Source of the DNA: Desulforamulus ruminis DSM 2154
GTDB lineage: Bacteria; Bacillota; Desulfotomaculia; Desulfotomaculales; Desulfotomaculaceae
Assembly: GCF_000215085.1 (NCBI RefSeq)
Contig: NC_015589.1
Coordinates: 2,182,120 to 2,246,119, forward strand
Length of the DNA stretch: 64,000 nt
Reading direction: 5' to 3'
A model generated the notes under the pieces. It ran no database searches and was not told where the DNA came from. It saw only the letters and a list, made by a program, of their open reading frames with translations. Shown here one piece after another: positions 1 through 64,000 of the stretch; position 1 is the stretch's first letter, and each line of letters opens with the position of its first letter. A program made the position numbers and the translations under genes.

Positions 1-751
1 TGGGAAACATCCAAGCACCGGAGAGTTGTGGCCCAAAAATGGCCAGGGCTCCCACAACGGAGGACAGCAATAACAAACCGGAGATCAGAAGGGCCGCCGC
101 CGACACCTGATAAGCCTTGCCGGGCTTGTTGAGATAAGGCAAAAGGATCATAATGGTCACAATCTCACCGAACCAGGACAAAGGTACCAGGCTTCCCTTG
201 AGAACAGGAATGGCTCCGGCGTCCCAAATAGGGAGCAGCCTGTTGAAATCCATGTTTCCTATGGATAAGAGTAATACCAGGATAATGGACCCTAAAATAA
301 CCGGAAAAAAAACTTCGTTGGCCCGGGTCAAAACCTCCAGGCCGTTTCTTACGGCATAAGCGGCCAGAGCCACCACGATCAGATGAAAGACAATAATGGG
401 CGTATCCGGCATAAAAGCGGCGGTCATCAATTCACCGTATTCCCGGATCACTTCGGCATTTAAATGCAAAAACCAGAGGATGTATAATAATCCCACTGCT
501 TTGCCGGGCCAGCGGCCAACAATTTTGCCGGCGTATTCAAAGATGGTTTTATCCGGATAATAGAGTCCCAGCCTGGTAATCAACCAGGCCATCAACAACC
601 CGCAGGCTGTGGCCAGCAGTACGGAAATCCAGGCATCCTGCATGGCATAGTTGGCAGTAATGCTGGGGACAAAAAGAATGACTGTGGCAAAGATGGTGGT
701 GGTCAGCAAAAAGATCGCCTGTCTAGTGCTGATTTTTCCCCCTTCCAGCAT
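1..751 (-). CDS. gerAB: Spore germination permease, GerAB family (3' part beyond window)
   Basis: About 250 N-terminal residues are visible and the frame is open to the window edge. They begin MLEGGKISTRQAIFLLTTT and contain successive hydrophobic helices, as in GerAB/YndE proteins of the amino acid-polyamine-organocation superfamily. GerAB subunits sit in the spore inner membrane and form the germinant-sensing part of the receptor with GerAA and GerAC. The ATG at 751 is preceded by an AGGAGG site about 10 bases upstream and lies inside the end of the gerAA-like gene (29 bp overlap), indicating translational coupling. A gerAC gene would be expected to the left, outside the window. Confidence 0.85.
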   Translation of the reverse strand, partial: MLEGGKISTRQAIFLLTTTIFATVILFVPSITANYAMQDAWISVLLATACGLLMAWLITRLGLYYPDKTIFEYAGKIVGRWPGKAVGLLYILWFLHLNAEVIREYGELMTAAFMPDTPIIVFHLIVVALAAYAVRNGLEVLTRANEVFFPVILGSIILVLLLSIGNMDFNRLLPIWDAGAIPVLKGSLVPLSWFGEIVTIMILLPYLNKPGKAYQVSAAALLISGLLLLSSVVGALAIFGPQLSGAWMFP

Positions 752-2396
752 GATTTTTTGTCCCTCCTTTGGCACCGGACTGGTTTTCAGGTGGCTTGGG
801 TTTTTGATGGCGTTTCATTCTCTGAACATTTTTTACTCCTAAAAGACTGGGACGCTTGATCATCGCCCAGCGGGGCGCCCGGAAAATATAATCCTTCATA
901 TCGGAAATTTTCATAGGAGCCACCGGGCTGAGATAGGGCGTCCCAAAAGAACGCATGGTACAAAGATGGGTTATAATTAAAATAATGCCCGAGATCAACC
1001 CGAAAAGCCCCAGGGTGGCAGATAGAACCATCAAGGGAAAGCGCAGCAGCCGGATGGCAATCCCCATCTGATAAAAAAATACAAAGGAAGAAATTCCCGT
1101 GATGGCCACTGTAATGACGGTGGCGGGAGCCACCAGCCCGGCCTGAACAGCGGCCTGACCCACAATCAGAGCTCCCACAATGCTGACTGCCTGACCCACC
1201 TGACGGGGCAGCCGGAGTCCCGCTTCTCTCAGTATCTCAAAGGAAATTTCCATCAACAATGCTTCCACCAGCACGGGAAAAGGCACCGCTTCCCGCTGGG
1301 CGGCAAGACTTAACAAAAGGGAGGTGGGCAGCATTTCCTGGTGAAAGGAAACCTGAGCAATATATAAAGAAGGCGCCAACAACGACAGCACTAAGGACAA
1401 ATAACGGATGACGCGAACCGCCGTGCCCGTGGGAAATCGTTCGTAATAATCCTCTGCCGCCTGCATATATTCAAAAAACGTGGTTGGCACCGTGAGGACA
1501 AAGGGGGTTCCGTCAACCATGATGCCCACCCGTCCTTCCAGTATCTTGGCCGCCAGACGGTCCGGCCGTTCAGTATGGTTAACATTGGGGAATGGGCTGA
1601 ATGGATTGTCCTGAATCATTTCCTCAAGATAGCCGCTCTCCAGCACACCATCAATGTCAATTCTTTGCAGCCGTTTTTTAACTTCTTTTACCAGGCCGTC
1701 GTTCACAATACCCTGGATATAAACTACGGCCACATCGGTTTGGGTCAGACGGCCGATCTTCAGCATTTCCATTTTTAAATCCGTGCTTTTGATCTTGCGA
1801 CGAAGCAGCGCGGTATTAACCCGTAGGGTTTCAACAAAGGCCTCCCGGGGGCTGCGGATGGACATCTCGGTTTTGGCATCCTCAACCTGGCGGGCTTTCC
1901 AACCTCTGGCGCCATTAATTATGGCACTGGCGTGCCCGTCCACCAGCAGTACCGTATCCCCGGCCAATACCGCGTCCACAACCTTTGCCAGTTTAACGGT
2001 TTCCTTGATCTGCTGGGTACACAACCCACGCTCTTTAATTAAATGATAGGCCCTGGCCTTGGAAATGTCGGAAGGCGGCGTAGCCATGGCCGCCTCCAGG
2101 GTCAATGCTTTCATGATTTGGTCCGAAACGATTGTTTCATCAACCAGCCCATCCATGTAGACCAGGGCTAATTTTATATCTTCTTGCTGGGCAAAAAGAA
2201 ATTCACGGTAAACCACGTCGCTGCAATCTTTAAAAACTTCTTTTATTCGCTGAAGGTTGTTTTCAATATCAGGCTCCAGAAGACTCTGCTGAATCGGGTT
2301 TTCCGGAATCTTTTTTTCCGTATCACCATTTTTATTGGAATTCTGCTTACGGCTTTTTAACGAGTTTGGCCTGGACGGCTTAATCAATTTGCGCAT
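723..2396 (-). CDS. gerAA: Spore germination protein, GerAA family
   Basis: A 557-residue protein with the GerA/SpoVAF architecture. A charged N-terminal tail (about 1-45) is followed by a soluble domain (about 45-300, including VDGHASAIINGARGW and later GRVGIMVDGTPF), then four or five membrane helices (about 320-490) and a basic Pro/Lys-rich C-terminus. Family knowledge: these proteins are germinant-receptor subunits of the spore inner membrane. The start follows a GGGAG site. The next gene, a GerAB-type permease, begins inside this gene's 3' end, so the two form an operon. The germinant cannot be deduced. Confidence 0.9.
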   Translation of the reverse strand: MRKLIKPSRPNSLKSRKQNSNKNGDTEKKIPENPIQQSLLEPDIENNLQRIKEVFKDCSDVVYREFLFAQQEDIKLALVYMDGLVDETIVSDQIMKALTLEAAMATPPSDISKARAYHLIKERGLCTQQIKETVKLAKVVDAVLAGDTVLLVDGHASAIINGARGWKARQVEDAKTEMSIRSPREAFVETLRVNTALLRRKIKSTDLKMEMLKIGRLTQTDVAVVYIQGIVNDGLVKEVKKRLQRIDIDGVLESGYLEEMIQDNPFSPFPNVNHTERPDRLAAKILEGRVGIMVDGTPFVLTVPTTFFEYMQAAEDYYERFPTGTAVRVIRYLSLVLSLLAPSLYIAQVSFHQEMLPTSLLLSLAAQREAVPFPVLVEALLMEISFEILREAGLRLPRQVGQAVSIVGALIVGQAAVQAGLVAPATVITVAITGISSFVFFYQMGIAIRLLRFPLMVLSATLGLFGLISGIILIITHLCTMRSFGTPYLSPVAPMKISDMKDYIFRAPRWAMIKRPSLLGVKNVQRMKRHQKPKPPENQSGAKGGTKNHAGRGKNQH

Positions 2397-2567
2397 TCAT
2401 TTGATCTCCCGTTTAAACGGACTCCATCTTTATTAATTATTTGCATTACTGGTAGTTTTATACTGTGCTATCCCCTGCAACGGCCGCCCGGTTATCATGT
2501 CATTCCCTTTATTTTCTGAATCCACCGGACCTTTGCCATATTCTTTTTAATTTTTTTGCCGTATCTA

Positions 2568-2595
2568 TTGCAGATTTGACAATCTGTGGTACAAT
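2568..2595 (+). promoter_or_regulatory. Possible promoter of the PLP decarboxylase gene
   Basis: A TACAAT -10-like hexamer at 2590-2595 follows a TTGCAG -35-like hexamer at 2568-2573 with a 16-base spacer, 42 bases upstream of the ATG. A perfect TTGACA at 2576-2581 lies close by but is too near this -10 and has no good -10 at 17 bases, so the exact promoter is uncertain. Confidence 0.3.
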
Positions 2596-2636
2596 TTATT
2601 TCGTGTGTTTTAAATATTTTACCGGGGGGAACGGTC

Positions 2637-3803
2637 ATGAAAGAATTTTTCAAGCTTCCCTGGGGGAAGGTTGAGGGACTGGCCCAGGAGTATGGTACGC
2701 CTTTACTGATACTCTCTTTAAAGCAGGTAGAGCATAACTATGAATTTCTCCGCCAGCACCTTCCCGGAGTTAAGATTTTTTATGCCATCAAATCCAATCC
2801 TGATTTGCGGCTGGTTCAAAAACTGGCAGAGATGGACTGTTCTTTTGATGTGGCCTCGGAAGGCGAAATTACCTCCCTGGTCAGTATGGGCATTTCTCCG
2901 GATCGTATGGTTTACGCCAATCCGGTAAAAACCTATAAAGGTCTGGAAACCGCCGGTAAAACCGGTGTCCGCGATTTCACCCTGGACAGCGAAAGTGAAA
3001 TCTACCGTATTGCCCGTTCCAATCCACAAGCCCGTGTTTTAGTGCGCATCCGGGTGGATAATAACCACTCCCTGGTGGATTTAAATAAAAAATTTGGCGC
3101 CGATCCCAAGGACGCCATTCCTTTAATGCTTTTGGCCATCCAGGAGGGTCTGGAGGTAGCAGGGCTTTGCTTCCACGTGGGAAGCCAAAATACCAGTGCC
3201 GACGCTTATCTGGATGCCCTCTCCATCTCCCGGCGGATTTTTGATGATGCAGCCCTGCAAGGAATCCATTTAAAAATTCTGGATATCGGCGGCGGCTTCC
3301 CCATCCCTACCGGCGATTTAAATATGGATATGGCCTCCTTTATGGATCAGATTCATTATGGCTTGCAAAGCCTTTTCCCGGATACCGAGATTTGGGCGGA
3401 ACCCGGGCGTTATCTCAGCGGCACCACCATGAACTTAATTACACGGATTATCGGTTCCCAGATTCGTAACGGCCGGCAGTGGTACTATCTGGACGAAGGA
3501 ATTTACGGAACTTTTTCAGGAATTCTTTTTGATCACTGGGAATATGAAATGGAAGTGGCCAAAACTAAAAAAGGTCCGGAAATTGAAGCAACCTTTGCCG
3601 GTCCTAGCTGCGATTCCCTGGATGTGGTCTTTAAAGACTATAAAACTCCCCCTCTTGAAATTGACGATCTGGTGCTGGTAGCCAACTGCGGCGCTTATTC
3701 ATCGGCCTCGGCTACTACTTTTAACGGCTTTGCCAAGGCGGAAACCGTAATCTGGGAAGAGGTTGAGGAAAAGCTTCAAGAGGAGATTAAAGCGGTAAGT
3801 TAA
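2637..3803 (+). CDS. Fold-type III PLP-dependent decarboxylase (ornithine/lysine/diaminopimelate type)
   Basis: A 388-residue enzyme of the alanine-racemase-fold decarboxylase family. The PLP lysine is K52 in FYAIKSNPD. The phosphate-binding glycines are GGGFP (218-222), followed by EPGRYL (255-260). The catalytic CDSLD motif (325-329) is supplied across the dimer, and CGAYSSASATTFNGF closes the site. Eukaryotic-type ornithine decarboxylases share exactly this set. Decarboxylation of ornithine or lysine would feed polyamine synthesis, and the substrate cannot be fixed from sequence alone. The ATG at 2637 has a GGGGGGA site. An in-frame start 51 bases upstream lacks a ribosome site and was rejected. 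The gene stands alone and ends at a strong terminator. Confidence 0.85.
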   Translation: MKEFFKLPWGKVEGLAQEYGTPLLILSLKQVEHNYEFLRQHLPGVKIFYAIKSNPDLRLVQKLAEMDCSFDVASEGEITSLVSMGISPDRMVYANPVKTYKGLETAGKTGVRDFTLDSESEIYRIARSNPQARVLVRIRVDNNHSLVDLNKKFGADPKDAIPLMLLAIQEGLEVAGLCFHVGSQNTSADAYLDALSISRRIFDDAALQGIHLKILDIGGGFPIPTGDLNMDMASFMDQIHYGLQSLFPDTEIWAEPGRYLSGTTMNLITRIIGSQIRNGRQWYYLDEGIYGTFSGILFDHWEYEMEVAKTKKGPEIEATFAGPSCDSLDVVFKDYKTPPLEIDDLVLVANCGAYSSASATTFNGFAKAETVIWEEVEEKLQEEIKAVS

Positions 3804-3807
3804 AAAA

Positions 3808-3846
3808 TTAAACCCACAGTCCTTTTTAGATGGACTGTGGGTTTAA
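3808..3846. terminator. Bidirectional terminator between decarboxylase and yqeY
   Basis: A perfect 15-bp stem (3808-3822 with 3832-3846) has a 9-base loop and A/T-rich flanks on both sides. It sits between two convergent genes and can serve both. Confidence 0.85.
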
Positions 3847-3874
3847 TGGTTTTTACTTTGCAAAATACAAATTT

Positions 3875-4324
3875 CTAGGCACCCAGTACTTCTTTAACAA
3901 TACCGTTAACAACCTTGCCATCGGCCTTCCCTTTCACCTTTGGCATTAAGGCGGCCATAACCTTCCCCATCTCTTTGGGTCCCTGGGCCCCCACCTGGAG
4001 AACGGTTTCCTGAACGATTTTTCTAATCTCCTCTTCAGAAAGCTGCTCCGGCAGGTAGTTCAGCAGTAAATTGATTTCCTGCTCCAGCTTAGCCACCTCT
4101 TCCGGACGGTCCGCCTTTTTATATTCTTCCAGGGCATCCCGCCTCATTTTGATTTCCCTGACAATAATATCCGTTACTTCCGCATCGCCCAATTCCTTTT
4201 TCCCGTTGATTTCCGCATTCTTGACGGCGGCATTCACCATGCGGATGGTGTCCACTTTCAGTTTATCTCTGGCCTTCATGGCTTCTTTCATATCATTCAT
4301 TAAACGCTTCTTCACAGGAGTCAT
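3875..4324 (-). CDS. yqeY: GatB/YqeY domain protein
   Basis: A 149-residue protein of the YqeY family, resembling the tail domain of GatB, the amidotransferase subunit that acts on misacylated tRNA. The N-terminus (KRLMNDMKEAMKARDK) and the conserved LNYLPEQLSEEEI and GKVMAALMPKVKGKADG segments match the family, and the length is normal. The family is thought to interact with tRNA or charge-related enzymes, but a precise role is not established. The ATG follows AGGA with a 7-base spacer. No functional partner is adjacent. In many relatives it lies next to rpsU, which is not the case here. Confidence 0.85.
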   Translation of the reverse strand: MTPVKKRLMNDMKEAMKARDKLKVDTIRMVNAAVKNAEINGKKELGDAEVTDIIVREIKMRRDALEEYKKADRPEEVAKLEQEINLLLNYLPEQLSEEEIRKIVQETVLQVGAQGPKEMGKVMAALMPKVKGKADGKVVNGIVKEVLGA

Positions 4325-4389
4325 CCTTTCATCCTATTTTTCAGGAGTATGCTACCAATGCCTTTCTATTGTAACATCTAAATTTTAGC

Positions 4390-4520
4390 AGGTGAGCCAT
4401 GGCCTGGTCAAGCCGCCCAAGGGATACCCTCTAAGGCTACAAGGACCATCCGTTCTTAGCGGCCCGCCCGGCTAGGTTGGCAAGACCCCTGATTTAAAGG
4501 GTGACAGCAACAAACCTCCT
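4390..4520. other. GC-rich intergenic segment with self-pairing ends
   Basis: This gene-free stretch between the MFS gene and yqeY is much richer in G+C than neighbouring spacers. Its outer ends (GCAGGTG near 4389 and CACTGC near 4530, the latter touching the MFS stop) can pair. It holds no convincing reading frame. It could be a structured RNA or remnant DNA. I could not match it to 6S, SRP, RNase P or a riboswitch class. Confidence 0.2.
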
Positions 4521-4529
4521 GGACCACTG

Positions 4530-5738
4530 CTATTTCTTGGCCGCCATTGAAATTCTTGCGGCTTCCTTTGAAAGGTTCAAGGTTACCATCAGCCCTGCGG
4601 CATAGATGATGGCGCCAAATACATAGGCACTGGCAAAACCGCCCATATGGTCGCTGATCCAGCCGGATAAACCGGGCCCCATCATCTGACCCACCGCATA
4701 AAATACCGAGATGAAACCAATTACCGCAGAAACATACCTTTGAGGCACCTGCTGAGAGGCCTTAACCTGAATTAGTGTAACCAATCCCCCGATACTGGAT
4801 CCCCAAATGGCCGCCGAAAGGATAAATCCTCCTATATGGGTGCCAAGCACGGGAATAAGGTCGCCGGCCACAGCAAAAATCCAGGCAGCAAGCAGTGTTT
4901 TCTGTGCGCCAATTTTATCGGAAATACCTCCCCATAGGGGACCTCCTACAATGCTGAAGACCCCGGCTACGGCATATACCCACCCCGCCGTTGCACTGGA
5001 AAATCCGTTTTCCAGCATGTAGCTGGTTTGATAAAGATTGGGGATCAGGTAGGAAACACCCAGTAAGAAATAGAGCAGTGCTATTTTCGTCAGTTCTCTG
5101 TTTTTAAGCCATTGAGGTTTGTTTTCCTGGGTATCGGTTGTATGGGTCAGTGCTGGGTTTTTTAAAATTACCACCGCCAGCAGTAAAACAGCCAGTGAGA
5201 TGAGGCCAAAAAAGATCCATACCGCCCGCCAGCTTAAATCTGCAAACTGCTGCATAATCAAAGGCGTGAGGATGCCGCTTAAAAGCATGCCGATTCCCGC
5301 TCCACTTAAAATGATGCCCAGGGCAATTCCTCTTTTGTCCGGAAACCAGCCGATCATTACGGACATCAAAGGGGTAAAAACCAGCGCGCTTCCTGCGCCG
5401 GAAACAAACATAAACAAGCACACCCACCAAAATGAAGAGGCCCAGGCCAGACCCAGCATACTAACCAGGACGCCGCCTCCCCCTGCCAGCAGTACGGCCT
5501 TGGCACCCCAACGGAAGGCTAAAACGCCGGATAATCCCACCGTAACCAGATAACCTAAAAACATCACCGTGCCGATCAAACCTGCCTGGGAGATGGATAA
5601 ACTTAAATCCTCCTGCATGTAGGGAAGCACCGCCCCATAGGACATACGGGCAAACCCGCTGGTGGTGAGTACCAGGAGCATCCCGGTCAGAACAAATAGC
5701 CAAAAGGTTCTTTTTTGATTCATGCTTTGCTCGGTCAA
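4530..5738 (-). CDS. Major facilitator superfamily transporter
   Basis: About 402 residues with twelve predicted membrane helices in two six-helix halves and a polar central loop near residue 200 (THTTDTQENKPQW). After the first helix (RMSYGAVLPYM) comes a typical MFS layout with loop 2-3 FRWGAKAVLL and loop 8-9 GGISDKIGAQK. The overall look is of the YbfB/YjiJ or oxalate/formate-like drug-metabolite subfamilies, but the substrate is unknown. I favour a TTG start at 5738 because AGGAGG ends 7 bases before it. The ATG at 5765 has no ribosome site, and another ATG lies directly against the AGGAGG. The gene is monocistronic. Confidence 0.8.
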   Translation of the reverse strand: MTEQSMNQKRTFWLFVLTGMLLVLTTSGFARMSYGAVLPYMQEDLSLSISQAGLIGTVMFLGYLVTVGLSGVLAFRWGAKAVLLAGGGGVLVSMLGLAWASSFWWVCLFMFVSGAGSALVFTPLMSVMIGWFPDKRGIALGIILSGAGIGMLLSGILTPLIMQQFADLSWRAVWIFFGLISLAVLLLAVVILKNPALTHTTDTQENKPQWLKNRELTKIALLYFLLGVSYLIPNLYQTSYMLENGFSSATAGWVYAVAGVFSIVGGPLWGGISDKIGAQKTLLAAWIFAVAGDLIPVLGTHIGGFILSAAIWGSSIGGLVTLIQVKASQQVPQRYVSAVIGFISVFYAVGQMMGPGLSGWISDHMGGFASAYVFGAIIYAAGLMVTLNLSKEAARISMAAKK

Positions 5739-5765
5739 TGTCATTCCTCCTATTCGTTTTTCCAT

Positions 5766-6030
5766 TTAAAACTTCTGTCAACCCCGCTACGGTTCTTCCA
5801 TAAAGGGCAGGATGCAGCTAAAACCCCTCTGAAGGGTGCTGTTATATCCAAGTATAAAAATCGCCGGATCATTTCTCTACTCATATCGGAATTACGTTAG
5901 CCCAAATCCGGATTATTGATAAAAAAGCCGCCCCAAGGACAGCCCTCCTGAAGCAAACTCAAGTCGGGGTTATTTTTCCTTGTAACATTCCAGCTTTTCT
6001 TTCCATACCATGAACTATCAAACAGGAAAG
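5766..6030. other. Intergenic region upstream of the MFS gene
   Basis: About 300 bases between two divergently read genes. It must hold both promoters. A GC-rich part nearest the MFS gene (about 5790-5850) can form small hairpins on the minus strand, but I recognise no riboswitch class or clear promoter hexamers there. Confidence 0.3.
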
Positions 6031-6041
6031 GGGAATATACA

Positions 6042-6158
6042 ATGGGCTATGGATGCGGTGGCGGCGGATATGATAGCTGTGTTTTTATCATCTTTTTAAT
6101 CCTTATCCTACTGCTTCTTGGAGGCAGCGGCGGCGGTTGTGGCTGTAACAGCAATTAA
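6042..6158 (+). CDS. YjcZ-like small Gly/Cys-rich spore membrane peptide
   Basis: A 38-residue peptide: MGYGCGGGGYD, one hydrophobic helix (CVFIIFLILILLLLGG), then a GSGGGCGCN tail. The Gly/Tyr-rich head plus single helix is the pattern of the YjcZ/YtzL family of small sporulation-related peptides in Bacillus and clostridia. The ATG is preceded by AGGAAAGGGG, and a perfect terminator follows at once, which supports expression as a separate transcript. The role is unknown. Spore association is inferred from the family. Confidence 0.7.
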   Translation: MGYGCGGGGYDSCVFIIFLILILLLLGGSGGGCGCNSN

Positions 6159-6167
6159 GCATTAAGA

Positions 6168-6192
6168 AACCCCCGGAGAATATCCGGGGGTT
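6168..6192 (+). terminator. Terminator of the YjcZ-like gene
   Basis: A 10-bp GC-rich stem (6168-6177 with 6183-6192) with a 5-base loop, 9 bases after the stop codon. Confidence 0.7.
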
Positions 6193-6207
6193 CTGGTTTG
6201 GGGAAAA

Positions 6208-6325
6208 GAATAAAACACGGATTTACGCGGATTTTTAGATAAAGATGCGAACCCGTAAAAATCTGTAAAATCCGTGTTTTATTAGTCCGATTGTTCATTG
6301 CGTTATCTCGCTGTTCTTTGACACG
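6208..6325. repeat. Interspersed palindromic repeat, family 1, copy 1
   Basis: A long imperfect inverted repeat built from ACACGGATTTACGCGGAT-like arms, followed by a conserved tail containing ATTAGTCCGATTGTTC and GTTATCT. Related copies lie at 26801-26881 and 62878-63008. The tail is shared with the copy at 62878. It lies downstream of the PBP gene and could also act as a terminator or mRNA end. Confidence 0.7.
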
Positions 6326-6352
6326 CAATTAAAAGGTAGTTTTGCAACACTC

Positions 6353-8464
6353 CTACGGCATATTTGCGGGATTAACTTCCGTGGTTTGAGGATTTTCAGA
6401 CGTTTCCGGGCTCTCCACAGGGGTGTTTGGTTCTAGGGGTTCATTGCCCTTTGGCTGCTCCGGAGTGTTTACCGGAGAAGAGGGTTCCGTTTCAGGTTCA
6501 GCTCCAGGCTCTACCGGTTCCTGCACCGGCTCTTCCGGAGGCAAGGCGGTCTCCTCTTGCTCCGGCAGATTCTCTTCCTGCTCCTTCACAGGGGTATCCT
6601 CAAGCAAAGGAAGGATGCTCCGGGAGGGTCTTTTGATGACCCGGCTATCCATCAAAGAGATCATGTATTCACGCCAGATGGGAGACGCCAGGTCACCCCC
6701 GCTGTAGCCCCGGACAGGGCGATTATCGCTGTTGCCGACCCAAACCGCAGTGGAGATCTCCTGGTTATAGCCAACAAACCATAAACACCGGCTGTCATCG
6801 GTGGTACCGGTTTTCCCGGCCTCGTTTCCGGTAATATTGGCCCGGGTGCCGGTGCCGCCCCGTACCGCCTCGGTCAGTATTTTGGTCATGGTTTGAGCGG
6901 TTTTGGCGGAAATAATCTGTTTGGGTTGGGAGTCATGCTGGTAAAGAATATTTCCCTTTTGGTCCTCTACGGTTTTAATCATATACGGTTTATTATATTT
7001 CCCATCATTGGCAAAGGTGGCAAAGGCCGCCGCCATCTCAATGGGTTTCACGCCATAATACATCCCCCCCAGAGCAATGGCCAGATTCGCATCATGCTCG
7101 CTGCTGATGGTGGTGATGCCAAACCGTTTCATGTTTTCAATGGCGTTTTTTACACCCATTAAATTAACAACTTCCACTGCCGGTACATTCATGGAATACT
7201 TTAAGGCCGACAGCACCGTTACGCTGCCGTCCACTTTGGAAGCCACATAATATTTGTTGAAGTCCTTGGAACGGGCGTTAATTTGAGAGGATTCATTAAT
7301 GATTTTCTGTTCCAGGGCCCCGGCATAATGAATGGGCTTAATGGAGGAACCGGGCTGCCTGGGAATCATGGCCAGGTTGTTTTGATCCACCCGGAAATCC
7401 GTGCCTCCCACCAGGGAAAGCACCGCCCCATCGGCCGGATCCACCGATACAATACAAATATTGCTGGCGGCGATTCCCCTTTGCTTTAATTCGGCGGCCT
7501 TTCGCCGGACCACTTCCTCCGCTGCCTTAACCGCCCGGGTATCTAAGGTGGTTGTAACCACCAGCCCTTCATGAAAGACTCTCTGGCGGCCATACAGATC
7601 CACCAGTTGTTTTACAATTTCGGTGGTGAAATAAGGAAAGGCGTAATGGAACGATTCCTCTGAGGCCTGAACAGGATGCACCTGTATTTCCTGCTGCCGG
7701 GCAGCTTCCGCCTCCTGGAAAGCAATCATCTTTAATTGAACCATTCGATTCAGGACATCTTTTTGACGAACTTTGTTGGCCTCTAAATGGTTTAAGGGCT
7801 CATAAAGGTTCGGCGCCTTGGGTATGGCTGCCAGCATGGAGGATTCGGCCAAATTGAGATCACCGGCATTTTTATTAAAGTATTTTCTGGCAGCGGACTC
7901 CACCCCATAACAGCCGTTGCCAAAATAGATTTCATTTAAATACATCTCCAAAATTTCATCTTTACTAAAACGGCTTTCCATTTTTAAGGCTAAAAAAATT
8001 TCTGTAATCTTTCTTTGAAAGGTTTTTTCGTTGGTAAGAAACAGATTTCTTACCAGTTGCTGGGTGATGGTGCTGCCGCCCTCAACCGCTTCCCGGTGGG
8101 CCAGGTCTCGGTAAAGGGCCCTGAAGGTGCCAATAAAATCAATGCCAAAATGATTATAAAAACGGTGATCTTCAATGGCTAAAATAGCCTCTTTCATGGG
8201 TGCTGAGATTTTGTCCAGGGATACGTAACGTTTCTCCCGTTCATACAACTCAGCGATGACTTCTCCGTTGGAGGAGTAAATGATACTCTTTTGATTTCTT
8301 TGATATTCAAACTGATCCAAATTATAGCGTGAGGCAACCTCTTCATAATCCTGTATAACGGTATAAGTCAATCCCCCTGCCAAGACTAAAAAAATAAGCA
8401 CCAATACCCCTATAGACAGCTTTAATAATCGAATCCCGGAATTTTTGGATGCCTTCTCCGTCAC
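6353..8464 (-). CDS. Class A penicillin-binding protein (bifunctional transglycosylase-transpeptidase)
   Basis: A 703-residue PBP1A-type enzyme that polymerises and crosslinks peptidoglycan outside the membrane. A single membrane anchor lies at about 15-36. The GT51 transglycosylase domain has E98 in AILAIEDHRFYNHFG and EGGSTITQQLVRN (128-140). The transpeptidase domain has the catalytic S373-x-x-K376 in GSSIKP, S424-M-N426 and K551-T-G-T554. A Pro/Glu-rich tail of about 75 residues follows. All catalytic motifs are intact. A GTG start at 8464 is used, since no in-frame ATG lies near. It is a single gene downstream of tandem hairpins. Confidence 0.93.
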   Translation of the reverse strand: MTEKASKNSGIRLLKLSIGVLVLIFLVLAGGLTYTVIQDYEEVASRYNLDQFEYQRNQKSIIYSSNGEVIAELYEREKRYVSLDKISAPMKEAILAIEDHRFYNHFGIDFIGTFRALYRDLAHREAVEGGSTITQQLVRNLFLTNEKTFQRKITEIFLALKMESRFSKDEILEMYLNEIYFGNGCYGVESAARKYFNKNAGDLNLAESSMLAAIPKAPNLYEPLNHLEANKVRQKDVLNRMVQLKMIAFQEAEAARQQEIQVHPVQASEESFHYAFPYFTTEIVKQLVDLYGRQRVFHEGLVVTTTLDTRAVKAAEEVVRRKAAELKQRGIAASNICIVSVDPADGAVLSLVGGTDFRVDQNNLAMIPRQPGSSIKPIHYAGALEQKIINESSQINARSKDFNKYYVASKVDGSVTVLSALKYSMNVPAVEVVNLMGVKNAIENMKRFGITTISSEHDANLAIALGGMYYGVKPIEMAAAFATFANDGKYNKPYMIKTVEDQKGNILYQHDSQPKQIISAKTAQTMTKILTEAVRGGTGTRANITGNEAGKTGTTDDSRCLWFVGYNQEISTAVWVGNSDNRPVRGYSGGDLASPIWREYMISLMDSRVIKRPSRSILPLLEDTPVKEQEENLPEQEETALPPEEPVQEPVEPGAEPETEPSSPVNTPEQPKGNEPLEPNTPVESPETSENPQTTEVNPANMP

Positions 8465-8542
8465 CTACCGTCCACCCCGTTTCCCTGTACTTCTTTTAGC
8501 TTATTCTAAAATAATGGCTATATTGCTAATGAAGAAAGAAAA

Positions 8543-8615
8543 CTTGGCTCCCGCCAAGCCTTTAGAGCAGGCGGAAGCCAGGTTGTTGCTAAAGAAAACC
8601 GGCCCCCGGCCGGTT
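8543..8615 (-). terminator. Tandem terminator hairpins after the small gene at 8628-8744
   Basis: Read on the minus strand there are two stems: 8597-8604 with 8608-8615 (8 bp, loop of 3) followed by TTTTCTTT, and 8543-8548 with 8553-8558 followed by TTTTCTTTCTT. They separate the small gene from the PBP gene. Confidence 0.6.
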
Positions 8616-8627
8616 AATAACACCTAT

Positions 8628-8744
8628 TTATAGAATAACTAACTGGAGAAGAAATACCGTGCCCACCAGGGCGGAGAAAATGACAAGTTCAATGACAGGG
8701 CTGATGGAAAATACTGAAAATAAACTAAATATAGCCCGGATCAA
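8628..8744 (-). CDS. Small hydrophobic membrane peptide, unknown
   Basis: A possible 38-residue peptide starting at a TTG, 8 bases after GGAGG. It begins LIRAIFSLFSVFSISPVIE and continues as one hydrophobic helix ending LLQLVIL. Tandem terminator-like hairpins follow. No family is recognised. The strong ribosome site, single-helix composition and terminator support it. Its short length keeps confidence moderate. Confidence 0.45.
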   Translation of the reverse strand: MIRAIFSLFSVFSISPVIELVIFSALVGTVFLLQLVIL

Positions 8745-8841
8745 GGTCAACACCTCCCATCCTTTCGTGGTAAGTCAGCCTTAATCTATATATTCACTGA
8801 TAAATCAAAATTTCCTTTAACCTTTAGTAAATTATTTCTTT

Positions 8842-9141
8842 TTAAGACTCTTCCTGTAAAACGTTTTTTTCAATCCAGCTTCTTAATTCCGGAGAGATTT
8901 TATAAATGCCGTCCTGGGCATTTTCCGTCTGCTCCCTAAGGGCGCTTTGCAGCATTTCCTCCGGAGGTTGTTGATCCAGATGGTCACACTTTACGCCAAA
9001 GGGGGTAAATTTGTATAAAGCCAATTTGGGTTTACACTCCCAGACATCTATGACAAAGGTATATCCTCTTTCCCGGTTTTTAAATTCGTTATTAAAGTCA
9101 TAATCCCATTCAATTAATGGTTTGATAATGGGAATCACCAT
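8842..9141 (-). CDS. Hypothetical protein (99 aa)
   Basis: A soluble, mixed alpha/beta protein of 99 residues (MVIPIIKPLIEWDYDFNNEF at the start, WIEKNVLQEES at the end) with several aromatic residues in the middle (YTFVIDVWECKPKLALYKF). No family is recognised. The ATG at 9141 has GAGGGG with an 8-base spacer, whereas the in-frame ATG 18 bases upstream has none. It is divergent from the 208-aa hypothetical gene and shares its promoter region. Confidence 0.65.
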   Translation of the reverse strand: MVIPIIKPLIEWDYDFNNEFKNRERGYTFVIDVWECKPKLALYKFTPFGVKCDHLDQQPPEEMLQSALREQTENAQDGIYKISPELRSWIEKNVLQEES

Positions 9142-9280
9142 ATTTAAAACCCCTCTCATAAATTCTTTTTGTCCATAATATTTTAATTCTTTTGACAGCG
9201 GTGATCAAGTTTTCTTCGCGTTCTTTATTTCATGGAAAGTCGGGAAATAATAAATGCAAATAATAAAGGAGGCCATATTC

Positions 9281-9907
9281 ATGACTCAGCAGGATAATAA
9301 AGTGGTTAATATCAATCAAGAGCTTATTACTAAAAATACCGATATGTTTTCAGACATTACCACGGTGTTAGAAACATTATTTAATCAAGGACTAGCCTCC
9401 TTTTCCTTTGATTATCAGGAAACCGTCATCAATCTTGATTCCGTTCCGGAAGTGGAGGAGGTTTTTGCCCATTATGACCCCGACCGGGTGCAGGATACCA
9501 TTGAAGAAGTAGTTGACATCACTTTGATGCTGCTGGATAATCGGGAAGAGCAGTTGTTAAGCGACGCGGCCAAGGAAGGCCATACGGTCCAGGCCATTAT
9601 GGAGCAAAAAATTAAAATTATTAAAGAAAAAATTATTAACCCCAAATTACAGCAGGCCTATTATTTTTATCGTACCTGTATTTCCAATGTCATGGAACAG
9701 TTTGTGGCCCAAAGGGTGGTAAAACCCCCCAGCGGACAGTTTCCCGCCCTCTCCAGCTTCTTGGTAAAACTCACCGTAAAGGATAATCTGGACCACGCCA
9801 ACAGACAAAACGTATCTTTTGAACTCTATGAAGATCAATTGGATGAATTAATCACCTTGCTCTCCCAGCTAAAGCAGGAATTGAAGCAAGAACAGCCCCA
9901 GAAGTAA
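9281..9907 (+). CDS. Hypothetical protein (208 aa), helical
   Basis: An acidic, mostly helical protein (MTQQDNKVVNINQELITKNT onward) with two long amphipathic helices (about 85-145) and a C-terminal helix rich in Leu, Gln and Glu (LITLLSQLKQELKQEQPQK). There is no signal peptide or membrane helix, and no family is recognised. The ATG at 9281 is set 8 bases after AGGAGG. An in-frame ATG 27 bases upstream lacks a site. The stop lies one base from the convergent glycosyltransferase stop. Confidence 0.7.
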   Translation: MTQQDNKVVNINQELITKNTDMFSDITTVLETLFNQGLASFSFDYQETVINLDSVPEVEEVFAHYDPDRVQDTIEEVVDITLMLLDNREEQLLSDAAKEGHTVQAIMEQKIKIIKEKIINPKLQQAYYFYRTCISNVMEQFVAQRVVKPPSGQFPALSSFLVKLTVKDNLDHANRQNVSFELYEDQLDELITLLSQLKQELKQEQPQK

Positions 9908-9908
9908 C

Positions 9909-11078
9909 TTAACCAAGGGAGGATGTCCGCTGCTGGGCGTATCTCTCATGAAGTTGTTGATAAAAATGAGCTAATTTTTGAGCACAAGCTTGAGCGGACA
10001 GGTTGGCGGCATTGACCAGAACCTGTCTGCTCATTTTTTGTCTTAATTGCGGGTTTTTGAGGATAGTAACCACCCTTGATACAAAGAGTTGTTCATCCTG
10101 AGGCACCAGGTAACCCTCCTCCCCATTCACAACCATCTCTGAAACGCCAAAGGCGTCCACCGCCACTACAGGAACTCCCGCTGCTTTGGCTTCTCCAATA
10201 ACCAGGCCTTGGGTTTCAGTCACCGAGGCAAAAACAAACAGGTCGGCGCCGCTGTAAGCCCGGATAAGATTTTCCCGGCTTATTTTTCCGGTAAAAATCA
10301 CCTGATGCACCAGCCCTTGTTCAGCCACCAAGGTTTTCAAGTTCTCGGTCTCGGGTCCTTCCCCTACCAGCACCAGTTTTGCCGACAGCCCGTACCCTCC
10401 CATAATTAATTTTAAAACTTTAATTAAAAAACCAACATTTTTTTCCCGGCTCATTCTGCCTACAAAGAGCAAAACAAACTCCTCTTCTTTTATGCCATAG
10501 GTCCTGCGCAGCCAATCCCTGTCCGCTCCGGCAAACTCTTCCTGGTTAATGCCGGTGGGCAGGCTTTGAATAGGAGCGCTTACGCCCATTTCCTTAATTT
10601 GTTTGCCAATGACTCCGGTGGGGGTAATCACCAAATCACAGCGGTTACAAAAATCAATGCAGAATTTCCGGGTTAAATCCCTGCTAATCTGACGGGCAAA
10701 GGGTACGTAGTGGGTGTATTGATCATAAAGGGTATGATAGGTGAACACCAGGGGCAGATGACGGCTTTTGGCAACTCTGGCGCCAACCCGGCCCATAATA
10801 AAGGGTGAATGGACGTGAACAATATCCGGGGCATTTTCTTCCAGAAAACGGGTTAGACCGGGAGCCAGGGGAATGGAAATATAAAAACCGGGATGCCGCA
10901 CTGCGGGAATGGACGGGAAACGGAAAACCTTCTCTTCCTCTGCCGCGGTAGGATAATTGGGGGCAAAGATGGTCACCTCATGGCCCAGTTTTTTTAATTC
11001 CCTGGAAAAGGTTTCAATGGAGTGCACCACTCCGCTAATATAAGGTTTATAGCTGTCGGTAAAGAATCCAATGCGCAT
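9909..11078 (-). CDS. GT4 family glycosyltransferase
   Basis: A 389-residue GT-B fold enzyme. The N-terminus MRIGFFTDSYKPYISGVV is typical of GT4 glucosyl- or mannosyl-transferases that act on diacylglycerol or phosphatidyl-inositol-like lipids. The C-terminal domain has LLFVGRMSREKN, the donor-site ExxxxxxxE as ETQGLVIGEAKAAGVPVVA, and GEEGYLV. A likely role is transfer of glucose from UDP-glucose to a membrane lipid, but the substrate is inferred only from resemblance. The ATG at 11078 follows AGGGGTGA. Longer in-frame starts would overlap the comFB-like gene and were rejected. Confidence 0.85.
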   Translation of the reverse strand: MRIGFFTDSYKPYISGVVHSIETFSRELKKLGHEVTIFAPNYPTAAEEEKVFRFPSIPAVRHPGFYISIPLAPGLTRFLEENAPDIVHVHSPFIMGRVGARVAKSRHLPLVFTYHTLYDQYTHYVPFARQISRDLTRKFCIDFCNRCDLVITPTGVIGKQIKEMGVSAPIQSLPTGINQEEFAGADRDWLRRTYGIKEEEFVLLFVGRMSREKNVGFLIKVLKLIMGGYGLSAKLVLVGEGPETENLKTLVAEQGLVHQVIFTGKISRENLIRAYSGADLFVFASVTETQGLVIGEAKAAGVPVVAVDAFGVSEMVVNGEEGYLVPQDEQLFVSRVVTILKNPQLRQKMSRQVLVNAANLSAQACAQKLAHFYQQLHERYAQQRTSSLG

Positions 11079-11142
11079 AAAAAAGTCACCCCTAAGATAT
11101 ATACTGCTAAAAGTATAAACAAAGGAGTGGAAGTCTAAACCA

Positions 11143-11427
11143 TTATTCTTTTGTTTCGTGTCTGGGGTTCTTTTGCACAATGGGTATGGCATTTAATATG
11201 GCGGCAATCACCTGAGCTCTTCCGGCAACCTGGTCCAGGGCTACTTTGGTAAAAATGCCGCCCACATCGGTTACCACGTAACGGGTTGGCAGGTTATTCA
11301 AAGCAATAGCCATAATATCCAGCCGGCATCTTGCACAGGTACAGGTTCCGGGATGATTCAAAGCATATCGGTTTAATACATCATCCAATGTTTCTTCTAC
11401 AGCCAGTTCAATGTAATTGCGAATCAT
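11143..11427 (-). CDS. comFB: ComFB family protein
   Basis: A 94-residue protein resembling late-competence protein ComFB of Bacillus subtilis. It has an N-terminal helix (NYIELAVEETLDDVL), a CTCARCRLDIMAIALNNLP segment with a Cys cluster (CxCxxC), then YVVTDVGG. ComFB lies in the comF operon in Bacillus, but here no DNA-uptake genes adjoin. The Cys triad suggests metal binding. The ATG is well placed after GGAGGG. It is likely co-transcribed with the upstream phosphofructokinase gene (35-bp gap) and the downstream glycosyltransferase. Confidence 0.8.
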   Translation of the reverse strand: MIRNYIELAVEETLDDVLNRYALNHPGTCTCARCRLDIMAIALNNLPTRYVVTDVGGIFTKVALDQVAGRAQVIAAILNAIPIVQKNPRHETKE

Positions 11428-11462
11428 CGTTATCCCTCCTGATCTTTTCCTTAGGTTTAACC

Positions 11463-12539
11463 TTAGTCGCCAAAGGAGATTCCCACTTTTTTGGCCGTAA
11501 GGACCATCTCTCCCTGGGCATCCACCCGGCGAATTCCTTTGGCTACCTCGGACAGCGGGATGGGAACAACTTGATCTTCGTCCAAAGAAACTACCTGGCC
11601 AAACGCTCCCCTGGCCACAAAATCCACGGCTGCCGCACCATACAGGGTGGCCAAAATACGGTCCAGAGGTGTGGGGCTGCCGCCCCTCTGCAGGTGACCC
11701 AACACGGTAACCCGGGTTTCAATGCCGGTCAGTTCTTCCAGTTTGTGCGCCACCACTTCACCAATACCGCCTAGACGAACCGGATCGGTACTGTCCGCAA
11801 TCATCTTGCTGACAACCATCTGGCCGTCAACGGGCTTGGCCCCTTCAGCAGCCACCACCAGGCTGAATCGCTTGTTATGATCCAGCCGCTCCTGGATCTT
11901 GGCAGCAATTTTATGATAGTGGAAGGGAATTTCAGGAATTAATATAATGTCGGCTCCGCCGGCCAAGCCGGAATACAAAGCGATATGGCCTGCATAGCGG
12001 CCCATGACTTCCAAAACAATTACCCGGTGATGGGACTCCGCAGTAGAATGCAGCCTGTCCAAAGCCTCTGTGGCAAAGGCATAGGCTGTATCAAAACCAA
12101 AGGTTTTGGCCTGTCCCACTGCCAGATCATTATCAATGGTTTTGGGACAACCCACCACCGGCAGACCCTTCCGGGCTAAATCATGGGCAATGGCCAGGGA
12201 CCCGTCGCCGCCAATCACAATCAGCACATCCGCATGTTTTTTGATGGTTTCAATACACTGGTCCGAGCGGTCGGCAAACTGCCCCTTGGCCACTTGATAG
12301 TGAAAGGGATTATCACGGTTGGTGGTACCCAAAATGGTGCCACCCCGGGGTAAGATTCCGGAAACTTCTTTTTCTGTCAACGGATAAAAATTATTTTCCA
12401 TAACCCCTTTAAATCCATCCCGGAAGCCGATCACTTCCATACCGTACTGCCGGACGGCTGTTTTTACAATGGCTCGGATAACCGCATTTAAGCCGGGAGC
12501 ATCTCCCCCGCCGGTCAATACCGCGATACGCCCAACCAT
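11463..12539 (-). CDS. pfkA: 6-phosphofructokinase
   Basis: A 358-residue PfkA-type kinase that phosphorylates fructose 6-phosphate. The nucleotide loop is GGGDAPGLNAV (10-20), the donor-binding GGDGS is at 110-114, and the catalytic motif PKTIDND is at 132-138 with the base Asp residues retained. The substrate motif is MGRYAGHIAL. The pairing of Gly in GGDGS with Lys (K133) in PKTIDND is the mixed pattern between classical ATP enzymes (Gly/Gly) and PPi enzymes (Asp/Lys), so the phosphoryl donor is most likely ATP but not certain. The ATG follows GGGGGTG. Confidence 0.92.
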   Translation of the reverse strand: MVGRIAVLTGGGDAPGLNAVIRAIVKTAVRQYGMEVIGFRDGFKGVMENNFYPLTEKEVSGILPRGGTILGTTNRDNPFHYQVAKGQFADRSDQCIETIKKHADVLIVIGGDGSLAIAHDLARKGLPVVGCPKTIDNDLAVGQAKTFGFDTAYAFATEALDRLHSTAESHHRVIVLEVMGRYAGHIALYSGLAGGADIILIPEIPFHYHKIAAKIQERLDHNKRFSLVVAAEGAKPVDGQMVVSKMIADSTDPVRLGGIGEVVAHKLEELTGIETRVTVLGHLQRGGSPTPLDRILATLYGAAAVDFVARGAFGQVVSLDEDQVVPIPLSEVAKGIRRVDAQGEMVLTAKKVGISFGD

Positions 12540-12662
12540 ATTCTACACCCCCGTTCATTGTTGCTAACTTATTTTACCATAACCCGAGAATGATGGCATC
12601 CCGAATTATTCTTGCCCACCACCGGGGCAACATGGCAAATGAAATGAAGGTTCAAAAAACAA

Positions 12663-12696
12663 AACCTCCATAACCGCAATTGTGGCCATGGAGGTT
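12663..12696 (-). terminator. Terminator of the ABC binding-protein gene
   Basis: A 9-bp stem (12663-12671 with 12688-12696), followed on the minus strand by TTTGTTTTTT, directly after the stop of the substrate-binding lipoprotein gene. Confidence 0.75.
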
Positions 12697-12712
12697 GATT
12701 TTTGCCTCTTCC

Positions 12713-13906
12713 TTAGGGGATGATCTGCTCTTTAAATACCTGTTCGCCGTCTTTCATTTCAAGAATTACGGCACCCTTAACCGGGTTATGATTTTCGTCA
12801 AAGGTAAACTTACCGGTTACAGCCTGCACATCCTTCAGACCTGCCAAAGCGTCCTTAATTTTCTCAGGCTCTGCACTGCCGGCCGTTTCAATGGCCTTCA
12901 CCAGCAGGATAGCGGCATCATAACCCAAAGCCGCTAAAGCATCCGGAGTTTGTTTATATTTTTCTTCGTATTTGGCTACAAAGTCCTGCACAATGGGATC
13001 TTGCTGTTTCGGAGAATAGTGGTTGCTGAAATAGCCGTTGTTTAAAGCCTTGGCTCCGGCAATTTCAGCCAGTTTGGGAGAATCCCAGCCGTCCCCGCCC
13101 ATAAAGGGTACGGTAATGCCAAGATCACGGCCCTGCTTCACAATTTTCCCCACCTGCTCATAGTAGGCGGGAACAAACACCACATCGGGCTTAGCCGATT
13201 TAATTTTGGTCAGCGTGGCATTGAAATCCTGATCCTCACTCAGGAAGGCCTCGTTGCCTACAATTTTTCCGCCCTGTTCTTCAAAGGATTTTATAAAATA
13301 CTCCGCCAACCCTTTGCTGTAAGGAGAATTATTTTCCACAAAGACAGCCGCGGTTTTGGCCTTTAAGGTCTTGGTAGCAAAGGTGGCCATCACCGTGCCC
13401 TGGAAGGGATCGATAAACACCGACCGGAAAATGTACTCACGAACCTTTTTGGTGTTGGGATCGACAGTGATGTCAGGGTTAGTTCCACCGGAGGTTATGG
13501 CAGGAATTTTATTGTCCTCGGCAATTTGGGCAAAGCCCATGGTATTGCCGGAAGTGATACTTCCTAAAATAGCCACCACTTTCTCCTGGTTAATCAAACG
13601 GGAAGCCACGTTGGCCGCTTCAGTGGCCTCACTTTTATTGTCCAGGCAAATAAACTCAATTTTCTTGCCTAATACGCCGCCCTTGGCATTTAACTCATCA
13701 AAATATAATTCAATACCGTTTTTGGCAGAATTCCCATAGGTGGCAACCTGTCCACTCAACTCATAATTGCCGCCGATTTTAATGACATCGGAAGCCTGCT
13801 CCTGGGCCTTGGACTCCTGTCCGCCGCCGCTGCAACCGGAAACGAAGCTCACCATCAACAAGACCACCAGTAAAAATAACCCCTTCTTTACTCCTGCTCT
13901 CCTCAT
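12713..13906 (-). CDS. ABC transporter substrate-binding lipoprotein, branched-chain amino acid (LivJ-like) type
   Basis: A 397-residue lipoprotein with a signal peptide and lipobox (LLMVSFVSGC; the Cys is about residue 25). A type-1 periplasmic-binding fold of the Leu/Ile/Val-binding family follows: IKIGGNYELSGQVATYG, then AILGSITSGNTMG, PAITSGGTNPDIT, RSVFIDPFQG and GDGWDSPKL. It would capture an amino acid or small amide on the cell surface for import. No LivHMGF permease or ATPase genes are adjacent, so it is an orphan here. The ATG follows GGAGGGG. The gene ends at a strong terminator. Confidence 0.88.
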   Translation of the reverse strand: MRRAGVKKGLFLLVVLLMVSFVSGCSGGGQESKAQEQASDVIKIGGNYELSGQVATYGNSAKNGIELYFDELNAKGGVLGKKIEFICLDNKSEATEAANVASRLINQEKVVAILGSITSGNTMGFAQIAEDNKIPAITSGGTNPDITVDPNTKKVREYIFRSVFIDPFQGTVMATFATKTLKAKTAAVFVENNSPYSKGLAEYFIKSFEEQGGKIVGNEAFLSEDQDFNATLTKIKSAKPDVVFVPAYYEQVGKIVKQGRDLGITVPFMGGDGWDSPKLAEIAGAKALNNGYFSNHYSPKQQDPIVQDFVAKYEEKYKQTPDALAALGYDAAILLVKAIETAGSAEPEKIKDALAGLKDVQAVTGKFTFDENHNPVKGAVILEMKDGEQVFKEQIIP

Positions 13907-14097
13907 CTTTTCCCCTCCATGTTCATTCTTTCAACAGATAATTTGTTAAAACATTTAGAATTCGATTTCCATTCTACGCCCCCTTTATGTATAAGAACTT
14001 ATCACAATTTTACTTAGTTAAGCAATAACTGTCAACTAAAATGTCAGCCAATAGATGTCTAGAAGGGGTCAATAATATGTACAATTTTCAGACACAG

Positions 14098-14131
14098 AAA
14101 GAGGTGGCACCAGGCCTGGCGCCACCTCTTT
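14098..14131 (-). terminator. Terminator of the UPF0182 gene
   Basis: An 11-bp arm AAAGAGGTGGC pairs across 14098-14108 and 14121-14131, with a further palindromic CCAGGCCTGG in the loop. It lies just after the UPF0182 stop codon. Confidence 0.75.
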
Positions 14132-14137
14132 TATCCC

Positions 14138-16906
14138 TTATTGAGATTGGGCTTGCATTTTTTCTAAAACTGCTTTCAGTTGGTCTAAAGATTGCCCGTA
14201 TCCTGCCCAGTCTCCGGATTTTAGTTTGTTCTGGGCCTCGTCATAGAGGCGGCCGGCTTCCCCGGCCAGTTCCTGAAGAGATGCCGGAACTTCCGGCTGC
14301 CCTGTCTCTTCCTGGGGAGCCTGACCTGTACTGGGCGGCAAACTTACATTCTCGCCGTAAATCCTCTGTAACGCCAGATCCAGGGTGGGTTCCATGACTA
14401 CCCGGTCCCCTGCGGCTACCACCACACGCCGCAGTTCCGGCATTTTACTCTGTCTGGCCTGCAGGTAGATGGGTTCCACATAGATTAGGGAATCCTTGAC
14501 CGGGATTACCAGCAGATTACCCCGGATAACCGATGATCCACTCTGATTCCATAGGGCCAACTGCTGAGAAATGGTAGTATCCTGATCAATTCTGGCTTCA
14601 ACCTGCATAGGGCCGTAAACCAGTTCCTGTTTGGGGAATTCATAGACGATCAGTTTGCCGTAGTTCTCTTCGTCCGAACGGGCCGCCATCCAGGCCACCA
14701 TGTTCTTTTTGTTCTGGGGGTTGAAGGGCATAATCAGCACGAATTCCGGCTCTTGTTCACCCAATAGAACGGTGATGGTATAATATGCTTCCATGACCTG
14801 CTCTTCGTCCCCTACCTTCTCGGTAGGAATGGTCCATTTATCTTCACGGTTATAAAAGACCTGCGGATCCGCCATATGGTAGGAAGCATACATCCGGGAC
14901 TGAATCAAGAACATGTCTTCCGGATAGCGAATATGTTCCCTTAAATCAGCCGACATCTGGTCCATGGGCTTAAACATGCCCTTGAAGATTTTGCTGTAGG
15001 TTTGAATCACCGGGTCCTTGGAGTCCGCAATATAAAAATTGACATCTCCGTTATAAGCGTTGATGGTTATTTTTACAGCATTGCGAATATAGTTGTTGCC
15101 CCTGTTGTCAAAGGGTTCGGCATAGGGATACATGTTGCTCAAGGTATAAGCATCCCACATCCAGATGATTTCACCCTTGGTATTAATGACCGGATAAGGA
15201 TCGCTATCGTAACTTAAAAAGGGAGCAATTTTGGAAACCCGCTCTTTGATGTTGCGGTTGAATAAAACCTGACTCTCTGCGGTGATATCACTGGTTAACA
15301 GCATTTTATAGTCGCCCATGGCCAAGGCGATCATGATTCTGTTAAAAAAGTTGCCAATCTTGACACCGCCGGTACCCTCATAACGGGTGTAGGCGTTTTC
15401 ATCCCCTTCGGGGTAATCGAACTCTTCGGTTTTGGTATTGACGATGACATACCCGTCGTTAGACTCTCCATAATAAATTTCCGGTCTGGTGACTTTAATA
15501 TCCGTGGAGGCGGTGGGGGGAATGTCTTTCAGGAAGAAATGGGGCATCCCCTCGCCGGATACCTCGTTCACGGGACTCATGGCCACACCGTAACCATGGG
15601 TATATTTCAGGCGCTGGTTAATCCACGTTTTGGCCTGATCGGGCAGTTGCTCCTGGTTCATTTCCCGCATGGCCAGCATGACCTGGCGGTATCGGCCGTC
15701 AATTTGATACCGGTCAATGTCAATGTTTTTAAATTCATAGTACAGCCGCATTTCCTGCAGTTGAGCGTAAGTCTGCTGCAGCGGCCGCCAATCCCAAAGA
15801 CGGATATTTTCAATGGTGTTCTGGTTTTCCTGGATATCCCCGGCAGTCAGCGTCCGGCCGGCCGGGAAGGACTTTCGTTCCACTTCGTTCAAATTATAAG
15901 CCATCTGGGAGAACTTAATATTATTGGTAATATAGGGTTTTTCTCGGGTAAACTCGTTGGGCACCACCACAAACTTCTGAATTAGCGCCGGATAAACGCC
16001 CGTTAGCAGGACCGAACCCAAGATCAGTCCGCCAATGGCGTAGGCGGTTAAACGGGCCCGTTTGAGAAACAGATTGGCCAGAATGACAGCCGCTGTTAAT
16101 AAGGAAAGAACGATCAATATCTTATAAGACAGCAAGGTTGCATGGATATCGGTATAGCCGGCTCCGTGCACCGCCCCGCCGGATGAATTCAGCAGATTGT
16201 ACTGATTTAAGCGGTAACCCCAGGCCCTGACAATAAAATATAAGGCAGCCAGGGCGGACAGGTGATTTCTGGCACTGGCAAAGCGGAATATCTTGGCCAA
16301 ACCACCCCTCGCCGTGTCGGTCACCAGATAGACCAGTGCCACAAAAAAGGCGTTGATTAAAATGGCGGAAACCAGCAATCGGTATAGGAATAAATAAAAG
16401 GGCAGGCTGAAAATATAGAAACCAACATCTCGGTTAAAAATGGGATCCTGAATGTTGAAAGGGGTTTGATTGAAGAATTTTAATACCGTGGGCCAGTCCC
16501 CGGCGACCGTCGAACTGTAAAAAAATCCCATAATTAGGCTGATTACCATAAAGGCAGCCGTTAATCTTCCGGAGGTAATGCTTTCCCTCCAGTCGGTTTG
16601 ATTAATGGTAATGACATTGTCGTCTTCCGGATGAAAGGGCCGAAAGGATTTGATGGCTTTAACGGCCTGTAACACTGAGTTCCTGGTTAACATCAGGTTT
16701 AAGAACAACAGCCCGAACAAGGCCAAACCCGCCAGGACCCGCAAGCCGATGTCGGAAACCATGGTGGTAATAAAGACCTGCCGGTATTTAAGCGCGCCAA
16801 ACCATAACCAGTCGATATACAATCCGGCACCCCAGCCTATTAAAGACACGATTAAGGCAATGACCAGAATGGTCAGGCCCAGAGTAAATCGTGACCCACG
16901 ATTCAA
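14138..16906 (-). CDS. UPF0182 family large membrane protein
   Basis: About 922 residues: seven membrane helices in the first third (from TLGLTILVIALIVSL to about residue 300), then a large extracytoplasmic domain (NEFTREKPYI, RLKYTHGYGVAMSPVNEVSG, YYGESNDGYVIV), and an acidic Gln-rich helical tail. This matches the UPF0182 family throughout. Its function is unknown. TTG at 16906 is chosen because GGAGG ends 8 bases before it; the upstream GTG at 16915 overlaps that ribosome site. The short zinc-ribbon-like gene lies 43 bases upstream and is probably in the same transcript. Confidence 0.85.
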   Translation of the reverse strand: MNRGSRFTLGLTILVIALIVSLIGWGAGLYIDWLWFGALKYRQVFITTMVSDIGLRVLAGLALFGLLFLNLMLTRNSVLQAVKAIKSFRPFHPEDDNVITINQTDWRESITSGRLTAAFMVISLIMGFFYSSTVAGDWPTVLKFFNQTPFNIQDPIFNRDVGFYIFSLPFYLFLYRLLVSAILINAFFVALVYLVTDTARGGLAKIFRFASARNHLSALAALYFIVRAWGYRLNQYNLLNSSGGAVHGAGYTDIHATLLSYKILIVLSLLTAAVILANLFLKRARLTAYAIGGLILGSVLLTGVYPALIQKFVVVPNEFTREKPYITNNIKFSQMAYNLNEVERKSFPAGRTLTAGDIQENQNTIENIRLWDWRPLQQTYAQLQEMRLYYEFKNIDIDRYQIDGRYRQVMLAMREMNQEQLPDQAKTWINQRLKYTHGYGVAMSPVNEVSGEGMPHFFLKDIPPTASTDIKVTRPEIYYGESNDGYVIVNTKTEEFDYPEGDENAYTRYEGTGGVKIGNFFNRIMIALAMGDYKMLLTSDITAESQVLFNRNIKERVSKIAPFLSYDSDPYPVINTKGEIIWMWDAYTLSNMYPYAEPFDNRGNNYIRNAVKITINAYNGDVNFYIADSKDPVIQTYSKIFKGMFKPMDQMSADLREHIRYPEDMFLIQSRMYASYHMADPQVFYNREDKWTIPTEKVGDEEQVMEAYYTITVLLGEQEPEFVLIMPFNPQNKKNMVAWMAARSDEENYGKLIVYEFPKQELVYGPMQVEARIDQDTTISQQLALWNQSGSSVIRGNLLVIPVKDSLIYVEPIYLQARQSKMPELRRVVVAAGDRVVMEPTLDLALQRIYGENVSLPPSTGQAPQEETGQPEVPASLQELAGEAGRLYDEAQNKLKSGDWAGYGQSLDQLKAVLEKMQAQSQ

Positions 16907-16949
16907 TAAGAACACCTCCGGTTACTTTTGCCATGCAGCGGCTCTCCAG

Positions 16950-17144
16950 CTACATGGGCTTTCTTCCCTTCATTTGATCGTCTGATTCTTTGCGCAGTTT
17001 GGCCTCACACAACTGGCAAAAGGATACGCTTTTTTTCGGTTTGGGAATAAAATCATCTTCCTCTTCCCACTCACTGGTTGGTTCAACCTCTAAAACTTGT
17101 CCACACATGATACAGCGAAGTTCTTTTTGCTGCTTGTCCTCCAC
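16950..17144 (-). CDS. Small CxxC-CxxC protein, unknown
   Basis: A 64-residue acidic protein with two CxxC pairs (CIMCG near residue 12 and CQLCE near 44), as in a small zinc ribbon, separated by an acidic WEEEDD stretch and a KPKKS patch. No named family is recognised. The GTG start at 17144 follows GGGGGTGG. It immediately precedes the UPF0182 gene in the same direction. Confidence 0.65.
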   Translation of the reverse strand: MEDKQQKELRCIMCGQVLEVEPTSEWEEEDDFIPKPKKSVSFCQLCEAKLRKESDDQMKGRKPM

Positions 17145-17273
17145 TTTGCCACCCCCCTAGTTGCCCTAAATGGGCTCATTATTAAGACAATTCTGTAAGG
17201 GGCGACAAAATTCCTTCCGTATATGTTATAACTTTAACCATTTCCACCTTTCTGTAACCCTGAGGCGGGATTT

Positions 17274-18230
17274 TTAGCCCGGTTGATGCTTATTGAATTC
17301 TAAAGCCAGTTTGACCAGCCGGTCTGCCACTTCCGGGAATTCAATGCCCGCATAGCGCGCCGCATCGGGAAACAGGCTGGTGCCGGTCATGCCGGGCAGG
17401 GTATTAATCTCAAGGGTATAAATCCCCTTTTCCCCCACCATAAAGTCCACCCGCCCCAACCCCCTGCAGCCCAGGGACTGGAAAGCTCTAACCGCCAGGT
17501 TTTTAATTTTTTCCTGAACCTCCTCCGGAAGCCCCGGGGGGATAATATGGTGGCTCATGCCCGGAGTGTACTTGGCCTGATAGTCATAAACGCCGGTGAC
17601 CGAGGTGATCTCAATCAGGGGCAGGGCAACCGGATTCTCGTTGCCTAAAATGGAAGCGGTGACTTCCATTCCTTCAATATACTCTTCAATCAAAACGTCT
17701 GAGTCATATTTTAACGCAGACTCAATGGCGGAAGCCATTTCTTCTTCTTTATGCACAAAGGAAATACCGATGGTGGATCCCTGGGTGTTGGCTTTGACTA
17801 CAACCGGAACCCCCATTTTTGCTAAAGCCTCTTTGGCCACCGCTTCCAGTCCTTGGTCCAAAACCTGGCGGCGGGTCACAACCGTAAAATCCGGAGTGGG
17901 AATTCCTTCTAAGGTAAAAATTTTTTTGGTGACAATTTTATTCATGGCCAGGGCACTGGACAAAACACCGCTTCCGGTATAGGGGATATCCATCATTTCC
18001 AGCAAACCCTGCAGGGTTCCGTCCTCCCCGTATTTCCCATGCAGAACGGGAAAAGCCAGCTCTACCTTTTGAGCCTTTAGCTGTTCAACTAAATCATAAC
18101 CTACATCTATTTTAACCACTTTTTTATACCCGGCGGCTACCAGGGCCTGATATACGGCCTCTCCGCTGTTTAATGACACCTCCCTTTCTGCAGAACGTCC
18201 CCCGTAGAGAACTCCGATGCATAAGGACAA
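17274..18230 (-). CDS. ddl: D-alanine--D-alanine ligase
   Basis: A 318-residue ATP-grasp enzyme that joins two D-Ala for peptidoglycan precursors in the cytoplasm. Visible are the N-terminal IGVLYGGRSAEREVS, FPVLHGKYGEDGTLQGLLE, the ATP-binding loop KANTQGSTIGIS, and the Mg2+-binding end RVDFMVGEKGIYTLEINTLP with GMTGTSLFP. TTG at 18230 is chosen because GGAGG ends 8 bases before it; the TTG at 18245 overlaps that site. It is a single gene, divergent from the hydrogenase gene across an A/T-rich spacer. Confidence 0.93.
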   Translation of the reverse strand: MSLCIGVLYGGRSAEREVSLNSGEAVYQALVAAGYKKVVKIDVGYDLVEQLKAQKVELAFPVLHGKYGEDGTLQGLLEMMDIPYTGSGVLSSALAMNKIVTKKIFTLEGIPTPDFTVVTRRQVLDQGLEAVAKEALAKMGVPVVVKANTQGSTIGISFVHKEEEMASAIESALKYDSDVLIEEYIEGMEVTASILGNENPVALPLIEITSVTGVYDYQAKYTPGMSHHIIPPGLPEEVQEKIKNLAVRAFQSLGCRGLGRVDFMVGEKGIYTLEINTLPGMTGTSLFPDAARYAGIEFPEVADRLVKLALEFNKHQPG

Positions 18231-18425
18231 ATTAAGCACCTCCAAAATGGAATAGTTTATTTTAATATATTCTTATGAAAGATACAAAATCCTTGCCGGA
18301 TTCTGGTATTTTTACAATCGTTCTATTGCCAATTATCTTAATTTTTTAAAATATATCAAATTTAATACATAGTTATTTTCAAAATCAACAGATATTTTAA
18401 GAAATTGCAACTTATTGTCTAGAAA

Positions 18426-18455
18426 TTGACACAGTTATAATCAGCATGCGATAAT
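18426..18455 (+). promoter_or_regulatory. Promoter of the hydrogenase gene
   Basis: TTGACA at 18426-18431, then an 18-base spacer and GATAAT at 18450-18455. It is a near-consensus vegetative promoter 38 bases upstream of the ATG, in a strongly A/T-rich spacer. Confidence 0.65.
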
Positions 18456-18492
18456 TTTATTTAATATAATTCCATACTGGAGGGGGCATTCC

Positions 18493-19905
18493 ATGAATCC
18501 AGTTTCTGAAATCACCATCCTGCGACGCAATATCTTTACCAAAGTAGCCCGCCGGGCTCTCAACAGGCCCTTGGATCAAGGACCCTCTAGCATTGACATG
18601 GCTGCTCTGGTAAAGGAACTGATTCCGGACGGTCCGGCCCGTTACCGCTGCTGCATTTACAAAGAGCGGGCCATTGTGGAAGAACGAATTCGTATTGTTA
18701 TCGGCGAAGCCAAAACGTCACCCATCACCATCATTTCAGAAGCCTGCAACGGCTGCTCTTTAAACAAATATATCGTAACCGACGCCTGCCAAAATTGCGT
18801 TGCCCATCCCTGCCGGAACAGTTGCCCCAAAAAGATTATTTCGGTCATTCAAAACAGAGCTTTTATTGATCAAAATTCCTGCGTTGAATGCGGAAAGTGT
18901 GCGAAAGCCTGTCCTTACAATGCCATTATTGAGATTACCCGTCCCTGTGAGCGGGCCTGTACCATCAAGGCCATCAAAGTGGATGATTCCCGCAAGGCGG
19001 TTTTGGATATGGATAAGTGCGTTTCCTGCGGTATGTGCGTCACCGTTTGTCCCTTCGGAGCTATCACGGACACTTCTCAAATGCTCAATGTCATTGATTC
19101 CCTTCGTAAACAGGAGCAGCCCCGGGTGGCCATTATCGCTCCGGCCATTGCCGGACAGTTTGGACCTAAGGTGACTCCCGGCCATATTAAATCCGCCCTG
19201 CTGCGTCTTGGTTTTGACAGGGTGGTGGAGGCTGCTCTGGGCGCCGATCAGGTAGCCAAAGAGGAAGCGGAAGAAATTAAAGCCCATTACGATGCCGGTT
19301 TAATGACTAATTCCTGTTGTCCCGCCTACGCCCGGGCCATCGTACAAAAAATGCCTGAACTAACCGGCAATCTTTCAGCTTGCCTGTCGCCCATGAAGGT
19401 GGTAGGTCAGTTGGTTAAAAAGCAATATGAAGATAAAGTCACCACAGTTTTTATCGGCCCCTGCATTGCCAAAAAAGCGGAGGCAGCGGACAGCCGGGAA
19501 ATTGATTGGGTATTAACCTTTGAGGAGCTGGCCGCCCTTCTGCAGGCCGCCGAGATCGACCCGGCCGCCCAATTGCCTGCGGATATGCAGGACGCCTCCC
19601 CTTATGGACGGCTGTTTGCCCGCTCCGGCGGGGTCAGCGCCGCCGTGCAGCGGCATCTATCGGGCATCCTTGTTGATATATCCCAGGTACAGGGTTTATC
19701 CCAGTGTTTGACCACCCTTAAGCTTTCAGCCAAAAAAACCGATGGCAATGGTTTTACCTTTATTGAAGGCATGGCCTGCGAAGGAGGCTGCATTGGAGGT
19801 CCCGGCACCATGGTCTCTCCCGCCGTGGCGGGCAGGGCCCTGGAAAAATATGCCGGACCGCTGGACACCGCCAAGGAAAGGGACGATTCACAAATTACCG
19901 CTTAA
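18493..19905 (+). CDS. Monomeric [FeFe] hydrogenase, group B type
   Basis: A 470-residue iron-sulfur enzyme. The N-terminal part carries a YRCCIYKERAI segment, a Cys-rich insertion (CNGCS, CQNC, CRNSCP) and two 4Fe-4S motifs (CVECGKCAKACP at 130-141; CVSCGMCVTVCP at 176-187). The H-cluster motifs follow: L1 NSCCPAY (C275/C276), L2 GPCIAKKAE (C324) and L3 MACEGGCIGG (C432, C436). All H-cluster ligands are present. L1 and L3 differ from group A (TSCCPGW, GGGQP), and the N-terminus matches the group B1/B3 family. A role in H2 evolution or sensing is inferred. Electron partners and HydEFG maturases are not adjacent. The ATG follows GGAGGGG. Confidence 0.88.
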   Translation: MNPVSEITILRRNIFTKVARRALNRPLDQGPSSIDMAALVKELIPDGPARYRCCIYKERAIVEERIRIVIGEAKTSPITIISEACNGCSLNKYIVTDACQNCVAHPCRNSCPKKIISVIQNRAFIDQNSCVECGKCAKACPYNAIIEITRPCERACTIKAIKVDDSRKAVLDMDKCVSCGMCVTVCPFGAITDTSQMLNVIDSLRKQEQPRVAIIAPAIAGQFGPKVTPGHIKSALLRLGFDRVVEAALGADQVAKEEAEEIKAHYDAGLMTNSCCPAYARAIVQKMPELTGNLSACLSPMKVVGQLVKKQYEDKVTTVFIGPCIAKKAEAADSREIDWVLTFEELAALLQAAEIDPAAQLPADMQDASPYGRLFARSGGVSAAVQRHLSGILVDISQVQGLSQCLTTLKLSAKKTDGNGFTFIEGMACEGGCIGGPGTMVSPAVAGRALEKYAGPLDTAKERDDSQITA

Positions 19906-19940
19906 CATGAAAGACGGCCTGAGGCCGTCTTTCATGTTAA
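19902..19940. terminator. Terminator hairpin after the hydrogenase gene
   Basis: A perfect 18-bp stem (19902-19919 with 19923-19940), 3-base loop, overlapping the stop codon. There is no strong T-run. It lies between convergent genes. Confidence 0.65.
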
Positions 19941-19987
19941 GCCGGGAATGATGCAGCCGGCCCCATGGCTTCTTGCCCTTCTACTCC

Positions 19988-20680
19988 TTAAATGTCGGAG
20001 GACGGCAGTCCGGCCACTCCGTTGACCGGGAGAGAAAAGACAATGGTCTTGGCATCGGTTTTAAGACCCATCTTCTCCGTAATTGTCTCCATAATTCCTT
20101 GACAAAGTTCCTGTTTGGCCAGTATAAAAATCATCTCTTTTTCCGGCTGGATGGATATGCCGAAAAACTTTTCGGCCTGCCTTAGGCCAACTCCCCTGGC
20201 GTGCACCACGGTTCCCCCGGAGGCTCCGGCAGATTTTGCCACGTCCATGACTTCATCCATATATCCCTGGCCTGTAACTGCGATGATTAAATTGTATTTG
20301 AAGGGCAGTTCCATCGATATTCCTCCCCGTTTCTGTGCTGCGCCCTGCAATCGCTTGCATGAGGCTGCGTCTGCAACACCGCTGATGGGTATACTAAAGG
20401 CAATCCCTTTACCGGGTTTACTCAGGTTCAGCTCATTCAGCTTTTCAAACATAAGCCTGGACGTTTCCAAGGGCATGGTACAGTACAATATATCTTTTTC
20501 TGTTTCACCCAAACCCAAATACACCAATATTTTTTTATCTGCGGTTCCTTTACCTAATGTAAGCAAATTAAAGGTTACACCATGGTCCACAAAGAGGCTG
20601 GCAATCTTTTCTCCCTTTCCCCTGTTAACAACGACCACCATGAGAACCATCGATGCAGTTTCAGACTTATCTGGGGGCAT
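19988..20680 (-). CDS. Duplicated PII-like (GlnB/GlnK-fold) regulatory protein
   Basis: A 230-residue protein built of two PII-like ferredoxin-fold halves. Half 1 (about 10-105) runs from MVLMVVVVNRGKGEKIASLF to GIAFSIPISGV. Half 2 (about 125-225) runs from YNLIIAVTGQGYMDEVMDV through GASGGTVVHARGVG to TIVFSLPVNGV. Half 2 keeps the T-loop-base GGTVVHARG pattern typical of PII-like proteins, and half 1 has lost it. The ATG at 20680 has AGGAGG 7 bases before it. It is just downstream of the DUF1538 membrane gene (140-bp gap), so it is presumably the soluble sensor of that membrane protein. The ligand is unknown. Confidence 0.75.
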   Translation of the reverse strand: MPPDKSETASMVLMVVVVNRGKGEKIASLFVDHGVTFNLLTLGKGTADKKILVYLGLGETEKDILYCTMPLETSRLMFEKLNELNLSKPGKGIAFSIPISGVADAASCKRLQGAAQKRGGISMELPFKYNLIIAVTGQGYMDEVMDVAKSAGASGGTVVHARGVGLRQAEKFFGISIQPEKEMIFILAKQELCQGIMETITEKMGLKTDAKTIVFSLPVNGVAGLPSSDI

Positions 20681-20820
20681 TGTGACTCCTCCTTTCGATC
20701 TGACCCACAGGCTTTCTTCAACCGCTGTCAATCACTTTTTCTGTCCTTGCCCGTTCGCCCTATACCGGGGGTTCAGTGATTTTCTTACCCACTTCTTTTT
20801 TAATCCCGGGCTCTATGATT

Positions 20821-22401
20821 TCATCTTGTTCGGTCCTCATCTGTACCCGCCGTTTCGGTTAAAAGGCCTTGGTCTTTTGCGCCTATTATATCATAGTCAT
20901 TTAATGAATCTTCCATGGAAAATTCCAATTCGGCCTCCAGCTCTTTATTGTGACGCAGTTTGATGTTATAAATCAACCCCAGGATTTGTATGGTTACCAA
21001 AGGCATCATGGCGGTCATGCCAATAATGCCAAAGGCGTCCGTCATAATGTTTCCACCAACGGCTTCACAAATTCCCACAGCGAAAGGAAGCAGAAAGGCA
21101 GCCGTCATGGTTCCCGCCGCGACCCCGCCGGAATCAAAAGCAATGGCCGTAAATATTTTAGGCGTGAAAAAAGTGAGTATTAAAGCGGCCAAGTAACCGG
21201 GAATCAGGAAATACCAGATACTAATGCCCGTCAATATACGAACCACCGACAAGATCAGGGCAACACTTACACCCATGGATAAGCCGTACATCATCATCTT
21301 CTTGGATATGGCGCCGCTGGTTATATCTTCAACCTGTTTATTAAGCACATGCACTGCGGGTTCCGCATATACAACAAAGAAGCCAATCACCGCGCTAAGG
21401 GGAATAAGCACCCAGTTATAGGATAAATCAGTGATCTCCCGGCCAAGGAAGGTTCCTGCGGGCATAAAACCGATATTTACACCGGTTAAGAAGATGGAAA
21501 GTCCAATCAGTGTATAAACAATCCCGATTACGATTCGTATTAGTTTTGTTTTGGATAGCTTTAAGCGTACCACCTGAAACAGCCCGAAGATTACTAAAAT
21601 TGGCAGTAGCACCGTTAAAACCTCTTGGAAAAACTGTAAAAAACCCAGGCCGTAGAGAGCAAGCAGTTCCTTAAAGCTGTTGACGTTCTCTGTGGTTTCA
21701 AAGGCATAACCGGAAGCCGATGAATCAAAGAACATGCCCATAATCAGTACAGCCAGAACCGGACCGATTGAGCACAGCGCACAAATGCCAAAACTGTCTT
21801 CCTCCGAGTTTTTTCCGCCTCTAACTGCTGAAATACCGACACCCAAGGCAAGAATAAAGGGAACTGTAATGGGTCCTGTGGTCACACCCCCGGAATCAAA
21901 GCCAATGGCTAAATAGTCCGGAGCCGCAAAGGCCGCAACAGCAAATACCAAAATATAAGATATGATAAACATCCGGGAAAGGGAAAGCTGAAAAATGATC
22001 CGTAAAAGCGCAAGCATCAAAAAGAGGCCTACACCAAATGCCACGGAAGCTACCAAAACAAAATCGGGAACGGCCGGAACCTGCTTGGTCAGGACTTGCA
22101 AATCCGGTTCAGCGATGGTAACCACCACGCCAAGAATAAAACCGCTGAGAATAATCAGCCAAAGTTTCCGTGATTTCGTTAATTCGGAACCAATAGCTTC
22201 GCCAATGGGCATCATGGCCATATCCGCTCCCAAGGTAAAGATACTCATACCGGCAATCAGTAAAATGGTGCCGGTTATAAACAGCATTAAAGTTCCAAAG
22301 GGCATGGGGGATATGGTAAAGTGCAAAACAAATACAATAAAGCTAATCGGTAAAACCGATTGAGCGGATTCTTTTAATTTGTTGAATAATTCTCTTGACA
22401 T
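20821..22401 (-). CDS. DUF1538 family membrane protein (tandem duplicated)
   Basis: About 526 residues with 12-14 membrane helices formed by two homologous halves. Each half has LLIAGMSIFTLG or IGLSIFLTGVNIG followed by MMPIG or MPAG, an AEPDLQVL or AEPAVHVL segment, a glycine-rich FDSGGV(T/A)(T/A)G re-entrant motif, and an FGI-plus-helix end. This is the DUF1538 domain twice, suggesting an inverted or tandem pore or carrier. Function is not established in the family. GAGG lies 9 bases before the ATG at 22401. Adjacent PII-like and CBS proteins suggest ligand-gated control. Confidence 0.8.
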   Translation of the reverse strand: MSRELFNKLKESAQSVLPISFIVFVLHFTISPMPFGTLMLFITGTILLIAGMSIFTLGADMAMMPIGEAIGSELTKSRKLWLIILSGFILGVVVTIAEPDLQVLTKQVPAVPDFVLVASVAFGVGLFLMLALLRIIFQLSLSRMFIISYILVFAVAAFAAPDYLAIGFDSGGVTTGPITVPFILALGVGISAVRGGKNSEEDSFGICALCSIGPVLAVLIMGMFFDSSASGYAFETTENVNSFKELLALYGLGFLQFFQEVLTVLLPILVIFGLFQVVRLKLSKTKLIRIVIGIVYTLIGLSIFLTGVNIGFMPAGTFLGREITDLSYNWVLIPLSAVIGFFVVYAEPAVHVLNKQVEDITSGAISKKMMMYGLSMGVSVALILSVVRILTGISIWYFLIPGYLAALILTFFTPKIFTAIAFDSGGVAAGTMTAAFLLPFAVGICEAVGGNIMTDAFGIIGMTAMMPLVTIQILGLIYNIKLRHNKELEAELEFSMEDSLNDYDIIGAKDQGLLTETAGTDEDRTR

Positions 22402-22796
22402 TCGCAACTTCCTCTCATATATCAAGCTTTAATCCAATTGCCTGGTATCCTGTTGGACAAGCAGTACAGCACGCAGTTTACTGAGAATCAAGAGAGGGGA
22501 TAAGAAACACACCACCCAATTTAAAATTGATATTATAAAAAAGTGAAAATCCAAATATCCCTATTCGAATTGCGCCGAACTAGAAGGGCGAGGAGGCTCC
22601 ATCGTGGATACGAAGTAAAGGTTCTTCGATAGGACGCTTACTTTTCTAAGGGATGGGACCGCACCTAAAACGGTGAAATCCCTGATAATGACCTGCCAAG
22701 AACAGCCGGAGGCTTTTTACAACCTCCGGCATCGTCGTCTTTTAAAACACTTAAAATTCTTTTTAGTCTACTGATTGGGAACATTATAATTGCTTA
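22402..22796. other. Intergenic region with candidate structured RNA (about 22577-22730)
   Basis: The spacer between the CBS gene and the DUF1538 gene contains a G-rich segment that folds well on either strand: GGAG/CTCC and TCCA/TGGA mini-hairpins (22592-22607), GGGAT/ATCCC (about 22650-22682), and a perfect GCCGGAGG/CCTCCGGC hairpin (22705-22730). A TATAAT-like -10 on the minus strand near 22533-22538 could serve the DUF1538 gene. No known riboswitch consensus fits fully. Confidence 0.35.
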
Positions 22797-23237
22797 TTAG
22801 TAAATGTGCTTTAGCACCTCAAAAATATTTAAGTCCCCAATCACCTTTCGATCATCATTAATTACCGGTAGTTGACTTAATTTATAATCAGCCATTAGTT
22901 TCAAGGCTTCCTCTAATGAAGTTTCTTTTTTTACATAGATACCTAGGGCATGCTTCATAATGTCCTTTGCCGACCCGAAAATCGAATATTTAAAAAGTGT
23001 TTCAGTGATTTTAATATTTTGCGGAGTATATCCTAAACGAAGCATAATGCTGTCTAAAACAATCTGCAGTGTTATGATCCCCGTTAATCGCTCATCATCA
23101 TCAACAACATAAATTGAATGCATAAAAGGAGATCCTTTTTGTATTAGGGTATCAATGACTTCTTGATTGGTTGCGTTTTGGTTGATTAAGTTGGGAGTGG
23201 TATCTAAAATTCTATAAACACATCCTACTGTCATCAT
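22797..23237 (-). CDS. CBS-pair domain protein
   Basis: A 146-residue protein made of one CBS pair. CBS1 is about 12-70 (ATNQEVIDTLIQKGSPFMHSI, then VVDDDERLTGIITLQIVLDS). CBS2 is about 90-146 (VKKETSLEEALKLMADYKL, then LPVINDDRKVIGDLNIFEVL). CBS pairs bind adenosine nucleotides or c-di-AMP and regulate partner proteins. The ATG follows GGTGA. The gene sits between the remains of one DUF1538 gene and an intact one, suggesting it regulates that transporter type. Confidence 0.8.
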   Translation of the reverse strand: MMTVGCVYRILDTTPNLINQNATNQEVIDTLIQKGSPFMHSIYVVDDDERLTGIITLQIVLDSIMLRLGYTPQNIKITETLFKYSIFGSAKDIMKHALGIYVKKETSLEEALKLMADYKLSQLPVINDDRKVIGDLNIFEVLKHIY

Positions 23238-23289
23238 TTTTGCATCACCGCCCTTTTAAGGATTCTTAGGCAGACAATCCCTACCACTT

Positions 23290-23517
23290 TTTACACTCCA
23301 AGTGATAAAAGAATCCCGTTGGGGTAGTTCGGAACCGATTATTTCTCCTAAGGGTAACATCACAGCCGTTACTCCTAGGAGGAATAACCCGAGACCGATT
23401 TTCATCATTGCCAGACATCGGATCAATGAAACCTGATAAAAAAATACAGGCTGCTACCACAACAAGGACCATCCTCGGTAAGATTGCCTGTAAAACCTAT
23501 TCAGCTAGTGTTTTTAC
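23290..23517 (-). pseudogene. Decayed DUF1538 gene fragment
   Basis: Minus-strand translation gives VLQAILPRMVLVVVAA then CIFLSGFIDPM in one frame, and MKIGLGLFLLGVTAVMLPLG then EIIGSELPQRDSF in another. These match, in order, the N-terminal segments of the intact DUF1538 protein (AQSVLPISFIVFVL and LLIAGMSIFTLG with MMPIGEAIGSEL). There is an in-frame stop near the start, an internal deletion with a frameshift, and the rest of the gene is missing. A perfect AAAGGAGGT ribosome site remains at 23522-23530. Confidence 0.7.
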
Positions 23518-23530
23518 TTATACCTCCTTT

Positions 23531-23912
23531 ACTAACCAACGGATCATTTCCTGTTGGTTCTTTTTAAATCCGGGATTTTCCCGGTACCACGAAGTCCTCC
23601 CCCTTTCTTGGAACAATTTTCTATCTTTAAGGCTTTTACTATGATGCTAAAAAATATAGATTATATAATTATATTCTAATTTTACCACTAATCCGCCCAT
23701 ATAACAACTTTAAATTTGCATTAAGTTGTTTGTAAATAATATCCATACCCTTTAAAAATCCGGCCATAAGACCTGCGAAAGGGTTCTCGTGGTCTATTGT
23801 ATACAGCAACCGCCAAAAGCGTCCCTGTACTTTTTCCTTGGTTTGCGTTGAGACAGCATTAAAATATAAAAGAGAACAAAAGAAGTTTTCCTCTGTTAAA
23901 ACAACATGCCAA
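23531..23912. other. Intergenic region, no gene seen
   Basis: A/T-rich spacer between the DUF1538 remnant and the P-type ATPase terminator. I see no convincing reading frame, RNA gene or repeat. It must carry the original promoter of the decayed gene. Confidence 0.4.
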
Positions 23913-23943
23913 AAGCCCGCATCCGTTCGATGGATGCGGGCTT
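23913..23943 (-). terminator. Terminator of the first P-type ATPase gene
   Basis: A perfect 12-bp GC-rich stem (23913-23924 with 23932-23943), 7-base loop, followed on the minus strand by TTTT. It lies 24 bases past the stop codon. Confidence 0.8.
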
Positions 23944-23966
23944 GGGCTATAGTACGCTTTTACTTT

Positions 23967-26585
23967 CTATAGGCTGGGGCAGGCTACAGTGGATTGCTTT
24001 GGCCGGACAGTCGTCTCAGTATAGGGATCTCCCACCTTCATCAACCTCATACCGTTGGCAATTACCAGCAGGGCGGTGCCGGTATCCGCAAAAACCGCCA
24101 TCCACAAATTGGCCATTCCCAGGAAAGTGGCCACCAGGAAGACAGCCTTTACCAGCAGGGAGAAGCCGATGTTTTGTTTAATAATGCTCAGAGCCCGGCG
24201 GCTCAAGTGCATGGCATAGGGTAATTTGGTCAGGTCGTCCGCCATGAGTACAATGTCTGCGGTTTCCAGGGCGGTATCCGTACCGGCTCCGCCCATGGCA
24301 ATGCCCACAGTGGCAGTGGCCAAAGCCGGCGCGTCATTGACTCCGTCTCCAACCATGGCTACCTTACCGCTCTCCTTCTGCAATTGTTGAATGGCTGTCA
24401 GCTTATGCTCAGGAAGCAATTCGGCTCGAAAATCGTCAATGCCCAGTTCCCCGGCAATCACCCGGGCGGTTCCGGCATTATCCCCGGTTAGCATCACCAA
24501 TTTGGCAATGCCCGCCCGGTACATTCCCGCCACTGCGGCCCGGCTGCTCTCCCTGATTTTATCCGCCACCGCAATAAGACCCAAAGCCTCTTGGCCGCTG
24601 CCCAAAATCATTACGGTCTGACCCTGTTGCTGCAATGCCGTAATCTGTTCTTGCAGATAGTTTAGGGATACCTTTATCTCTTCAAATAACCGGCTGTTGC
24701 CGATGTAGTACTGTTCACCCTTTAACCGCAATGCGGCGCCCTTGCCGGTGAAGGATTGAAAATCCGTGCCTTCCGGCACCGGGATGTTCTCTTGCCGGGC
24801 ATATCTTAAAATGGCTTCCGCCAGCGGGTGCTGGGAGCGGTTTTCAATAGCCGCGGCAATTTCCATTACCTGTTGAGAGTCAAAGCTGCCAACAGGAATG
24901 ACGGCGTTCACTTCCGGCCTGCCGTCGGTCAGTGTACCGGTCTTGTCAAAGGCAATTACTTTTAAAGCTCCGGCCTCTTCCAGATAGGCCCCGCCTTTGA
25001 TTAACACGCCTTTTTTGGCGGCGCTGCCAATGGCGGCTACAATGGACACCGGGGTGGAAATCACCAGGGCGCAGGGGCAGGAAACCACCAGCAGAATCAG
25101 CGCCCGCTCAAACCAAGGCTGAAACGGTTGTCCGAAAAGAAGCCAGGGCAGCAAGGCCACCAGGACGGCAGTGACAATCACCGCCGGTGTGTAGTATCCG
25201 GCAAACACATCCACAAACTGCTGGGACGGCGCCTTCTGGGCCTGGGCCTCTTCCACCAGATTAATGATTTTAGCCAGAGTGGTGTCTTTTACCAATTTGG
25301 TGACTTTAACTTCTATGGACCCCTGACCGTTGATGGTACCGGCATAAACCTCATGGCCAACAGTTTTCTCCACCGGCATGGACTCCCCGGTGATGGAGGA
25401 TTGATTTACATCGGTTCGTCCTGCCAGCACTTCACCGTCCATAGGGATGCGCTCACCGGGTTTCACAATGATGATGTCCCCCACCACCAATTCCTCCACC
25501 GGCAGGTGTACCTCTTGACCGTTGCGCCGTGCCAAAGCCTCTTTGGGGGAGAGATCCATCAGCGCCCGGATGGAGTTGCGGGTTTTATCCATGGTATAAG
25601 CCTGCAGAGTATTGCCCAGGGCAAACAGGAATACCACCGTGGCTCCTTCCGCCCATTCCCCGATGGCTGCCGCGCCGATGGCCGCCACCATCATCAGGAA
25701 ATTCATATCCAAGGACAATGACTTGAGGGAATACAAACCGCTCCTGGCTGTGTAAAACCCTCCGCTGATCATAGCGGCAAGATAAACCGCCGTTACCATG
25801 AAATCCGGCATGTTAAGATAAGAAAGGATAAAGCCTGCCCCAACCAATAAGCCCGACAGAACCGTTAGAATCATCTTGATCTCTGCGAAGAAACTTTTCG
25901 TCACCGGCTTCCTTTCTTCGTTAGCCAACCGGCCTTGAAAACCGGCATTCTCGATGGCCTTCAAAATGGTTTCTGTCGAGGCTGTGTGCTTCGCTGTCAA
26001 TTTTCCTGCCCCAAAGTTAATTTTTGCTTCCGTCACACCGCTTAATACCTGGAGCTTTTTTTCCAGCTTGGCGGCGCAATCGGCGCAGTCCATCCCGCTT
26101 ATCCGGAAAACCGTGGTTTTTTGTCCTCCCTCTAAGTGAGCCTGGTAGCCGGCGGCCTTCACGGCCTCCAAGATGGATGACAGAGCCGAGGTGTGGCTGA
26201 CGGTCATTTTACCCGCTCCGAAGTTAATACTGGCTTCTGTCACACCGGGCAGGGCCTTGATTCTTTTCTCCAATTTAGCGGCGCAATCGGCACAGTCCAG
26301 GCCGCTTATGCGGAACCGGCTCTTTTGCCCCTGCTGTCTTTGCTCCAAAAGGGCCTCCGGTTTTTGGGGCATGCTATGGGACTCTCTGGTCAGGGCCGTA
26401 CTATAATCTATCTTCCCTAATGTAACACCGGATAAAGGATTTCGCTTTTTATCAGGCAGTACTCCCTCGCCGGAATGGGCCATCTGCGCATCCTTTACCT
26501 CCGCATTTTCTTCTGCGGTATGGGAGCAATTGCCGCAGCCACATCCGCCGTGCGTTTTTTGATTATGGTTATGGATTCCTTGCAC
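23967..26585 (-). CDS. cadA: Heavy-metal P1B-type ATPase (CadA/ZntA type), first copy
   Basis: About 872 residues. A His/Cys-rich N-tail (HNHNQKTHGGCGCGNCSH) is followed by two very similar heavy-metal-associated domains (each with G-L/M-DCADCAAKLEK, about residues 92-155 and 165-228). Then come the membrane helices and P-type core: the TGES actuator motif, SCPCALVIS in helix 6, DKTGTLTDGRP phosphorylation site, HP in SQHPLAEA, and GDGVNDAPAL. This pattern fits Zn2+/Cd2+/Pb2+ efflux. Near-identity of the two metal domains suggests recent internal duplication. Start: AGGAGG ends 7 bases before a GTG at 26585; an ATG at 26591 and one at 26606 are alternatives with poorer spacing. Confidence 0.9.
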   Translation of the reverse strand: MQGIHNHNQKTHGGCGCGNCSHTAEENAEVKDAQMAHSGEGVLPDKKRNPLSGVTLGKIDYSTALTRESHSMPQKPEALLEQRQQGQKSRFRISGLDCADCAAKLEKRIKALPGVTEASINFGAGKMTVSHTSALSSILEAVKAAGYQAHLEGGQKTTVFRISGMDCADCAAKLEKKLQVLSGVTEAKINFGAGKLTAKHTASTETILKAIENAGFQGRLANEERKPVTKSFFAEIKMILTVLSGLLVGAGFILSYLNMPDFMVTAVYLAAMISGGFYTARSGLYSLKSLSLDMNFLMMVAAIGAAAIGEWAEGATVVFLFALGNTLQAYTMDKTRNSIRALMDLSPKEALARRNGQEVHLPVEELVVGDIIIVKPGERIPMDGEVLAGRTDVNQSSITGESMPVEKTVGHEVYAGTINGQGSIEVKVTKLVKDTTLAKIINLVEEAQAQKAPSQQFVDVFAGYYTPAVIVTAVLVALLPWLLFGQPFQPWFERALILLVVSCPCALVISTPVSIVAAIGSAAKKGVLIKGGAYLEEAGALKVIAFDKTGTLTDGRPEVNAVIPVGSFDSQQVMEIAAAIENRSQHPLAEAILRYARQENIPVPEGTDFQSFTGKGAALRLKGEQYYIGNSRLFEEIKVSLNYLQEQITALQQQGQTVMILGSGQEALGLIAVADKIRESSRAAVAGMYRAGIAKLVMLTGDNAGTARVIAGELGIDDFRAELLPEHKLTAIQQLQKESGKVAMVGDGVNDAPALATATVGIAMGGAGTDTALETADIVLMADDLTKLPYAMHLSRRALSIIKQNIGFSLLVKAVFLVATFLGMANLWMAVFADTGTALLVIANGMRLMKVGDPYTETTVRPKQSTVACPSL

Positions 26586-26740
26586 AGTCATCCCTCCTCT
26601 AACCATTATTGAGAAACTTTCTTAATCAAACATTCAAACAATCACTTTAATATTATAATATTACGGAAGTTACTTTTTGTCACCTGTTTTTTGTAATGGA
26701 TCATTAAATTTTATTTTATCCCCATAAAACATTAAGGGAC

Positions 26741-26777
26741 TCTTGCAAAACGAACACAACTCCGTTCTTTTGCAAGA
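26741..26777. terminator. Hairpin between the two P-type ATPase genes
   Basis: TCTTGCAAAA (26741-26750) pairs with TTTTGCAAGA (26768-26777), with additional GAAC/GTTC pairing inside and T-rich DNA beyond. It lies downstream of the second ATPase gene and upstream of the first. Confidence 0.5.
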
Positions 26778-26800
26778 ATCCTTCTTTTCTAAAAAATAAA

Positions 26801-26881
26801 AAAATAAACACGGATTATACGGATTTTTTTAATCTTTAAAAATCCGTATAATCCGTTCAATTCGTGTTCTATTCCCATTCG
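26801..26881. repeat. Interspersed palindromic repeat, family 1, copy 2
   Basis: An inverted repeat with arms AACACGGATTATACGGAT and ATCCGTATAATCCG, then a TTCGTGTTCTATTCC end. It is the same family as the copies at 6208 and 62878 but lacks their conserved ATTAGTCCG tail. It lies directly downstream of the second cadA-type gene. Confidence 0.65.
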
Positions 26882-26891
26882 CTATTTATTA

Positions 26892-29264
26892 TTACACCGG
26901 ATTGAAACGCATCACCCGCATGGCGTTCAGGATGGCCAGCAGGGCCACGCCTACGTCGGCAAAGACCGCTTCCCACATGGTAGCCACCCCGCCGGCTCCC
27001 AGAAGCAAAAAGATTCCTTTTACCACCAAAGCCAGGATAATGTTTTGCCAGACAATACCTCTGGTTCTTTTAGCTATTTGCATGGCGGAAACCAGTTTGG
27101 AAGGTTCGTCGGTCATCAGGACTACATCCGCTGCTTCAATGGCGGCGTCGGAACCAAGGCCGCCCATGGCCACACCAATATCCGCCCTGGCTAAAACAGG
27201 AGCGTCATTGATGCCGTCACCGGCAAACAACAATTTTTCCTTTGGTCCCTTTTCCCGATTTAGCCGCTCCACCTGCTCCACTTTCTGGTGCGGCAGCAGT
27301 TCGGCATGAATCTCGTCCAGCCCCAGGGACCGGCCCACCGCCTGACCGACCTCCCGGTTATCGCCGGTAAGCATCACCAGTTTTCGCACGCCCATCTCCT
27401 TCAGCCTTTTCATTACCGTGGCGGAATCTTCTTTCACTTCGTCCGATATCACGATATAACCGGCGTATTTCTTATTTACCGCCAGATGAACTACCGTTCC
27501 GATGATTTTGTCCTGGGAATAGGCAACGCCTTCCCGCTGCATTAGCTTGCTATTGCCCGCCAGAATTTCCTCGCCCTCAACCTTTACCTTAATACCGTGC
27601 CCGGAAATCTCTTCATAGTCCTCAATCTTCTCGGTATCCACCGACCGGTTATAGGCCTCGACAATGGACCGGGCTATGGGATGGCTGGAATGCGCCTCGG
27701 CAAAAGAAGCATATTCCAGCAGCTTCTCTTTACTAAAGACCTCTTCCGGCACCACTCCGGTTACTTTGAATACTCCTTGGGTCAGCGTGCCGGTCTTATC
27801 GAAAACCGCAATTTTCACATCATTCAGGGCTTCAAGATAATTGCCGCCTTTAATCAGCACGCCGTTTCTGGAGGCCCCGCCAATGCCGCCGAAAAAGCCC
27901 AGAGGGATGGAGATGACCAGGGCGCAGGGACAGGCGATAACCAACACCACCAGCGCCCGGTATATCCAGTGCTGGAAAGTAGCTCCAGGAATTAAGAGGG
28001 GCGGCAGCAGTGCGATGGCCAAGGCTCCGAAGACCACCACCGGAGTATAATAGCGCGCAAATTTGGTGATAAAGTTCTCTGTGGGCGCCTTCTTGCCGGC
28101 GGCGTTCTCCACCAAATCCAGGATTTTAGAGACAGTGGACTCGGCAAAAGGTTTGCTGACCTCCACCGAAAAGAGGCCGCTTTTATTAATAAAACCCGAC
28201 AACACCTCAGCCCCCGGTACCACTTCCCGGGGCATTGATTCCCCGGTCATGGCGGAGGTGTCCACCAAAGACTTTCCTTCAATAACTTTGCCGTCCAGAG
28301 GTACCTTCTCACCGGGCTTTACCACGATGATATCTCCAATGTTAACGCTTTCCGGAGGAACCGGTTTGACTTCATCCCCAACCTTCAGGTTGGCGCTGTC
28401 CGGCCGGATATCCATCAGAGCGGCAATGGACTTGCGGGAGCGGTTCACCGCATAGTCCTGAAACAGTTCCCCCACCTGGTAAAACAGCATCACCGCTACC
28501 GCCTCCGGAAACTGCCGGATAGCAAAGGCGCCCAGGGTGGCCACGCTCATCAAAAAATTTTCGTCAAACACCTCTCCCCGGGCAATATTACGGGCGCTCT
28601 TTAATAAGACCTCACCGCCCACCAGCAGGTAGCTTAGCCCATAAAGGACGATTTCCACCGGAGTGGTAAAGTTAAAGATTAAAGCTGCCGCAAACAGCGC
28701 CGCCCCGGCAGCCAGGCGAAGGGTCCCTTTCCTTTCAGCCTTGGTTTCTTCCCGGGGATTCATCTTTTTTTCCGCCAGGGACAATTGCTCAACCTTAACC
28801 CCTGGTTCAATGCGGTCTATTTTTTGTTTAATCTGTTGATAAATCTCGGTCTCAGGGCTGTTATGGGCTAGTTCTACCATCAATTTTTTAGCCGGGAAAT
28901 TTACTACGGCACTTTGGACGCCGGATATTTTCTTTATTTGTTGCTCAATCTTGGCGGCACAATTGACACAATCCAGCCCCATCAACAGAAAAGACTTTTG
29001 CCGGCTAAAGTCCACCCTTTTTTCGGTTACCACCACATCCGGTTCCATTTGACGAATGATTGCCCTCACTTCAGTAATCACCCGTTCCAAATCCTCTACC
29101 CCGGCGGTCTCCAGGGTAAGTTTTTTGGCTGTAAAATCTACATGCACATCCGTAACTCCATCCAAGGCTTTTATTCTTTCCTCTATCCTGGCTGCGCAGG
29201 AGGCACAGTTTAAACCTTCCAAAACCAGTTCTTTAGCACCGGTGATCATTCCCTTTAACCCCAT
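26892..29264 (-). CDS. cadA: Heavy-metal P1B-type ATPase (CadA/ZntA type), second copy
   Basis: 790 residues. Two N-terminal metal-binding domains are more divergent than in the neighbouring ATPase (GLNCASCAARIEE at about 16-28; GLDCVNCAAKIEQ at about 93-105). Then come the full P1B core: TGESMPRE, ACPCALVIS, DKTGTLTQGVF, SSHPIARS and GDGINDAPVL. Probably a Zn/Cd/Pb or related divalent-metal exporter. The pair is not a recent tandem duplicate: the N-termini and many core residues differ. The start is uncertain: an ATG at 29249 (MITGAKELV) is equally possible. The stop is close to a repeat and a hairpin. Confidence 0.9.
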   Translation of the reverse strand: MGLKGMITGAKELVLEGLNCASCAARIEERIKALDGVTDVHVDFTAKKLTLETAGVEDLERVITEVRAIIRQMEPDVVVTEKRVDFSRQKSFLLMGLDCVNCAAKIEQQIKKISGVQSAVVNFPAKKLMVELAHNSPETEIYQQIKQKIDRIEPGVKVEQLSLAEKKMNPREETKAERKGTLRLAAGAALFAAALIFNFTTPVEIVLYGLSYLLVGGEVLLKSARNIARGEVFDENFLMSVATLGAFAIRQFPEAVAVMLFYQVGELFQDYAVNRSRKSIAALMDIRPDSANLKVGDEVKPVPPESVNIGDIIVVKPGEKVPLDGKVIEGKSLVDTSAMTGESMPREVVPGAEVLSGFINKSGLFSVEVSKPFAESTVSKILDLVENAAGKKAPTENFITKFARYYTPVVVFGALAIALLPPLLIPGATFQHWIYRALVVLVIACPCALVISIPLGFFGGIGGASRNGVLIKGGNYLEALNDVKIAVFDKTGTLTQGVFKVTGVVPEEVFSKEKLLEYASFAEAHSSHPIARSIVEAYNRSVDTEKIEDYEEISGHGIKVKVEGEEILAGNSKLMQREGVAYSQDKIIGTVVHLAVNKKYAGYIVISDEVKEDSATVMKRLKEMGVRKLVMLTGDNREVGQAVGRSLGLDEIHAELLPHQKVEQVERLNREKGPKEKLLFAGDGINDAPVLARADIGVAMGGLGSDAAIEAADVVLMTDEPSKLVSAMQIAKRTRGIVWQNIILALVVKGIFLLLGAGGVATMWEAVFADVGVALLAILNAMRVMRFNPV

Positions 29265-29370
29265 TTCAAAATAGCTGTTACATTATTATGAGGCAATGCT
29301 TTTTTAAAAATCCTTATGGGAAGCATAAAATGGCGGCCGCTTAATTTTCAAAGTCCTTCCAGGCTGTTTA

Positions 29371-30177
29371 TTATAATAAAATTAAACTGACCGCCATGAT
29401 CATCATTCCACCGATCACTCCATAAATGGATAAATGGTGCTCACCGAACTTCCTGGCAGCGGGAAGAAGTTCGTCCAGTGAAATATATACCATAATGCCT
29501 GCAATGACCGCAAAAACAATCCCAAAGGTGATGTAGTTTAAGTAAGGCAGGAGCAGCAGATATCCGGCCACCGCCCCCACCGGTTCCGCCATACCGGATA
29601 AAAAGGAATGCAAAAAAGCCTTTTTACGGCTGCCTGTGGCGTAAAACACCAGCAAAGCCACCGCCATCCCTTCGGGAATATTGTGAATGGCTACCGCCAA
29701 GGCAATGGCCACCCCAATAGAAGGATCCTGCAGCGCTGAAACAAAGGTTGCCATTCCTTCGGGGAAATTATGGTTGGCAATGGCCAGGGCGGTAAACAAG
29801 CCGACCCTTTTTAAACCCTCCTGGCCCTTCTCCTCCGCCGGTCCGGCCAAATCTCCAACCAGTTGAAGCTCGTGAGGATTAACCGGTTCCGGTACAAATT
29901 TATCAATGGAGGCAATCAGCAGCATGCCTCCCAGAAAGCCGCCCAACACCATCCAATCGGCAAGAACTCCTTCTCCCCCTAAAACCAGTTGATGCCGGGC
30001 CTGGGGTAAAAGATCCATCATAGACACATAGATCATAACCCCTGCGGAAAAGCCCAGGCCTAGGGACAGCATTTTGGTATTGGTCCGGTCTGTAAAAAAG
30101 GCAATAAGGCTGCCAAAACCTGTGCTTAAGCCCGCCAGGGTACAGAGGGCAAAAGCAATCATCAACTGATGATCCAT
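29371..30177 (-). CDS. zupT: ZIP family metal transporter
   Basis: About 268 residues with eight membrane helices. The ZIP signature in helices 4 and 5 is present: HNFPEGMATFVSAL (HNxPEG) and AVAIHNIPEGMAVALLVF (HNIPEG), both with metal-binding His and Glu. There is an acidic loop (about 110-140, GPAEEKGQEG) and a C-terminal EHHLSIYG segment. ZupT-type carriers import Zn2+ and other divalent metals. It lies upstream of two metal exporters on the same strand. The start at 30177 (MDHQLMIAFALC) is chosen for homology; AAAGG is 13 bases away, and ATG 30189 is an alternative. An IS110 element abuts its 5' side. Confidence 0.88.
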   Translation of the reverse strand: MDHQLMIAFALCTLAGLSTGFGSLIAFFTDRTNTKMLSLGLGFSAGVMIYVSMMDLLPQARHQLVLGGEGVLADWMVLGGFLGGMLLIASIDKFVPEPVNPHELQLVGDLAGPAEEKGQEGLKRVGLFTALAIANHNFPEGMATFVSALQDPSIGVAIALAVAIHNIPEGMAVALLVFYATGSRKKAFLHSFLSGMAEPVGAVAGYLLLLPYLNYITFGIVFAVIAGIMVYISLDELLPAARKFGEHHLSIYGVIGGMMIMAVSLILL

Positions 30178-30267
30178 ATTTATGACCATACCTTTCCGCT
30201 GCGCTGCAAGGCACAAAAGAGAAATGAAACCGATGCCTCTAACGCAGCTGGTCGTAATTTGTTAGAA

Positions 30268-30448
30268 TGTGCTTGAGGAAACAGGCACACTACAGAGCAC
30301 GTGGAGGTGAGTGTGCACAGCCGAAGGCTAGACCGTATATTTATGTGTGCCGGGAGCTCTTTCAAGCACAAATGAGTAGGGCTTTGAACCCTGTAAACTT
30401 ATCTTTGGAGAGACGGACTACTTCAATCTTTCAGTGAGCGCCCAGTCC
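30268..30448 (+). ncRNA. Candidate bridge RNA of the IS110 element
   Basis: The segment upstream of the transposase folds into an outer stem TGTGCTTGA/TCAAGCACA (30268-30276 with 30362-30370) that encloses GGCACAC/GTGTGCC (30284-30290 with 30345-30351) and an alternative GCACAC/GTGTGC pairing. Two further hairpins follow: AGGG/CCCT (30378-30392) and GGACT/AGTCC (30415-30448). Established knowledge: IS110 recombinases use a non-coding bridge RNA of about 180 nt with target- and donor-binding loops, encoded in the non-coding end. The fit in place and size is good. Loop assignments are not proven. Confidence 0.45.
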
Positions 30449-30480
30449 CTGCTTGTTCCCTTAAATACTGTTTCGAGGGG

Positions 30481-31731
30481 ATGTGTTATGCTCAAAATCG
30501 TTTACCCTATCTGCTGTGGGATGTGGATGTCCACAAGTCCTTTCTTGTAGCTTGTATCGCCTCCACCAATGGCCAAGGCGTTACCGCCTATAAGAGCAAA
30601 CGGTTCTCTACCTTTACAGGGGACCTGCGACGTTGTGCCGTATGGCTTTCCGAAAACGGCTGCTGTGATGTTTGTATGGAATCCACCGGAAAGTATTGGA
30701 TACCCATTTACAACATACTGGAGCCAACATGCAAAATCGTCCTTGCCCATCCCAAATACGTTAAGGCCATTCGGGGGAAGAAGACCGACAAGAAAGATGC
30801 CAAGTGGATTGCCGACATCTTCAAGCACGACTTGGTTTCCGGCAGCTTCATTCCACCTGCCGACATACGCCAGCTCCGGGACTTAGTGCGATACCGCTGG
30901 AAGCTCACCAGTTTCACCAGCGGAGAGAAAAACCGGGCGCAGAATTGTCTGACCGTCTCGAACATCAAGCTGGATGATGTATTCTCCGATGTGTTCGGTA
31001 AAGCCGCCTCTGCGATTACCTCTCGGCTTTTGGAAAAGCCATCCGAGAAAATGACAGACGTATCCGCTTTTCGTACCAAGGGAATGAAGGCTACCGATGA
31101 GCAAGTCCTCGCTGCTGTGGACGGAGAGATGTGCGCTGAGCAAGCTGAAAAGCTACGCATCATCCGTTCCCACATGGACAATCTCGAACGGTGCAAGTTG
31201 AATCTGGAATCCCTCATCCTTTCCATTGCTGAAAAGTATCTCCCTCAACTCAACCTTGTCCTGACGGTCCCGGGTATCCAATCCTTTGCCGCCATCGGCA
31301 TTATCTCGGAAATCGGAGTGGATATGTCCGTGTTCCCCAGCTCCAAGCATTTATGCTCTTGGGCCGGGCTTACGCCGCAGAACAACGAGAGCCCCGCTAA
31401 GAAGAAAACCACCAGAATCAACCGGGCTGGGGCTTACATCAAGCCGCTACTCGTACAATGTGCACTCTGTGCGATTCGCGCCAAGCAGAACCCGGAAATC
31501 CGGAACCGTTACATTTCTCTAAAAAAGCGCCGCGGTCACAAAAAAGCGATTATCGCTATTGCCAGAATGCTGCTGACTGCCATCTACAACATTTTAAAAA
31601 AGAGCGAGCCGTACAACCAGGAACTTTACCACAAAGAGGATAGACCCCCGGTTCACCGCGAAGTTTCTGTTGATCAGGCCATTTTTATCTTGCAGCGACA
31701 AGGTTACCTTGTTTCAGTTCCTACACAATAG
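30481..31731 (+). CDS. IS110-family transposase (DEDD recombinase)
   Basis: A 416-residue protein. The N-terminal RuvC-like DEDD catalytic domain has D16 (WDVDVHKS), E67 (CMESTGKYW), D103 and D106 ([12 protein letters not shown]). A long helical central part and a C-terminal Tnp_20 domain follow ([51 protein letters not shown]). It is intact with no frameshift, so the element may be active. The start is adjacent to CGAGGGG. IS110 enzymes recombine DNA guided by a bridge RNA. Confidence 0.9.
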
Positions 31732-31735
31732 CCGT

Positions 31736-32042
31736 TCCCTCTAATTTTTCGCCGCCTTTGGACGCTTGGTTTGTTGCGCCCTTTTTCCGGTGGCTGCTTA
31801 TACTACAATGTTTCAAACTTTTCTCCTTTCAAATTGTCGGGATTCAATCTGTACCGGCAGCATTCATCACTGGCTCCCCCAAAAAGAAGTATCTATTGCT
31901 GTAATCATAACGAATATTTATTACAAATTGATGGCGTAAAACTTAAAACCAGCTTGCTTCGTACCAAAACAGAGGACGATTCTTTGGTCTAACGCAAGTT
32001 AAGATCAAAGAATCGTCCTCTGTTTACGGCAATATTACATGA
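31736..32042. other. Intergenic region downstream of the IS element
   Basis: About 300 bases with no supported gene. It contains the 3' end of the insertion sequence (end not defined) and the long perfect inverted repeat listed separately at 31967-32025. Confidence 0.4.
31967..32025. repeat. Palindromic repeat, family 2 (20-bp arms)
   Basis: Perfect 20-bp arms (31967-31986 with 32006-32025; core AGAGGACGATTCTTTG) with a 19-base loop. It probably acts as terminator for the minus-strand stalk/transglutaminase gene. Related sequences with an ACGGTTCTTTTG-type core occur at 35465-35514, 36549-36572 and 39684-39705. Confidence 0.7.
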
Positions 32043-33197
32043 TCATTCCCAAGAATGGTCTTTTCTCATTTCACTATCGGTAAGGTTAAAATATTTATAG
32101 CTTACTTTACCCGGCCGATCCGGCGCCGGGTCATCCCAGGTTGTATCTAAATGATACCACTGCCCGTTTATTTTAACGAGATTCCAGCCATGGGGCTCAG
32201 AACGGTTTTCAACCTTTCCTGTGCCGGTAATGAATTTCGCTTCCACTCCGGCCATGTTTAAAAGTTTATGCATGGCGGACGCATAGCCCTGGCAAACCCC
32301 AACGCCCTTTATTAAAACCCCATAGGCAGAATAGGATTCTTTGGGAATGGTATTATTCTTATAATTGATATAATCAAAGGCTGTATTGAGAACAACATAA
32401 TCATGCAGCGCCTTTTCTTTTTCCAGATCAGACATACTCGGTTTTATTACTTCATTAATAATTTCTCTGGACTTAGCCTCTACCGCCTTTATCATCTCTT
32501 TTACTTTTTCCGTGGGAAAAGAGTAATCATACTTTATTTCCGCGCGAGTAACCGGCCCCGTTTTTATTTTAACTTCCACAAAATTTATATAACTTAAATC
32601 AGGATGATCTTCCAGCACCTGTTTGGAAATGTCTTCTACTTTCTTAACATCGTATTGATATTTATTATCCAAATCAAATACAGCCGAATCCTTAACCTCT
32701 TCCAGTCCGGCTAATATCGCCTCGTACAAAGGATCGCTGTTAACCACCCTTTTCACCGGAACGATATTCACCTTTCCATCAAAGGACTGTGACGGTGATG
32801 TAATCGTAATGATTCCACTAGAATCCCAGTTCACCTTTGCATCCAGTGCTTCAGACACAAAACGCAGCGGTACCATGGTACTGCCTTGTATCACCTTACC
32901 CGGAACCAGCAGGTTCAACGGCTGGCCATTGCGGTAGGCTGTTTGGGAGCCGACTTGCAGTTTGAGGATAATATCGCCTTTCACCGCAGTTACCGTCCGG
33001 GTTTCGTTATCCCAATCCACTGTAGCGCCCAGGGATTGAAAGATTGCCCTTAAGGGCACCAAGGTTGTCCCCTTTTCAATTACGGTAACAGCGTTCAGTT
33101 CTTGCCCATTAACCAAAATTTGCGCAGCCGCAGCCGGTCTAGGGAGGACTAAGGTAAAAGCAAAGATGGCCAGCATGAATAAACCTTTTAATTTCAT
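32043..33197 (-). CDS. Secreted protein with copper-amine-oxidase-like stalk domain and transglutaminase-like domain
   Basis: 384 residues. The signal peptide is MKLKGLFMLAIFAFTLVLPR with cleavage near AAA. A stalk domain duplicated within about 28-135 (ILVNGQELNAVTVIEKGTTL, LVPLRAIFQSLGATVDWD, then MVPLRFVSEALDAKVNWD) is followed by a transglutaminase-like domain with Cys in KGVGVCQGYASAMHKLL, His in SEPHGWNLVKINGQWYHLD and Asp in TTWDDP. The Cys-His-Asp triad is complete. It is probably a wall-associated peptidase or crosslinker; the substrate is unknown. The ATG follows AAGGAGAG. Single gene. Confidence 0.85.
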   Translation of the reverse strand: MKLKGLFMLAIFAFTLVLPRPAAAAQILVNGQELNAVTVIEKGTTLVPLRAIFQSLGATVDWDNETRTVTAVKGDIILKLQVGSQTAYRNGQPLNLLVPGKVIQGSTMVPLRFVSEALDAKVNWDSSGIITITSPSQSFDGKVNIVPVKRVVNSDPLYEAILAGLEEVKDSAVFDLDNKYQYDVKKVEDISKQVLEDHPDLSYINFVEVKIKTGPVTRAEIKYDYSFPTEKVKEMIKAVEAKSREIINEVIKPSMSDLEKEKALHDYVVLNTAFDYINYKNNTIPKESYSAYGVLIKGVGVCQGYASAMHKLLNMAGVEAKFITGTGKVENRSEPHGWNLVKINGQWYHLDTTWDDPAPDRPGKVSYKYFNLTDSEMRKDHSWE

Positions 33198-33494
33198 CTA
33201 TCTCTCCTTCATTCATTAAAATATTTGCATGTCATTGCAATAAAATCGGATTCCGAGTAATGCATTCAAAGTAGTTTGTAATTTTTAACAATTATATCAT
33301 GCTTGTTTTCGTGGAGCTATAGTAAAGATATTTATGGATTTCCGGCAGATCCTTTTTGCCTTTTTATTTTGAGGAGAAGTGACCTTTACAGCAAACATCA
33401 TTTATTTTACATACTTTTATTAAAAACAAGCCAGATTATCAGAGAAGGGAGTTGTTCAAAGAATAAACTATTTTTTTATAGGGAGGTGATTATA

Positions 33495-33860
33495 ATGGGT
33501 AAGACTACAACAGCGCTTATTATAAAACTGGTCATGACCTTTGTTGCTTCCTGGATTGCAGTTTCTTTAATAGCCGGCAATAATTGGACATGGGCTCTTA
33601 TCGTGGCGGTTCTCGGAACAGTGGTTAATTATCTGCTAGGTGACCTCTATGTACTTCCAAACTACGGCAATATCGTGGCCTCAATAGCCGATGGAGTTCT
33701 GGCAATGGTCCTCCTCTTCCTGGTAGATATGGCCACTACAGGTCTCAGGGTAAACGGAACAGCCTATTTAGTTTTAGGTGTACTAATAGCAGCAGGTGAA
33801 TACTTTTTCCATAATTATCTTATCGGGTCTGGTATTGTAGATAAAAAGTCAAGAACATAA
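33495..33860 (+). CDS. DUF2512 family (YndM-like) membrane protein
   Basis: 121 residues and four membrane helices: KLVMTFVASWIAVSLIAG, WALIVAVLGTVVNYLLG, VASIADGVLAMVLLFLVD and AYLVLGVLIAAGEYFF. The interhelical DLYVLPNYGN motif is typical of the DUF2512/YndM family of spore-formers. Function is unknown; sporulation linkage is inferred from the family's distribution. ATG 33495 lies 8 bases after GGGAGG; longer in-frame versions have no ribosome site. A terminator follows. Confidence 0.82.
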   Translation: MGKTTTALIIKLVMTFVASWIAVSLIAGNNWTWALIVAVLGTVVNYLLGDLYVLPNYGNIVASIADGVLAMVLLFLVDMATTGLRVNGTAYLVLGVLIAAGEYFFHNYLIGSGIVDKKSRT

Positions 33861-33877
33861 TTAAAAATGAATGTCAT

Positions 33878-33906
33878 AGTAAAATCCACACCTGGTGGAT
33901 TTTACT
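33878..33906 (+). terminator. Terminator of the DUF2512 gene
   Basis: A 12-bp perfect stem (33878-33889 with 33895-33906), loop of 5, followed by TTTCT. Confidence 0.75.
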
Positions 33907-33986
33907 TTTCTCCAGACACATGGACAGTTCTCTTGTATCATTAGGCTCTGGCTACTACGTTACGTTAAATTGTTAACCAATACAAT

Positions 33987-34115
33987 CTATCTAATGGATA
34001 GTCTCTTAATCACATTATCTTCTTCTATCTGTTGTATTTCTTTAGTTGCGCCCCATTCGTTGCTCTTTGCGGTCATTTTTGCTTCTTCATCGGGTACCTC
34101 TTTTTTCCCTAACAT
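33987..34115 (-). CDS. Small charged protein, unknown (42 aa)
   Basis: A 42-residue reading frame starts with ATG after AAAGGTGA at an 8-base spacing and reads MLGKKEVPDEEAKMTAKSNE then WGATKEIQQIEEDNVIKRLS. Composition is acidic and hydrophilic, like other small clostridial spore-era proteins, but no family is recognised. It lies alone in an otherwise gene-free 550-base stretch (33907-34460). Confidence 0.45.
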   Translation of the reverse strand: MLGKKEVPDEEAKMTAKSNEWGATKEIQQIEEDNVIKRLSIR

Positions 34116-34283
34116 TTATTGCTTCACCTTTGCAACTCAGAAGCAAATTATATCTTAATTTAACTGTATAAGACAAAAGGATCAGCCCATACCAAAAAAC
34201 TAAAACGAACTTCCTACCTCAATCTATCTCATTTCCCGAAAAATCCATACCCCTTCCTTTATTGTATAAGCAGAAAAATAGGC

Positions 34284-34361
34284 TTGACAAGAAAATTAAG
34301 CCAAGCCATACTAATATTATTAATAACAGACTATATCTAATATAGGATATTATCCTATATT
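34284..34361 (+). promoter_or_regulatory. Promoter and palindromic operator of the radical SAM gene
   Basis: TTGACA at 34284-34289 is followed by a TACTAA-like -10 at 34309-34314 (19-base spacer). Downstream, 34339-34361 is a perfect 23-bp palindrome (AATATAGGATA, one base, TATCCTATATT), about 100 bases before the start codon. Its symmetry and position between promoter and ribosome site suggest a repressor operator. It has no T-run or GC stem, so it is not a terminator. Confidence 0.5.
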
Positions 34362-34460
34362 GCTTTAAAAAATTAATCTTGATAAGTAAACGGATTTATG
34401 CTAATTAGGAAGCGTGAAATGGTGCCTAAAAATAATAGAGCATTTCTAAGGAGGAATGGT

Positions 34461-35429
34461 ATGCTAACCGCAAACTTATTATCGTCGGTAAAACAAGGGA
34501 AATTGTTAAACCAAGAAGAAGCAGTGACCCTACTAAATATTGACTGCCGGAGTCAGGACTTTTATGAATTAATATCCACTGCAAATTACCTTTCCCGTAC
34601 TCAATTTCATAATAAAGGTTTGGTTTTTGCTCAGATAGGCATCAATGCGGAACCTTGTTCTGTGAATTGTAAATTTTGTTCCATGGGACAAGGCCATTAC
34701 GCCTTACCCGTTACATGGAGAAAAGAACCCCACGAAATCTTATCGGAACTAGAATTGCTGATTTCCAGTGGTATTAATGACTTTTTTCTAATGACCACCG
34801 CCGACTATCCAGTTAGCGAATTTTTGGAAATTTCTAAAATCATAAGCAGGCATCTGCCTGATACCATTCGATTTGTTGCTAATATAGGCGATTTTAATTT
34901 AGAAACCGCCAAGCAGCTTAAGAATGTTGGGTTTACAGGAGCTTACCATATTCACCGTTTGAGGGAGGGTATTGATACCACCGTCAATCCGGAAATTAGG
35001 GTAAATACCCTTAACGCCATTCGTGACGCTGGTTTAGATTTATACTACTGTGTGGAGCCAATCGGTCCTGAGCATTCCTATGATGAATTAGCAACGGAAA
35101 TGCTGAGGGCGAGGGATTATCATGTTAAAGTTATGGCAGTCATGAGACGGATCCCCGTAAAGGGAACGCCCTTATATGACAAAGGACAAATTTCGGCAAT
35201 CGAGTTAACCAAAATTGCTGCCGTAGCCAGACTTGTTACCCTTCCCCAAAGAGCCATGAATGCCCATGAAGTTACTCCTATGACCCTGTTAGCAGGTGTT
35301 AATCAGCTCTATGCGGAATACGGGGCCAATCCCAGAGATACGGAATCTCAAACCGAGAAAAACAGAGGCTTCTCGGCTGAAAAAGCTTGGCACATGTTAT
35401 GGGAAGCCGGTTATAGCACGACTAAATAA
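34461..35429 (+). CDS. Radical SAM protein, BioB/HydE/PylB-like
   Basis: 322 residues. The N-terminal helical part is followed by the radical SAM cluster motif CSVNCKFCSMG (CxxxCxxC) at about residue 66, a TIM barrel with FLMTTADYPVSEFLEIS and VANIGDFNLETAKQLKNVG, and a BATS-like C-terminal domain. The overall order and the YHIHRLREGID segment resemble biotin-synthase-family enzymes (BioB, HydE, PylB). The key BioB auxiliary-cluster ligands cannot be confirmed, so the reaction is unknown. ATG 34461 follows AAGGAGG at 6 bases; ATG 34398 lacks a site. It stands alone behind a palindromic operator. Confidence 0.75.
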   Translation: MLTANLLSSVKQGKLLNQEEAVTLLNIDCRSQDFYELISTANYLSRTQFHNKGLVFAQIGINAEPCSVNCKFCSMGQGHYALPVTWRKEPHEILSELELLISSGINDFFLMTTADYPVSEFLEISKIISRHLPDTIRFVANIGDFNLETAKQLKNVGFTGAYHIHRLREGIDTTVNPEIRVNTLNAIRDAGLDLYYCVEPIGPEHSYDELATEMLRARDYHVKVMAVMRRIPVKGTPLYDKGQISAIELTKIAAVARLVTLPQRAMNAHEVTPMTLLAGVNQLYAEYGANPRDTESQTEKNRGFSAEKAWHMLWEAGYSTTK

Positions 35430-35464
35430 AAATGTCTGTGTATCCCCAAAATGTTCAAGACATA

Positions 35465-35514
35465 GGACGGTTCTTTTGTCCTTGGCGCAGTATAGCAAAA
35501 CAAAAGAACCGTTC
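35465..35514. repeat. Palindromic repeat, family 2
   Basis: GGACGGTTCTTTTG (35465-35478) pairs with CAAAAGAACCGTTCC (35500-35514; one unpaired base) around a 21-base loop. It lies 35 bases after the radical SAM stop and could act as its terminator. The sequence class resembles REP-like palindromes common in clostridia. Confidence 0.6.
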
Positions 35515-35597
35515 CCCCGTCTTTAAACTAGATAGAATAATTTAAACCACGAATCTGCATGATAATAAGTAAATTCGCTAAAATGAGGAGGATTGAA

Positions 35598-35738
35598 ATG
35601 AAAAAACATAAGCCTCTTATTGCTCCCGGAAATGATGAAGCCTGGTCCCAGGATGCCAGTCAGGAAGATAAACAAAAAGGAAATGTAACCAGAGTTACCA
35701 CACTTTCTTATGATGAAGTTGACCCAAGCAAAACATGA
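35598..35738 (+). CDS. Small hydrophilic protein, unknown (46 aa)
   Basis: 46 residues: MKKHKPLIAPGNDEAWSQDA at the start and VTTLSYDEVDPSKT at the end. A GAGGAGG ribosome site lies 6 bases before the ATG, which is strong evidence. It is hydrophilic with one Trp and no Cys. No family is recognised with confidence. It lies between two repeat-rich spacers. Confidence 0.55.
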   Translation: MKKHKPLIAPGNDEAWSQDASQEDKQKGNVTRVTTLSYDEVDPSKT

Positions 35739-35904
35739 GGGGAGACAAAGACAAAGGACGACTCCCACTGTCTGTATAACAAAGTTGACTCAACTAAAAT
35801 TATTACTTTAAAAATTTGTGGATAACCTCTACGTATTCGTCCCTATTTTTTATAGTATTTGTATAAAAGAAAACCCTTCTTAATTTTACACCGGCAACCG
35901 ACTA

Positions 35905-36312
35905 TTATTTGTCCTCCTTCATAAAAGCCTCAAGCTCCGCCATCTCCTCCAGAACAAGATCTTCCACTCCGGCCAGGGACTCCAGGTGGTGTCTGAGTTC
36001 ATGCCGGATTGTATCCCGCAGTTCATTCAGCCATTCGGCGCGGCTTTCCCCCTGGAGCAGCTTGGCAAAGGAGCCGTAATAGAGGATGATGGAGCATCCC
36101 ATAACACCGTCTTCCACGTACTCACCCATAACATAAAAATCCCCGTCTTTTTTTACCTCGGGCAGCAGCAGAAAACCTCCATTGAGTTGGCTGCAAAATT
36201 TTTCGGGGATCTCGTCAATCAAAGCCGTGGCCTGGGATTCGAACTCGGATAAAGTTAGGGCTGCCACTTCCTTGGCCGGCTGCTGGGCTTCATGATTCGT
36301 TTTCCTTCCCAC
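35905..36312 (-). CDS. Minimal zinc metallopeptidase-like protein (zincin, DUF1025 type)
   Basis: 135 residues with the zinc motif RHELRHHLESLAGV (HExxH) in the C-terminal half, a hydrophobic central sheet (GCSIILYYGSFAKLL) and an N-terminal helical part with TLSEFESQATALIDEIPE. This matches the small MMP-like/zincin family (PF06262-type), usually annotated as metallopeptidase of unknown substrate. A third zinc ligand is not certain. The GTG start follows GGAGG at 7 bases. Single gene. Confidence 0.75.
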   Translation of the reverse strand: MGRKTNHEAQQPAKEVAALTLSEFESQATALIDEIPEKFCSQLNGGFLLLPEVKKDGDFYVMGEYVEDGVMGCSIILYYGSFAKLLQGESRAEWLNELRDTIRHELRHHLESLAGVEDLVLEEMAELEAFMKEDK

Positions 36313-36548
36313 TCGAGCACCTCCACCGCAGGCCTTTATCCTGCATCTTTACTGGTTGGTCAAGCACACCTTTGTTCAGAGCACCGCTTATTCTATTTCC
36401 ACAAGAACGAACCCTGCATCAGATTACCTGCACAACCCATGTAATACTATATTAATTCCTCTCTAGATGACATGGTATATTCGCTCTTTGGGTGTGCCTG
36501 TGTTGGCATTTTATCATCTCAGGAGAATTATATTTTATTTTTCTAAAT

Positions 36549-36572
36549 GACACAACAGAACCGTCCCCCTGT
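36549..36572. repeat. Half-copy of palindromic repeat family 2
   Basis: ACAACAGAACCGTCCCCCTG shares the AGAACCGTCCCC arm of the repeats at 35465 and 39684 but has no partner arm. It sits just downstream of the rifamycin-phosphotransferase-like gene. Confidence 0.45.
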
Positions 36573-36576
36573 ATTA

Positions 36577-39243
<2,667 letters not shown>

Positions 39244-39434
39244 TTAACGCACTATTGCATTATAGCAGCAGCAAATGGGAACAAATAGTCTGCATTTAGA
39301 ATTTTTTATATGTTATAATTAAGGTGGAAAGGACTAATCTTCAAAGAAGTAAACCTTAAGACACTTTTCGATGCCAAGGTAATATAAGTAAATGAATACA
39401 AATATTTAGCAAGCTGAAATAGTTCAAACAATAT

Positions 39435-39465
39435 AAGGGAGGGCAGAAAGCCCTTCCTTTTTGTT
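39435..39465 (+). terminator. Orphan plus-strand terminator
   Basis: A 10-bp stem (39435-39444 with 39450-39459, one G-T pair) followed by TTTGTT. No upstream plus-strand gene explains it, which leaves a small RNA or a remnant transcript as possibilities. Confidence 0.5.
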
Positions 39466-39683
39466 ATATTATCCTTCCCAAAAATATGAATTGAAAAGAC
39501 CATTTATTTTAGCGTGGATTTACAGTTTTGACACGGTATGGCCGTGTCGTTCCTGGACAAATATTACAGGGATTTGATTCCAGAAGTCTAATACTTGCAG
39601 TGATTGCAGGAGTTTAGGGTCCCACATCAACTCATGTCTGATTAAAAACAAAAAAAGCCAAGTCCTAAGACTTGACAGTCTGT

Positions 39684-39705
39684 AACCGTCCAAACAGGAC
39701 GGTTC
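39684..39705. repeat. Palindromic repeat, family 2, short copy
   Basis: AACCGTCC/GGACGGTT (8 bp) around AAACA, flanked by TTCT. It shares the ACGGTTCTT core with the copies at 35465 and 36549. Confidence 0.5.
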
Positions 39706-39812
39706 TTCTCTTCCCTGGCATATTACCCCTTGGGTGATCTCATGGACTGCGAAGAATGCCGATATGTATATCGGGTACAATGGGGCCGCAAATACCGTAG
39801 GGCCCGCCTGTT

Positions 39813-39830
39813 GCTTATACCGGTATAAGC
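39813..39830. promoter_or_regulatory. Perfect 18-bp palindrome upstream of the EamA gene
   Basis: GCTTATACCGGTATAAGC is a perfect dyad, 126 bases upstream of the transporter ATG, with no T-run. Suitable as an operator for a dimeric regulator. The regulator is unknown. Confidence 0.4.
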
Positions 39831-39955
39831 GATAGGTATTATACAGTAATGGAATTTGCTTTTACAATTAATTTAGATCTTGTGAATTAAGGATCATTTG
39901 ACAGTGCTTTATCATATTGATAGCCTGTTCCAAATTAGTTGGGAGAAATGAAATA

Positions 39956-40900
39956 ATGCTAAATGGCTATGTCTTAATTATCTTAGCGGCTATAGGTTTT
40001 GCGGCCTTGCCCATATTCATAAAATGGGGGTATAACCTTGGTTTAACCAAAGACGTGATGTTATTTTCGCGTTTTTTTATCGCCAGTGTCTTAATGATTC
40101 TTATAATGCTGGTCAGAAAAAAAAGTCAATTCAATATATCTAAATTAAATTTTATTCAATTAGTCATCCAAGGCTTCGTGTTCTTTGGATGTACGTATGC
40201 CTATTTTCTATCAATTAAGTATACGTCCGCCACAATTACAAATATACTGCTTTATACGTATCCATTAATGGTTGTACTTATGTCGGCATTGATTTTTAAA
40301 GAGAAAATATCTTTAGTTAAAGGAGCAACGATACTTATTGCCTTTTTCGGTTGCCTGCTTGTCGCCAATATTGTGAACCTATCTGGACAGAAAATCAGCA
40401 TGATAGGTATTTTTTATGGTATATTGTCAGCCATATTTTATGCCATCTATAATATTAATGGACAGTATCTTTCCGACAAGTCGGATCCTTTTACTATTTC
40501 AGCTTATACAACAATTGTTTGTTTATTGGTTACTATTGCCGTTTATCCCTCAATAAATTTTCCCTCGGGACATTCCCAGTTGCCCATGTGGATCGTAGGC
40601 CTTGGAACAGCCATACTATCTACAATTATGCCTCTTTGTTGTTATCAAAAAGGGATAGCCCTTTTAGGGGCCAGCAAAACTTCTATTTTAAGTACCATAG
40701 AACCTGTAATAGCAACAGTATTGGCTTTTTTAATTTTAGGTGAACGACTATCAACCATACAACTATCCGGTGCATTTCTTATTATCTTTGGAGTGTTGCT
40801 GCTTAAATTAGATAAGCATAAACAACCCGATACTTTAAACAGTGAAGTATCCATTTCGCTCCAAGTTTCAACCCCCCCTCACACCGAAGATACTCGTTGA
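39956..40900 (+). CDS. EamA/DMT superfamily transporter
   Basis: 314 residues with ten membrane helices in two EamA halves (about 4-140 and 155-290). Signature ends are TYAYFLSIKYTSATITNIL and, in the second half, LLGASKTSILSTIEPVIAT, both typical of drug/metabolite exporters of the RhaT/YdcZ class. The substrate is not predictable. ATG 39956 is 12 bases after GGGAG; an upstream ATG (39948) runs into an immediate stop. A stem-loop overlaps its stop codon. The gene converges on the biosynthetic operon. Confidence 0.82.
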   Translation: MLNGYVLIILAAIGFAALPIFIKWGYNLGLTKDVMLFSRFFIASVLMILIMLVRKKSQFNISKLNFIQLVIQGFVFFGCTYAYFLSIKYTSATITNILLYTYPLMVVLMSALIFKEKISLVKGATILIAFFGCLLVANIVNLSGQKISMIGIFYGILSAIFYAIYNINGQYLSDKSDPFTISAYTTIVCLLVTIAVYPSINFPSGHSQLPMWIVGLGTAILSTIMPLCCYQKGIALLGASKTSILSTIEPVIATVLAFLILGERLSTIQLSGAFLIIFGVLLLKLDKHKQPDTLNSEVSISLQVSTPPHTEDTR

Positions 40901-40905
40901 GGGGG
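40874..40905. terminator. Terminator overlapping the EamA stop codon
   Basis: CCCCCTCA (40874-40881) pairs with TGAGGGGG (40898-40905), followed by TTTTC on the plus strand. It can serve both the EamA gene and the converging operon. Confidence 0.7.
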
Positions 40906-40981
40906 TTTTCGGCCGTTATGTAGCAATATCTGTCCCACTCCACCGTCCACCCAGGGCTTCCCGCCAGGACTCCTCATAAAT

Positions 40982-41806
40982 TTATTCAATGATGGCCACC
41001 ACCCGGCACCATCCGGCACTTCCCTTTTCAATCAACATGGGGAAACAACAAATTTTAAAACCAGTGGGCATATTGATTTTATCTAAGTGGGCCAATTGCT
41101 CGATATGACAATACTCCCTATCCCGGCCTGCAAAATGGCATGGCCACAAGGCATCATGGTTCCTACCTTTCTCTTTATATTCTTCCATCATTATAAAGGA
41201 AGGTCGATCTAAACTATAACTGTCGATGCCAATGATTTTTACTCCCTTGTCCAACAAATAATATAAAGCATCCTTAGACAAGCCGGGATATGCCGTCAAA
41301 TAGGCAGGCTTATTCCAATATTGATCGCAACCGGTTTTGATCAGTACAATATCCAAGGGTTTTATTTCATAACGGATTTTTTGTAATTGTTCAATAATCT
41401 CTTGCCTGAGGATCCATTCTCCCGCTTTTTTATGGGTAAAATCCAATAGCAACCCGTTCCTAAAGCACCATTCTAAAGGAACTTCTTCAATGGTTTTTGC
41501 CTTTTCCTGGCCGCACATGGAACCAAAATGATAGGGAGCATCCATGTGTGTGCCCCTGTGGGTCATGGTATGGATGGTTTCCCAGGCAAGCCCTTCTTGA
41601 TGGGGAAAGTCTTTGGGGCCCATTTTTTTATATCCCAGCAAAAACAAGAAAATGTTTCGTAGTTTTTTAACAATACTCTTTTCAGCAACCAGGGCTTCCA
41701 GAGCAAGCAACTTAGCTCCTTTGATATGGTTTACCCGTTTAATCCTTACCTTCGTGGGAGCAACGCTTTGGGTGTGTAAAGGGCTGGTTAAATCGACTAT
41801 TCTCAT
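40982..41806 (-). CDS. Cyclase family protein (kynurenine-formamidase-like metal hydrolase)
   Basis: 274 residues. The metal-binding motif HRGTHMDAPYHFG (HxGTHxDxPxH) at about residues 77-89 is complete, and a later IVLIKTGCDQYWN and LLDKGVKIIGIDSYSLD match the cyclase/formamidase family. Such proteins hydrolyse formamides or lactones, and some cyclise polyketides. It is the last gene of the 13-gene operon, and its start lies 68 bp inside the radical SAM gene. ATG 41806 follows GGAG at 9 bases. The role in the pathway is inferred: hydrolysis or ring closure of the product. Confidence 0.8.
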   Translation of the reverse strand: MRIVDLTSPLHTQSVAPTKVRIKRVNHIKGAKLLALEALVAEKSIVKKLRNIFLFLLGYKKMGPKDFPHQEGLAWETIHTMTHRGTHMDAPYHFGSMCGQEKAKTIEEVPLEWCFRNGLLLDFTHKKAGEWILRQEIIEQLQKIRYEIKPLDIVLIKTGCDQYWNKPAYLTAYPGLSKDALYYLLDKGVKIIGIDSYSLDRPSFIMMEEYKEKGRNHDALWPCHFAGRDREYCHIEQLAHLDKINMPTGFKICCFPMLIEKGSAGWCRVVAIIE

Positions 41807-43070
41807 AGGTTTCTACTCCATCAATCCGCCTTTTTTTAAAGCCAATTTTTCTATAAAAATCAGGCAATTCATACTCCACAACAGTAGGCGGCATTTTTTT
41901 CACGATTTCTTCCGATGATTGTTGGCTCAGGGGTAAATAACCCTCAAACAATTCTTGCACCGATTTGCTTACCACATTGGAATAGCAACTGCTGCGGGGG
42001 CTATGAAAATAGCCTGTCATTTTACGCCAAATATCCCGGAAGGCACTGTCATTTATATTGCCAAACCGTAAGGGTGAAACATCGCAAGGGCATACATTGC
42101 CTAAATGATCAATAAAACAAAAATGATATCCCGCCCCGCAACCAAATTGTTCCTTTCCTTCAATTAAAGAAAAGGAAGAAACGCTGGGGTAGTTGGTTTT
42201 GGTATTGTAGTAAAGGTTCAATTCGTTTAATAACTGCCGTTCGTTATACCCAAATTCCAGTTCCGACTTTCCCAGCAAATTGCCGCTCAATGAGGGAACA
42301 GCGATCCTCACTTCGTGAACACCCAGCTCTTGTACAAAGGTTAAATATTTGTGGATTTCATTTTTTACATTGACCACATCTTTCGTTGGCGCCATGGTCA
42401 AACATACGTAAAAACCCTTTTCCTTAAATATTTTGATGGCGTCAATGGCCAGTTCAAAGGCTCCTTTATAGCCCCGCAGTTCATCATGCACCTCTTTTTT
42501 ATAATGGTCCAGGCTGATAATGGGCATGGTAAGACCCGCTTCCTTCAATTGCCCTGCCAATTGAGTGGTTAAAAGAAATCCGGTGGTAAACAAAAGGGAG
42601 GCTGCCCGTTCATCAATGGAAGCGATCAGTTCCGGTAAATCCCTTCTGGTCAGTGGCTCTCCTCCGGTTATCCCGATGATGCAGCCACCCATATCCAGCA
42701 AATCGCCAATCAGCCTTTTAAGCTGTTCCAAAGAGCGATCTTCCCCGACTTCTCTTTTTTGATAGCTGCAGTGCCAGCAGCGATAAGGACACACTTTAGT
42801 AATAGCAATATCCGTATATACAGGAATCCCTTGTCCACTCCTCAAGTACCGGATGCTCTTCAGGAATTGTGTAAAGGCCGGGCTAGGATAAGGCGGAGTA
42901 AAGGAATTCATATAGTATTTTCCTGCAAATTTGGTTATTTTACTATTTTTAAAGAGTTCACTTAATCCCAAAACCACCTTGACGGGCAACCTGCGAATTT
43001 CTTTGTTCGCTAGAATCCTAAGGGTCACCGGCACCCTTCGTATGCCTCTCATCTGTTTACTTTTCAGCAA
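41739..43070 (-). CDS. Radical SAM/SPASM protein
   Basis: 443 residues. A helical N-tail (about 1-85) precedes the 4Fe-4S motif CPYRCWHCSYQ (CxxxCxxC near residue 93), then GGCIIGITGGEPLTRRDLPE and a SPASM-type Cys-rich end (FGCGAGYHFCFIDHLGN, CPCDV, with Cys also near 374). SPASM enzymes modify peptides or small molecules using auxiliary clusters. Here the substrate would be the pathway intermediate, since no precursor peptide gene is seen. The TTG start at 43070 has GGAG at 9 bases and overlaps the SRPBCC stop by 14 bp, indicating translational coupling. Confidence 0.85.
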   Translation of the reverse strand: MLKSKQMRGIRRVPVTLRILANKEIRRLPVKVVLGLSELFKNSKITKFAGKYYMNSFTPPYPSPAFTQFLKSIRYLRSGQGIPVYTDIAITKVCPYRCWHCSYQKREVGEDRSLEQLKRLIGDLLDMGGCIIGITGGEPLTRRDLPELIASIDERAASLLFTTGFLLTTQLAGQLKEAGLTMPIISLDHYKKEVHDELRGYKGAFELAIDAIKIFKEKGFYVCLTMAPTKDVVNVKNEIHKYLTFVQELGVHEVRIAVPSLSGNLLGKSELEFGYNERQLLNELNLYYNTKTNYPSVSSFSLIEGKEQFGCGAGYHFCFIDHLGNVCPCDVSPLRFGNINDSAFRDIWRKMTGYFHSPRSSCYSNVVSKSVQELFEGYLPLSQQSSEEIVKKMPPTVVEYELPDFYRKIGFKKRRIDGVETYENSRFNQPFTHPKRCSHEGKD

Positions 43071-43530
43071 TGCGGCCCACTCCTTTTTCCTCAGCGCGTT
43101 TTTTCAATTCCTGCAGCGTGACGGGGGTTGTTTTATCAAAAAAAAGTCTTTTCACCAGTAAACGCTCTAGTAAACCCTTGATAAAGGAAAAAGCCAAGGG
43201 TACTTTCAGTTCAAAGTCGTGCACGCTAATCAGTTTCACTCCGGTACCAGAGGGCTCCAGGATCCATTCCCCTTTGAGATAGGTAAAATGGGGATTGGTT
43301 AATTGGAACCTTATATGCCGCTTGCTGATTTCTTCCCGCACGCAGATGGACTTTTCCAGTGTTCCGTTTCTCTGATGAAACACCTCATAGAAGTCTTGGC
43401 CCGCTTCCCTTTTTAAGAGAGTTACTTTTTTATTCACCGAAAGAAACTCCGGCCACCTTTGATAATCGGAAACCACCTGAAACACATCCTCCAAAGAAGC
43501 CTGGATGATAATCTCCTCTATCACTCTCAT
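43057..43530 (-). CDS. SRPBCC (polyketide cyclase/aromatase-like, COQ10-like) protein
   Basis: 157 residues with the START/SRPBCC fold: VIEEIIIQASLEDVFQVVSD then YQRWPEFLSVNKKVTLLKR, a WILEPSGTGVKLISVHDFEL strand, and a C-terminal long helix (FSFIKGLLERLLVKRLFF). The N-terminal D-Y-x-x-W-P-E-F motif is shared with type II polyketide aromatase/cyclases and with CoQ-binding proteins. In a ketosynthase/CLF operon, an aromatase/cyclase role is the likely reading, but lipid binding is possible. ATG 43530 follows AGGG at 6 bases. Confidence 0.78.
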   Translation of the reverse strand: MRVIEEIIIQASLEDVFQVVSDYQRWPEFLSVNKKVTLLKREAGQDFYEVFHQRNGTLEKSICVREEISKRHIRFQLTNPHFTYLKGEWILEPSGTGVKLISVHDFELKVPLAFSFIKGLLERLLVKRLFFDKTTPVTLQELKKRAEEKGVGRIAEK

Positions 43531-43577
43531 GGTTAACCCTATTCTTTCTTAATTTATCCTTATTCTATAACGCATGG

Positions 43578-44585
43578 TTATCTATCCTCACCTGCGCGGC
43601 CATATTCCGTGGCAAACCACCTCAAGGCCTTGCGGCAGGCATTTTCCAGGGGAGTAAAGGAAATACCCAACTCCTTCCTTGCCTTGCTCACATCATAAAA
43701 CATTTTCTTCCTCATAAGCTTAACGCCCTCGCTGGCGTATTTCGGCTCGCGGGTGCTGTGTCTAACTCTTTGCTGGGATAACTTTCCCACCAGCAAGGCT
43801 GCCCAGTAAGGACATTTCACCTTAATGGTTTTTTTATCACTGACGGTGTCCAGTAAATTATAAAATTGGTATATGCTTAGGTTTTGATTGCCTAAAATAT
43901 ACCGTTCTCCCACTTTCCCCTTTTTCTCCGCCATAAGGTGCCCCAGGGCCACATCTTCCACATCGACAAAGTTCATACCGCCCTCGGCATAAATCAACGG
44001 CTTTTTGCTCTTCAAATGGTTGATCACCAGGCTTCCGGAGGGAGACGGTCTAAAGTCATGGGTGCCAATGGGAACGGAAGGGTTTACAATGACCACCGGC
44101 AAAGCAAAATTTTTATAAAACTCCATTACTTTGTTTTCAGCCAATACCTTGGATTTTTTGTAATGACTGCTAATATCCCATAAATTAAAAGCTGTTGTTT
44201 CATCGGATAAACCCGAGGGATTCTTGCCGATGGTTGCGGCTGAACTGGTGTAAATCAATTTTTCTATACCTAACTCTAAGACTAACCGGCAAATATTTTC
44301 TGTTCCCTGCACATTTACAGCATAATTTCTAACGGCCAGACTAGGATTAAAGGTTACAATTCCCGCAGCGTGATAAACGATGCCGCATCCCCTCATGGCC
44401 TGTCTTAACCCATCCACATCCAAAATATCACCGGTTACCACTTCAACCTTTGGATGGAAAAGAATATCCAGCTTTCTACGGGAGCTATGCACCAATAGGC
44501 GTACATTATATCCGTTCTGCAACAATCGTTTTGCAATATGATATCCTATAAATCCGGTACCCCCCGTTACAAACACCCGCTGCAT
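43578..44585 (-). CDS. Extended short-chain dehydrogenase (NAD-dependent epimerase/dehydratase-like)
   Basis: 335 residues, with the Rossmann motif GGTGFIGYHIAKRLL near the start, Y-x-x-x-K catalytic pair in HYKKSKVLAE (about residue 145-150), and VNVQGTENI. Overall resemblance is to dihydroflavonol reductase and hopanoid-associated HpnA-like oxidoreductases rather than sugar epimerases. It would reduce a ketone with NAD(P)H in the pathway; the substrate is unknown. ATG 44585 follows AGGTGA. The spacing to its neighbours is 40-47 bases. Confidence 0.85.
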   Translation of the reverse strand: MQRVFVTGGTGFIGYHIAKRLLQNGYNVRLLVHSSRRKLDILFHPKVEVVTGDILDVDGLRQAMRGCGIVYHAAGIVTFNPSLAVRNYAVNVQGTENICRLVLELGIEKLIYTSSAATIGKNPSGLSDETTAFNLWDISSHYKKSKVLAENKVMEFYKNFALPVVIVNPSVPIGTHDFRPSPSGSLVINHLKSKKPLIYAEGGMNFVDVEDVALGHLMAEKKGKVGERYILGNQNLSIYQFYNLLDTVSDKKTIKVKCPYWAALLVGKLSQQRVRHSTREPKYASEGVKLMRKKMFYDVSKARKELGISFTPLENACRKALRWFATEYGRAGEDR

Positions 44586-44625
44586 TCCATCACCTATTTC
44601 AAGTTACTGAGTGAACCCATTTTTC

Positions 44626-45387
44626 CTATCCCCGTCTTGAGCATGCCCTTCTTCTGTAATAAAGCAAGATATACGGGCCCATGCCGAATAAGGAGATAAG
44701 AAACAACCCCTCCAGTTCATAGATAAAAGCCGTGAGCATGGCTGAAAACATTAACCAGGCATAGAATATCAGCACATAACCATAACCATTTTTTCCTAAA
44801 CCATGCTCTCTCTTCTCCATTTTTACGCCAACCCGCTCATATAAAAGGGCGATAGCAAAAGTCATACCTAACCAAAGGAAGTACTGGTCAATGGGGGTAT
44901 GATAAAAGCTGCCTTCCACTGTGAAACCCCAGTCTTTACGCAACCACATCAAGGGGCAAGCAACCAGCAAATAAGCGCTGCTGATAAAGGAGGCCAATAA
45001 GGCTTGCACGGTCCTGTCTATGATTCTGTTTACCTCGCCTACAATCCATTCCGCCAGCATAATACTGTTATATATCAGGGCAAAGAACCAGAAAATAACC
45101 GGCAGGGGAAACCCAAACAAGAGCATATGACTGGAAAAAAACATATATCCTTGTCGGTGCAGTCCCCCCAAGAACACAGCCGATACCAAAAATGAGACCA
45201 GGAATAACCAGATTGTTTGTTTATACCCCTGGTAGCGGATTCCATGTAAAAAGGAATATGCAATAAAGCTAACCGCAGAAAGAAGATGAACAATCCCCGG
45301 GGCCTCCCCCCCTTGCACATTGTAAATCTTCACCAGTAAATGACCGGCTATCCCCACTAAAAGGGGTATTACGATACCATAAGGCAA
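44626..45387 (-). CDS. CruF/carotenoid-biosynthesis-like membrane protein, divergent copy
   Basis: 253 residues with about seven membrane helices. The last part (CPLMWLRKDWGFTVEGSFYH then TPIDQYFLWLG) mirrors the DPxxxxxGxWxW-xxGxYYGxPxxxFLxW signature of the PF04240 (CruF/DUF422) family, but the first Asp is replaced and the match is weaker than in the partner gene at 49351. Predicted role: hydration or cyclisation of a polyene or lipid in the membrane; inference only. The TTG start at 45387 is favoured by GGAGG at 7 bases. Confidence 0.6.
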   Translation of the reverse strand: MPYGIVIPLLVGIAGHLLVKIYNVQGGEAPGIVHLLSAVSFIAYSFLHGIRYQGYKQTIWLFLVSFLVSAVFLGGLHRQGYMFFSSHMLLFGFPLPVIFWFFALIYNSIMLAEWIVGEVNRIIDRTVQALLASFISSAYLLVACPLMWLRKDWGFTVEGSFYHTPIDQYFLWLGMTFAIALLYERVGVKMEKREHGLGKNGYGYVLIFYAWLMFSAMLTAFIYELEGLFLISLFGMGPYILLYYRRRACSRRG

Positions 45388-45414
45388 GCCCGGACCTCCC
45401 TGTTCAGCATGTTT

Positions 45415-46002
45415 TTATTTACACTTTTTATGGGCTCGGTACAGCCCCATGCCAGCAAAATTTCTTCGGTGTAATATAGTAAACTTTTCTGCAACCAGTT
45501 GATTTTCAAACTCCTTTAAGCTAAAGCAACTATCCAGGGGATGATGCCAGCGCAGGAAAAAATCCCAAATTTGCAAAAACCTTTTGCAGGGTTCTTGCAC
45601 GTAAAAATCTCCATCCCTGCGCAAAACCCGGTAGCATTCTTTAATAACCTTTTTCCACTCCGGTACATGATGCAAAATGCCAAAGATGACGATCAAATCC
45701 TTACTTTCATCTGCAAAGTGGTTTAAATCTGCGGCGTCCATTTTTAAAAAGGAGGCGTTCTTCAAGCCCCTTTGCCGGGCCAAAGCAATTTGTTCCGGCA
45801 TTAAATCAATCCCCACATAATCTTTTGGTGAGGAATTGAGCAGCAGGCAAGCCCCGTAACCGGATCCACAGCCAATTTCCAACACTTCTTTCTGCCAGGG
45901 ATTCAATCCAAAACGTTGAAAAGTTCTCCATTCCAAGTGCTTCTGCACAAACCTTCTGGGCCAGGTATTCATCATTTTAAATTCTCTTATATGCAGCCTC
46001 AT
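45415..46002 (-). CDS. Class I SAM-dependent methyltransferase
   Basis: 195 residues with the SAM-binding motif LEIGCGSGYGACLL (about 42-55), YVGIDLMPEQIALARQRG, MDAADLNHFADES and HHVPEWKKVIKECYRVLRRD. It is a small Rossmann methyltransferase of the UbiE/Methyltransf_11 type and probably O- or C-methylates the pathway product. It lies 5 bases after the hydrolase-like gene. The ATG start has only a distant AAGG. Confidence 0.85.
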   Translation of the reverse strand: MRLHIREFKMMNTWPRRFVQKHLEWRTFQRFGLNPWQKEVLEIGCGSGYGACLLLNSSPKDYVGIDLMPEQIALARQRGLKNASFLKMDAADLNHFADESKDLIVIFGILHHVPEWKKVIKECYRVLRRDGDFYVQEPCKRFLQIWDFFLRWHHPLDSCFSLKEFENQLVAEKFTILHRRNFAGMGLYRAHKKCK

Positions 46003-46006
46003 GGTC

Positions 46007-46843
46007 TTAACTTACCTTTCTTGCTAATACTTCTGTTAAAAACAGCTCTAACTCTTGGTTAAAGTAATCAGGGTCAAGCAAAGAAAGAAAATGTCCTTTG
46101 CGTCCGCTCAATACTGTAAAAGTTGAGTTTTTCATCTGATCATGGATGAACTTGGTATATTTAATGGGGATAAAAGGATCATATTCTGTGGTAATCACTC
46201 TGGCGGGGACATCAATTTGGTAAATCTGATTTCTTAGATCAGCATTCAGCATGGGTAAGACATTGTGATTGAATTTTTCTTTAAAGTTTTTTACCGGCAG
46301 AAACCTGGGGAGGAAAAAAACCCTTTCTTCTGGGATCGCTATTTTTTTAACCAGCACCTTTTTTACCATGGCATCCGGCAGTATACTAATTAAAAACTTG
46401 GCCAAAACCTTTTCCCATTCGGGAATAGGCATATGTACAAAGGCATTGGTGATAAAAAAAGATTGAAACAGCTCCGGTCTCTTTAGGCAGGCAAGCAAGG
46501 CGTTGCCGGTGGTAATGCACATGGTTACCACATTTACTTTTTTCAGTTGTAAAATATCCAGTATGGACAAAATATCGTTTGATAGTAAATCCACATTAAT
46601 TTCTTTGCTTTTGTATTCCCTGGCACTATAGGTGATCACACGATATTTCTTTTCAAAATATTTAATTTGATTGGCGTAAATAAAGTTGGTATTTTCAAAC
46701 ACCGGTGTAAATAAAATGGCTTCCCCTTGGCCCCGATCATAAATATTAACCGTATATTCCTCATCGATTTTGTACCCTTTAAAGCCGGCAATAATCTGCT
46801 CTTCCGCTTTATTAAGTTGTTGCTGCTTGCGAAAATCCATCAT
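46007..46843 (-). CDS. Alpha/beta-hydrolase-fold protein lacking the serine nucleophile
   Basis: 278 residues. The fold is clear: IYDRGQGEAILFTPVFENT (oxyanion strand), YRVITYSAREYKSKEINVD, acid residue in TTEYDPFIPIKY (about 219) and His in GRKGHFLSLLDPDYF (near 255). However, the nucleophile elbow G-x-S-x-G is replaced by CITTG (VVTMCITTGNALLACL), with Thr where Ser should be. The protein may be non-hydrolytic, for example a cyclase or dehydratase. It is positioned directly after the CLF gene. ATG 46840 or 46843 both follow the G-rich GGGGGGG site. Confidence 0.75.
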   Translation of the reverse strand: MMDFRKQQQLNKAEEQIIAGFKGYKIDEEYTVNIYDRGQGEAILFTPVFENTNFIYANQIKYFEKKYRVITYSAREYKSKEINVDLLSNDILSILDILQLKKVNVVTMCITTGNALLACLKRPELFQSFFITNAFVHMPIPEWEKVLAKFLISILPDAMVKKVLVKKIAIPEERVFFLPRFLPVKNFKEKFNHNVLPMLNADLRNQIYQIDVPARVITTEYDPFIPIKYTKFIHDQMKNSTFTVLSGRKGHFLSLLDPDYFNQELELFLTEVLARKVS

Positions 46844-46853
46844 ATCCCCCCCG

Positions 46854-48095
46854 TTAATCCATTTTTCTAAAGATTACTGCGGAAAAATTACCGCCAAAAC
46901 TAATCGCATAGCACAGCACGCAACGGATATCCTTTTGTAACTTTTTATTTTTAACATAGTTCCATTGATTTTCATTAATTAATTGCCTGTCATCGCCCTG
47001 ATTCATGTGGAAAATGTGATTATATTGCATGCATAAATTCCCCAATATCATATCAAAGGCACTGGAAGCGGCCAAAGCGTGGCCCATGATGCACTTATTG
47101 GCGGTTATGGGGATATTGCTTAACAATTCCTCTCCAAACACCGACGCCAATATTTCGATTTCCTTTTTATCATTGGATGTGCCTTCCCCATACGCCATAA
47201 TCAAATCAATGTCTTTCTTTTGAATGTCGTATCGTTTAAATATCTTTTCCAGGCATCTTTTGCCGGCAATAGTTACGTCCTTGTCCATGGTAGAATAACA
47301 ACCCAGGATTTCCGCATAAATCTTAGCCTTTCTTTTTTGGGCATAGGCATAATTTTCAATCACCAGCATGCCGGAGCCCTCTCCTAAAAAGAATCCTTTG
47401 TTTTGCTCTGAAAAAATGTAAGGGTGATGATCCGGCCCCTCTTGGCTCAGCTTGCCCAGTTCAAACAAAGAAGAAAGGCAAAAAGGGGTAATGGGCGCTT
47501 CGGAACTACCCACCAGCATCACATCCACATTGTTTGTGTTAATACATTGGACGGCATTAATAATGGTGTCAATGCCGGAAGTATTGCCATTGGGAATGGA
47601 ATATATTTTCCCTTGCAAACCGTTTAAAATAGAGACTTGTCCCGAAGCAGCGCACTGAAACATGGCAATGGACAGATAGGGACTGATTTTAGGATAACAA
47701 TGCTTCTGAACATATTGTTTAAATCGCAAAGACTCTCTTTCCGCAAAACCCATGCCGCCAAAGGTAGAACCGATGGAAACACCGATTCTTTGCGCATTTT
47801 CTTTGATCTCTTGATCTAATTGAGCCTTTTGAATGGCTTCTTTTGAGGCAATTAACGCATAGGCGATAAAATAATCCATTCTTTTCATCAACTGACTGGG
47901 AAAATACTCTTTAACTCTGTTTTTGTCTACTTCATAATATTGGATATCCGGCGGATCCTCCAGGTGATAAGTGGAAAAATTCACCTCACATAACTTGCCA
48001 TCCGGACGGTTTATTTTGCACCAATTTTCCTCTACCCCAAAGCCCATGGGGGATACCATTCCCATCCCTGTCAGCACTGCTCTGTTTTTCATCAT
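46854..48095 (-). CDS. Ketosynthase-like chain-length factor (KSbeta) homologue
   Basis: About 413 residues of the thiolase-like ketosynthase fold (VLTGMGMVSPMGFGVEENW, GVSIGSTFGGMGFAERES, KCIMGHALAASSAFDM). The catalytic Cys of TACATG is Asn in NGNTSG (N175 counted from an upstream ATG, N171 from the chosen start). The first catalytic His (NAHG) is Tyr in AYGEGTS; the second (IMGH) remains. Such inactive partners are chain-length factors of type II polyketide synthases. The gene is adjacent to the active ketosynthase gene. The ATG at 48095 has GGAG 6 bases upstream. An ATG at 48107 touches its ribosome site. Confidence 0.8.
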   Translation of the reverse strand: MMKNRAVLTGMGMVSPMGFGVEENWCKINRPDGKLCEVNFSTYHLEDPPDIQYYEVDKNRVKEYFPSQLMKRMDYFIAYALIASKEAIQKAQLDQEIKENAQRIGVSIGSTFGGMGFAERESLRFKQYVQKHCYPKISPYLSIAMFQCAASGQVSILNGLQGKIYSIPNGNTSGIDTIINAVQCINTNNVDVMLVGSSEAPITPFCLSSLFELGKLSQEGPDHHPYIFSEQNKGFFLGEGSGMLVIENYAYAQKRKAKIYAEILGCYSTMDKDVTIAGKRCLEKIFKRYDIQKKDIDLIMAYGEGTSNDKKEIEILASVFGEELLSNIPITANKCIMGHALAASSAFDMILGNLCMQYNHIFHMNQGDDRQLINENQWNYVKNKKLQKDIRCVLCYAISFGGNFSAVIFRKMD

Positions 48096-48119
48096 ACCAT
48101 TCTCCATTCCCCAACTATC

Positions 48120-49349
48120 CTAGGCATATTTTGAAAAAACTAACGAACAATTGACTCCCCCGAATCCAGAGGATATGGACATGGCATGCTTTATCTTCCG
48201 GCATTTACATTGGTTCGGCGTATAGTCTAAATCACATTCCGGATCGGGATGATCCAGATTGATTGTGGGGGGAATCATGCCACTATTCACCGATAAAATC
48301 ACTGTAATAAACTCTAAGGCTCCCGCCGCTCCTAAGGGATGTCCCATGATGGATTTGTTTGAACTGATGGAAACCTGATAGGCGTGTTCTGATAGGGCGT
48401 ATTTAATGGCCTTGGTTTCGGCTATATCATTCAAAGGCGTAGAGCTGCCGTGGGCATTGATATATCCGATTTCCTCCTTTTCAATGCCCGCATCCATAAT
48501 GGCTTCCTGTATGACTTCTCCCAGCCTTTCTCCTTCAGGCAAAGGAGCTGTCATATGGTAAGCATTTGAATTGTTGCCATATCCCTTGATTTCTCCATAA
48601 ATTTTGGCCCCTCTCTGCCTGGCATGCTCCAACTCTTCCAGGATCAATATGCCGGCTCCCTCCGCAGGAACAAAGCCGTCCCTTTCCACGCTAAAGGGGC
48701 AAGAAGCCCTTTGCGGGTATTGATTGTTCTTGGCCAAGCCGCCAATCACATCAAAGGAAGCCAATGTTAACGGAGCAATGGGCGCTTCCATACCGCCCAC
48801 AACTGCAATGTCCATAAACCCTTCTCTTATTTTATGGAAGCCGCAGCCGATGGCGTCGGTACCTGCCGCACATCCGGTGGATATCATGCTGGCATAGCCG
48901 GAAAACCCGAACACATTGGCAAACCAGTACAAATTAGACTCCATGACGCAATTTAAATATAAGTTGTGATTCTGAAAGAGCTGTTGCTCATTTAACACCT
49001 TTTCTCCGGTTAAGGCACCCCCCACGGTTTGGCCCAGAATAACGCCCCATTCTTCACGGACAATCTGTTCCTCTCGGATTTCTGCGTCCGCTAAAGCCAT
49101 TTTGGCAGCAGCCAAAGCATATTGAATGGCTAGATCAATGTTTTGCACGTCTCTCCGTTTAAAATACCGTTCAATTTGAAAATCCCGAATTTGGCCCGCC
49201 ACCTGACACCGGAAGCAATCTGGATCAAATCTTGATATTCTTTCGATTGCGGAAACACCCTTGGTTAAATTTCCCCAGAACTCCGGCACAGTCGTTCCTA
49301 AGGGCGAGACGACGCCAATCCCCGTAACCACCACTTTTCTTTGCTTCAT
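48120..49349 (-). CDS. Beta-ketoacyl synthase (KSalpha, FabF family)
   Basis: 409 residues. The catalytic triad is complete: C160 in STGCAAGT, H300 in NAHGSSTPLND and H337 in IMGHPLGAAGA. N-terminal KVVVTGIGVVSPLGTT is standard for elongating ketosynthases. It performs decarboxylative condensation of acyl-ACP chains. Immediately downstream lies the inactive KS-like chain-length factor, giving a KSalpha/CLF pair typical of type II polyketide or aryl-polyene systems. The ATG follows GGGAG. Acyl carrier protein and acyltransferase are not encoded in the operon. Confidence 0.88.
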   Translation of the reverse strand: MKQRKVVVTGIGVVSPLGTTVPEFWGNLTKGVSAIERISRFDPDCFRCQVAGQIRDFQIERYFKRRDVQNIDLAIQYALAAAKMALADAEIREEQIVREEWGVILGQTVGGALTGEKVLNEQQLFQNHNLYLNCVMESNLYWFANVFGFSGYASMISTGCAAGTDAIGCGFHKIREGFMDIAVVGGMEAPIAPLTLASFDVIGGLAKNNQYPQRASCPFSVERDGFVPAEGAGILILEELEHARQRGAKIYGEIKGYGNNSNAYHMTAPLPEGERLGEVIQEAIMDAGIEKEEIGYINAHGSSTPLNDIAETKAIKYALSEHAYQVSISSNKSIMGHPLGAAGALEFITVILSVNSGMIPPTINLDHPDPECDLDYTPNQCKCRKIKHAMSISSGFGGVNCSLVFSKYA

Positions 49350-49350
49350 C

Positions 49351-50202
49351 TTAAAACTCCCTATGCATCAGGTTTATACTTCGCCTTGCTTTAAAAGCTG
49401 GTTTTTCTTGCTCATAAATCTGGTAGAATCCCATGGCAACAAAGGGGGCCGAGGCAAAGAAACCGACCACCGCCGCACTGGGCACCTGCAAAGAAACCGA
49501 ACCCACCGAGGCGCTAAAGGCCAACCAAGTGTAGGAAAAGAAAGGCAAATATTTAGCAATGACCGGCGTGTCCTTAAGGCGGGAAACCGGCTGCTGTTTT
49601 CGTTCATAAATCCGATAAAGAAAGGTAACGCAGGAGCAGGTGGCGATCCAGATTAAGAAAATAGAAATGGGTGAGCCAAAATAATCTCCCGGGATGCCCC
49701 AAGACCAATTGCCCAGGGCAACATTAATGGGATCCTCCATGGTAAACCAAGAGCTGCAGACAATTCCGTCCACTAAGCTTAAAAAAGCAATTCTGCCCAG
49801 GGAAGGGCTGACCCCGTCCTGGGGAAAGATCAGGTTTGTGGTAAAGTAAGCGGCGTAAGCCAAGATAAAAAACCACAAAGGTAAAGTAAAGGGAACCCCC
49901 CCTATTTTGCCGCCCATCCCCGTAGTATAAATTAAAAATCCAGTGTTCACTTTGATGAGTTCAACGGCAAAGGCTCCAACAAAAGTTATGCCTAGGAATA
50001 CCAATAAATTTTTTTTACCCAAGGTTAATCCGCTATGGGTTAAACTATAAAAGATCATCAGCACCGAAACATAGATTACCAGGCTAGTTGGCGTAGGAAG
50101 CCCCATAAAAGACATGGTCCGTTCAATGATGTGTTCCAGCCAGGAAAGGAAGAAAGCAATGACCATAAGCCGGACCACCAGAGCATTGGCTTTTAATTCC
50201 AA
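49351..50202 (-). CDS. CruF/AveC-like membrane protein
   Basis: 283 residues with seven or eight membrane helices. The signature is ELIKVNTGFLIYTTG, GVPFTLPLWFFILAYAAYF and later MEDPINVALGNWSWGIPGDY then FGSPISIFLIW. This matches the PF04240 carotenoid-hydratase (CruF) pattern and also the AveC spirocyclase family. Carotenoid genes are absent here, so a role in hydrating or cyclising the ketosynthase product is inferred. It lies 12 bases after the ABC-2 permease and one base before the ketosynthase gene, in the same operon. Confidence 0.72.
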   Translation of the reverse strand: MELKANALVVRLMVIAFFLSWLEHIIERTMSFMGLPTPTSLVIYVSVLMIFYSLTHSGLTLGKKNLLVFLGITFVGAFAVELIKVNTGFLIYTTGMGGKIGGVPFTLPLWFFILAYAAYFTTNLIFPQDGVSPSLGRIAFLSLVDGIVCSSWFTMEDPINVALGNWSWGIPGDYFGSPISIFLIWIATCSCVTFLYRIYERKQQPVSRLKDTPVIAKYLPFFSYTWLAFSASVGSVSLQVPSAAVVGFFASAPFVAMGFYQIYEQEKPAFKARRSINLMHREF

Positions 50203-50214
50203 TCAATTCACCCC

Positions 50215-51390
50215 TTAATCTAAACTTTTTTTGAATTTACGAATGGCGATGGTTAATAAAACCATGGTGAACATTCCCAACAACAATACATCACTCCATA
50301 GATGCTCTAAACCAACCCCTTTTAAGAAAATGCCCCTGGTTATATTAATAAAATAGGTCAGGGGGATAAAATTCGTTATGGCATAAATCGGTAAAGGCAT
50401 GGCTTCCCTGGGAAATATAAAGCCCGATAGCAGTATACTGGGCAGCAATACGATCAGCGTTAAAAACAATGCCTGCATCTGATTGGAAGCCACCGTGGAC
50501 AAGAGGATTCCTAAAGCAAGAGAACATACGATGAACAGCAGCCCAATGACTAAAAACAAAGTTAAACTGCCGGCAATGGTGACGTGGAACCAAAACACTG
50601 CGAGGATAATCGTAAAGCATAAGTCGATACACCCAACCGCCACATAAGGAAGAAGTTTTCCCAAAATTAGCTCGGCGGATTTTATCGGGGTCACGATTAA
50701 CTGCTCTATGGTTCCCCGCTCTCTTTCCCGGACCAAGGCAAAGGCGGTCAACAAGGTAGTGATGTTTTGCAATATAAGGCCGATGAGACCGGGTATAATA
50801 AAAACTCTACTTTCCATACCCGGGTTATACCAAATCTTGGTATTCATTTGTATGTCCGGCATCCCTCCCGAGGTAGACACGCCCAGGCGTTTTAAGCTTG
50901 CTTCTTTTTTCTCCTTGGCATAAACCTCAGAGACCGAAGCTCCGCTGCTTAAAGCGGTTCTCGCCGTGGTAGGCTCAGTGCCGTCAATGATTAACTGGGT
51001 TTGGACAGGTCTATTTCTTTTGATATTATCCGTATAGGTTGGGGGAATAATTAATCCCGCCTTTGCTTTGCCATCATCAATCAAGTCAATGAGTTCTTGC
51101 TCACTGGCCACATAGTAATTGACTAGAAAATAATTGGAAGCCGTGAACCTCTCGATATATTGACGACTCTCCTGAGTCCTGCTTTGATCAAATACCACAG
51201 TGGATAATTGCTCCACATCCGTTGTAGTGGCATAGCTGAACAGAAGCATCCACAAGATAGGCATACTAATGGGGATTCTAAGACTAAAGGGGTCCCTAAT
51301 AATTTGAATAAACTCCTTTTTGGCAATGGCCAAAAAGCGTTTAAAACTGAATTGATCCTTTTTTAGCAACTTTTCTACCCATTTTTTCAT
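50215..51390 (-). CDS. ABC-2 type transporter permease
   Basis: 391 residues. The N-terminal membrane helix in AKKEFIQIIRDPFSLRIP is followed by a large extracytoplasmic domain (about 60-190) and five C-terminal helices with the ERERGTIEQLIVTPIKSAEL motif. This is the YhhJ/YadH-like ABC-2 class used for export. It pairs with the adjacent ATPase and adaptor. ATG 51390 follows AAAGG. The stop is 12 bases before the CruF-like gene. Confidence 0.87.
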   Translation of the reverse strand: MKKWVEKLLKKDQFSFKRFLAIAKKEFIQIIRDPFSLRIPISMPILWMLLFSYATTTDVEQLSTVVFDQSRTQESRQYIERFTASNYFLVNYYVASEQELIDLIDDGKAKAGLIIPPTYTDNIKRNRPVQTQLIIDGTEPTTARTALSSGASVSEVYAKEKKEASLKRLGVSTSGGMPDIQMNTKIWYNPGMESRVFIIPGLIGLILQNITTLLTAFALVRERERGTIEQLIVTPIKSAELILGKLLPYVAVGCIDLCFTIILAVFWFHVTIAGSLTLFLVIGLLFIVCSLALGILLSTVASNQMQALFLTLIVLLPSILLSGFIFPREAMPLPIYAITNFIPLTYFINITRGIFLKGVGLEHLWSDVLLLGMFTMVLLTIAIRKFKKSLD

Positions 51391-51393
51391 CAA

Positions 51394-52200
51394 TTAATCT
51401 ACCTTTTTATCTGCTCTTTCATCTGCCTTGGACAAGAATTTTATGGCTGTAAAATCAGGATGTACATTGATACCGGATAATGTCTCCACGTAAGTAATAA
51501 AAATGTCTTCAAGATTATCCACCTTTTCTTGCTGTATGAGTTCCTTTGGAGAAGCAATGTTAATCATTTTGCCATCAAAGATAAAGCCCACAATATCACA
51601 GCTTGCCGCTTCATCCATATAATGGGTGGTCACCAATACGGTAATCCCCTGCTTGGCCAGTCCATGGATGATCTCCCAAAACACTCTCCTGGCTACCGGA
51701 TCAACCCCCGCGGTAGGTTCATCCAATATTAACAGCCGGGGTTTGTGAATCAAGGCGCATCCCAAGGCCAGGCGTTGTTTCCAACCGCCGGAAAGATTGC
51801 GGGCCAGGCTTTTTTCTTTGCCCTTTAAATTGGCCATATGGATAAGTTCCTCTTTTCTTGCGCTTCTTTCCTGGGCATCCAAGCCATAAACGCCTGCATA
51901 AAAGTCTAGATTTTCATTTACCGTTAACTCTTCGTAAAGGCTGAATCTTTGCGACATGTAGCCTAGATTTTGTCGAACCTCTTCGGTTTCGGCGACGATA
52001 TCTTTTCCCAGGATTAAACCCTTTCCGGAGGTTGGCGTCAGTACACCGCAAAGCATCCGGATGGTTGTTGATTTGCCTGATCCATTGGGTCCCAAAAATC
52101 CAAAAACGCTGCCCCTGGGAATTTTAAAGCTGATATTGTCCACCGCTACGAATTCACCAAACTTTTTAGTCAATTGTTCCACTTCAATGGCATATTGCAT
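51394..52200 (-). CDS. ABC transporter ATP-binding protein
   Basis: 268 residues with Walker A GPNGSGKST, Q-loop YMSQRFSLYEELT, signature NLSGGWKQRLALG and Walker B LLILDEPTAGVD, then H-loop VLVTTHY. It belongs to the CcmA/YhhJ-associated drug-export class (ABCA-like). With the ABC-2 permease and the HlyD-type adaptor it would form an exporter for the operon's product. ATG 52200 follows AAGGAG. The gene overlaps no neighbour and starts 5 bases past the adaptor's stop. Confidence 0.92.
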   Translation of the reverse strand: MQYAIEVEQLTKKFGEFVAVDNISFKIPRGSVFGFLGPNGSGKSTTIRMLCGVLTPTSGKGLILGKDIVAETEEVRQNLGYMSQRFSLYEELTVNENLDFYAGVYGLDAQERSARKEELIHMANLKGKEKSLARNLSGGWKQRLALGCALIHKPRLLILDEPTAGVDPVARRVFWEIIHGLAKQGITVLVTTHYMDEAASCDIVGFIFDGKMINIASPKELIQQEKVDNLEDIFITYVETLSGINVHPDFTAIKFLSKADERADKKVD

Positions 52201-52204
52201 GTCC

Positions 52205-53395
52205 TTACTCCTTGATCGGAATGTGCACATTGACAATCATTCCCGGTTTCAATGTACTAATATTGCCGTCCGTTACTTTAACCTTTACCCGGAAGACCGT
52301 ATTTTCTTTGGCTTTATCTGTCTGCAGATTCTTGGGAGTATATTCCGCCTGGGAAGCAATGAATATAATTTTCCCCTTTATCATTTTGCTTTTTATGGAT
52401 TTTACTTCCATCCTAATTTCTTGATTTAGCTTCACACTGCCTAAATATTTTTGAGGTACATATACATTGGCCCACAGATCCTTCAGGTCGGAGATGGTTC
52501 CAATATTGCCGCCGGCGCCAACCATATCCCCCAGAGCAATGCGCTTGGCTATATAAACGCCCTCTGCGGGAGCCTTTATTTGATACTTAGAGAAGGTGAG
52601 CCGGGCCTGCTCTGCCATTGCCTGAGCCTGTTTGAGATCCGCTTCCGCCGCTTTAACGGCCTCTTCGGTGGCTCCATTTTTCAGTAGCTCCAATTGAGCC
52701 AAGGCTTGTTCATAATTAGCCTGCGCAGCTTCAACGGATTGCCTGCTCAGCCCGTTTTTGGTTAAAACCGCTTGTCGCTGGGCAAATTCCAAGTTTTCTT
52801 TCTTGATCGTCAGTTGATATTCTGCCGTATCCAGTTGACGCTTGGCTGCCAGGAATTCATCCTCGGAAATCGCCTGCGCCTCTTTTAGTTTTTCCAGCTT
52901 TGTATATTTATCCAGCAGATATTCATAATCCGCCTTAGCGATTTCCATGGCTGCCCGGGCTGTCTGTTCGGCATCGTCCACCTTTTTTTCCTCAATGTTA
53001 CTGGCGGCTTTTTGTTTGTCCAACTGGGCCTTGGCTTCTTTCGTCAGTGCCTCGGCTTGCTTAATTTGTTCAGCCCGATTTCCCTTTTTTAACTCAGCAA
53101 AGGCTGCCTCTTTTATTTCCGTCATGGCCTGGTATTGCTCCATCACCAGTTCCTGGTTGGAGGCATCCACCTCCGCCAGCACATCCCCTTCCTTGAGCAA
53201 ATCGCCTTCTTCCTTGAGGATCTTAATAATCTTCCCGGGTACTTCCGCATTGACATCAATTTGTGTGGATTCCACCGTGCCCGTAAGAGTTAAAGTATTT
53301 CCACAGCCAACGGTCCCCAACAAAAGCAAAACCAAAGAGAAAAAGAATCCCATTCTTTTACCCTTTGGTGTGTTTTTTGATAGCCATTCCCACAT
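52205..53395 (-). CDS. HlyD/membrane-fusion-type adaptor protein
   Basis: 396 residues. A short N-terminal membrane anchor (MGFFFSLVLLLLGTVGCGN, possibly a lipoprotein) precedes the lipoyl half (TGTVESTQIDVNAEVPGKII), a long coiled-coil hairpin (about 90-270, rich in Ala, Glu, Gln and Lys, with LDTAEYQLTIKKENLEFAQ), the second lipoyl half (APAEGVYIAKRIALGDMVGA) and a beta-barrel. It is the first gene of the operon and the adaptor of the ABC exporter. ATG 53395 lies 6 bases after GGGGGAT. It is expressed from the Fur-box promoter. Confidence 0.87.
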   Translation of the reverse strand: MWEWLSKNTPKGKRMGFFFSLVLLLLGTVGCGNTLTLTGTVESTQIDVNAEVPGKIIKILKEEGDLLKEGDVLAEVDASNQELVMEQYQAMTEIKEAAFAELKKGNRAEQIKQAEALTKEAKAQLDKQKAASNIEEKKVDDAEQTARAAMEIAKADYEYLLDKYTKLEKLKEAQAISEDEFLAAKRQLDTAEYQLTIKKENLEFAQRQAVLTKNGLSRQSVEAAQANYEQALAQLELLKNGATEEAVKAAEADLKQAQAMAEQARLTFSKYQIKAPAEGVYIAKRIALGDMVGAGGNIGTISDLKDLWANVYVPQKYLGSVKLNQEIRMEVKSIKSKMIKGKIIFIASQAEYTPKNLQTDKAKENTVFRVKVKVTDGNISTLKPGMIVNVHIPIKE

Positions 53396-53467
53396 CGATT
53401 TTTCATCCCCCAACCAGATAATATCCTCTAATTTTTTAGCATTTTTTCCCTATTTCGTCATAAACTA

Positions 53468-53496
53468 ATGATAATGATTATGATTATCATTGTCAA
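53468..53496 (-). promoter_or_regulatory. Operon promoter overlapped by a Fur-box-like repeat
   Basis: On the minus strand: TTGACA (53491-53496), a 17-base spacer, and TATCAT (53468-53473). The spacer and -10 are covered by the inverted repeat TGATAAT...ATTATCA (53469-53489), built of the GATAATGATTATCA elements that bacterial Fur proteins recognise. Repression when iron is plentiful would be expected. The start codon is 72 bases downstream of the -10. Confidence 0.75.
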
Positions 53497-53499
53497 TGC

Positions 53500-53830
53500 T
53501 TTTTTATAAACAAAATTATAGGTATTATCTATTTTATGTTTAATAAATCGACAAAATATTACATTATGACTTTAAAGTTTATATTTAAAAGTTAATTATC
53601 AAATAAATATTGATTATATTAAATCATTCTAAAGATATTAGATAAGCAAGATTGCCCTAACTCTTTGGGAATGGAGGAATAATTTTAAACCCCATATTAA
53701 AAGCCGTGACCCTTGGCAAATCACCGATTCTGGAACCAAATGTTTAGTTCTTATGAGGATTTTGAGTTCTCATGGAATGTGACGTGTATTGTGGTTCAAT
53801 AGTTTCTAAAGCATGTTCTTGACCTATAAA
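53500..53830. other. A/T-rich intergenic region upstream of the operon
   Basis: No gene is supported. The very A/T-rich part 53500-53640 may be the upstream element of the operon promoter. The stretch 53640-53830 holds no convincing frame or RNA. Confidence 0.4.
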
Positions 53831-53833
53831 CAC

Positions 53834-53876
53834 AAAAAATTAGAGGCTGTGGAAAAATTCCACAACCTCTAATTTT
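53834..53876 (-). terminator. Terminator of the tRNA-Trp gene
   Basis: A stem AAAATTAGAGG...TGTGG / CCACA...CCTCTAATTTT with one mismatch, 7-base loop and T-rich flanks, just downstream of the tRNA on the minus strand. Confidence 0.7.
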
Positions 53877-53880
53877 AGCT

Positions 53881-53956
53881 TGGCGGGGGCAGAAGGACTT
53901 GAACCCTCAACCAACGGTTTTGGAGACCGCTACTCTACCAATTGAGCTATACCCCC
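53881..53956 (-). tRNA. trnW: tRNA-Trp (CCA anticodon)
   Basis: The minus strand folds as a full 76-nt tRNA. The acceptor stem GGGGGTA/TGCCCCC is paired, the anticodon stem GCGGT/ACCGT holds the loop CTCCAAA with anticodon CCA (Trp), and the T-arm has GTTCAAGTC. The discriminator G and the 3' CCA are encoded. A terminator follows. Confidence 0.95.
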
Positions 53957-54139
53957 GTATTCGTTTGGCCTGACGCAAGAATTAGTATAACAGAGAGCCA
54001 TTTATTAGTCAACACCGATCTACAAAGTGTTATTGGTCTTTGTTATTCTTTCCTAGTATATTGCATCTAGTTTTGCTCAAAATAGAACTATCTACTCACA
54101 AATTATTTTTGCAAAATTGTATTAGAAAGGTTGGTGACC

Positions 54140-54325
54140 ATGGGGCATTTTTTTAAATTTAATCCCGGCCAGTATCACCAGGAATCCGCAGAGGAAATTC
54201 AACCGGAAATAAAATCGAAAAAGGCTCCTGATTTAACGGCCCCTCAGGAATGGGCCGGTTGTGAAATTGAACATGAGATGGCCGGCTTTGCCAAGCGCAA
54301 TAAGAATACACGGCCGTCGGATTAA
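54140..54325 (+). CDS. Small acidic/basic hydrophilic protein, unknown (61 aa)
   Basis: 61 residues: MGHFFKFNPGQYHQESAEEI, then a Lys-rich stretch, then DLTAPQEWAGCEIEHEMAGF and AKRNKNTRPSD. There is no signal peptide. ATG 54140 has AAAGG 9 bases upstream. A terminator follows directly. No family is recognised. Size and charge suit a small spore or stress protein, but that is guesswork. Confidence 0.6.
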   Translation: MGHFFKFNPGQYHQESAEEIQPEIKSKKAPDLTAPQEWAGCEIEHEMAGFAKRNKNTRPSD

Positions 54326-54330
54326 AATAT

Positions 54331-54363
54331 AAAACAGGAGTCCCGGCGGGAACTCCTGTTTTT
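54331..54363. terminator. Bidirectional terminator between the 61-aa gene and the EF-G-like gene
   Basis: AAACAGGAGT pairs with ACTCCTGTTT around CCCGGCGGGA, with A-runs and T-runs on either side. It separates convergent genes. Confidence 0.8.
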
Positions 54364-54367
54364 TGTT

Positions 54368-56368
54368 CTATTTGGCTTCTTTTTCTTCCTTGGCTTTCTT
54401 AATGACCATTTCCGCTTCCCGGCCGGAGAATTCTTCATAGCTGGAGAATTCCATGGTGAAGGAACCGCGGCCCTGGGTCATGGATTTAAGGTCGATGGCG
54501 TAGCGGTACATTTCCGATAAAGGCACCTGGGCGCGGATTTTTACCAGTCTGCCCAGGGGCTCTGTACCCAGCACCCGGCCCCGCTTGGTATTGAAATCGC
54601 TGATAATGTCTCCCATAAAGTTTTCCGGAACCGTAACCTCAACATTTTGAATAGGTTCCAGCAGTACGGGGCTGGCTTGGTCGCAACCCTTCTTAAAGGC
54701 CAGATGAGCGGCAATTTTAAAAGCCATTTCAGAGGAATCCACCGGGTGGTAGGAGCCGTCATACAAAGTAGCCTTCAGACCGGTTACAGGGAATCCCAGC
54801 ACCCCTTCCTCCAGCGCTTCCCGCAGGCCTTTTTCTACGGCCGGGAAGTAGTTTCTGGGTACGGCGCCGCCAAATACTTCTTCGCCAAATACAAAATGCT
54901 CCTCTGTGGGTTCAAAACGAATCCAAACATGGCCGTATTGCCCCCGGCCGCCGGATTGTTTCTTGTGTTTGCCTTCCACTTCAACCTTTTTGCGGATGGT
55001 TTCCCGGTAAGGCACCTTGGCCTCCTCCAGTACAACGTCCACACCGTATTTCTTTTTCAGGCGCTCCACCATAATCTGAGTTTGCGCCTCACCCATGGTG
55101 ATCAGCAAGGTTTGCTTGGTTTCGGTATTTTTCTGCACCTTCACCGTGGGATCTTCATCGGTTAATTTTAACAGCGCGTCTCCCAGTTTATCCTCGTCGT
55201 TCTTACTCTTGGGAACCACCGCGGTGGTCAGGGTGGGGGCCGGGAATGAAATGCCCTCTAATTCCACGGGCTTATCTTTATCCGCCAGGGTGTCTCCGGT
55301 ACCGGTATCCTGAAGTTTAACCAGTACGGCCAGATCCCCGCAAGGAACGGTATCCGTCTGCACGGTGCTTTTCCCCCGTACATAGAGGATTTGACCAATC
55401 TTTTCCGGCTTATCCTTTTTCACATTGACAACCGGTGTATCGCTCTTAAATTGACCCCGGAAGACTCTTATAAAATTCATCTTGCCAACATAGGGGTCGG
55501 CGATGGTTTTAAATACCAGGGCAGCCATGGGCCCTTCCTCGACCTGGGGAGCCGGGGCGTAATAAGCCAGGAAATCCAGGATTTGAGCGGCACCAATGTT
55601 TTTAGTAGCGGAGCAAGCCAGCACCGGAACCACTTTGCCGGTGGCGATGCTTTTGCGAAAACCGTCTTTAATTTCCTCAGGGGTCAGTTCTTCGCCCTCC
55701 AGGTATTTCATGGTGAGCTCGTCGTCCCCTTCTGCGGCCGCTTCAATTAGGGATTCCCGGTAGGTTTCAACCGCATCCTCCAGATCACCGGGCACCGGGA
55801 TCTCTTTGCCCTTACCGTCGCCGCTAAAGGCCTTGCGGTCCATCACGCTCACTATGCCGCTAAAGTCGTTAAAGGAACCGATGGGAATCTGTACGGGAAC
55901 AAAATTTGCCCCAAATTTCTCTTTGAGATTATCAAGAACTTTATCAAAGTTCGCATTTTCACGATCCATTTTATTAATAATCACGATCTTGGGCAGCCCT
56001 TCGGCCATTTCCCAGATCACTTCATGTTGAACTTGAACGCCGTCCACTGCAGAAACGGCAAATAAAGCTGCATCAGCTACCCGGAGAGCGCCTTTTACTT
56101 CACCAATAAAATCTGAAAAGCCCGGAGTATCCAGTAAATTAATTTTTGTGTTATTCCATTCAACCGGCACCAGGCTGGTGTGAATGGTCATTTTACGGGC
56201 TGTTTCTTCTGGATGATAATCAGAGGTTGTCGTTCCGTCTTCTACTCGTCCCAGGCGGGAAAGAGTTCCAGTGTTAAATAACATGGCTTCCACCAGGGAA
56301 GTTTTTCCGGAACCGCCGTGGGCCACCACTGCAACGTTGCGGAGTTGGCTAGACTGGTAGTTTTTCAA
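54368..56368 (-). CDS. Elongation factor G-like GTPase (EF-G2 type)
   Basis: 666 residues with the five-domain EF-G order. The G domain has P-loop AHGGSGKTSL (canonical EF-G has AHIDAGKTT), LLDTPGFSDF, and NKMDREN. Domain 2 is followed by the domain IV-like segment (RGQYGHVWIRFEP, GGAVPRNYFPAVEKGLREA) and domain V (GRGSFTMEFSSYEEFSGREA). It is shorter and divergent in the P-loop, matching the FusA2/EF-G2 class of anaerobes rather than the main translocase. TTG at 56368 is used, with AGGAGG 8 bases upstream. It is monocistronic. Confidence 0.87.
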   Translation of the reverse strand: MKNYQSSQLRNVAVVAHGGSGKTSLVEAMLFNTGTLSRLGRVEDGTTTSDYHPEETARKMTIHTSLVPVEWNNTKINLLDTPGFSDFIGEVKGALRVADAALFAVSAVDGVQVQHEVIWEMAEGLPKIVIINKMDRENANFDKVLDNLKEKFGANFVPVQIPIGSFNDFSGIVSVMDRKAFSGDGKGKEIPVPGDLEDAVETYRESLIEAAAEGDDELTMKYLEGEELTPEEIKDGFRKSIATGKVVPVLACSATKNIGAAQILDFLAYYAPAPQVEEGPMAALVFKTIADPYVGKMNFIRVFRGQFKSDTPVVNVKKDKPEKIGQILYVRGKSTVQTDTVPCGDLAVLVKLQDTGTGDTLADKDKPVELEGISFPAPTLTTAVVPKSKNDEDKLGDALLKLTDEDPTVKVQKNTETKQTLLITMGEAQTQIMVERLKKKYGVDVVLEEAKVPYRETIRKKVEVEGKHKKQSGGRGQYGHVWIRFEPTEEHFVFGEEVFGGAVPRNYFPAVEKGLREALEEGVLGFPVTGLKATLYDGSYHPVDSSEMAFKIAAHLAFKKGCDQASPVLLEPIQNVEVTVPENFMGDIISDFNTKRGRVLGTEPLGRLVKIRAQVPLSEMYRYAIDLKSMTQGRGSFTMEFSSYEEFSGREAEMVIKKAKEEKEAK

Positions 56369-56685
56369 AATTCAGGCCTCCTTTGTAAATAATGGTTTCC
56401 CCGATCAACTAATTCTATACCTTCAACCAAATCCTGGGCAAATTGGCATAAAAGTACCCCTTTTCAGGGGTAGCTTTTTACCCGCTAACAAGCCCAGAAA
56501 TCAAGGTCAAGGGAATTAAAATTATGTAAATGTTTCTACATATTTTAAGCAAATCCTCTTAATTTACTAAAAATTGAGTTTTTATTTTTGTCCCCTTCCT
56601 TTTTCTTTGCAAGGCTCATACAAGCCCCTGTCCATACATAAAAATAGGTAGTGAGCCACCGGCTTGGCCAATACACGAAAGGAAA
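56369..56685. other. Intergenic region between the EF-G-like gene and spoVB
   Basis: About 317 bases with promoters for two divergent genes. A hairpin at 56454-56476 (TACCCC/GGGGTA followed by T-rich DNA) could attenuate either gene. No RNA gene or small protein is supported. Confidence 0.4.
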
Positions 56686-58245
56686 ATGGACATGTCTCGA
56701 CAATCTTTTGTTTACGGGGCTTTAATTCTTTTAACAGCCAGCTTTATTAACCGGGTCATCGGTTTTATCTACCAGATGATTATGATCCGCTTGATCAAAC
56801 CGGAAGGCATCGGACTCTTCAACATGGTCTTCCCAGTTTATATTCTCATGCTGGTACTGGCTAGCCTGGGCATTCCGGTTGCCATTTCCAAACTGGTGGC
56901 CGAGGAAATTGCCAAAAAAAATTACCGGGGAGCCCACCGGATCTTCCGCATCTGTCTATTCTTTTTAATTAGCTCCAGCCTTTTACTTACGGCTCTGCTG
57001 GTAGTAGGATCCCCTCTTTTACTGAAATATGTTTTTCCCAATCCCAAGGTCTATTATATTTTTCTTTGCTTAATTCCCGGTGTATTTCTGGTTTCCATCT
57101 GTTCCGCTTTTCGCGGTTATTTTCAGGGGCTGCAGCAAATGGCTCCCACGGCCATTACCCAAACCCTGGAACAGTTAATGCGTGTGTCGGCCGGCCTCTG
57201 CATTGCTTATTTTCTGCTGCCCCGGGGAATTGAATATGCGGCCATTGGTCTCTCTCTGGGGGTTGTCATCGGGGAATTAACCGGCTGCCTCACCATGCTT
57301 TATTTTTATTTTAAAGGACGCTCTCAAATCAACCGGACTTCCGGCAGCCTGCCGGAGCCCTTTCAGCAGTCCTGCTCCCGGATTTTTAACCTGGGTATTC
57401 CGGTCACCCTGTCCCGCTTTGTCAGCACCCTGCTTATGTCGGCGGACGCGGTGATTATCCCCCAGCGCCTCCAGGCAGCGGGCCTCAGTTTAACGGAAGC
57501 AACTTCGGTTTTTGGATTGTTGATCGGCGTGGCGGAAACCCTGTTATTTACCCCTACCATGATTACCATTGCTCTGGCCACCGCTCTGATACCGGCTATC
57601 TCGGACGCTTTAGCCTTGGAAAACCGCCAGTTGGTGAGAAACAGAACCTCCGTGGCCGTGCGCATTACCTGCGGAGTGGGTCTACCCTGTGCCGTGGCTT
57701 TTTTCCTGTTGCCCCAGGAAATGTGCGGTGTTTTATTTGGTTACAAGGAAGCGGGCAAAATTCTCTGGGTCTTGGCCATTGGCGGTCCCTTTCTCTATTT
57801 CCAGCAGACCACCACCGGCATTCTGCAGGGCATGGGAGAAGCCATGCGTCCTTTTAAAAACTTAATGTTGGCATCGGTTTTTAAAATATTCGGTCTTTAT
57901 TATCTAACTTCTATACCCAAACTGGGTATTCTGGGTTCCTGTCTGGCTCTGAATCTTTGTTATATTTTGATGGCCTTGTTAAATTATTATGATTTGAAAA
58001 AACTGATCGGCTATCAAATCAACCTGTCCCACGATATTATCAAACCGCTTTTGGCATCCGGCGGCATGGGCCTGGTTATTTGGCAAATTAAAATTTTTCT
58101 TTTGCCCTATTCTTCCCTTTTAACTTTAATCGTTTCTTTAATTGCCGGCGGCTTTGTTTATCTGCTCCTTTTATTTTTGCTGGGCGGTATTCACCGGAAA
58201 GATTTTCTGCGCATTAAAGGCGCTTTGGGAGATCGCTTCTTTTAG
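56686..58245 (+). CDS. spoVB: Stage V sporulation protein B-like MOP flippase
   Basis: 519 residues with about 14 membrane helices. The N-terminus (SFVYGALILLTASFINRVIG, then IYQMIMIRLIKPEGIGLFN) is characteristic of SpoVB, a MurJ/Wzx-type flippase needed for spore cortex synthesis and likely moving lipid-linked peptidoglycan precursors. The length suits the family. The ATG at 56686 is 3 bases from AAAGG; the ATG at 56692, 8 bases from AAGGA, is an equally good start. It is a single gene. Confidence 0.88.
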   Translation: MDMSRQSFVYGALILLTASFINRVIGFIYQMIMIRLIKPEGIGLFNMVFPVYILMLVLASLGIPVAISKLVAEEIAKKNYRGAHRIFRICLFFLISSSLLLTALLVVGSPLLLKYVFPNPKVYYIFLCLIPGVFLVSICSAFRGYFQGLQQMAPTAITQTLEQLMRVSAGLCIAYFLLPRGIEYAAIGLSLGVVIGELTGCLTMLYFYFKGRSQINRTSGSLPEPFQQSCSRIFNLGIPVTLSRFVSTLLMSADAVIIPQRLQAAGLSLTEATSVFGLLIGVAETLLFTPTMITIALATALIPAISDALALENRQLVRNRTSVAVRITCGVGLPCAVAFFLLPQEMCGVLFGYKEAGKILWVLAIGGPFLYFQQTTTGILQGMGEAMRPFKNLMLASVFKIFGLYYLTSIPKLGILGSCLALNLCYILMALLNYYDLKKLIGYQINLSHDIIKPLLASGGMGLVIWQIKIFLLPYSSLLTLIVSLIAGGFVYLLLLFLLGGIHRKDFLRIKGALGDRFF

Positions 58246-58520
58246 CTAAAGGCCAGCAATTTTTTTAAAAATAAATTCATGGTTTTAGCACCAGATTCTT
58301 AGTAAAATAATTTGTTTGTTTTTGCAGCATACTAGCCATAGAAAAAGGAAATAATATTTGTTTGTTTTAAATGGATTTTCTGGATAAAGCCTGGCAAAAG
58401 GAATGGATTTTTTCACCTGTCGGAAAAAAATCGGTCTGGAGCGTCCATCACGGGATAAAACCGGGCAGATGGTATTCCGATGTGAAAGACAATTTTAAAA
58501 TTTTAAAAGGAGGAATAACA

Positions 58521-58688
58521 ATGGCACGTGACAAGGTGATGAACTGGAAAATGAAACACTATGCTGCCAATGCCCAGGGAGTAGAAGGATTAATCCTGGG
58601 GGAACACAGTGATTACGGCAATCTTACTTCCCGCCAGTGCGGTAATTTTGTGAAGATCGCCCTGGCCAAGGCCAATGAACTGGTATAA
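58521..58688 (+). CDS. SASP-like small spore protein
   Basis: 55 residues: MARDKVMNWKMKHYAANAQG, then VEGLILGEHSDYGNLTSRQC, GNFVKIALAKANELV. The LTSRQCGNFVKIALAKA end parallels the conserved C-terminal helix of alpha/beta-type small acid-soluble spore proteins (T-S/A-R-x-x-G then a K/L/A-rich helix). The usual glycine pairs are reduced, so it is a divergent member at most. AAGGAGG lies 7 bases before the ATG. It is followed by a terminator. Confidence 0.5.
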   Translation: MARDKVMNWKMKHYAANAQGVEGLILGEHSDYGNLTSRQCGNFVKIALAKANELV

Positions 58689-58690
58689 AA

Positions 58691-58713
58691 AAGCCCTCTG
58701 TTGCAGAGAGCTT
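58691..58713 (+). terminator. Terminator after the SASP-like gene
   Basis: AAGCCCTCT/AGAGAGCTT stem with one mismatch and a short loop, followed on the plus strand by a T-containing end; just downstream of the stop codon and facing surE. Confidence 0.5.
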
Positions 58714-58721
58714 CATAACTT

Positions 58722-59483
58722 TTATTTGGCCGGCAGCCAGCCGGCCATTTTTTTGCGATAAGAGTAATCGGTTAAATCCAAGTGCAGCGGCGTAATAGAA
58801 ACATAGCCGTTGTTTACGGCTGCAGCATCGGTTTCCAAATCGTCCTCGTCCAGGTTGTGAGGCTCTCCGGCCATCCAAAAATAAATTTTCCCCCGGGGAT
58901 CCACCCGTTTGTCAAAAACATTAATGTAGCGCCGACGGGCCAAGCGAGTAACTTGAATGCCTTTGCCGTCATAATTCAAGGGGACATTGATATTCAGCAA
59001 TATGCCTGGTTCCAAGGGGTTGGCCATTACTTTGGGCACAAATTCTTTCATAAATTCCGCCGCCACCGTATAATCTAAGTTTTCCCAGGCTGCCAGCGAA
59101 ACCGCAATGGCAGGTACGTGGTTAATTACTCCTTCAAAGGCGGCGGAAACCGTTCCGGAATACAAAACATCGGTGCCTAAATTAGGCCCCAGGTTAATGC
59201 CGGACACAACCAGATCCGGCGGGGCTTCCAGTAAAGATTCCAGCCCCAGTTTGACACAATCCGCCGGCGTGCCGTCCACCACCCAGCCTTTGGCCTGGCC
59301 GGATTTAAACCGGTGTACCTTGGCCCGGATGGGACGGGTCACGGTAATGCCATGTCCACAGGCGCTTCGTTCCCGGTCCGGCGCCACCACGTAGACTTCG
59401 TCCGCCACCATTTCCATGGCCTTTCTGAGAGCAGCAATGCCGTCGGCATAAATGCCGTCATCATTAGAAATTAAAACGCGCAT
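58722..59483 (-). CDS. surE: 5'/3'-nucleotidase SurE
   Basis: 253 residues. The N-terminal metal site MRVLISNDDGI and the SGINLGPNLGTDVLYSGTVS motif are complete, followed by the GTPADCVKLGL segment and the later family motif ITPLHLDLTDY. SurE is a nucleotidase with broad specificity, removing phosphate from nucleoside monophosphates. ATG 59483 follows AGGAGG. It lies 8 bases downstream of the ypmA-like gene, at the end of the queuosine operon. Confidence 0.93.
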   Translation of the reverse strand: MRVLISNDDGIYADGIAALRKAMEMVADEVYVVAPDRERSACGHGITVTRPIRAKVHRFKSGQAKGWVVDGTPADCVKLGLESLLEAPPDLVVSGINLGPNLGTDVLYSGTVSAAFEGVINHVPAIAVSLAAWENLDYTVAAEFMKEFVPKVMANPLEPGILLNINVPLNYDGKGIQVTRLARRRYINVFDKRVDPRGKIYFWMAGEPHNLDEDDLETDAAAVNNGYVSITPLHLDLTDYSYRKKMAGWLPAK

Positions 59484-59491
59484 AGGTCCTC

Positions 59492-59671
59492 CTAGGTTTC
59501 ATAAATGGATAGGGTCATCTGACCCTTCTCATCCTTGGTTAAACCAAAGATGACCTGCTTATCCTTCAGGGTTTTGTTTAAAAAATCCACTACTTTGTAC
59601 ATTTCCCCATAGGGAGCAAATTTCTTGGCAGCCACCAGTTCCAATTTCCCTGATGTCATTTTCTTTTCCAC
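59492..59671 (-). CDS. ypmA: YpmA/DUF4264 family protein
   Basis: 59 residues: VEKKMTSGKLELVAAKKFAP, then YGEMYKVVDFLNKTLKDKQV and IFGLTKDEKGQMTLSIYET. The KVVDFLNKTLKDK and FGL-x-D-x-x-x-x-x-x-F/L-S-IY end correspond to the short YpmA family of Bacillus. The GTG at 59671 follows GGAGGG at 6 bases. An ATG 33 bases upstream would overlap folE and has no clear site. Function is unknown. Confidence 0.7.
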   Translation of the reverse strand: MEKKMTSGKLELVAAKKFAPYGEMYKVVDFLNKTLKDKQVIFGLTKDEKGQMTLSIYET

Positions 59672-59696
59672 AGGGTTCCCTCCATCAAACAAACCA

Positions 59697-60263
59697 TCAT
59701 TCACTTTTCAAAATTAAACTCATGGCCTCCGCTCTGGAAGCTTCATTCTTCTGGAATATTCCCCGTACGGCGGAAGTCACGGTATGGGCTCCGGGAGCCC
59801 GTACGCCCCGCATGGACATGCAGAGGTGCTCCGCCTGAACCACAACCGCCACGCCGTAGGGCCGCAGCTCTTCCATAACGGCGTCGGCAATCTGCTTGGT
59901 CAGCCTTTCCTGTAACTGCGGACGCCGGGCATATCCTTCCACCAGCCGGGCCAGTTTGGAAAGTCCCGTTACATTGCCATGTCTGGGAATGTAACAAACA
60001 TGGGCTTTACCGATAAAGGGGATTAAATGATGCTCACAAACACTGTACAGGGGAATATCCTTCACCAGCACCATTTCCTCATGTTCTTCGGAAAAGGTTT
60101 TGCCTAGATGCTCCCGGGGATCTTGAGACAGCCCGGCAAAAATTTCTTCGTACATCCTGGCTACCCGGGCCGGTGTTTCCAACAGCCCTTCCCGGTCCGG
60201 GTCTTCCCCAATGGCCTCAAGAATCATCCGAACGGCTTGCTCTATTTTCGGTTTATCAAACAT
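59697..60263 (-). CDS. folE: GTP cyclohydrolase I
   Basis: 188 residues. Zinc and active-site motifs: [18 protein letters not shown] (about 75-92), [19 protein letters not shown], and [20 protein letters not shown] (C-M-S-M-R-G-V). It converts GTP to 7,8-dihydroneopterin triphosphate, the first step of both folate and queuosine. The gene is placed between queE and ypmA, so it most likely feeds the queuosine pathway. ATG 60263 follows AAGGAG at 9 bases. Confidence 0.93.
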
Positions 60264-60276
60264 GGTTGTCAACTCC

Positions 60277-61017
60277 TTATCGCTGCCCCATCATTAAATG
60301 TGTTTGTGGGATAACTCTTACATTTTGTACATATTTTAACGCCAATTCCTGCAAATGAAGAACCCGGCCGGCAGTGGGCGCCAAAACGCCGTTCCTGGGG
60401 GTAACCGGCTGCAAAATCAATGCCCCTTGGGGAGCCCGCCGGCTTACCATTTCCCCTGCCTTCTGTACTTCTTCATCGCTGGTAGCGCCTGTAATAACGA
60501 TTTTTACGTAAACTTCCTTGCGGGCGGCGATCTCCAGAAATTTTTCCTGCACTTCCCAGGGGGTTTCGGTTCCGGTGGAACTTTTCAGCTTGATATCCAT
60601 GCTAATAATGGCAATGTCGTTCAGTACCTTTAGCAATTCCTCCGGCAAGGTTCCATTAGTCTCCAGAAAAATTCCCCGTTGGGTTCCGGCCAGTTCTTTG
60701 GCCAGGGACTGAATATAATCTGCATGTAGTAAAGGCTCTCCGCCGGTTAAGCTCACCGAGTGATGCAGGGCTAAAGTAAAATATTGCCGAATCAGTTCGG
60801 CCACTTGCTGCGGTTCCAGGGGATTCGCCAAATGCACAAGCTCCGGCTGGCCGGGTATTGGTTCGACGAGGCATGAAGGAGGCGTCGCCTGCTTGGGCGT
60901 GTCGCAATAGGCACAATCCCAGTTACATCCGGCAAAACGCACAAAAACCTGCCGCACCCCCACATAGGGGCCTTCTCCCTGAACGGAAGAAAAAATTTCC
61001 TGCAAGTACCCGTCCAT
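60277..61017 (-). CDS. queE: 7-carboxy-7-deazaguanine synthase
   Basis: 246 residues. The radical SAM cluster motif is [11 protein letters not shown] (CxxxCxxC, C31/C35/C38) within [33 protein letters not shown] and the late [13 protein letters not shown] segment suit QueE. It makes CDG from carboxytetrahydropterin in the queuosine/deazapurine path. It starts within the end of the DUF366 gene (one-base overlap, TAATG), so the two are coupled. Confidence 0.9.
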
Positions 61018-61580
61018 TAACCCACACCCCTGACTTTACAACGAGCCAACCGGATGCCCCCGGTTTCTTCCTGGTAGGCCCGGGCAATGGTCTGGCCCAG
61101 TTTTAAAATGTCTTGGGAAGGCCAGCCCATATCCAGTAAACCGATGGCGGGCACCGGGGTGTTGCGGGAGGATACGTTCAGTCCGGTATGGATTAAGGTG
61201 GATACCGGGCTGGCCGTGGCAATAGACACCGAAAGCTTGCGCTCCCCGCAATACAGATCGTCGCCCCGGCGGATTAAATCAACCTTGGCCTGCCGATTCA
61301 GGCAATCCTTGATGATGGCGATAAATAAACGCTGCCTGACCACCGCTTTTTCCAGATCCATATCAAAATGTTCAATGATAAAATGCAGCATATCTTCACT
61401 ATAAATGGGGGCATTGGCCCTCACATCGGCCAGGTCCACCATTTCGGTCAATTCTACCTGACAGCCTCCCCGGAAGCAAACTATACTGTCCCCCTGCAGA
61501 CCAAAATTTCGAAAAGCCCAGAGGGAAGACAACTGCCTTCCGTCATATTTTATCTCTTTCTCTTCAACCCTAACCAGCAT
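61017..61580 (-). CDS. DUF366 family protein, within the queuosine operon
   Basis: 187 residues of the DUF366 (PF04017) family: KYDGRQLSSLWAFRNFGLQ, then GDSIVCFRGGCQVELTEMVD, MDLEKAVVRQRLFIAIIKDC and a C-terminal GGIRLARCKVRGVG. Function is not established. The gene overlaps queC (11 bp) and queE (1 bp), so it is translationally coupled within the deazaguanine pathway and probably acts in it. QueF is not seen, and DUF366 may substitute for a late step or modify the product. ATG 61580 follows GGAGG at 8 bases. Confidence 0.75.
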   Translation of the reverse strand: MLVRVEEKEIKYDGRQLSSLWAFRNFGLQGDSIVCFRGGCQVELTEMVDLADVRANAPIYSEDMLHFIIEHFDMDLEKAVVRQRLFIAIIKDCLNRQAKVDLIRRGDDLYCGERKLSVSIATASPVSTLIHTGLNVSSRNTPVPAIGLLDMGWPSQDILKLGQTIARAYQEETGGIRLARCKVRGVG

Positions 61581-62286
61581 TGGCCTCACCTCCGGTGGTT
61601 GCAAAATCCTTTAAAGAAGCGGGAAGGGTCAGCCCGGCAGTGGCAAAGGCCCTGATCAAACGCCGGCAGCTCTCACAACTTCCACACATGCTTGATTCTC
61701 CCCGGTAGCAGCTCCAGATGGACTCCCAAGGCACTCCCAGGCGATTTCCCAGGGCCACAATTTCCCCCTTATCCAGGTGCCCGGTATAACTGACCACCTT
61801 TACTTTGTTGGCGGTGGAGTAAGCCATGGCCGCAGTGGCCGCCAGGGTAAATTCAGGCGTATTATCCGGGAAAGTGGCGGCCTCCTCCCGGTTAAAACCG
61901 GCGATGACCAGGGAACAGCCCAGAGACTCGGCAAAGCAGGCGGCCAGGTTGAGAAACAGTCCATTCCGGTTGGGGACCCATACGGCGGCAGCCGTTTGAT
62001 TTCCCAGCTCCAGGTTGTCCAAATCCGCTGCAGCCGGTTCCGGCAGATCCTCTTCCCTCTGCACCAGCGCGGTATGGGTGATCTCTGCCAACCAGGGCAA
62101 GGCAATAACTTTATGGGGAATTTGATAATACCGTGCCAATTGGGCGGCGGCGGCAATTTCTTTTTCTGCGGAACGCTGCCCATAATCCATGGTTAAGGCC
62201 AATTCAACGGAAGCTTCCGTCCTGGCATAGGCCAGACAGACAGCGGAATCCAGCCCTCCCGATAACAAAACAACAGCCTTCAACAC
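61570..62286 (-). CDS. queC: 7-cyano-7-deazaguanine synthase
   Basis: 238 residues. The PP-loop SGGLDSAVCLAYA is near the start, MDYGQRSAEKEI and VPNRNGLFLNLAACFAESLG follow, and the zinc end is CYRGESSMCGSCESCRR (four Cys). It converts CDG to preQ0 with ATP and ammonia. The GTG start at 62286 directly follows the queD stop; GGAGG is 5 bases before it. It overlaps the DUF366 gene by 11 bp. Confidence 0.93.
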   Translation of the reverse strand: MLKAVVLLSGGLDSAVCLAYARTEASVELALTMDYGQRSAEKEIAAAAQLARYYQIPHKVIALPWLAEITHTALVQREEDLPEPAAADLDNLELGNQTAAAVWVPNRNGLFLNLAACFAESLGCSLVIAGFNREEAATFPDNTPEFTLAATAAMAYSTANKVKVVSYTGHLDKGEIVALGNRLGVPWESIWSCYRGESSMCGSCESCRRLIRAFATAGLTLPASLKDFATTGGEANAG

Positions 62287-62670
62287 TTATTCCTCCCGGT
62301 AAGTGGCATAGGCATCCGGCGATTCCCATACGGAAATTTCCTTTAATCTTATGCCCTTCTTGATCTCTAGAATGGGTTTTTCCAGTAACCGATATATATA
62401 AAAAGAAAGGTTTTCCGCCGTGGGGTTGACTCCCCCCTGTCCAAAGCCGGGAATTTCGTTTAAAAACTGGTGGTCCAGCCGGTCAATGACCGCTGCCAGA
62501 TGTTTCTTGATCTCCTTAAAATCCACCAGCATTCCCAGCGGGTCCAGTTCTTCGCCAATGACCTTTACCTGGACGGTCCAGGTGTGTCCATGCAATCGGG
62601 CACAATCACCGGGATAACCGCATAGACGATGAGCAGCGGAGAATTTGCCGTTAACCGTTAACTCGTACAT
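62287..62670 (-). CDS. queD: 6-carboxy-5,6,7,8-tetrahydropterin synthase
   Basis: 127 residues. Zinc-binding and catalytic motifs: FSAAHRLCGYPGDCARLHGH (catalytic Cys and His residues), WTVQVKVIGEELDPLGMLVD, VNPTAENLSFYIYRLL, and ISVWESPDAYATY. It turns dihydroneopterin triphosphate into carboxytetrahydropterin, the first committed queuosine step. ATG 62670 follows GGAGGAGG. It begins the operon queD-queC-DUF366-queE-folE. Confidence 0.92.
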   Translation of the reverse strand: MYELTVNGKFSAAHRLCGYPGDCARLHGHTWTVQVKVIGEELDPLGMLVDFKEIKKHLAAVIDRLDHQFLNEIPGFGQGGVNPTAENLSFYIYRLLEKPILEIKKGIRLKEISVWESPDAYATYREE

Positions 62671-62877
62671 GCATCCTCCTCCTTCGAATGGTAGTATTTC
62701 TCCCGGTACTGAACTTTACTATATTTCGCCTCCGTTGGCTTTCTCCCTGCCGCAAAGAAGGATTTTTTCTTTTTTTCTACAATAACCTTCTCCAGCGGGT
62801 CACAGAAAAAATAGGGCTATCGCAAAAAAACCGGAATGGTTGAATTGCGCAGCCCTTTATTGTCCAAAAATAAAAAG
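62671..62877. other. Leader region of the queuosine operon
   Basis: About 200 bases on the minus strand before queD. A preQ1 riboswitch was looked for, since it often controls que operons, but no AGCTACACC-type core is present. A weak hairpin near 62745-62770 exists. The promoter is not identified. Confidence 0.35.
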
Positions 62878-63008
62878 AGAATAGAACGCGGATTCTCACG
62901 GATTTTTTAATTGAAATCCGCGTAATTCCGTGTCATCCTTTCAATCCGTATTCTATTTCTTATTAGTCCGGTTGTTCCCTGGGTTATCTGCCGTTCTTCA
63001 GACGCTAT
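62878..63008. repeat. Interspersed palindromic repeat, family 1, copy 3
   Basis: GAACGCGGATTCTCACGGAT and ATCCGCGTAATTCCGTGT arms, followed by the tail ATTAGTCCGGTTGTTC with GTTATCT and GTTCTTCAGACGC. The tail matches the copy at 6208. It lies between the TPR protein gene and queD on the minus strand. Confidence 0.7.
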
Positions 63009-63034
63009 GCAAAGTCGCTTCTCCAATGTCCCTT

Positions 63035-64000
63035 TTAAACGGCGATACCCAGAGCTTTTCCATAACACTCCGCCGCTTCTCTCATCTTCCCTTGTTCCAC
63101 CAATATTTCTCCTCGCAACCCCCAGGCCTGATAATGATTGGGTTCATAATCGAGGATTTGCTCCACCAGACCATAGGTTTCGTCCAACCGGTTGAGTCGA
63201 AACAAGCATTCCGCCAGGTTTAACAAAAAAGTGCAGTTGCGGGGAGAGCACTCAACGGCTTTCCGGTAACATTCCAGGGCTTCCTTCACTTTTTCCATCT
63301 TTTCCAGACAAACCCCCAGATTATTGTGCAGGGTCCCGTCATGGGGACAAGCTTTGATGGCGCTGCGGTAGCAGCCCTGGGCCTCTTCCACCCGCCCCAT
63401 TTGATGATAGCAGGAAGCCATGTTGCTTAACAGGCCGAGATCCCGGGGCAGGTATTGTCTGGCCACTTCATAGCAGACCAGCGCCTCCTCGTACCGGGCT
63501 AAATAAAACAAGCTGTAGCCCTTGTTATTTAAGAGTTCAGGACTGGAAAAGCCCTGCGATTGAGCTTCGGTGTAAAAATCCAGGGCTTCCTGATGCCGAT
63601 CCATTTTACTTAAGGCCAGCCCGGTGTTAAATGAGATGGCCGGATCATTGCCGCCCAGCTCACGGGACTGCTGGAAGCAGGCCAGGGCTTCACGATAGCG
63701 CCCCATTTCCAAAAGATAAAGACCGCTGTTATTAAATTCGGAAACCCGGTCGCCCCCGGAGCATTCGACTTTCGTAGAAAAATCCTCCTGGTGGTGCTCC
63801 TGAATCTCCAGTTCATCCCAGCGGTGCGGCTTTATGCCTCCGTTGGAGGCTCGGTCCAGCCAGTATAAAAAACTGCCGGGTCCCAACCCGGAGGCAGCTT
63901 TTTTGCAATGCAGGGCCGCTTGATCCACCTGCCCCATTTTCAAATAGATCCGGCTGGCCTGCAAATGAAGATCCGCCTGACGGGGGTTCTTCTGGAGGGC
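63035..64000 (-). CDS. TPR-repeat protein (5' part beyond window)
   Basis: 321 residues are visible, and the frame is open through the window end. Successive TPR motifs are clear: NSGLYLLEMGRYREALACFQ, NTGLALSKMDRHQEALDFYT, NKGYSLFYLARYEEALVCYE, NMASCYHQMGRVEEAQGCYR, NNLGVCLEKMEKVKEALECY and LRGEILVEQGKMREAAECYG. There are at least seven repeats. It presumably serves as a scaffold; no catalytic domain is visible in this part. The start is beyond the window. Confidence 0.85.
   Translation of the reverse strand, partial: ALQKNPRQADLHLQASRIYLKMGQVDQAALHCKKAASGLGPGSFLYWLDRASNGGIKPHRWDELEIQEHHQEDFSTKVECSGGDRVSEFNNSGLYLLEMGRYREALACFQQSRELGGNDPAISFNTGLALSKMDRHQEALDFYTEAQSQGFSSPELLNNKGYSLFYLARYEEALVCYEVARQYLPRDLGLLSNMASCYHQMGRVEEAQGCYRSAIKACPHDGTLHNNLGVCLEKMEKVKEALECYRKAVECSPRNCTFLLNLAECLFRLNRLDETYGLVEQILDYEPNHYQAWGLRGEILVEQGKMREAAECYGKALGIAV

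Follow-up and report, generated by a model that had tools for sequence, protein, structure and literature searches.

A duplicated DUF1538 membrane protein and a tandem PII-like protein form a recurrent gene pair that suggests sensor-switched cation transport

We analysed a stretch of 64,000 nucleotides (the window) from Desulforamulus ruminis DSM 2154, in which an earlier note had claimed a two-fold DUF1538 protein, a two-domain PII-like protein, a CBS protein and a decayed second DUF1538 gene. All four parts were found on the minus strand, together with terminator-like elements:

19900..19942, minus strand: perfect 21-bp inverted repeat, terminator-like, 3' of the PII gene
19988..20680, minus strand: tandem PII-like gene (Pfam P-II, family profile, fold match); the open frame extends upstream to 20731
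about 20009-20293, minus strand: PII-like C domain (Pfam P-II and family profile)
about 20372-20647, minus strand: PII-like N domain (family profile)
20821..22401, minus strand: gene for the DUF1538 x2 membrane protein, UmpAB-like (PF07556); the open frame extends upstream to 22425
about 20971-21600, minus strand: second DUF1538 copy (PF07556, E <1e-68)
about 21730-22347, minus strand: first DUF1538 copy (PF07556, E <1e-68)
22705..22730, minus strand: terminator-like hairpin between the CBS and DUF1538 genes (consensus match only)
22797..23237, minus strand: CBS-pair gene (PF00571, E 5e-19)
23304..23429, minus strand: decayed DUF1538 fragment (PF07556, 25.9 bits)

The PII-like gene starts with the ATG at 20680, with a GGAGG ribosome-binding site ahead of it, and the DUF1538 start at 22401 also has a good ribosome-binding site. 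Sites matching the consensus of the hairpin numbered 9 against 4.7 expected. An Rfam scan of 15 kb around the locus gave nothing above the gathering score. The gap before DUF1538 gave a single Rfam match, at chance level, folded no more stably than shuffled controls (z -1.1) and had no match across the 9 other genomes searched; we claim no riboswitch there.

The membrane protein matched PF07556 with 463.8 bits in two stretches, each copy above the cut-off of 22.6. Its halves align at 31% identity (BLAST E 3e-28), which bears out the internal duplication described earlier. The AlphaFold2 model had a pLDDT of 86.3. The positive-inside bias of the two copies was +10 and -8; opposite signs were seen between the two copies at 206 of 214 loci, and the single-copy loci (n = 6) showed a weak bias of one sign, from +1 to +3. 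From these opposite signals the two DUF1538 copies are predicted to form an inverted pair. E, D, R and Q residues were conserved symmetrically across both halves. Foldseek returned nothing for the model in the PDB at E <=0.001, and the DUF1538 alignment met no PDB sequence up to E 1. With VIA-align the best Z was 5.3, to CLC-7 (144 residues, 5.2 Å), and alignments to EAAT transporters were partial, with Z of 3-4. For this predicted model such scores are in the range of unrelated helical proteins, and we claim neither fold kinship nor a new fold.

The duplication of the PII-like protein was likewise recovered. Its C half matched Pfam P-II (PF00543) with 37 bits (cut-off 25); the N half, which Pfam did not pick out separately, aligned with the C half (E 5e-7) and with the profile of relatives, which finds both domains. 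Foldseek searches with the model (pLDDT 79.7) found GlnK1 at E 1.4e-5 and also SbtB, the matches covering one domain. PDB entry 9p1x, the best PDB sequence match of the PII profile, was set aside; it aligns as an ordinary PII, and no paper on it was found. Five PII matches were present in the genome itself, four of them ordinary PII proteins, and the family profile detected one. The ordinary proteins contain GDGK, the canonical phosphate loop of PII; the window domains lack it and have KPGKGIAF (N) and TDAKTIVF (C) instead. KPGxG replaces GDGK in the subfamily and is itself missing from the window C domain, so that nucleotides may be bound differently or no longer. The GGT..RG...PEKE core was strongly conserved in C and single PII domains, and the B-loop and T-loop motifs were eroded in one or other domain. 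Judged by its sequence, the window protein is a member of a divergent PII subfamily specific to DUF1538 loci. In spirochaetes the PII partner is read as a single three-domain chain on the strength of the family profile, which places every one of the three domains at E <=0.0014 in 4 of the 8 chains, Pfam alone being weak (4 of 7 chains matching at E <=0.1, none above the cut-off).

The neighbourhood statistics asked for by the earlier note revealed a recurrent linkage, the absence of which was to refute its claim. In 224 of the 232 clusters DUF1538 was followed immediately by a PII gene in the same orientation; this figure counts clusters rather than species, ignores kinship and comes from genome sets that may share species. 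The median gap between the domains was 70 bp. Six of the eight clusters without an adjacent PII end at contig ends and two have PII elsewhere in the genome; eight clusters in all lay at contig ends, two of them with PII. Plasmid records gave the same adjacency (9/9). In a one-phylum sample of 398 genomes from the window's phylum, 138 were DUF1538-positive: 136 had both families, 2 had DUF1538 only, 2 subfamily PII only and 258 neither (phi 0.98). The linkage is near-obligate and far beyond chance. Among the matches listed, loci were covered for 85 of the 138 DUF1538-positive genomes plus the own genome; the cluster table leaves out rows L001-L012, L186-L194, L220 and L222, which hold the own genome, duplicates, ordinary PII loci and one sub-cut-off match. 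No other neighbour family was seen to recur: of 134 upstream genes 65 were drawn and 45 scanned, with a maximum of 2 for any family, and of 130 downstream genes 65 were drawn and 46 scanned, with a maximum of 4. One genome, G374, has a subfamily PII gene without DUF1538, adjoining a CitMHS/ArsB-type permease. A phage search gave 7 matches in unannotated records, and the viral contigs searched gave no match. Public annotation already shows DUF1538 and PII genes adjoining; among the matches listed from the open-licence PMC literature, no paper pairs DUF1538 or UmpAB with PII. The adjacency of transporter and sensor in nearly every locus examined suggests that DUF1538 cation transporters are switched by a small-molecule sensor.

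Co-evolution of the two duplicated proteins, as proposed earlier, stood in part. All 6 clusters with a single DUF1538 had one PII domain, and among the 146 clusters with a fused DUF1538 that do not touch a contig end, 144 had at least two. Strict co-duplication did not hold, however: 44 of 69 split pairs have one PII domain, and N-type and C-type domains both occur beside split and fused DUF1538.

The sole characterised DUF1538 pair, UmpAB of Halomonas zhaodongensis, is a heterodimer with measured Na+(Li+,K+)/H+ antiport; it restored salt tolerance, showed antiport in vesicles and worked in E. coli from a plasmid that carried no PII gene (PMC5484666). The terms PII and P-II have 0 occurrences in that paper (PMC5484666). 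Calling the substrate unknown, as the earlier note did, was thus too strong. The window protein shares with UmpAB the family PF07556 and two homologous seven-helix halves, which are fused in a single chain here and form a pair there; against the NCBIfam models of UmpA and UmpB (NF041627, NF041628) it scored 197.1 of 490 and 141.3 of 500 bits, below both equivalog cut-offs. GlnK-AmtB and SbtB-SbtA likewise link a protein of PII family and fold to a transporter; according to an excerpt of PMC10710835, those transporters are trimeric uptake systems, whereas here the transporter is of another family and two-fold, and the PII is tandem or triple with divergent ligand-loop motifs. The same excerpt remarks that PII control seems restricted to transporters able to act as trimers. 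PII-NG also adjoins a proton/cation antiporter gene, CzcABC (excerpt of PMC7726332), which belongs to the RND metal pumps and not to DUF1538; the likeness lies in the gene arrangement.

We lean slightly towards reading the pair as a PII-gated monovalent cation/proton antiporter of UmpAB type with inverted halves. The genes would form a two-gene unit: an antiporter whose two homologous halves, of seven helices each, lie in the membrane in opposite orientations, and a cytoplasmic PII-like sensor encoded directly behind it. The sensor would bind the antiporter and alter its activity, most likely inhibiting it, in response to a small ligand, for which an adenine nucleotide is the likeliest candidate; nucleotide gating, also proposed by the earlier note, is something we infer. 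In this organism the antiporter would swap Na+ or K+ for H+. The near-obligate linkage and co-occurrence speak for this reading, and GlnK-AmtB, SbtB-SbtA and PII-NG with CzcABC are precedents. UmpAB carries out antiport when the plasmid lacks a PII gene, which fits PII as a regulator. Speaking against a PII-gated antiporter are the scores below the UmpA and UmpB cut-offs, the changed PII loop motifs and, in the excerpt of PMC10710835, the remark limiting PII control to trimers, UmpAB being a heterodimer.

A rather unlikely alternative is that DUF1538 transports a different substrate (ammonium, bicarbonate or an organic ion, for instance), with PII reporting nitrogen or carbon status in the manner of GlnK and SbtB and the antiport of UmpAB a side or limited activity. 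In its favour are that UmpAB is the one DUF1538 pair with a characterised function (PMC5484666), that the window protein stands far from UmpAB, and that the partners of SbtB and GlnK are uptake systems (excerpt of PMC10710835); the salt-tolerance rescue and vesicle antiport of UmpAB argue for cations, however, and the acidic residues kept in both DUF1538 halves suit cation/proton exchange.

We give still less credence to the PII-like protein as a structural or assembly partner that senses nothing. Near-obligate linkage, matching domain numbers and the erosion of B-loop and T-loop motifs in one or other domain are what such a partner might display, but UmpAB functions without its own PII gene in E. 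coli, albeit a host with ordinary PII proteins, and the core motif is conserved in C and single domains as a ligand site would be.

The earlier note counted the CBS protein, which has two PF00571 stretches, among the components of the unit; that it is a third component is very improbable. In one sister genome (G002) two DUF1538 genes, a PII gene and a CBS-pair gene do succeed one another on one strand; in another (G001) a CBS gene adjoins the DUF1538-PII operon divergently. A profile made from the window CBS protein, however, found the gene at 0 of 80 DUF1538 loci (flanks up to 10 kb, many shorter); it occurs at such loci in the own genome and these two sisters only, and it is outside the conserved DUF1538-PII unit. 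In the window, about 370-395 bp and the terminator-like hairpin separate it from DUF1538. It sits behind the decayed fragment, matching the order of the G002 operon, and the fragment, a 42-position PF07556 match (25.9 bits, cut-off 22.6) amid broken frames, is closest to the first gene of that split-type operon (77% over 35 residues). CBS gene and fragment together look like what remains of a DUF1538-PII-CBS operon of the split type. Chance or merely inherited gene order, which counts blind to kinship might leave room for, is scarcely credible as an explanation of the DUF1538-PII adjacency, the same order recurring, amid neighbours that vary, in the window's phylum, in spirochaetes, on alphaproteobacterial plasmids and in a sample centred on an archaeal MAG.

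The gated-antiporter reading may be extended, tentatively and with the odds somewhat against it, to DUF1538 as a dual-topology antiporter family with an obligate PII. Single genes would insert both ways and have a one-domain PII, pairs and fusions would have fixed orientations, and the sensor would be doubled, or tripled in spirochaetes; the three-domain chain would amount to a covalently joined PII trimer, perhaps with one working ligand site. Small dual-topology transporters such as SMR are encoded by single genes with little bias, by pairs of opposite bias or by fused genes. DUF1538 resembles them in its oppositely biased copies and its fused forms, and its six single-copy loci show a bias that is weak but of one sign; DUF1538 has seven helices rather than four and a PII partner, and no sequence kinship is claimed.

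On the dual-topology reading, a PII sensor would follow a two-fold transporter, contrary to the trimer remark in the excerpt of PMC10710835. If the gated-antiporter reading is true, the widespread DUF1538 domain would gain a function and a control point, and PII signalling would be tied to the balance of sodium, potassium and pH. Two questions would become directly testable: do PII proteins act as gates on antiporters, and how can a three-fold sensor be matched to a transporter that is two-fold? Partners with one, two and three PII domains would lend themselves to finding out which PII sites are needed.

We found the parts of the locus that the earlier note had described, namely a two-fold DUF1538 (PF07556) gene, a two-domain PII-like gene, a CBS gene and a decayed DUF1538 gene, all on the minus strand, and that description was correct. 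The features are as follows:

23304-23429, minus: decayed DUF1538 fragment, first in transcription order
22797-23237, minus: CBS-pair gene, second in transcription order
22705-22730, minus: terminator-like hairpin, inside the ~370-395 bp gap between the CBS gene and the DUF1538 x2 gene
20821-22401, minus: intact DUF1538 x2 fusion gene, scoring 463.8 bits over two stretches
19988-20680, minus: tandem PII-like gene, 140 bp behind the DUF1538 x2 gene
19900-19942, minus: perfect 21-bp inverted repeat behind the PII-like gene

The two halves of the DUF1538 protein share 31% identity (BLAST E 3e-28). The C half of the PII-like protein exceeds the Pfam P-II cut-off, and its N half matches both its own C half (E 5e-7) and the profile of relatives. 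A monomeric [FeFe] hydrogenase gene (18493-19905, plus strand; TIGR04105, 502 bits against a cut-off of 450) is convergent with the PII-like gene; two large minus-strand P-type ATPase-like genes (23967-26606 and 26892-29264) have heavy-metal-type repeats, read by eye.

Species genomes were scanned with a DUF1538 alignment and the best 80 loci were retained, of which 79 encode a pair of DUF1538 domains with two PII domains behind it; the exception (L049) stops at a contig end. Because these top-scoring loci are mostly of the window's own type, further loci were added from a sample of the window's phylum (DUF1538-positive genomes: 138 of 398), from the phyla to which a spirochaete locus (matches in 27 of 149) and a Methanoculleus MAG locus (in 32 of 196) belong, and from plasmids. 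A PII domain lies on the same strand, no more than 700 bp downstream of DUF1538, in 224 of 232 clusters, with a median gap of 70 bp. Six of the eight clusters without it are cut off by a contig end; in another (L241, genome G712) unrelated frames, one a transposase by eye, separate DUF1538 from a PII gene 2.7 kb further down the same strand, and in the last (L130, genome G225) the tandem PII is on a different contig. This stand-alone G225 tandem PII (L259:4395-6894) is divergent from the gene of a protein of 455 residues, which looks hydrophobic by eye and has no match in Pfam or NCBIfam. All nine plasmid records found with DUF1538, three of them alphaproteobacterial, contain PII. Seven unannotated phage-labelled records (H10-H16) contain DUF1538-like genes, possibly bacterial DNA within phage collections. 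Among the neighbour genes scanned, no family other than DUF1538 and PII recurs at these loci.

The reciprocal search, using a tandem-PII alignment (E 1e-12) against the same 398 genomes of the window's phylum, matched 138 genomes in 99 of 266 genera. DUF1538 was present in 136 of them and absent from two (G058 and G374); two genomes (G065 and G311, the latter locus reaching a contig end) had DUF1538 without this PII, and 258 had neither (phi 0.98, counts not kinship-corrected). The PII profile is selective, picking only the DUF1538-linked protein from the five PII matches of the own genome. The other four genes, all above the Pfam cut-off, form two pairs (G000:C1:799669-802027 and 3508835-3509536; L186-L189), and their proteins group together in the tree, apart from nearly all others. 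In G374 the DUF1538-type PII gene, lacking DUF1538, is followed by a CitMHS/ArsB-type permease (L258:5649-7589), which fits a role as a sensor of ion transporters.

Domain numbers were counted in 224 clusters, contig-edge cases left out. One PII domain accompanies each of the six single DUF1538 genes, and fused genes have at least two in 144 of 146 cases (two in 140, three in 4), the remaining two being L210, with one domain detected in a chain with room for three, and L130. The 69 split pairs have one PII domain in 44 cases, two in 24 and none in one; three further clusters are broken DUF1538 calls. In spirochaetes, 374-378-residue chains directly behind fused DUF1538 (L213, L214, L216 and L218) contain three PII domains by the family profile; Pfam alone is weak on these chains. 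N and C types form largely separate groups in the PII domain tree, with single domains on the C side, though columns are few and many forks weak; this grouping indicates that the PII doubling is old, and it is found with split and fused DUF1538 alike.

Positive charges (K+R) were compared between alternate loops, using loop columns set by the first half of the window protein. The difference averages +7.47 in first DUF1538 copies (positive in 213 of 214, zero in one) and -5.75 in second copies (negative in 211 of 218), with opposite signs at 206 of 214 loci; six single genes give a weak +1 to +3, of one sign. When the helix number of each half is odd, direct fusion turns the second half over. 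The simplest reading is a predicted antiparallel pair of seven-helix halves. Six of the seven rule-breaking second copies are spirochaete forms carrying a long charged insert. They belong to a group of 11 loci, 5 of them with opposite signs, which forms a duplication of its own in the tree. Conserved residues are symmetric between the halves: E106/E355 lie at helix breaks of the structure model, D177/D431 just ahead of another, and R142/R396 and Q115/Q364 are further pairs. None of the solved structures compared matched convincingly.

The PII-like model (pLDDT 79.7) matches GlnK1 and SbtB across the span of one domain. Single-domain relatives share the motifs GGT..GRGTGIHE, IEPEKE and KPG.GIAFV. 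The GDGK loop that the ordinary PII proteins of the own genome have is replaced. The window protein retains KPGKGIAF in its N domain and GGTVVHARG in its C domain, so that a ligand site, if any, may combine features of both.

Outside the own genome, the decayed fragment is closest to the first DUF1538 gene of a sister genome, G002 (77% over 35 residues; genome 72% complete), whose operon runs DUF1538, DUF1538 (with breaks), PII, CBS on one strand. The window CBS gene follows the fragment, matching this order. The simplest history is that a split-type operon lost its middle, the CBS gene stayed and a fused-type operon came to lie alongside. In the DUF1538 tree, the fused operon is nearest to L246, from the genomes sampled around the Methanoculleus MAG (halves 71% and 72%), as against ~42% for other genus members, which suggests horizontal acquisition of the fused DUF1538-PII operon. 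The MAG operon itself (L042; 65% overall) is, with L246, most like the window's, a likeness reflecting either horizontal transfer or a mixed bin.

With UmpAB, a DUF1538 pair of Halomonas zhaodongensis, E. coli KNabc regains tolerance of Na+ and Li+; antiport of Na+(Li+,K+)/H+ was seen in everted vesicles, and co-immunoprecipitation identified the pair as a heterodimer (PMC5484666). Rescue needed umpA and umpB together, single genes failing, from a plasmid without a PII gene; ordinary PII proteins exist in E. coli. The window protein scores under both NCBIfam equivalog cut-offs (UmpA and UmpB) and is thus UmpAB-like, not UmpAB. PII-controlled transporters and UmpAB are already known; we found no systematic pairing of DUF1538/UmpAB with PII in the open-licence papers searched. 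Most likely, the PII-like protein would dock onto the DUF1538 pair from the cytoplasmic side, and a bound small molecule would set how it changes cation/proton exchange, a manner in which GlnK and SbtB regulate their transporters (PMC10710835). The activity of UmpAB without its own PII gene agrees with a role of the PII-like protein as a modulator, more likely an inhibitor.
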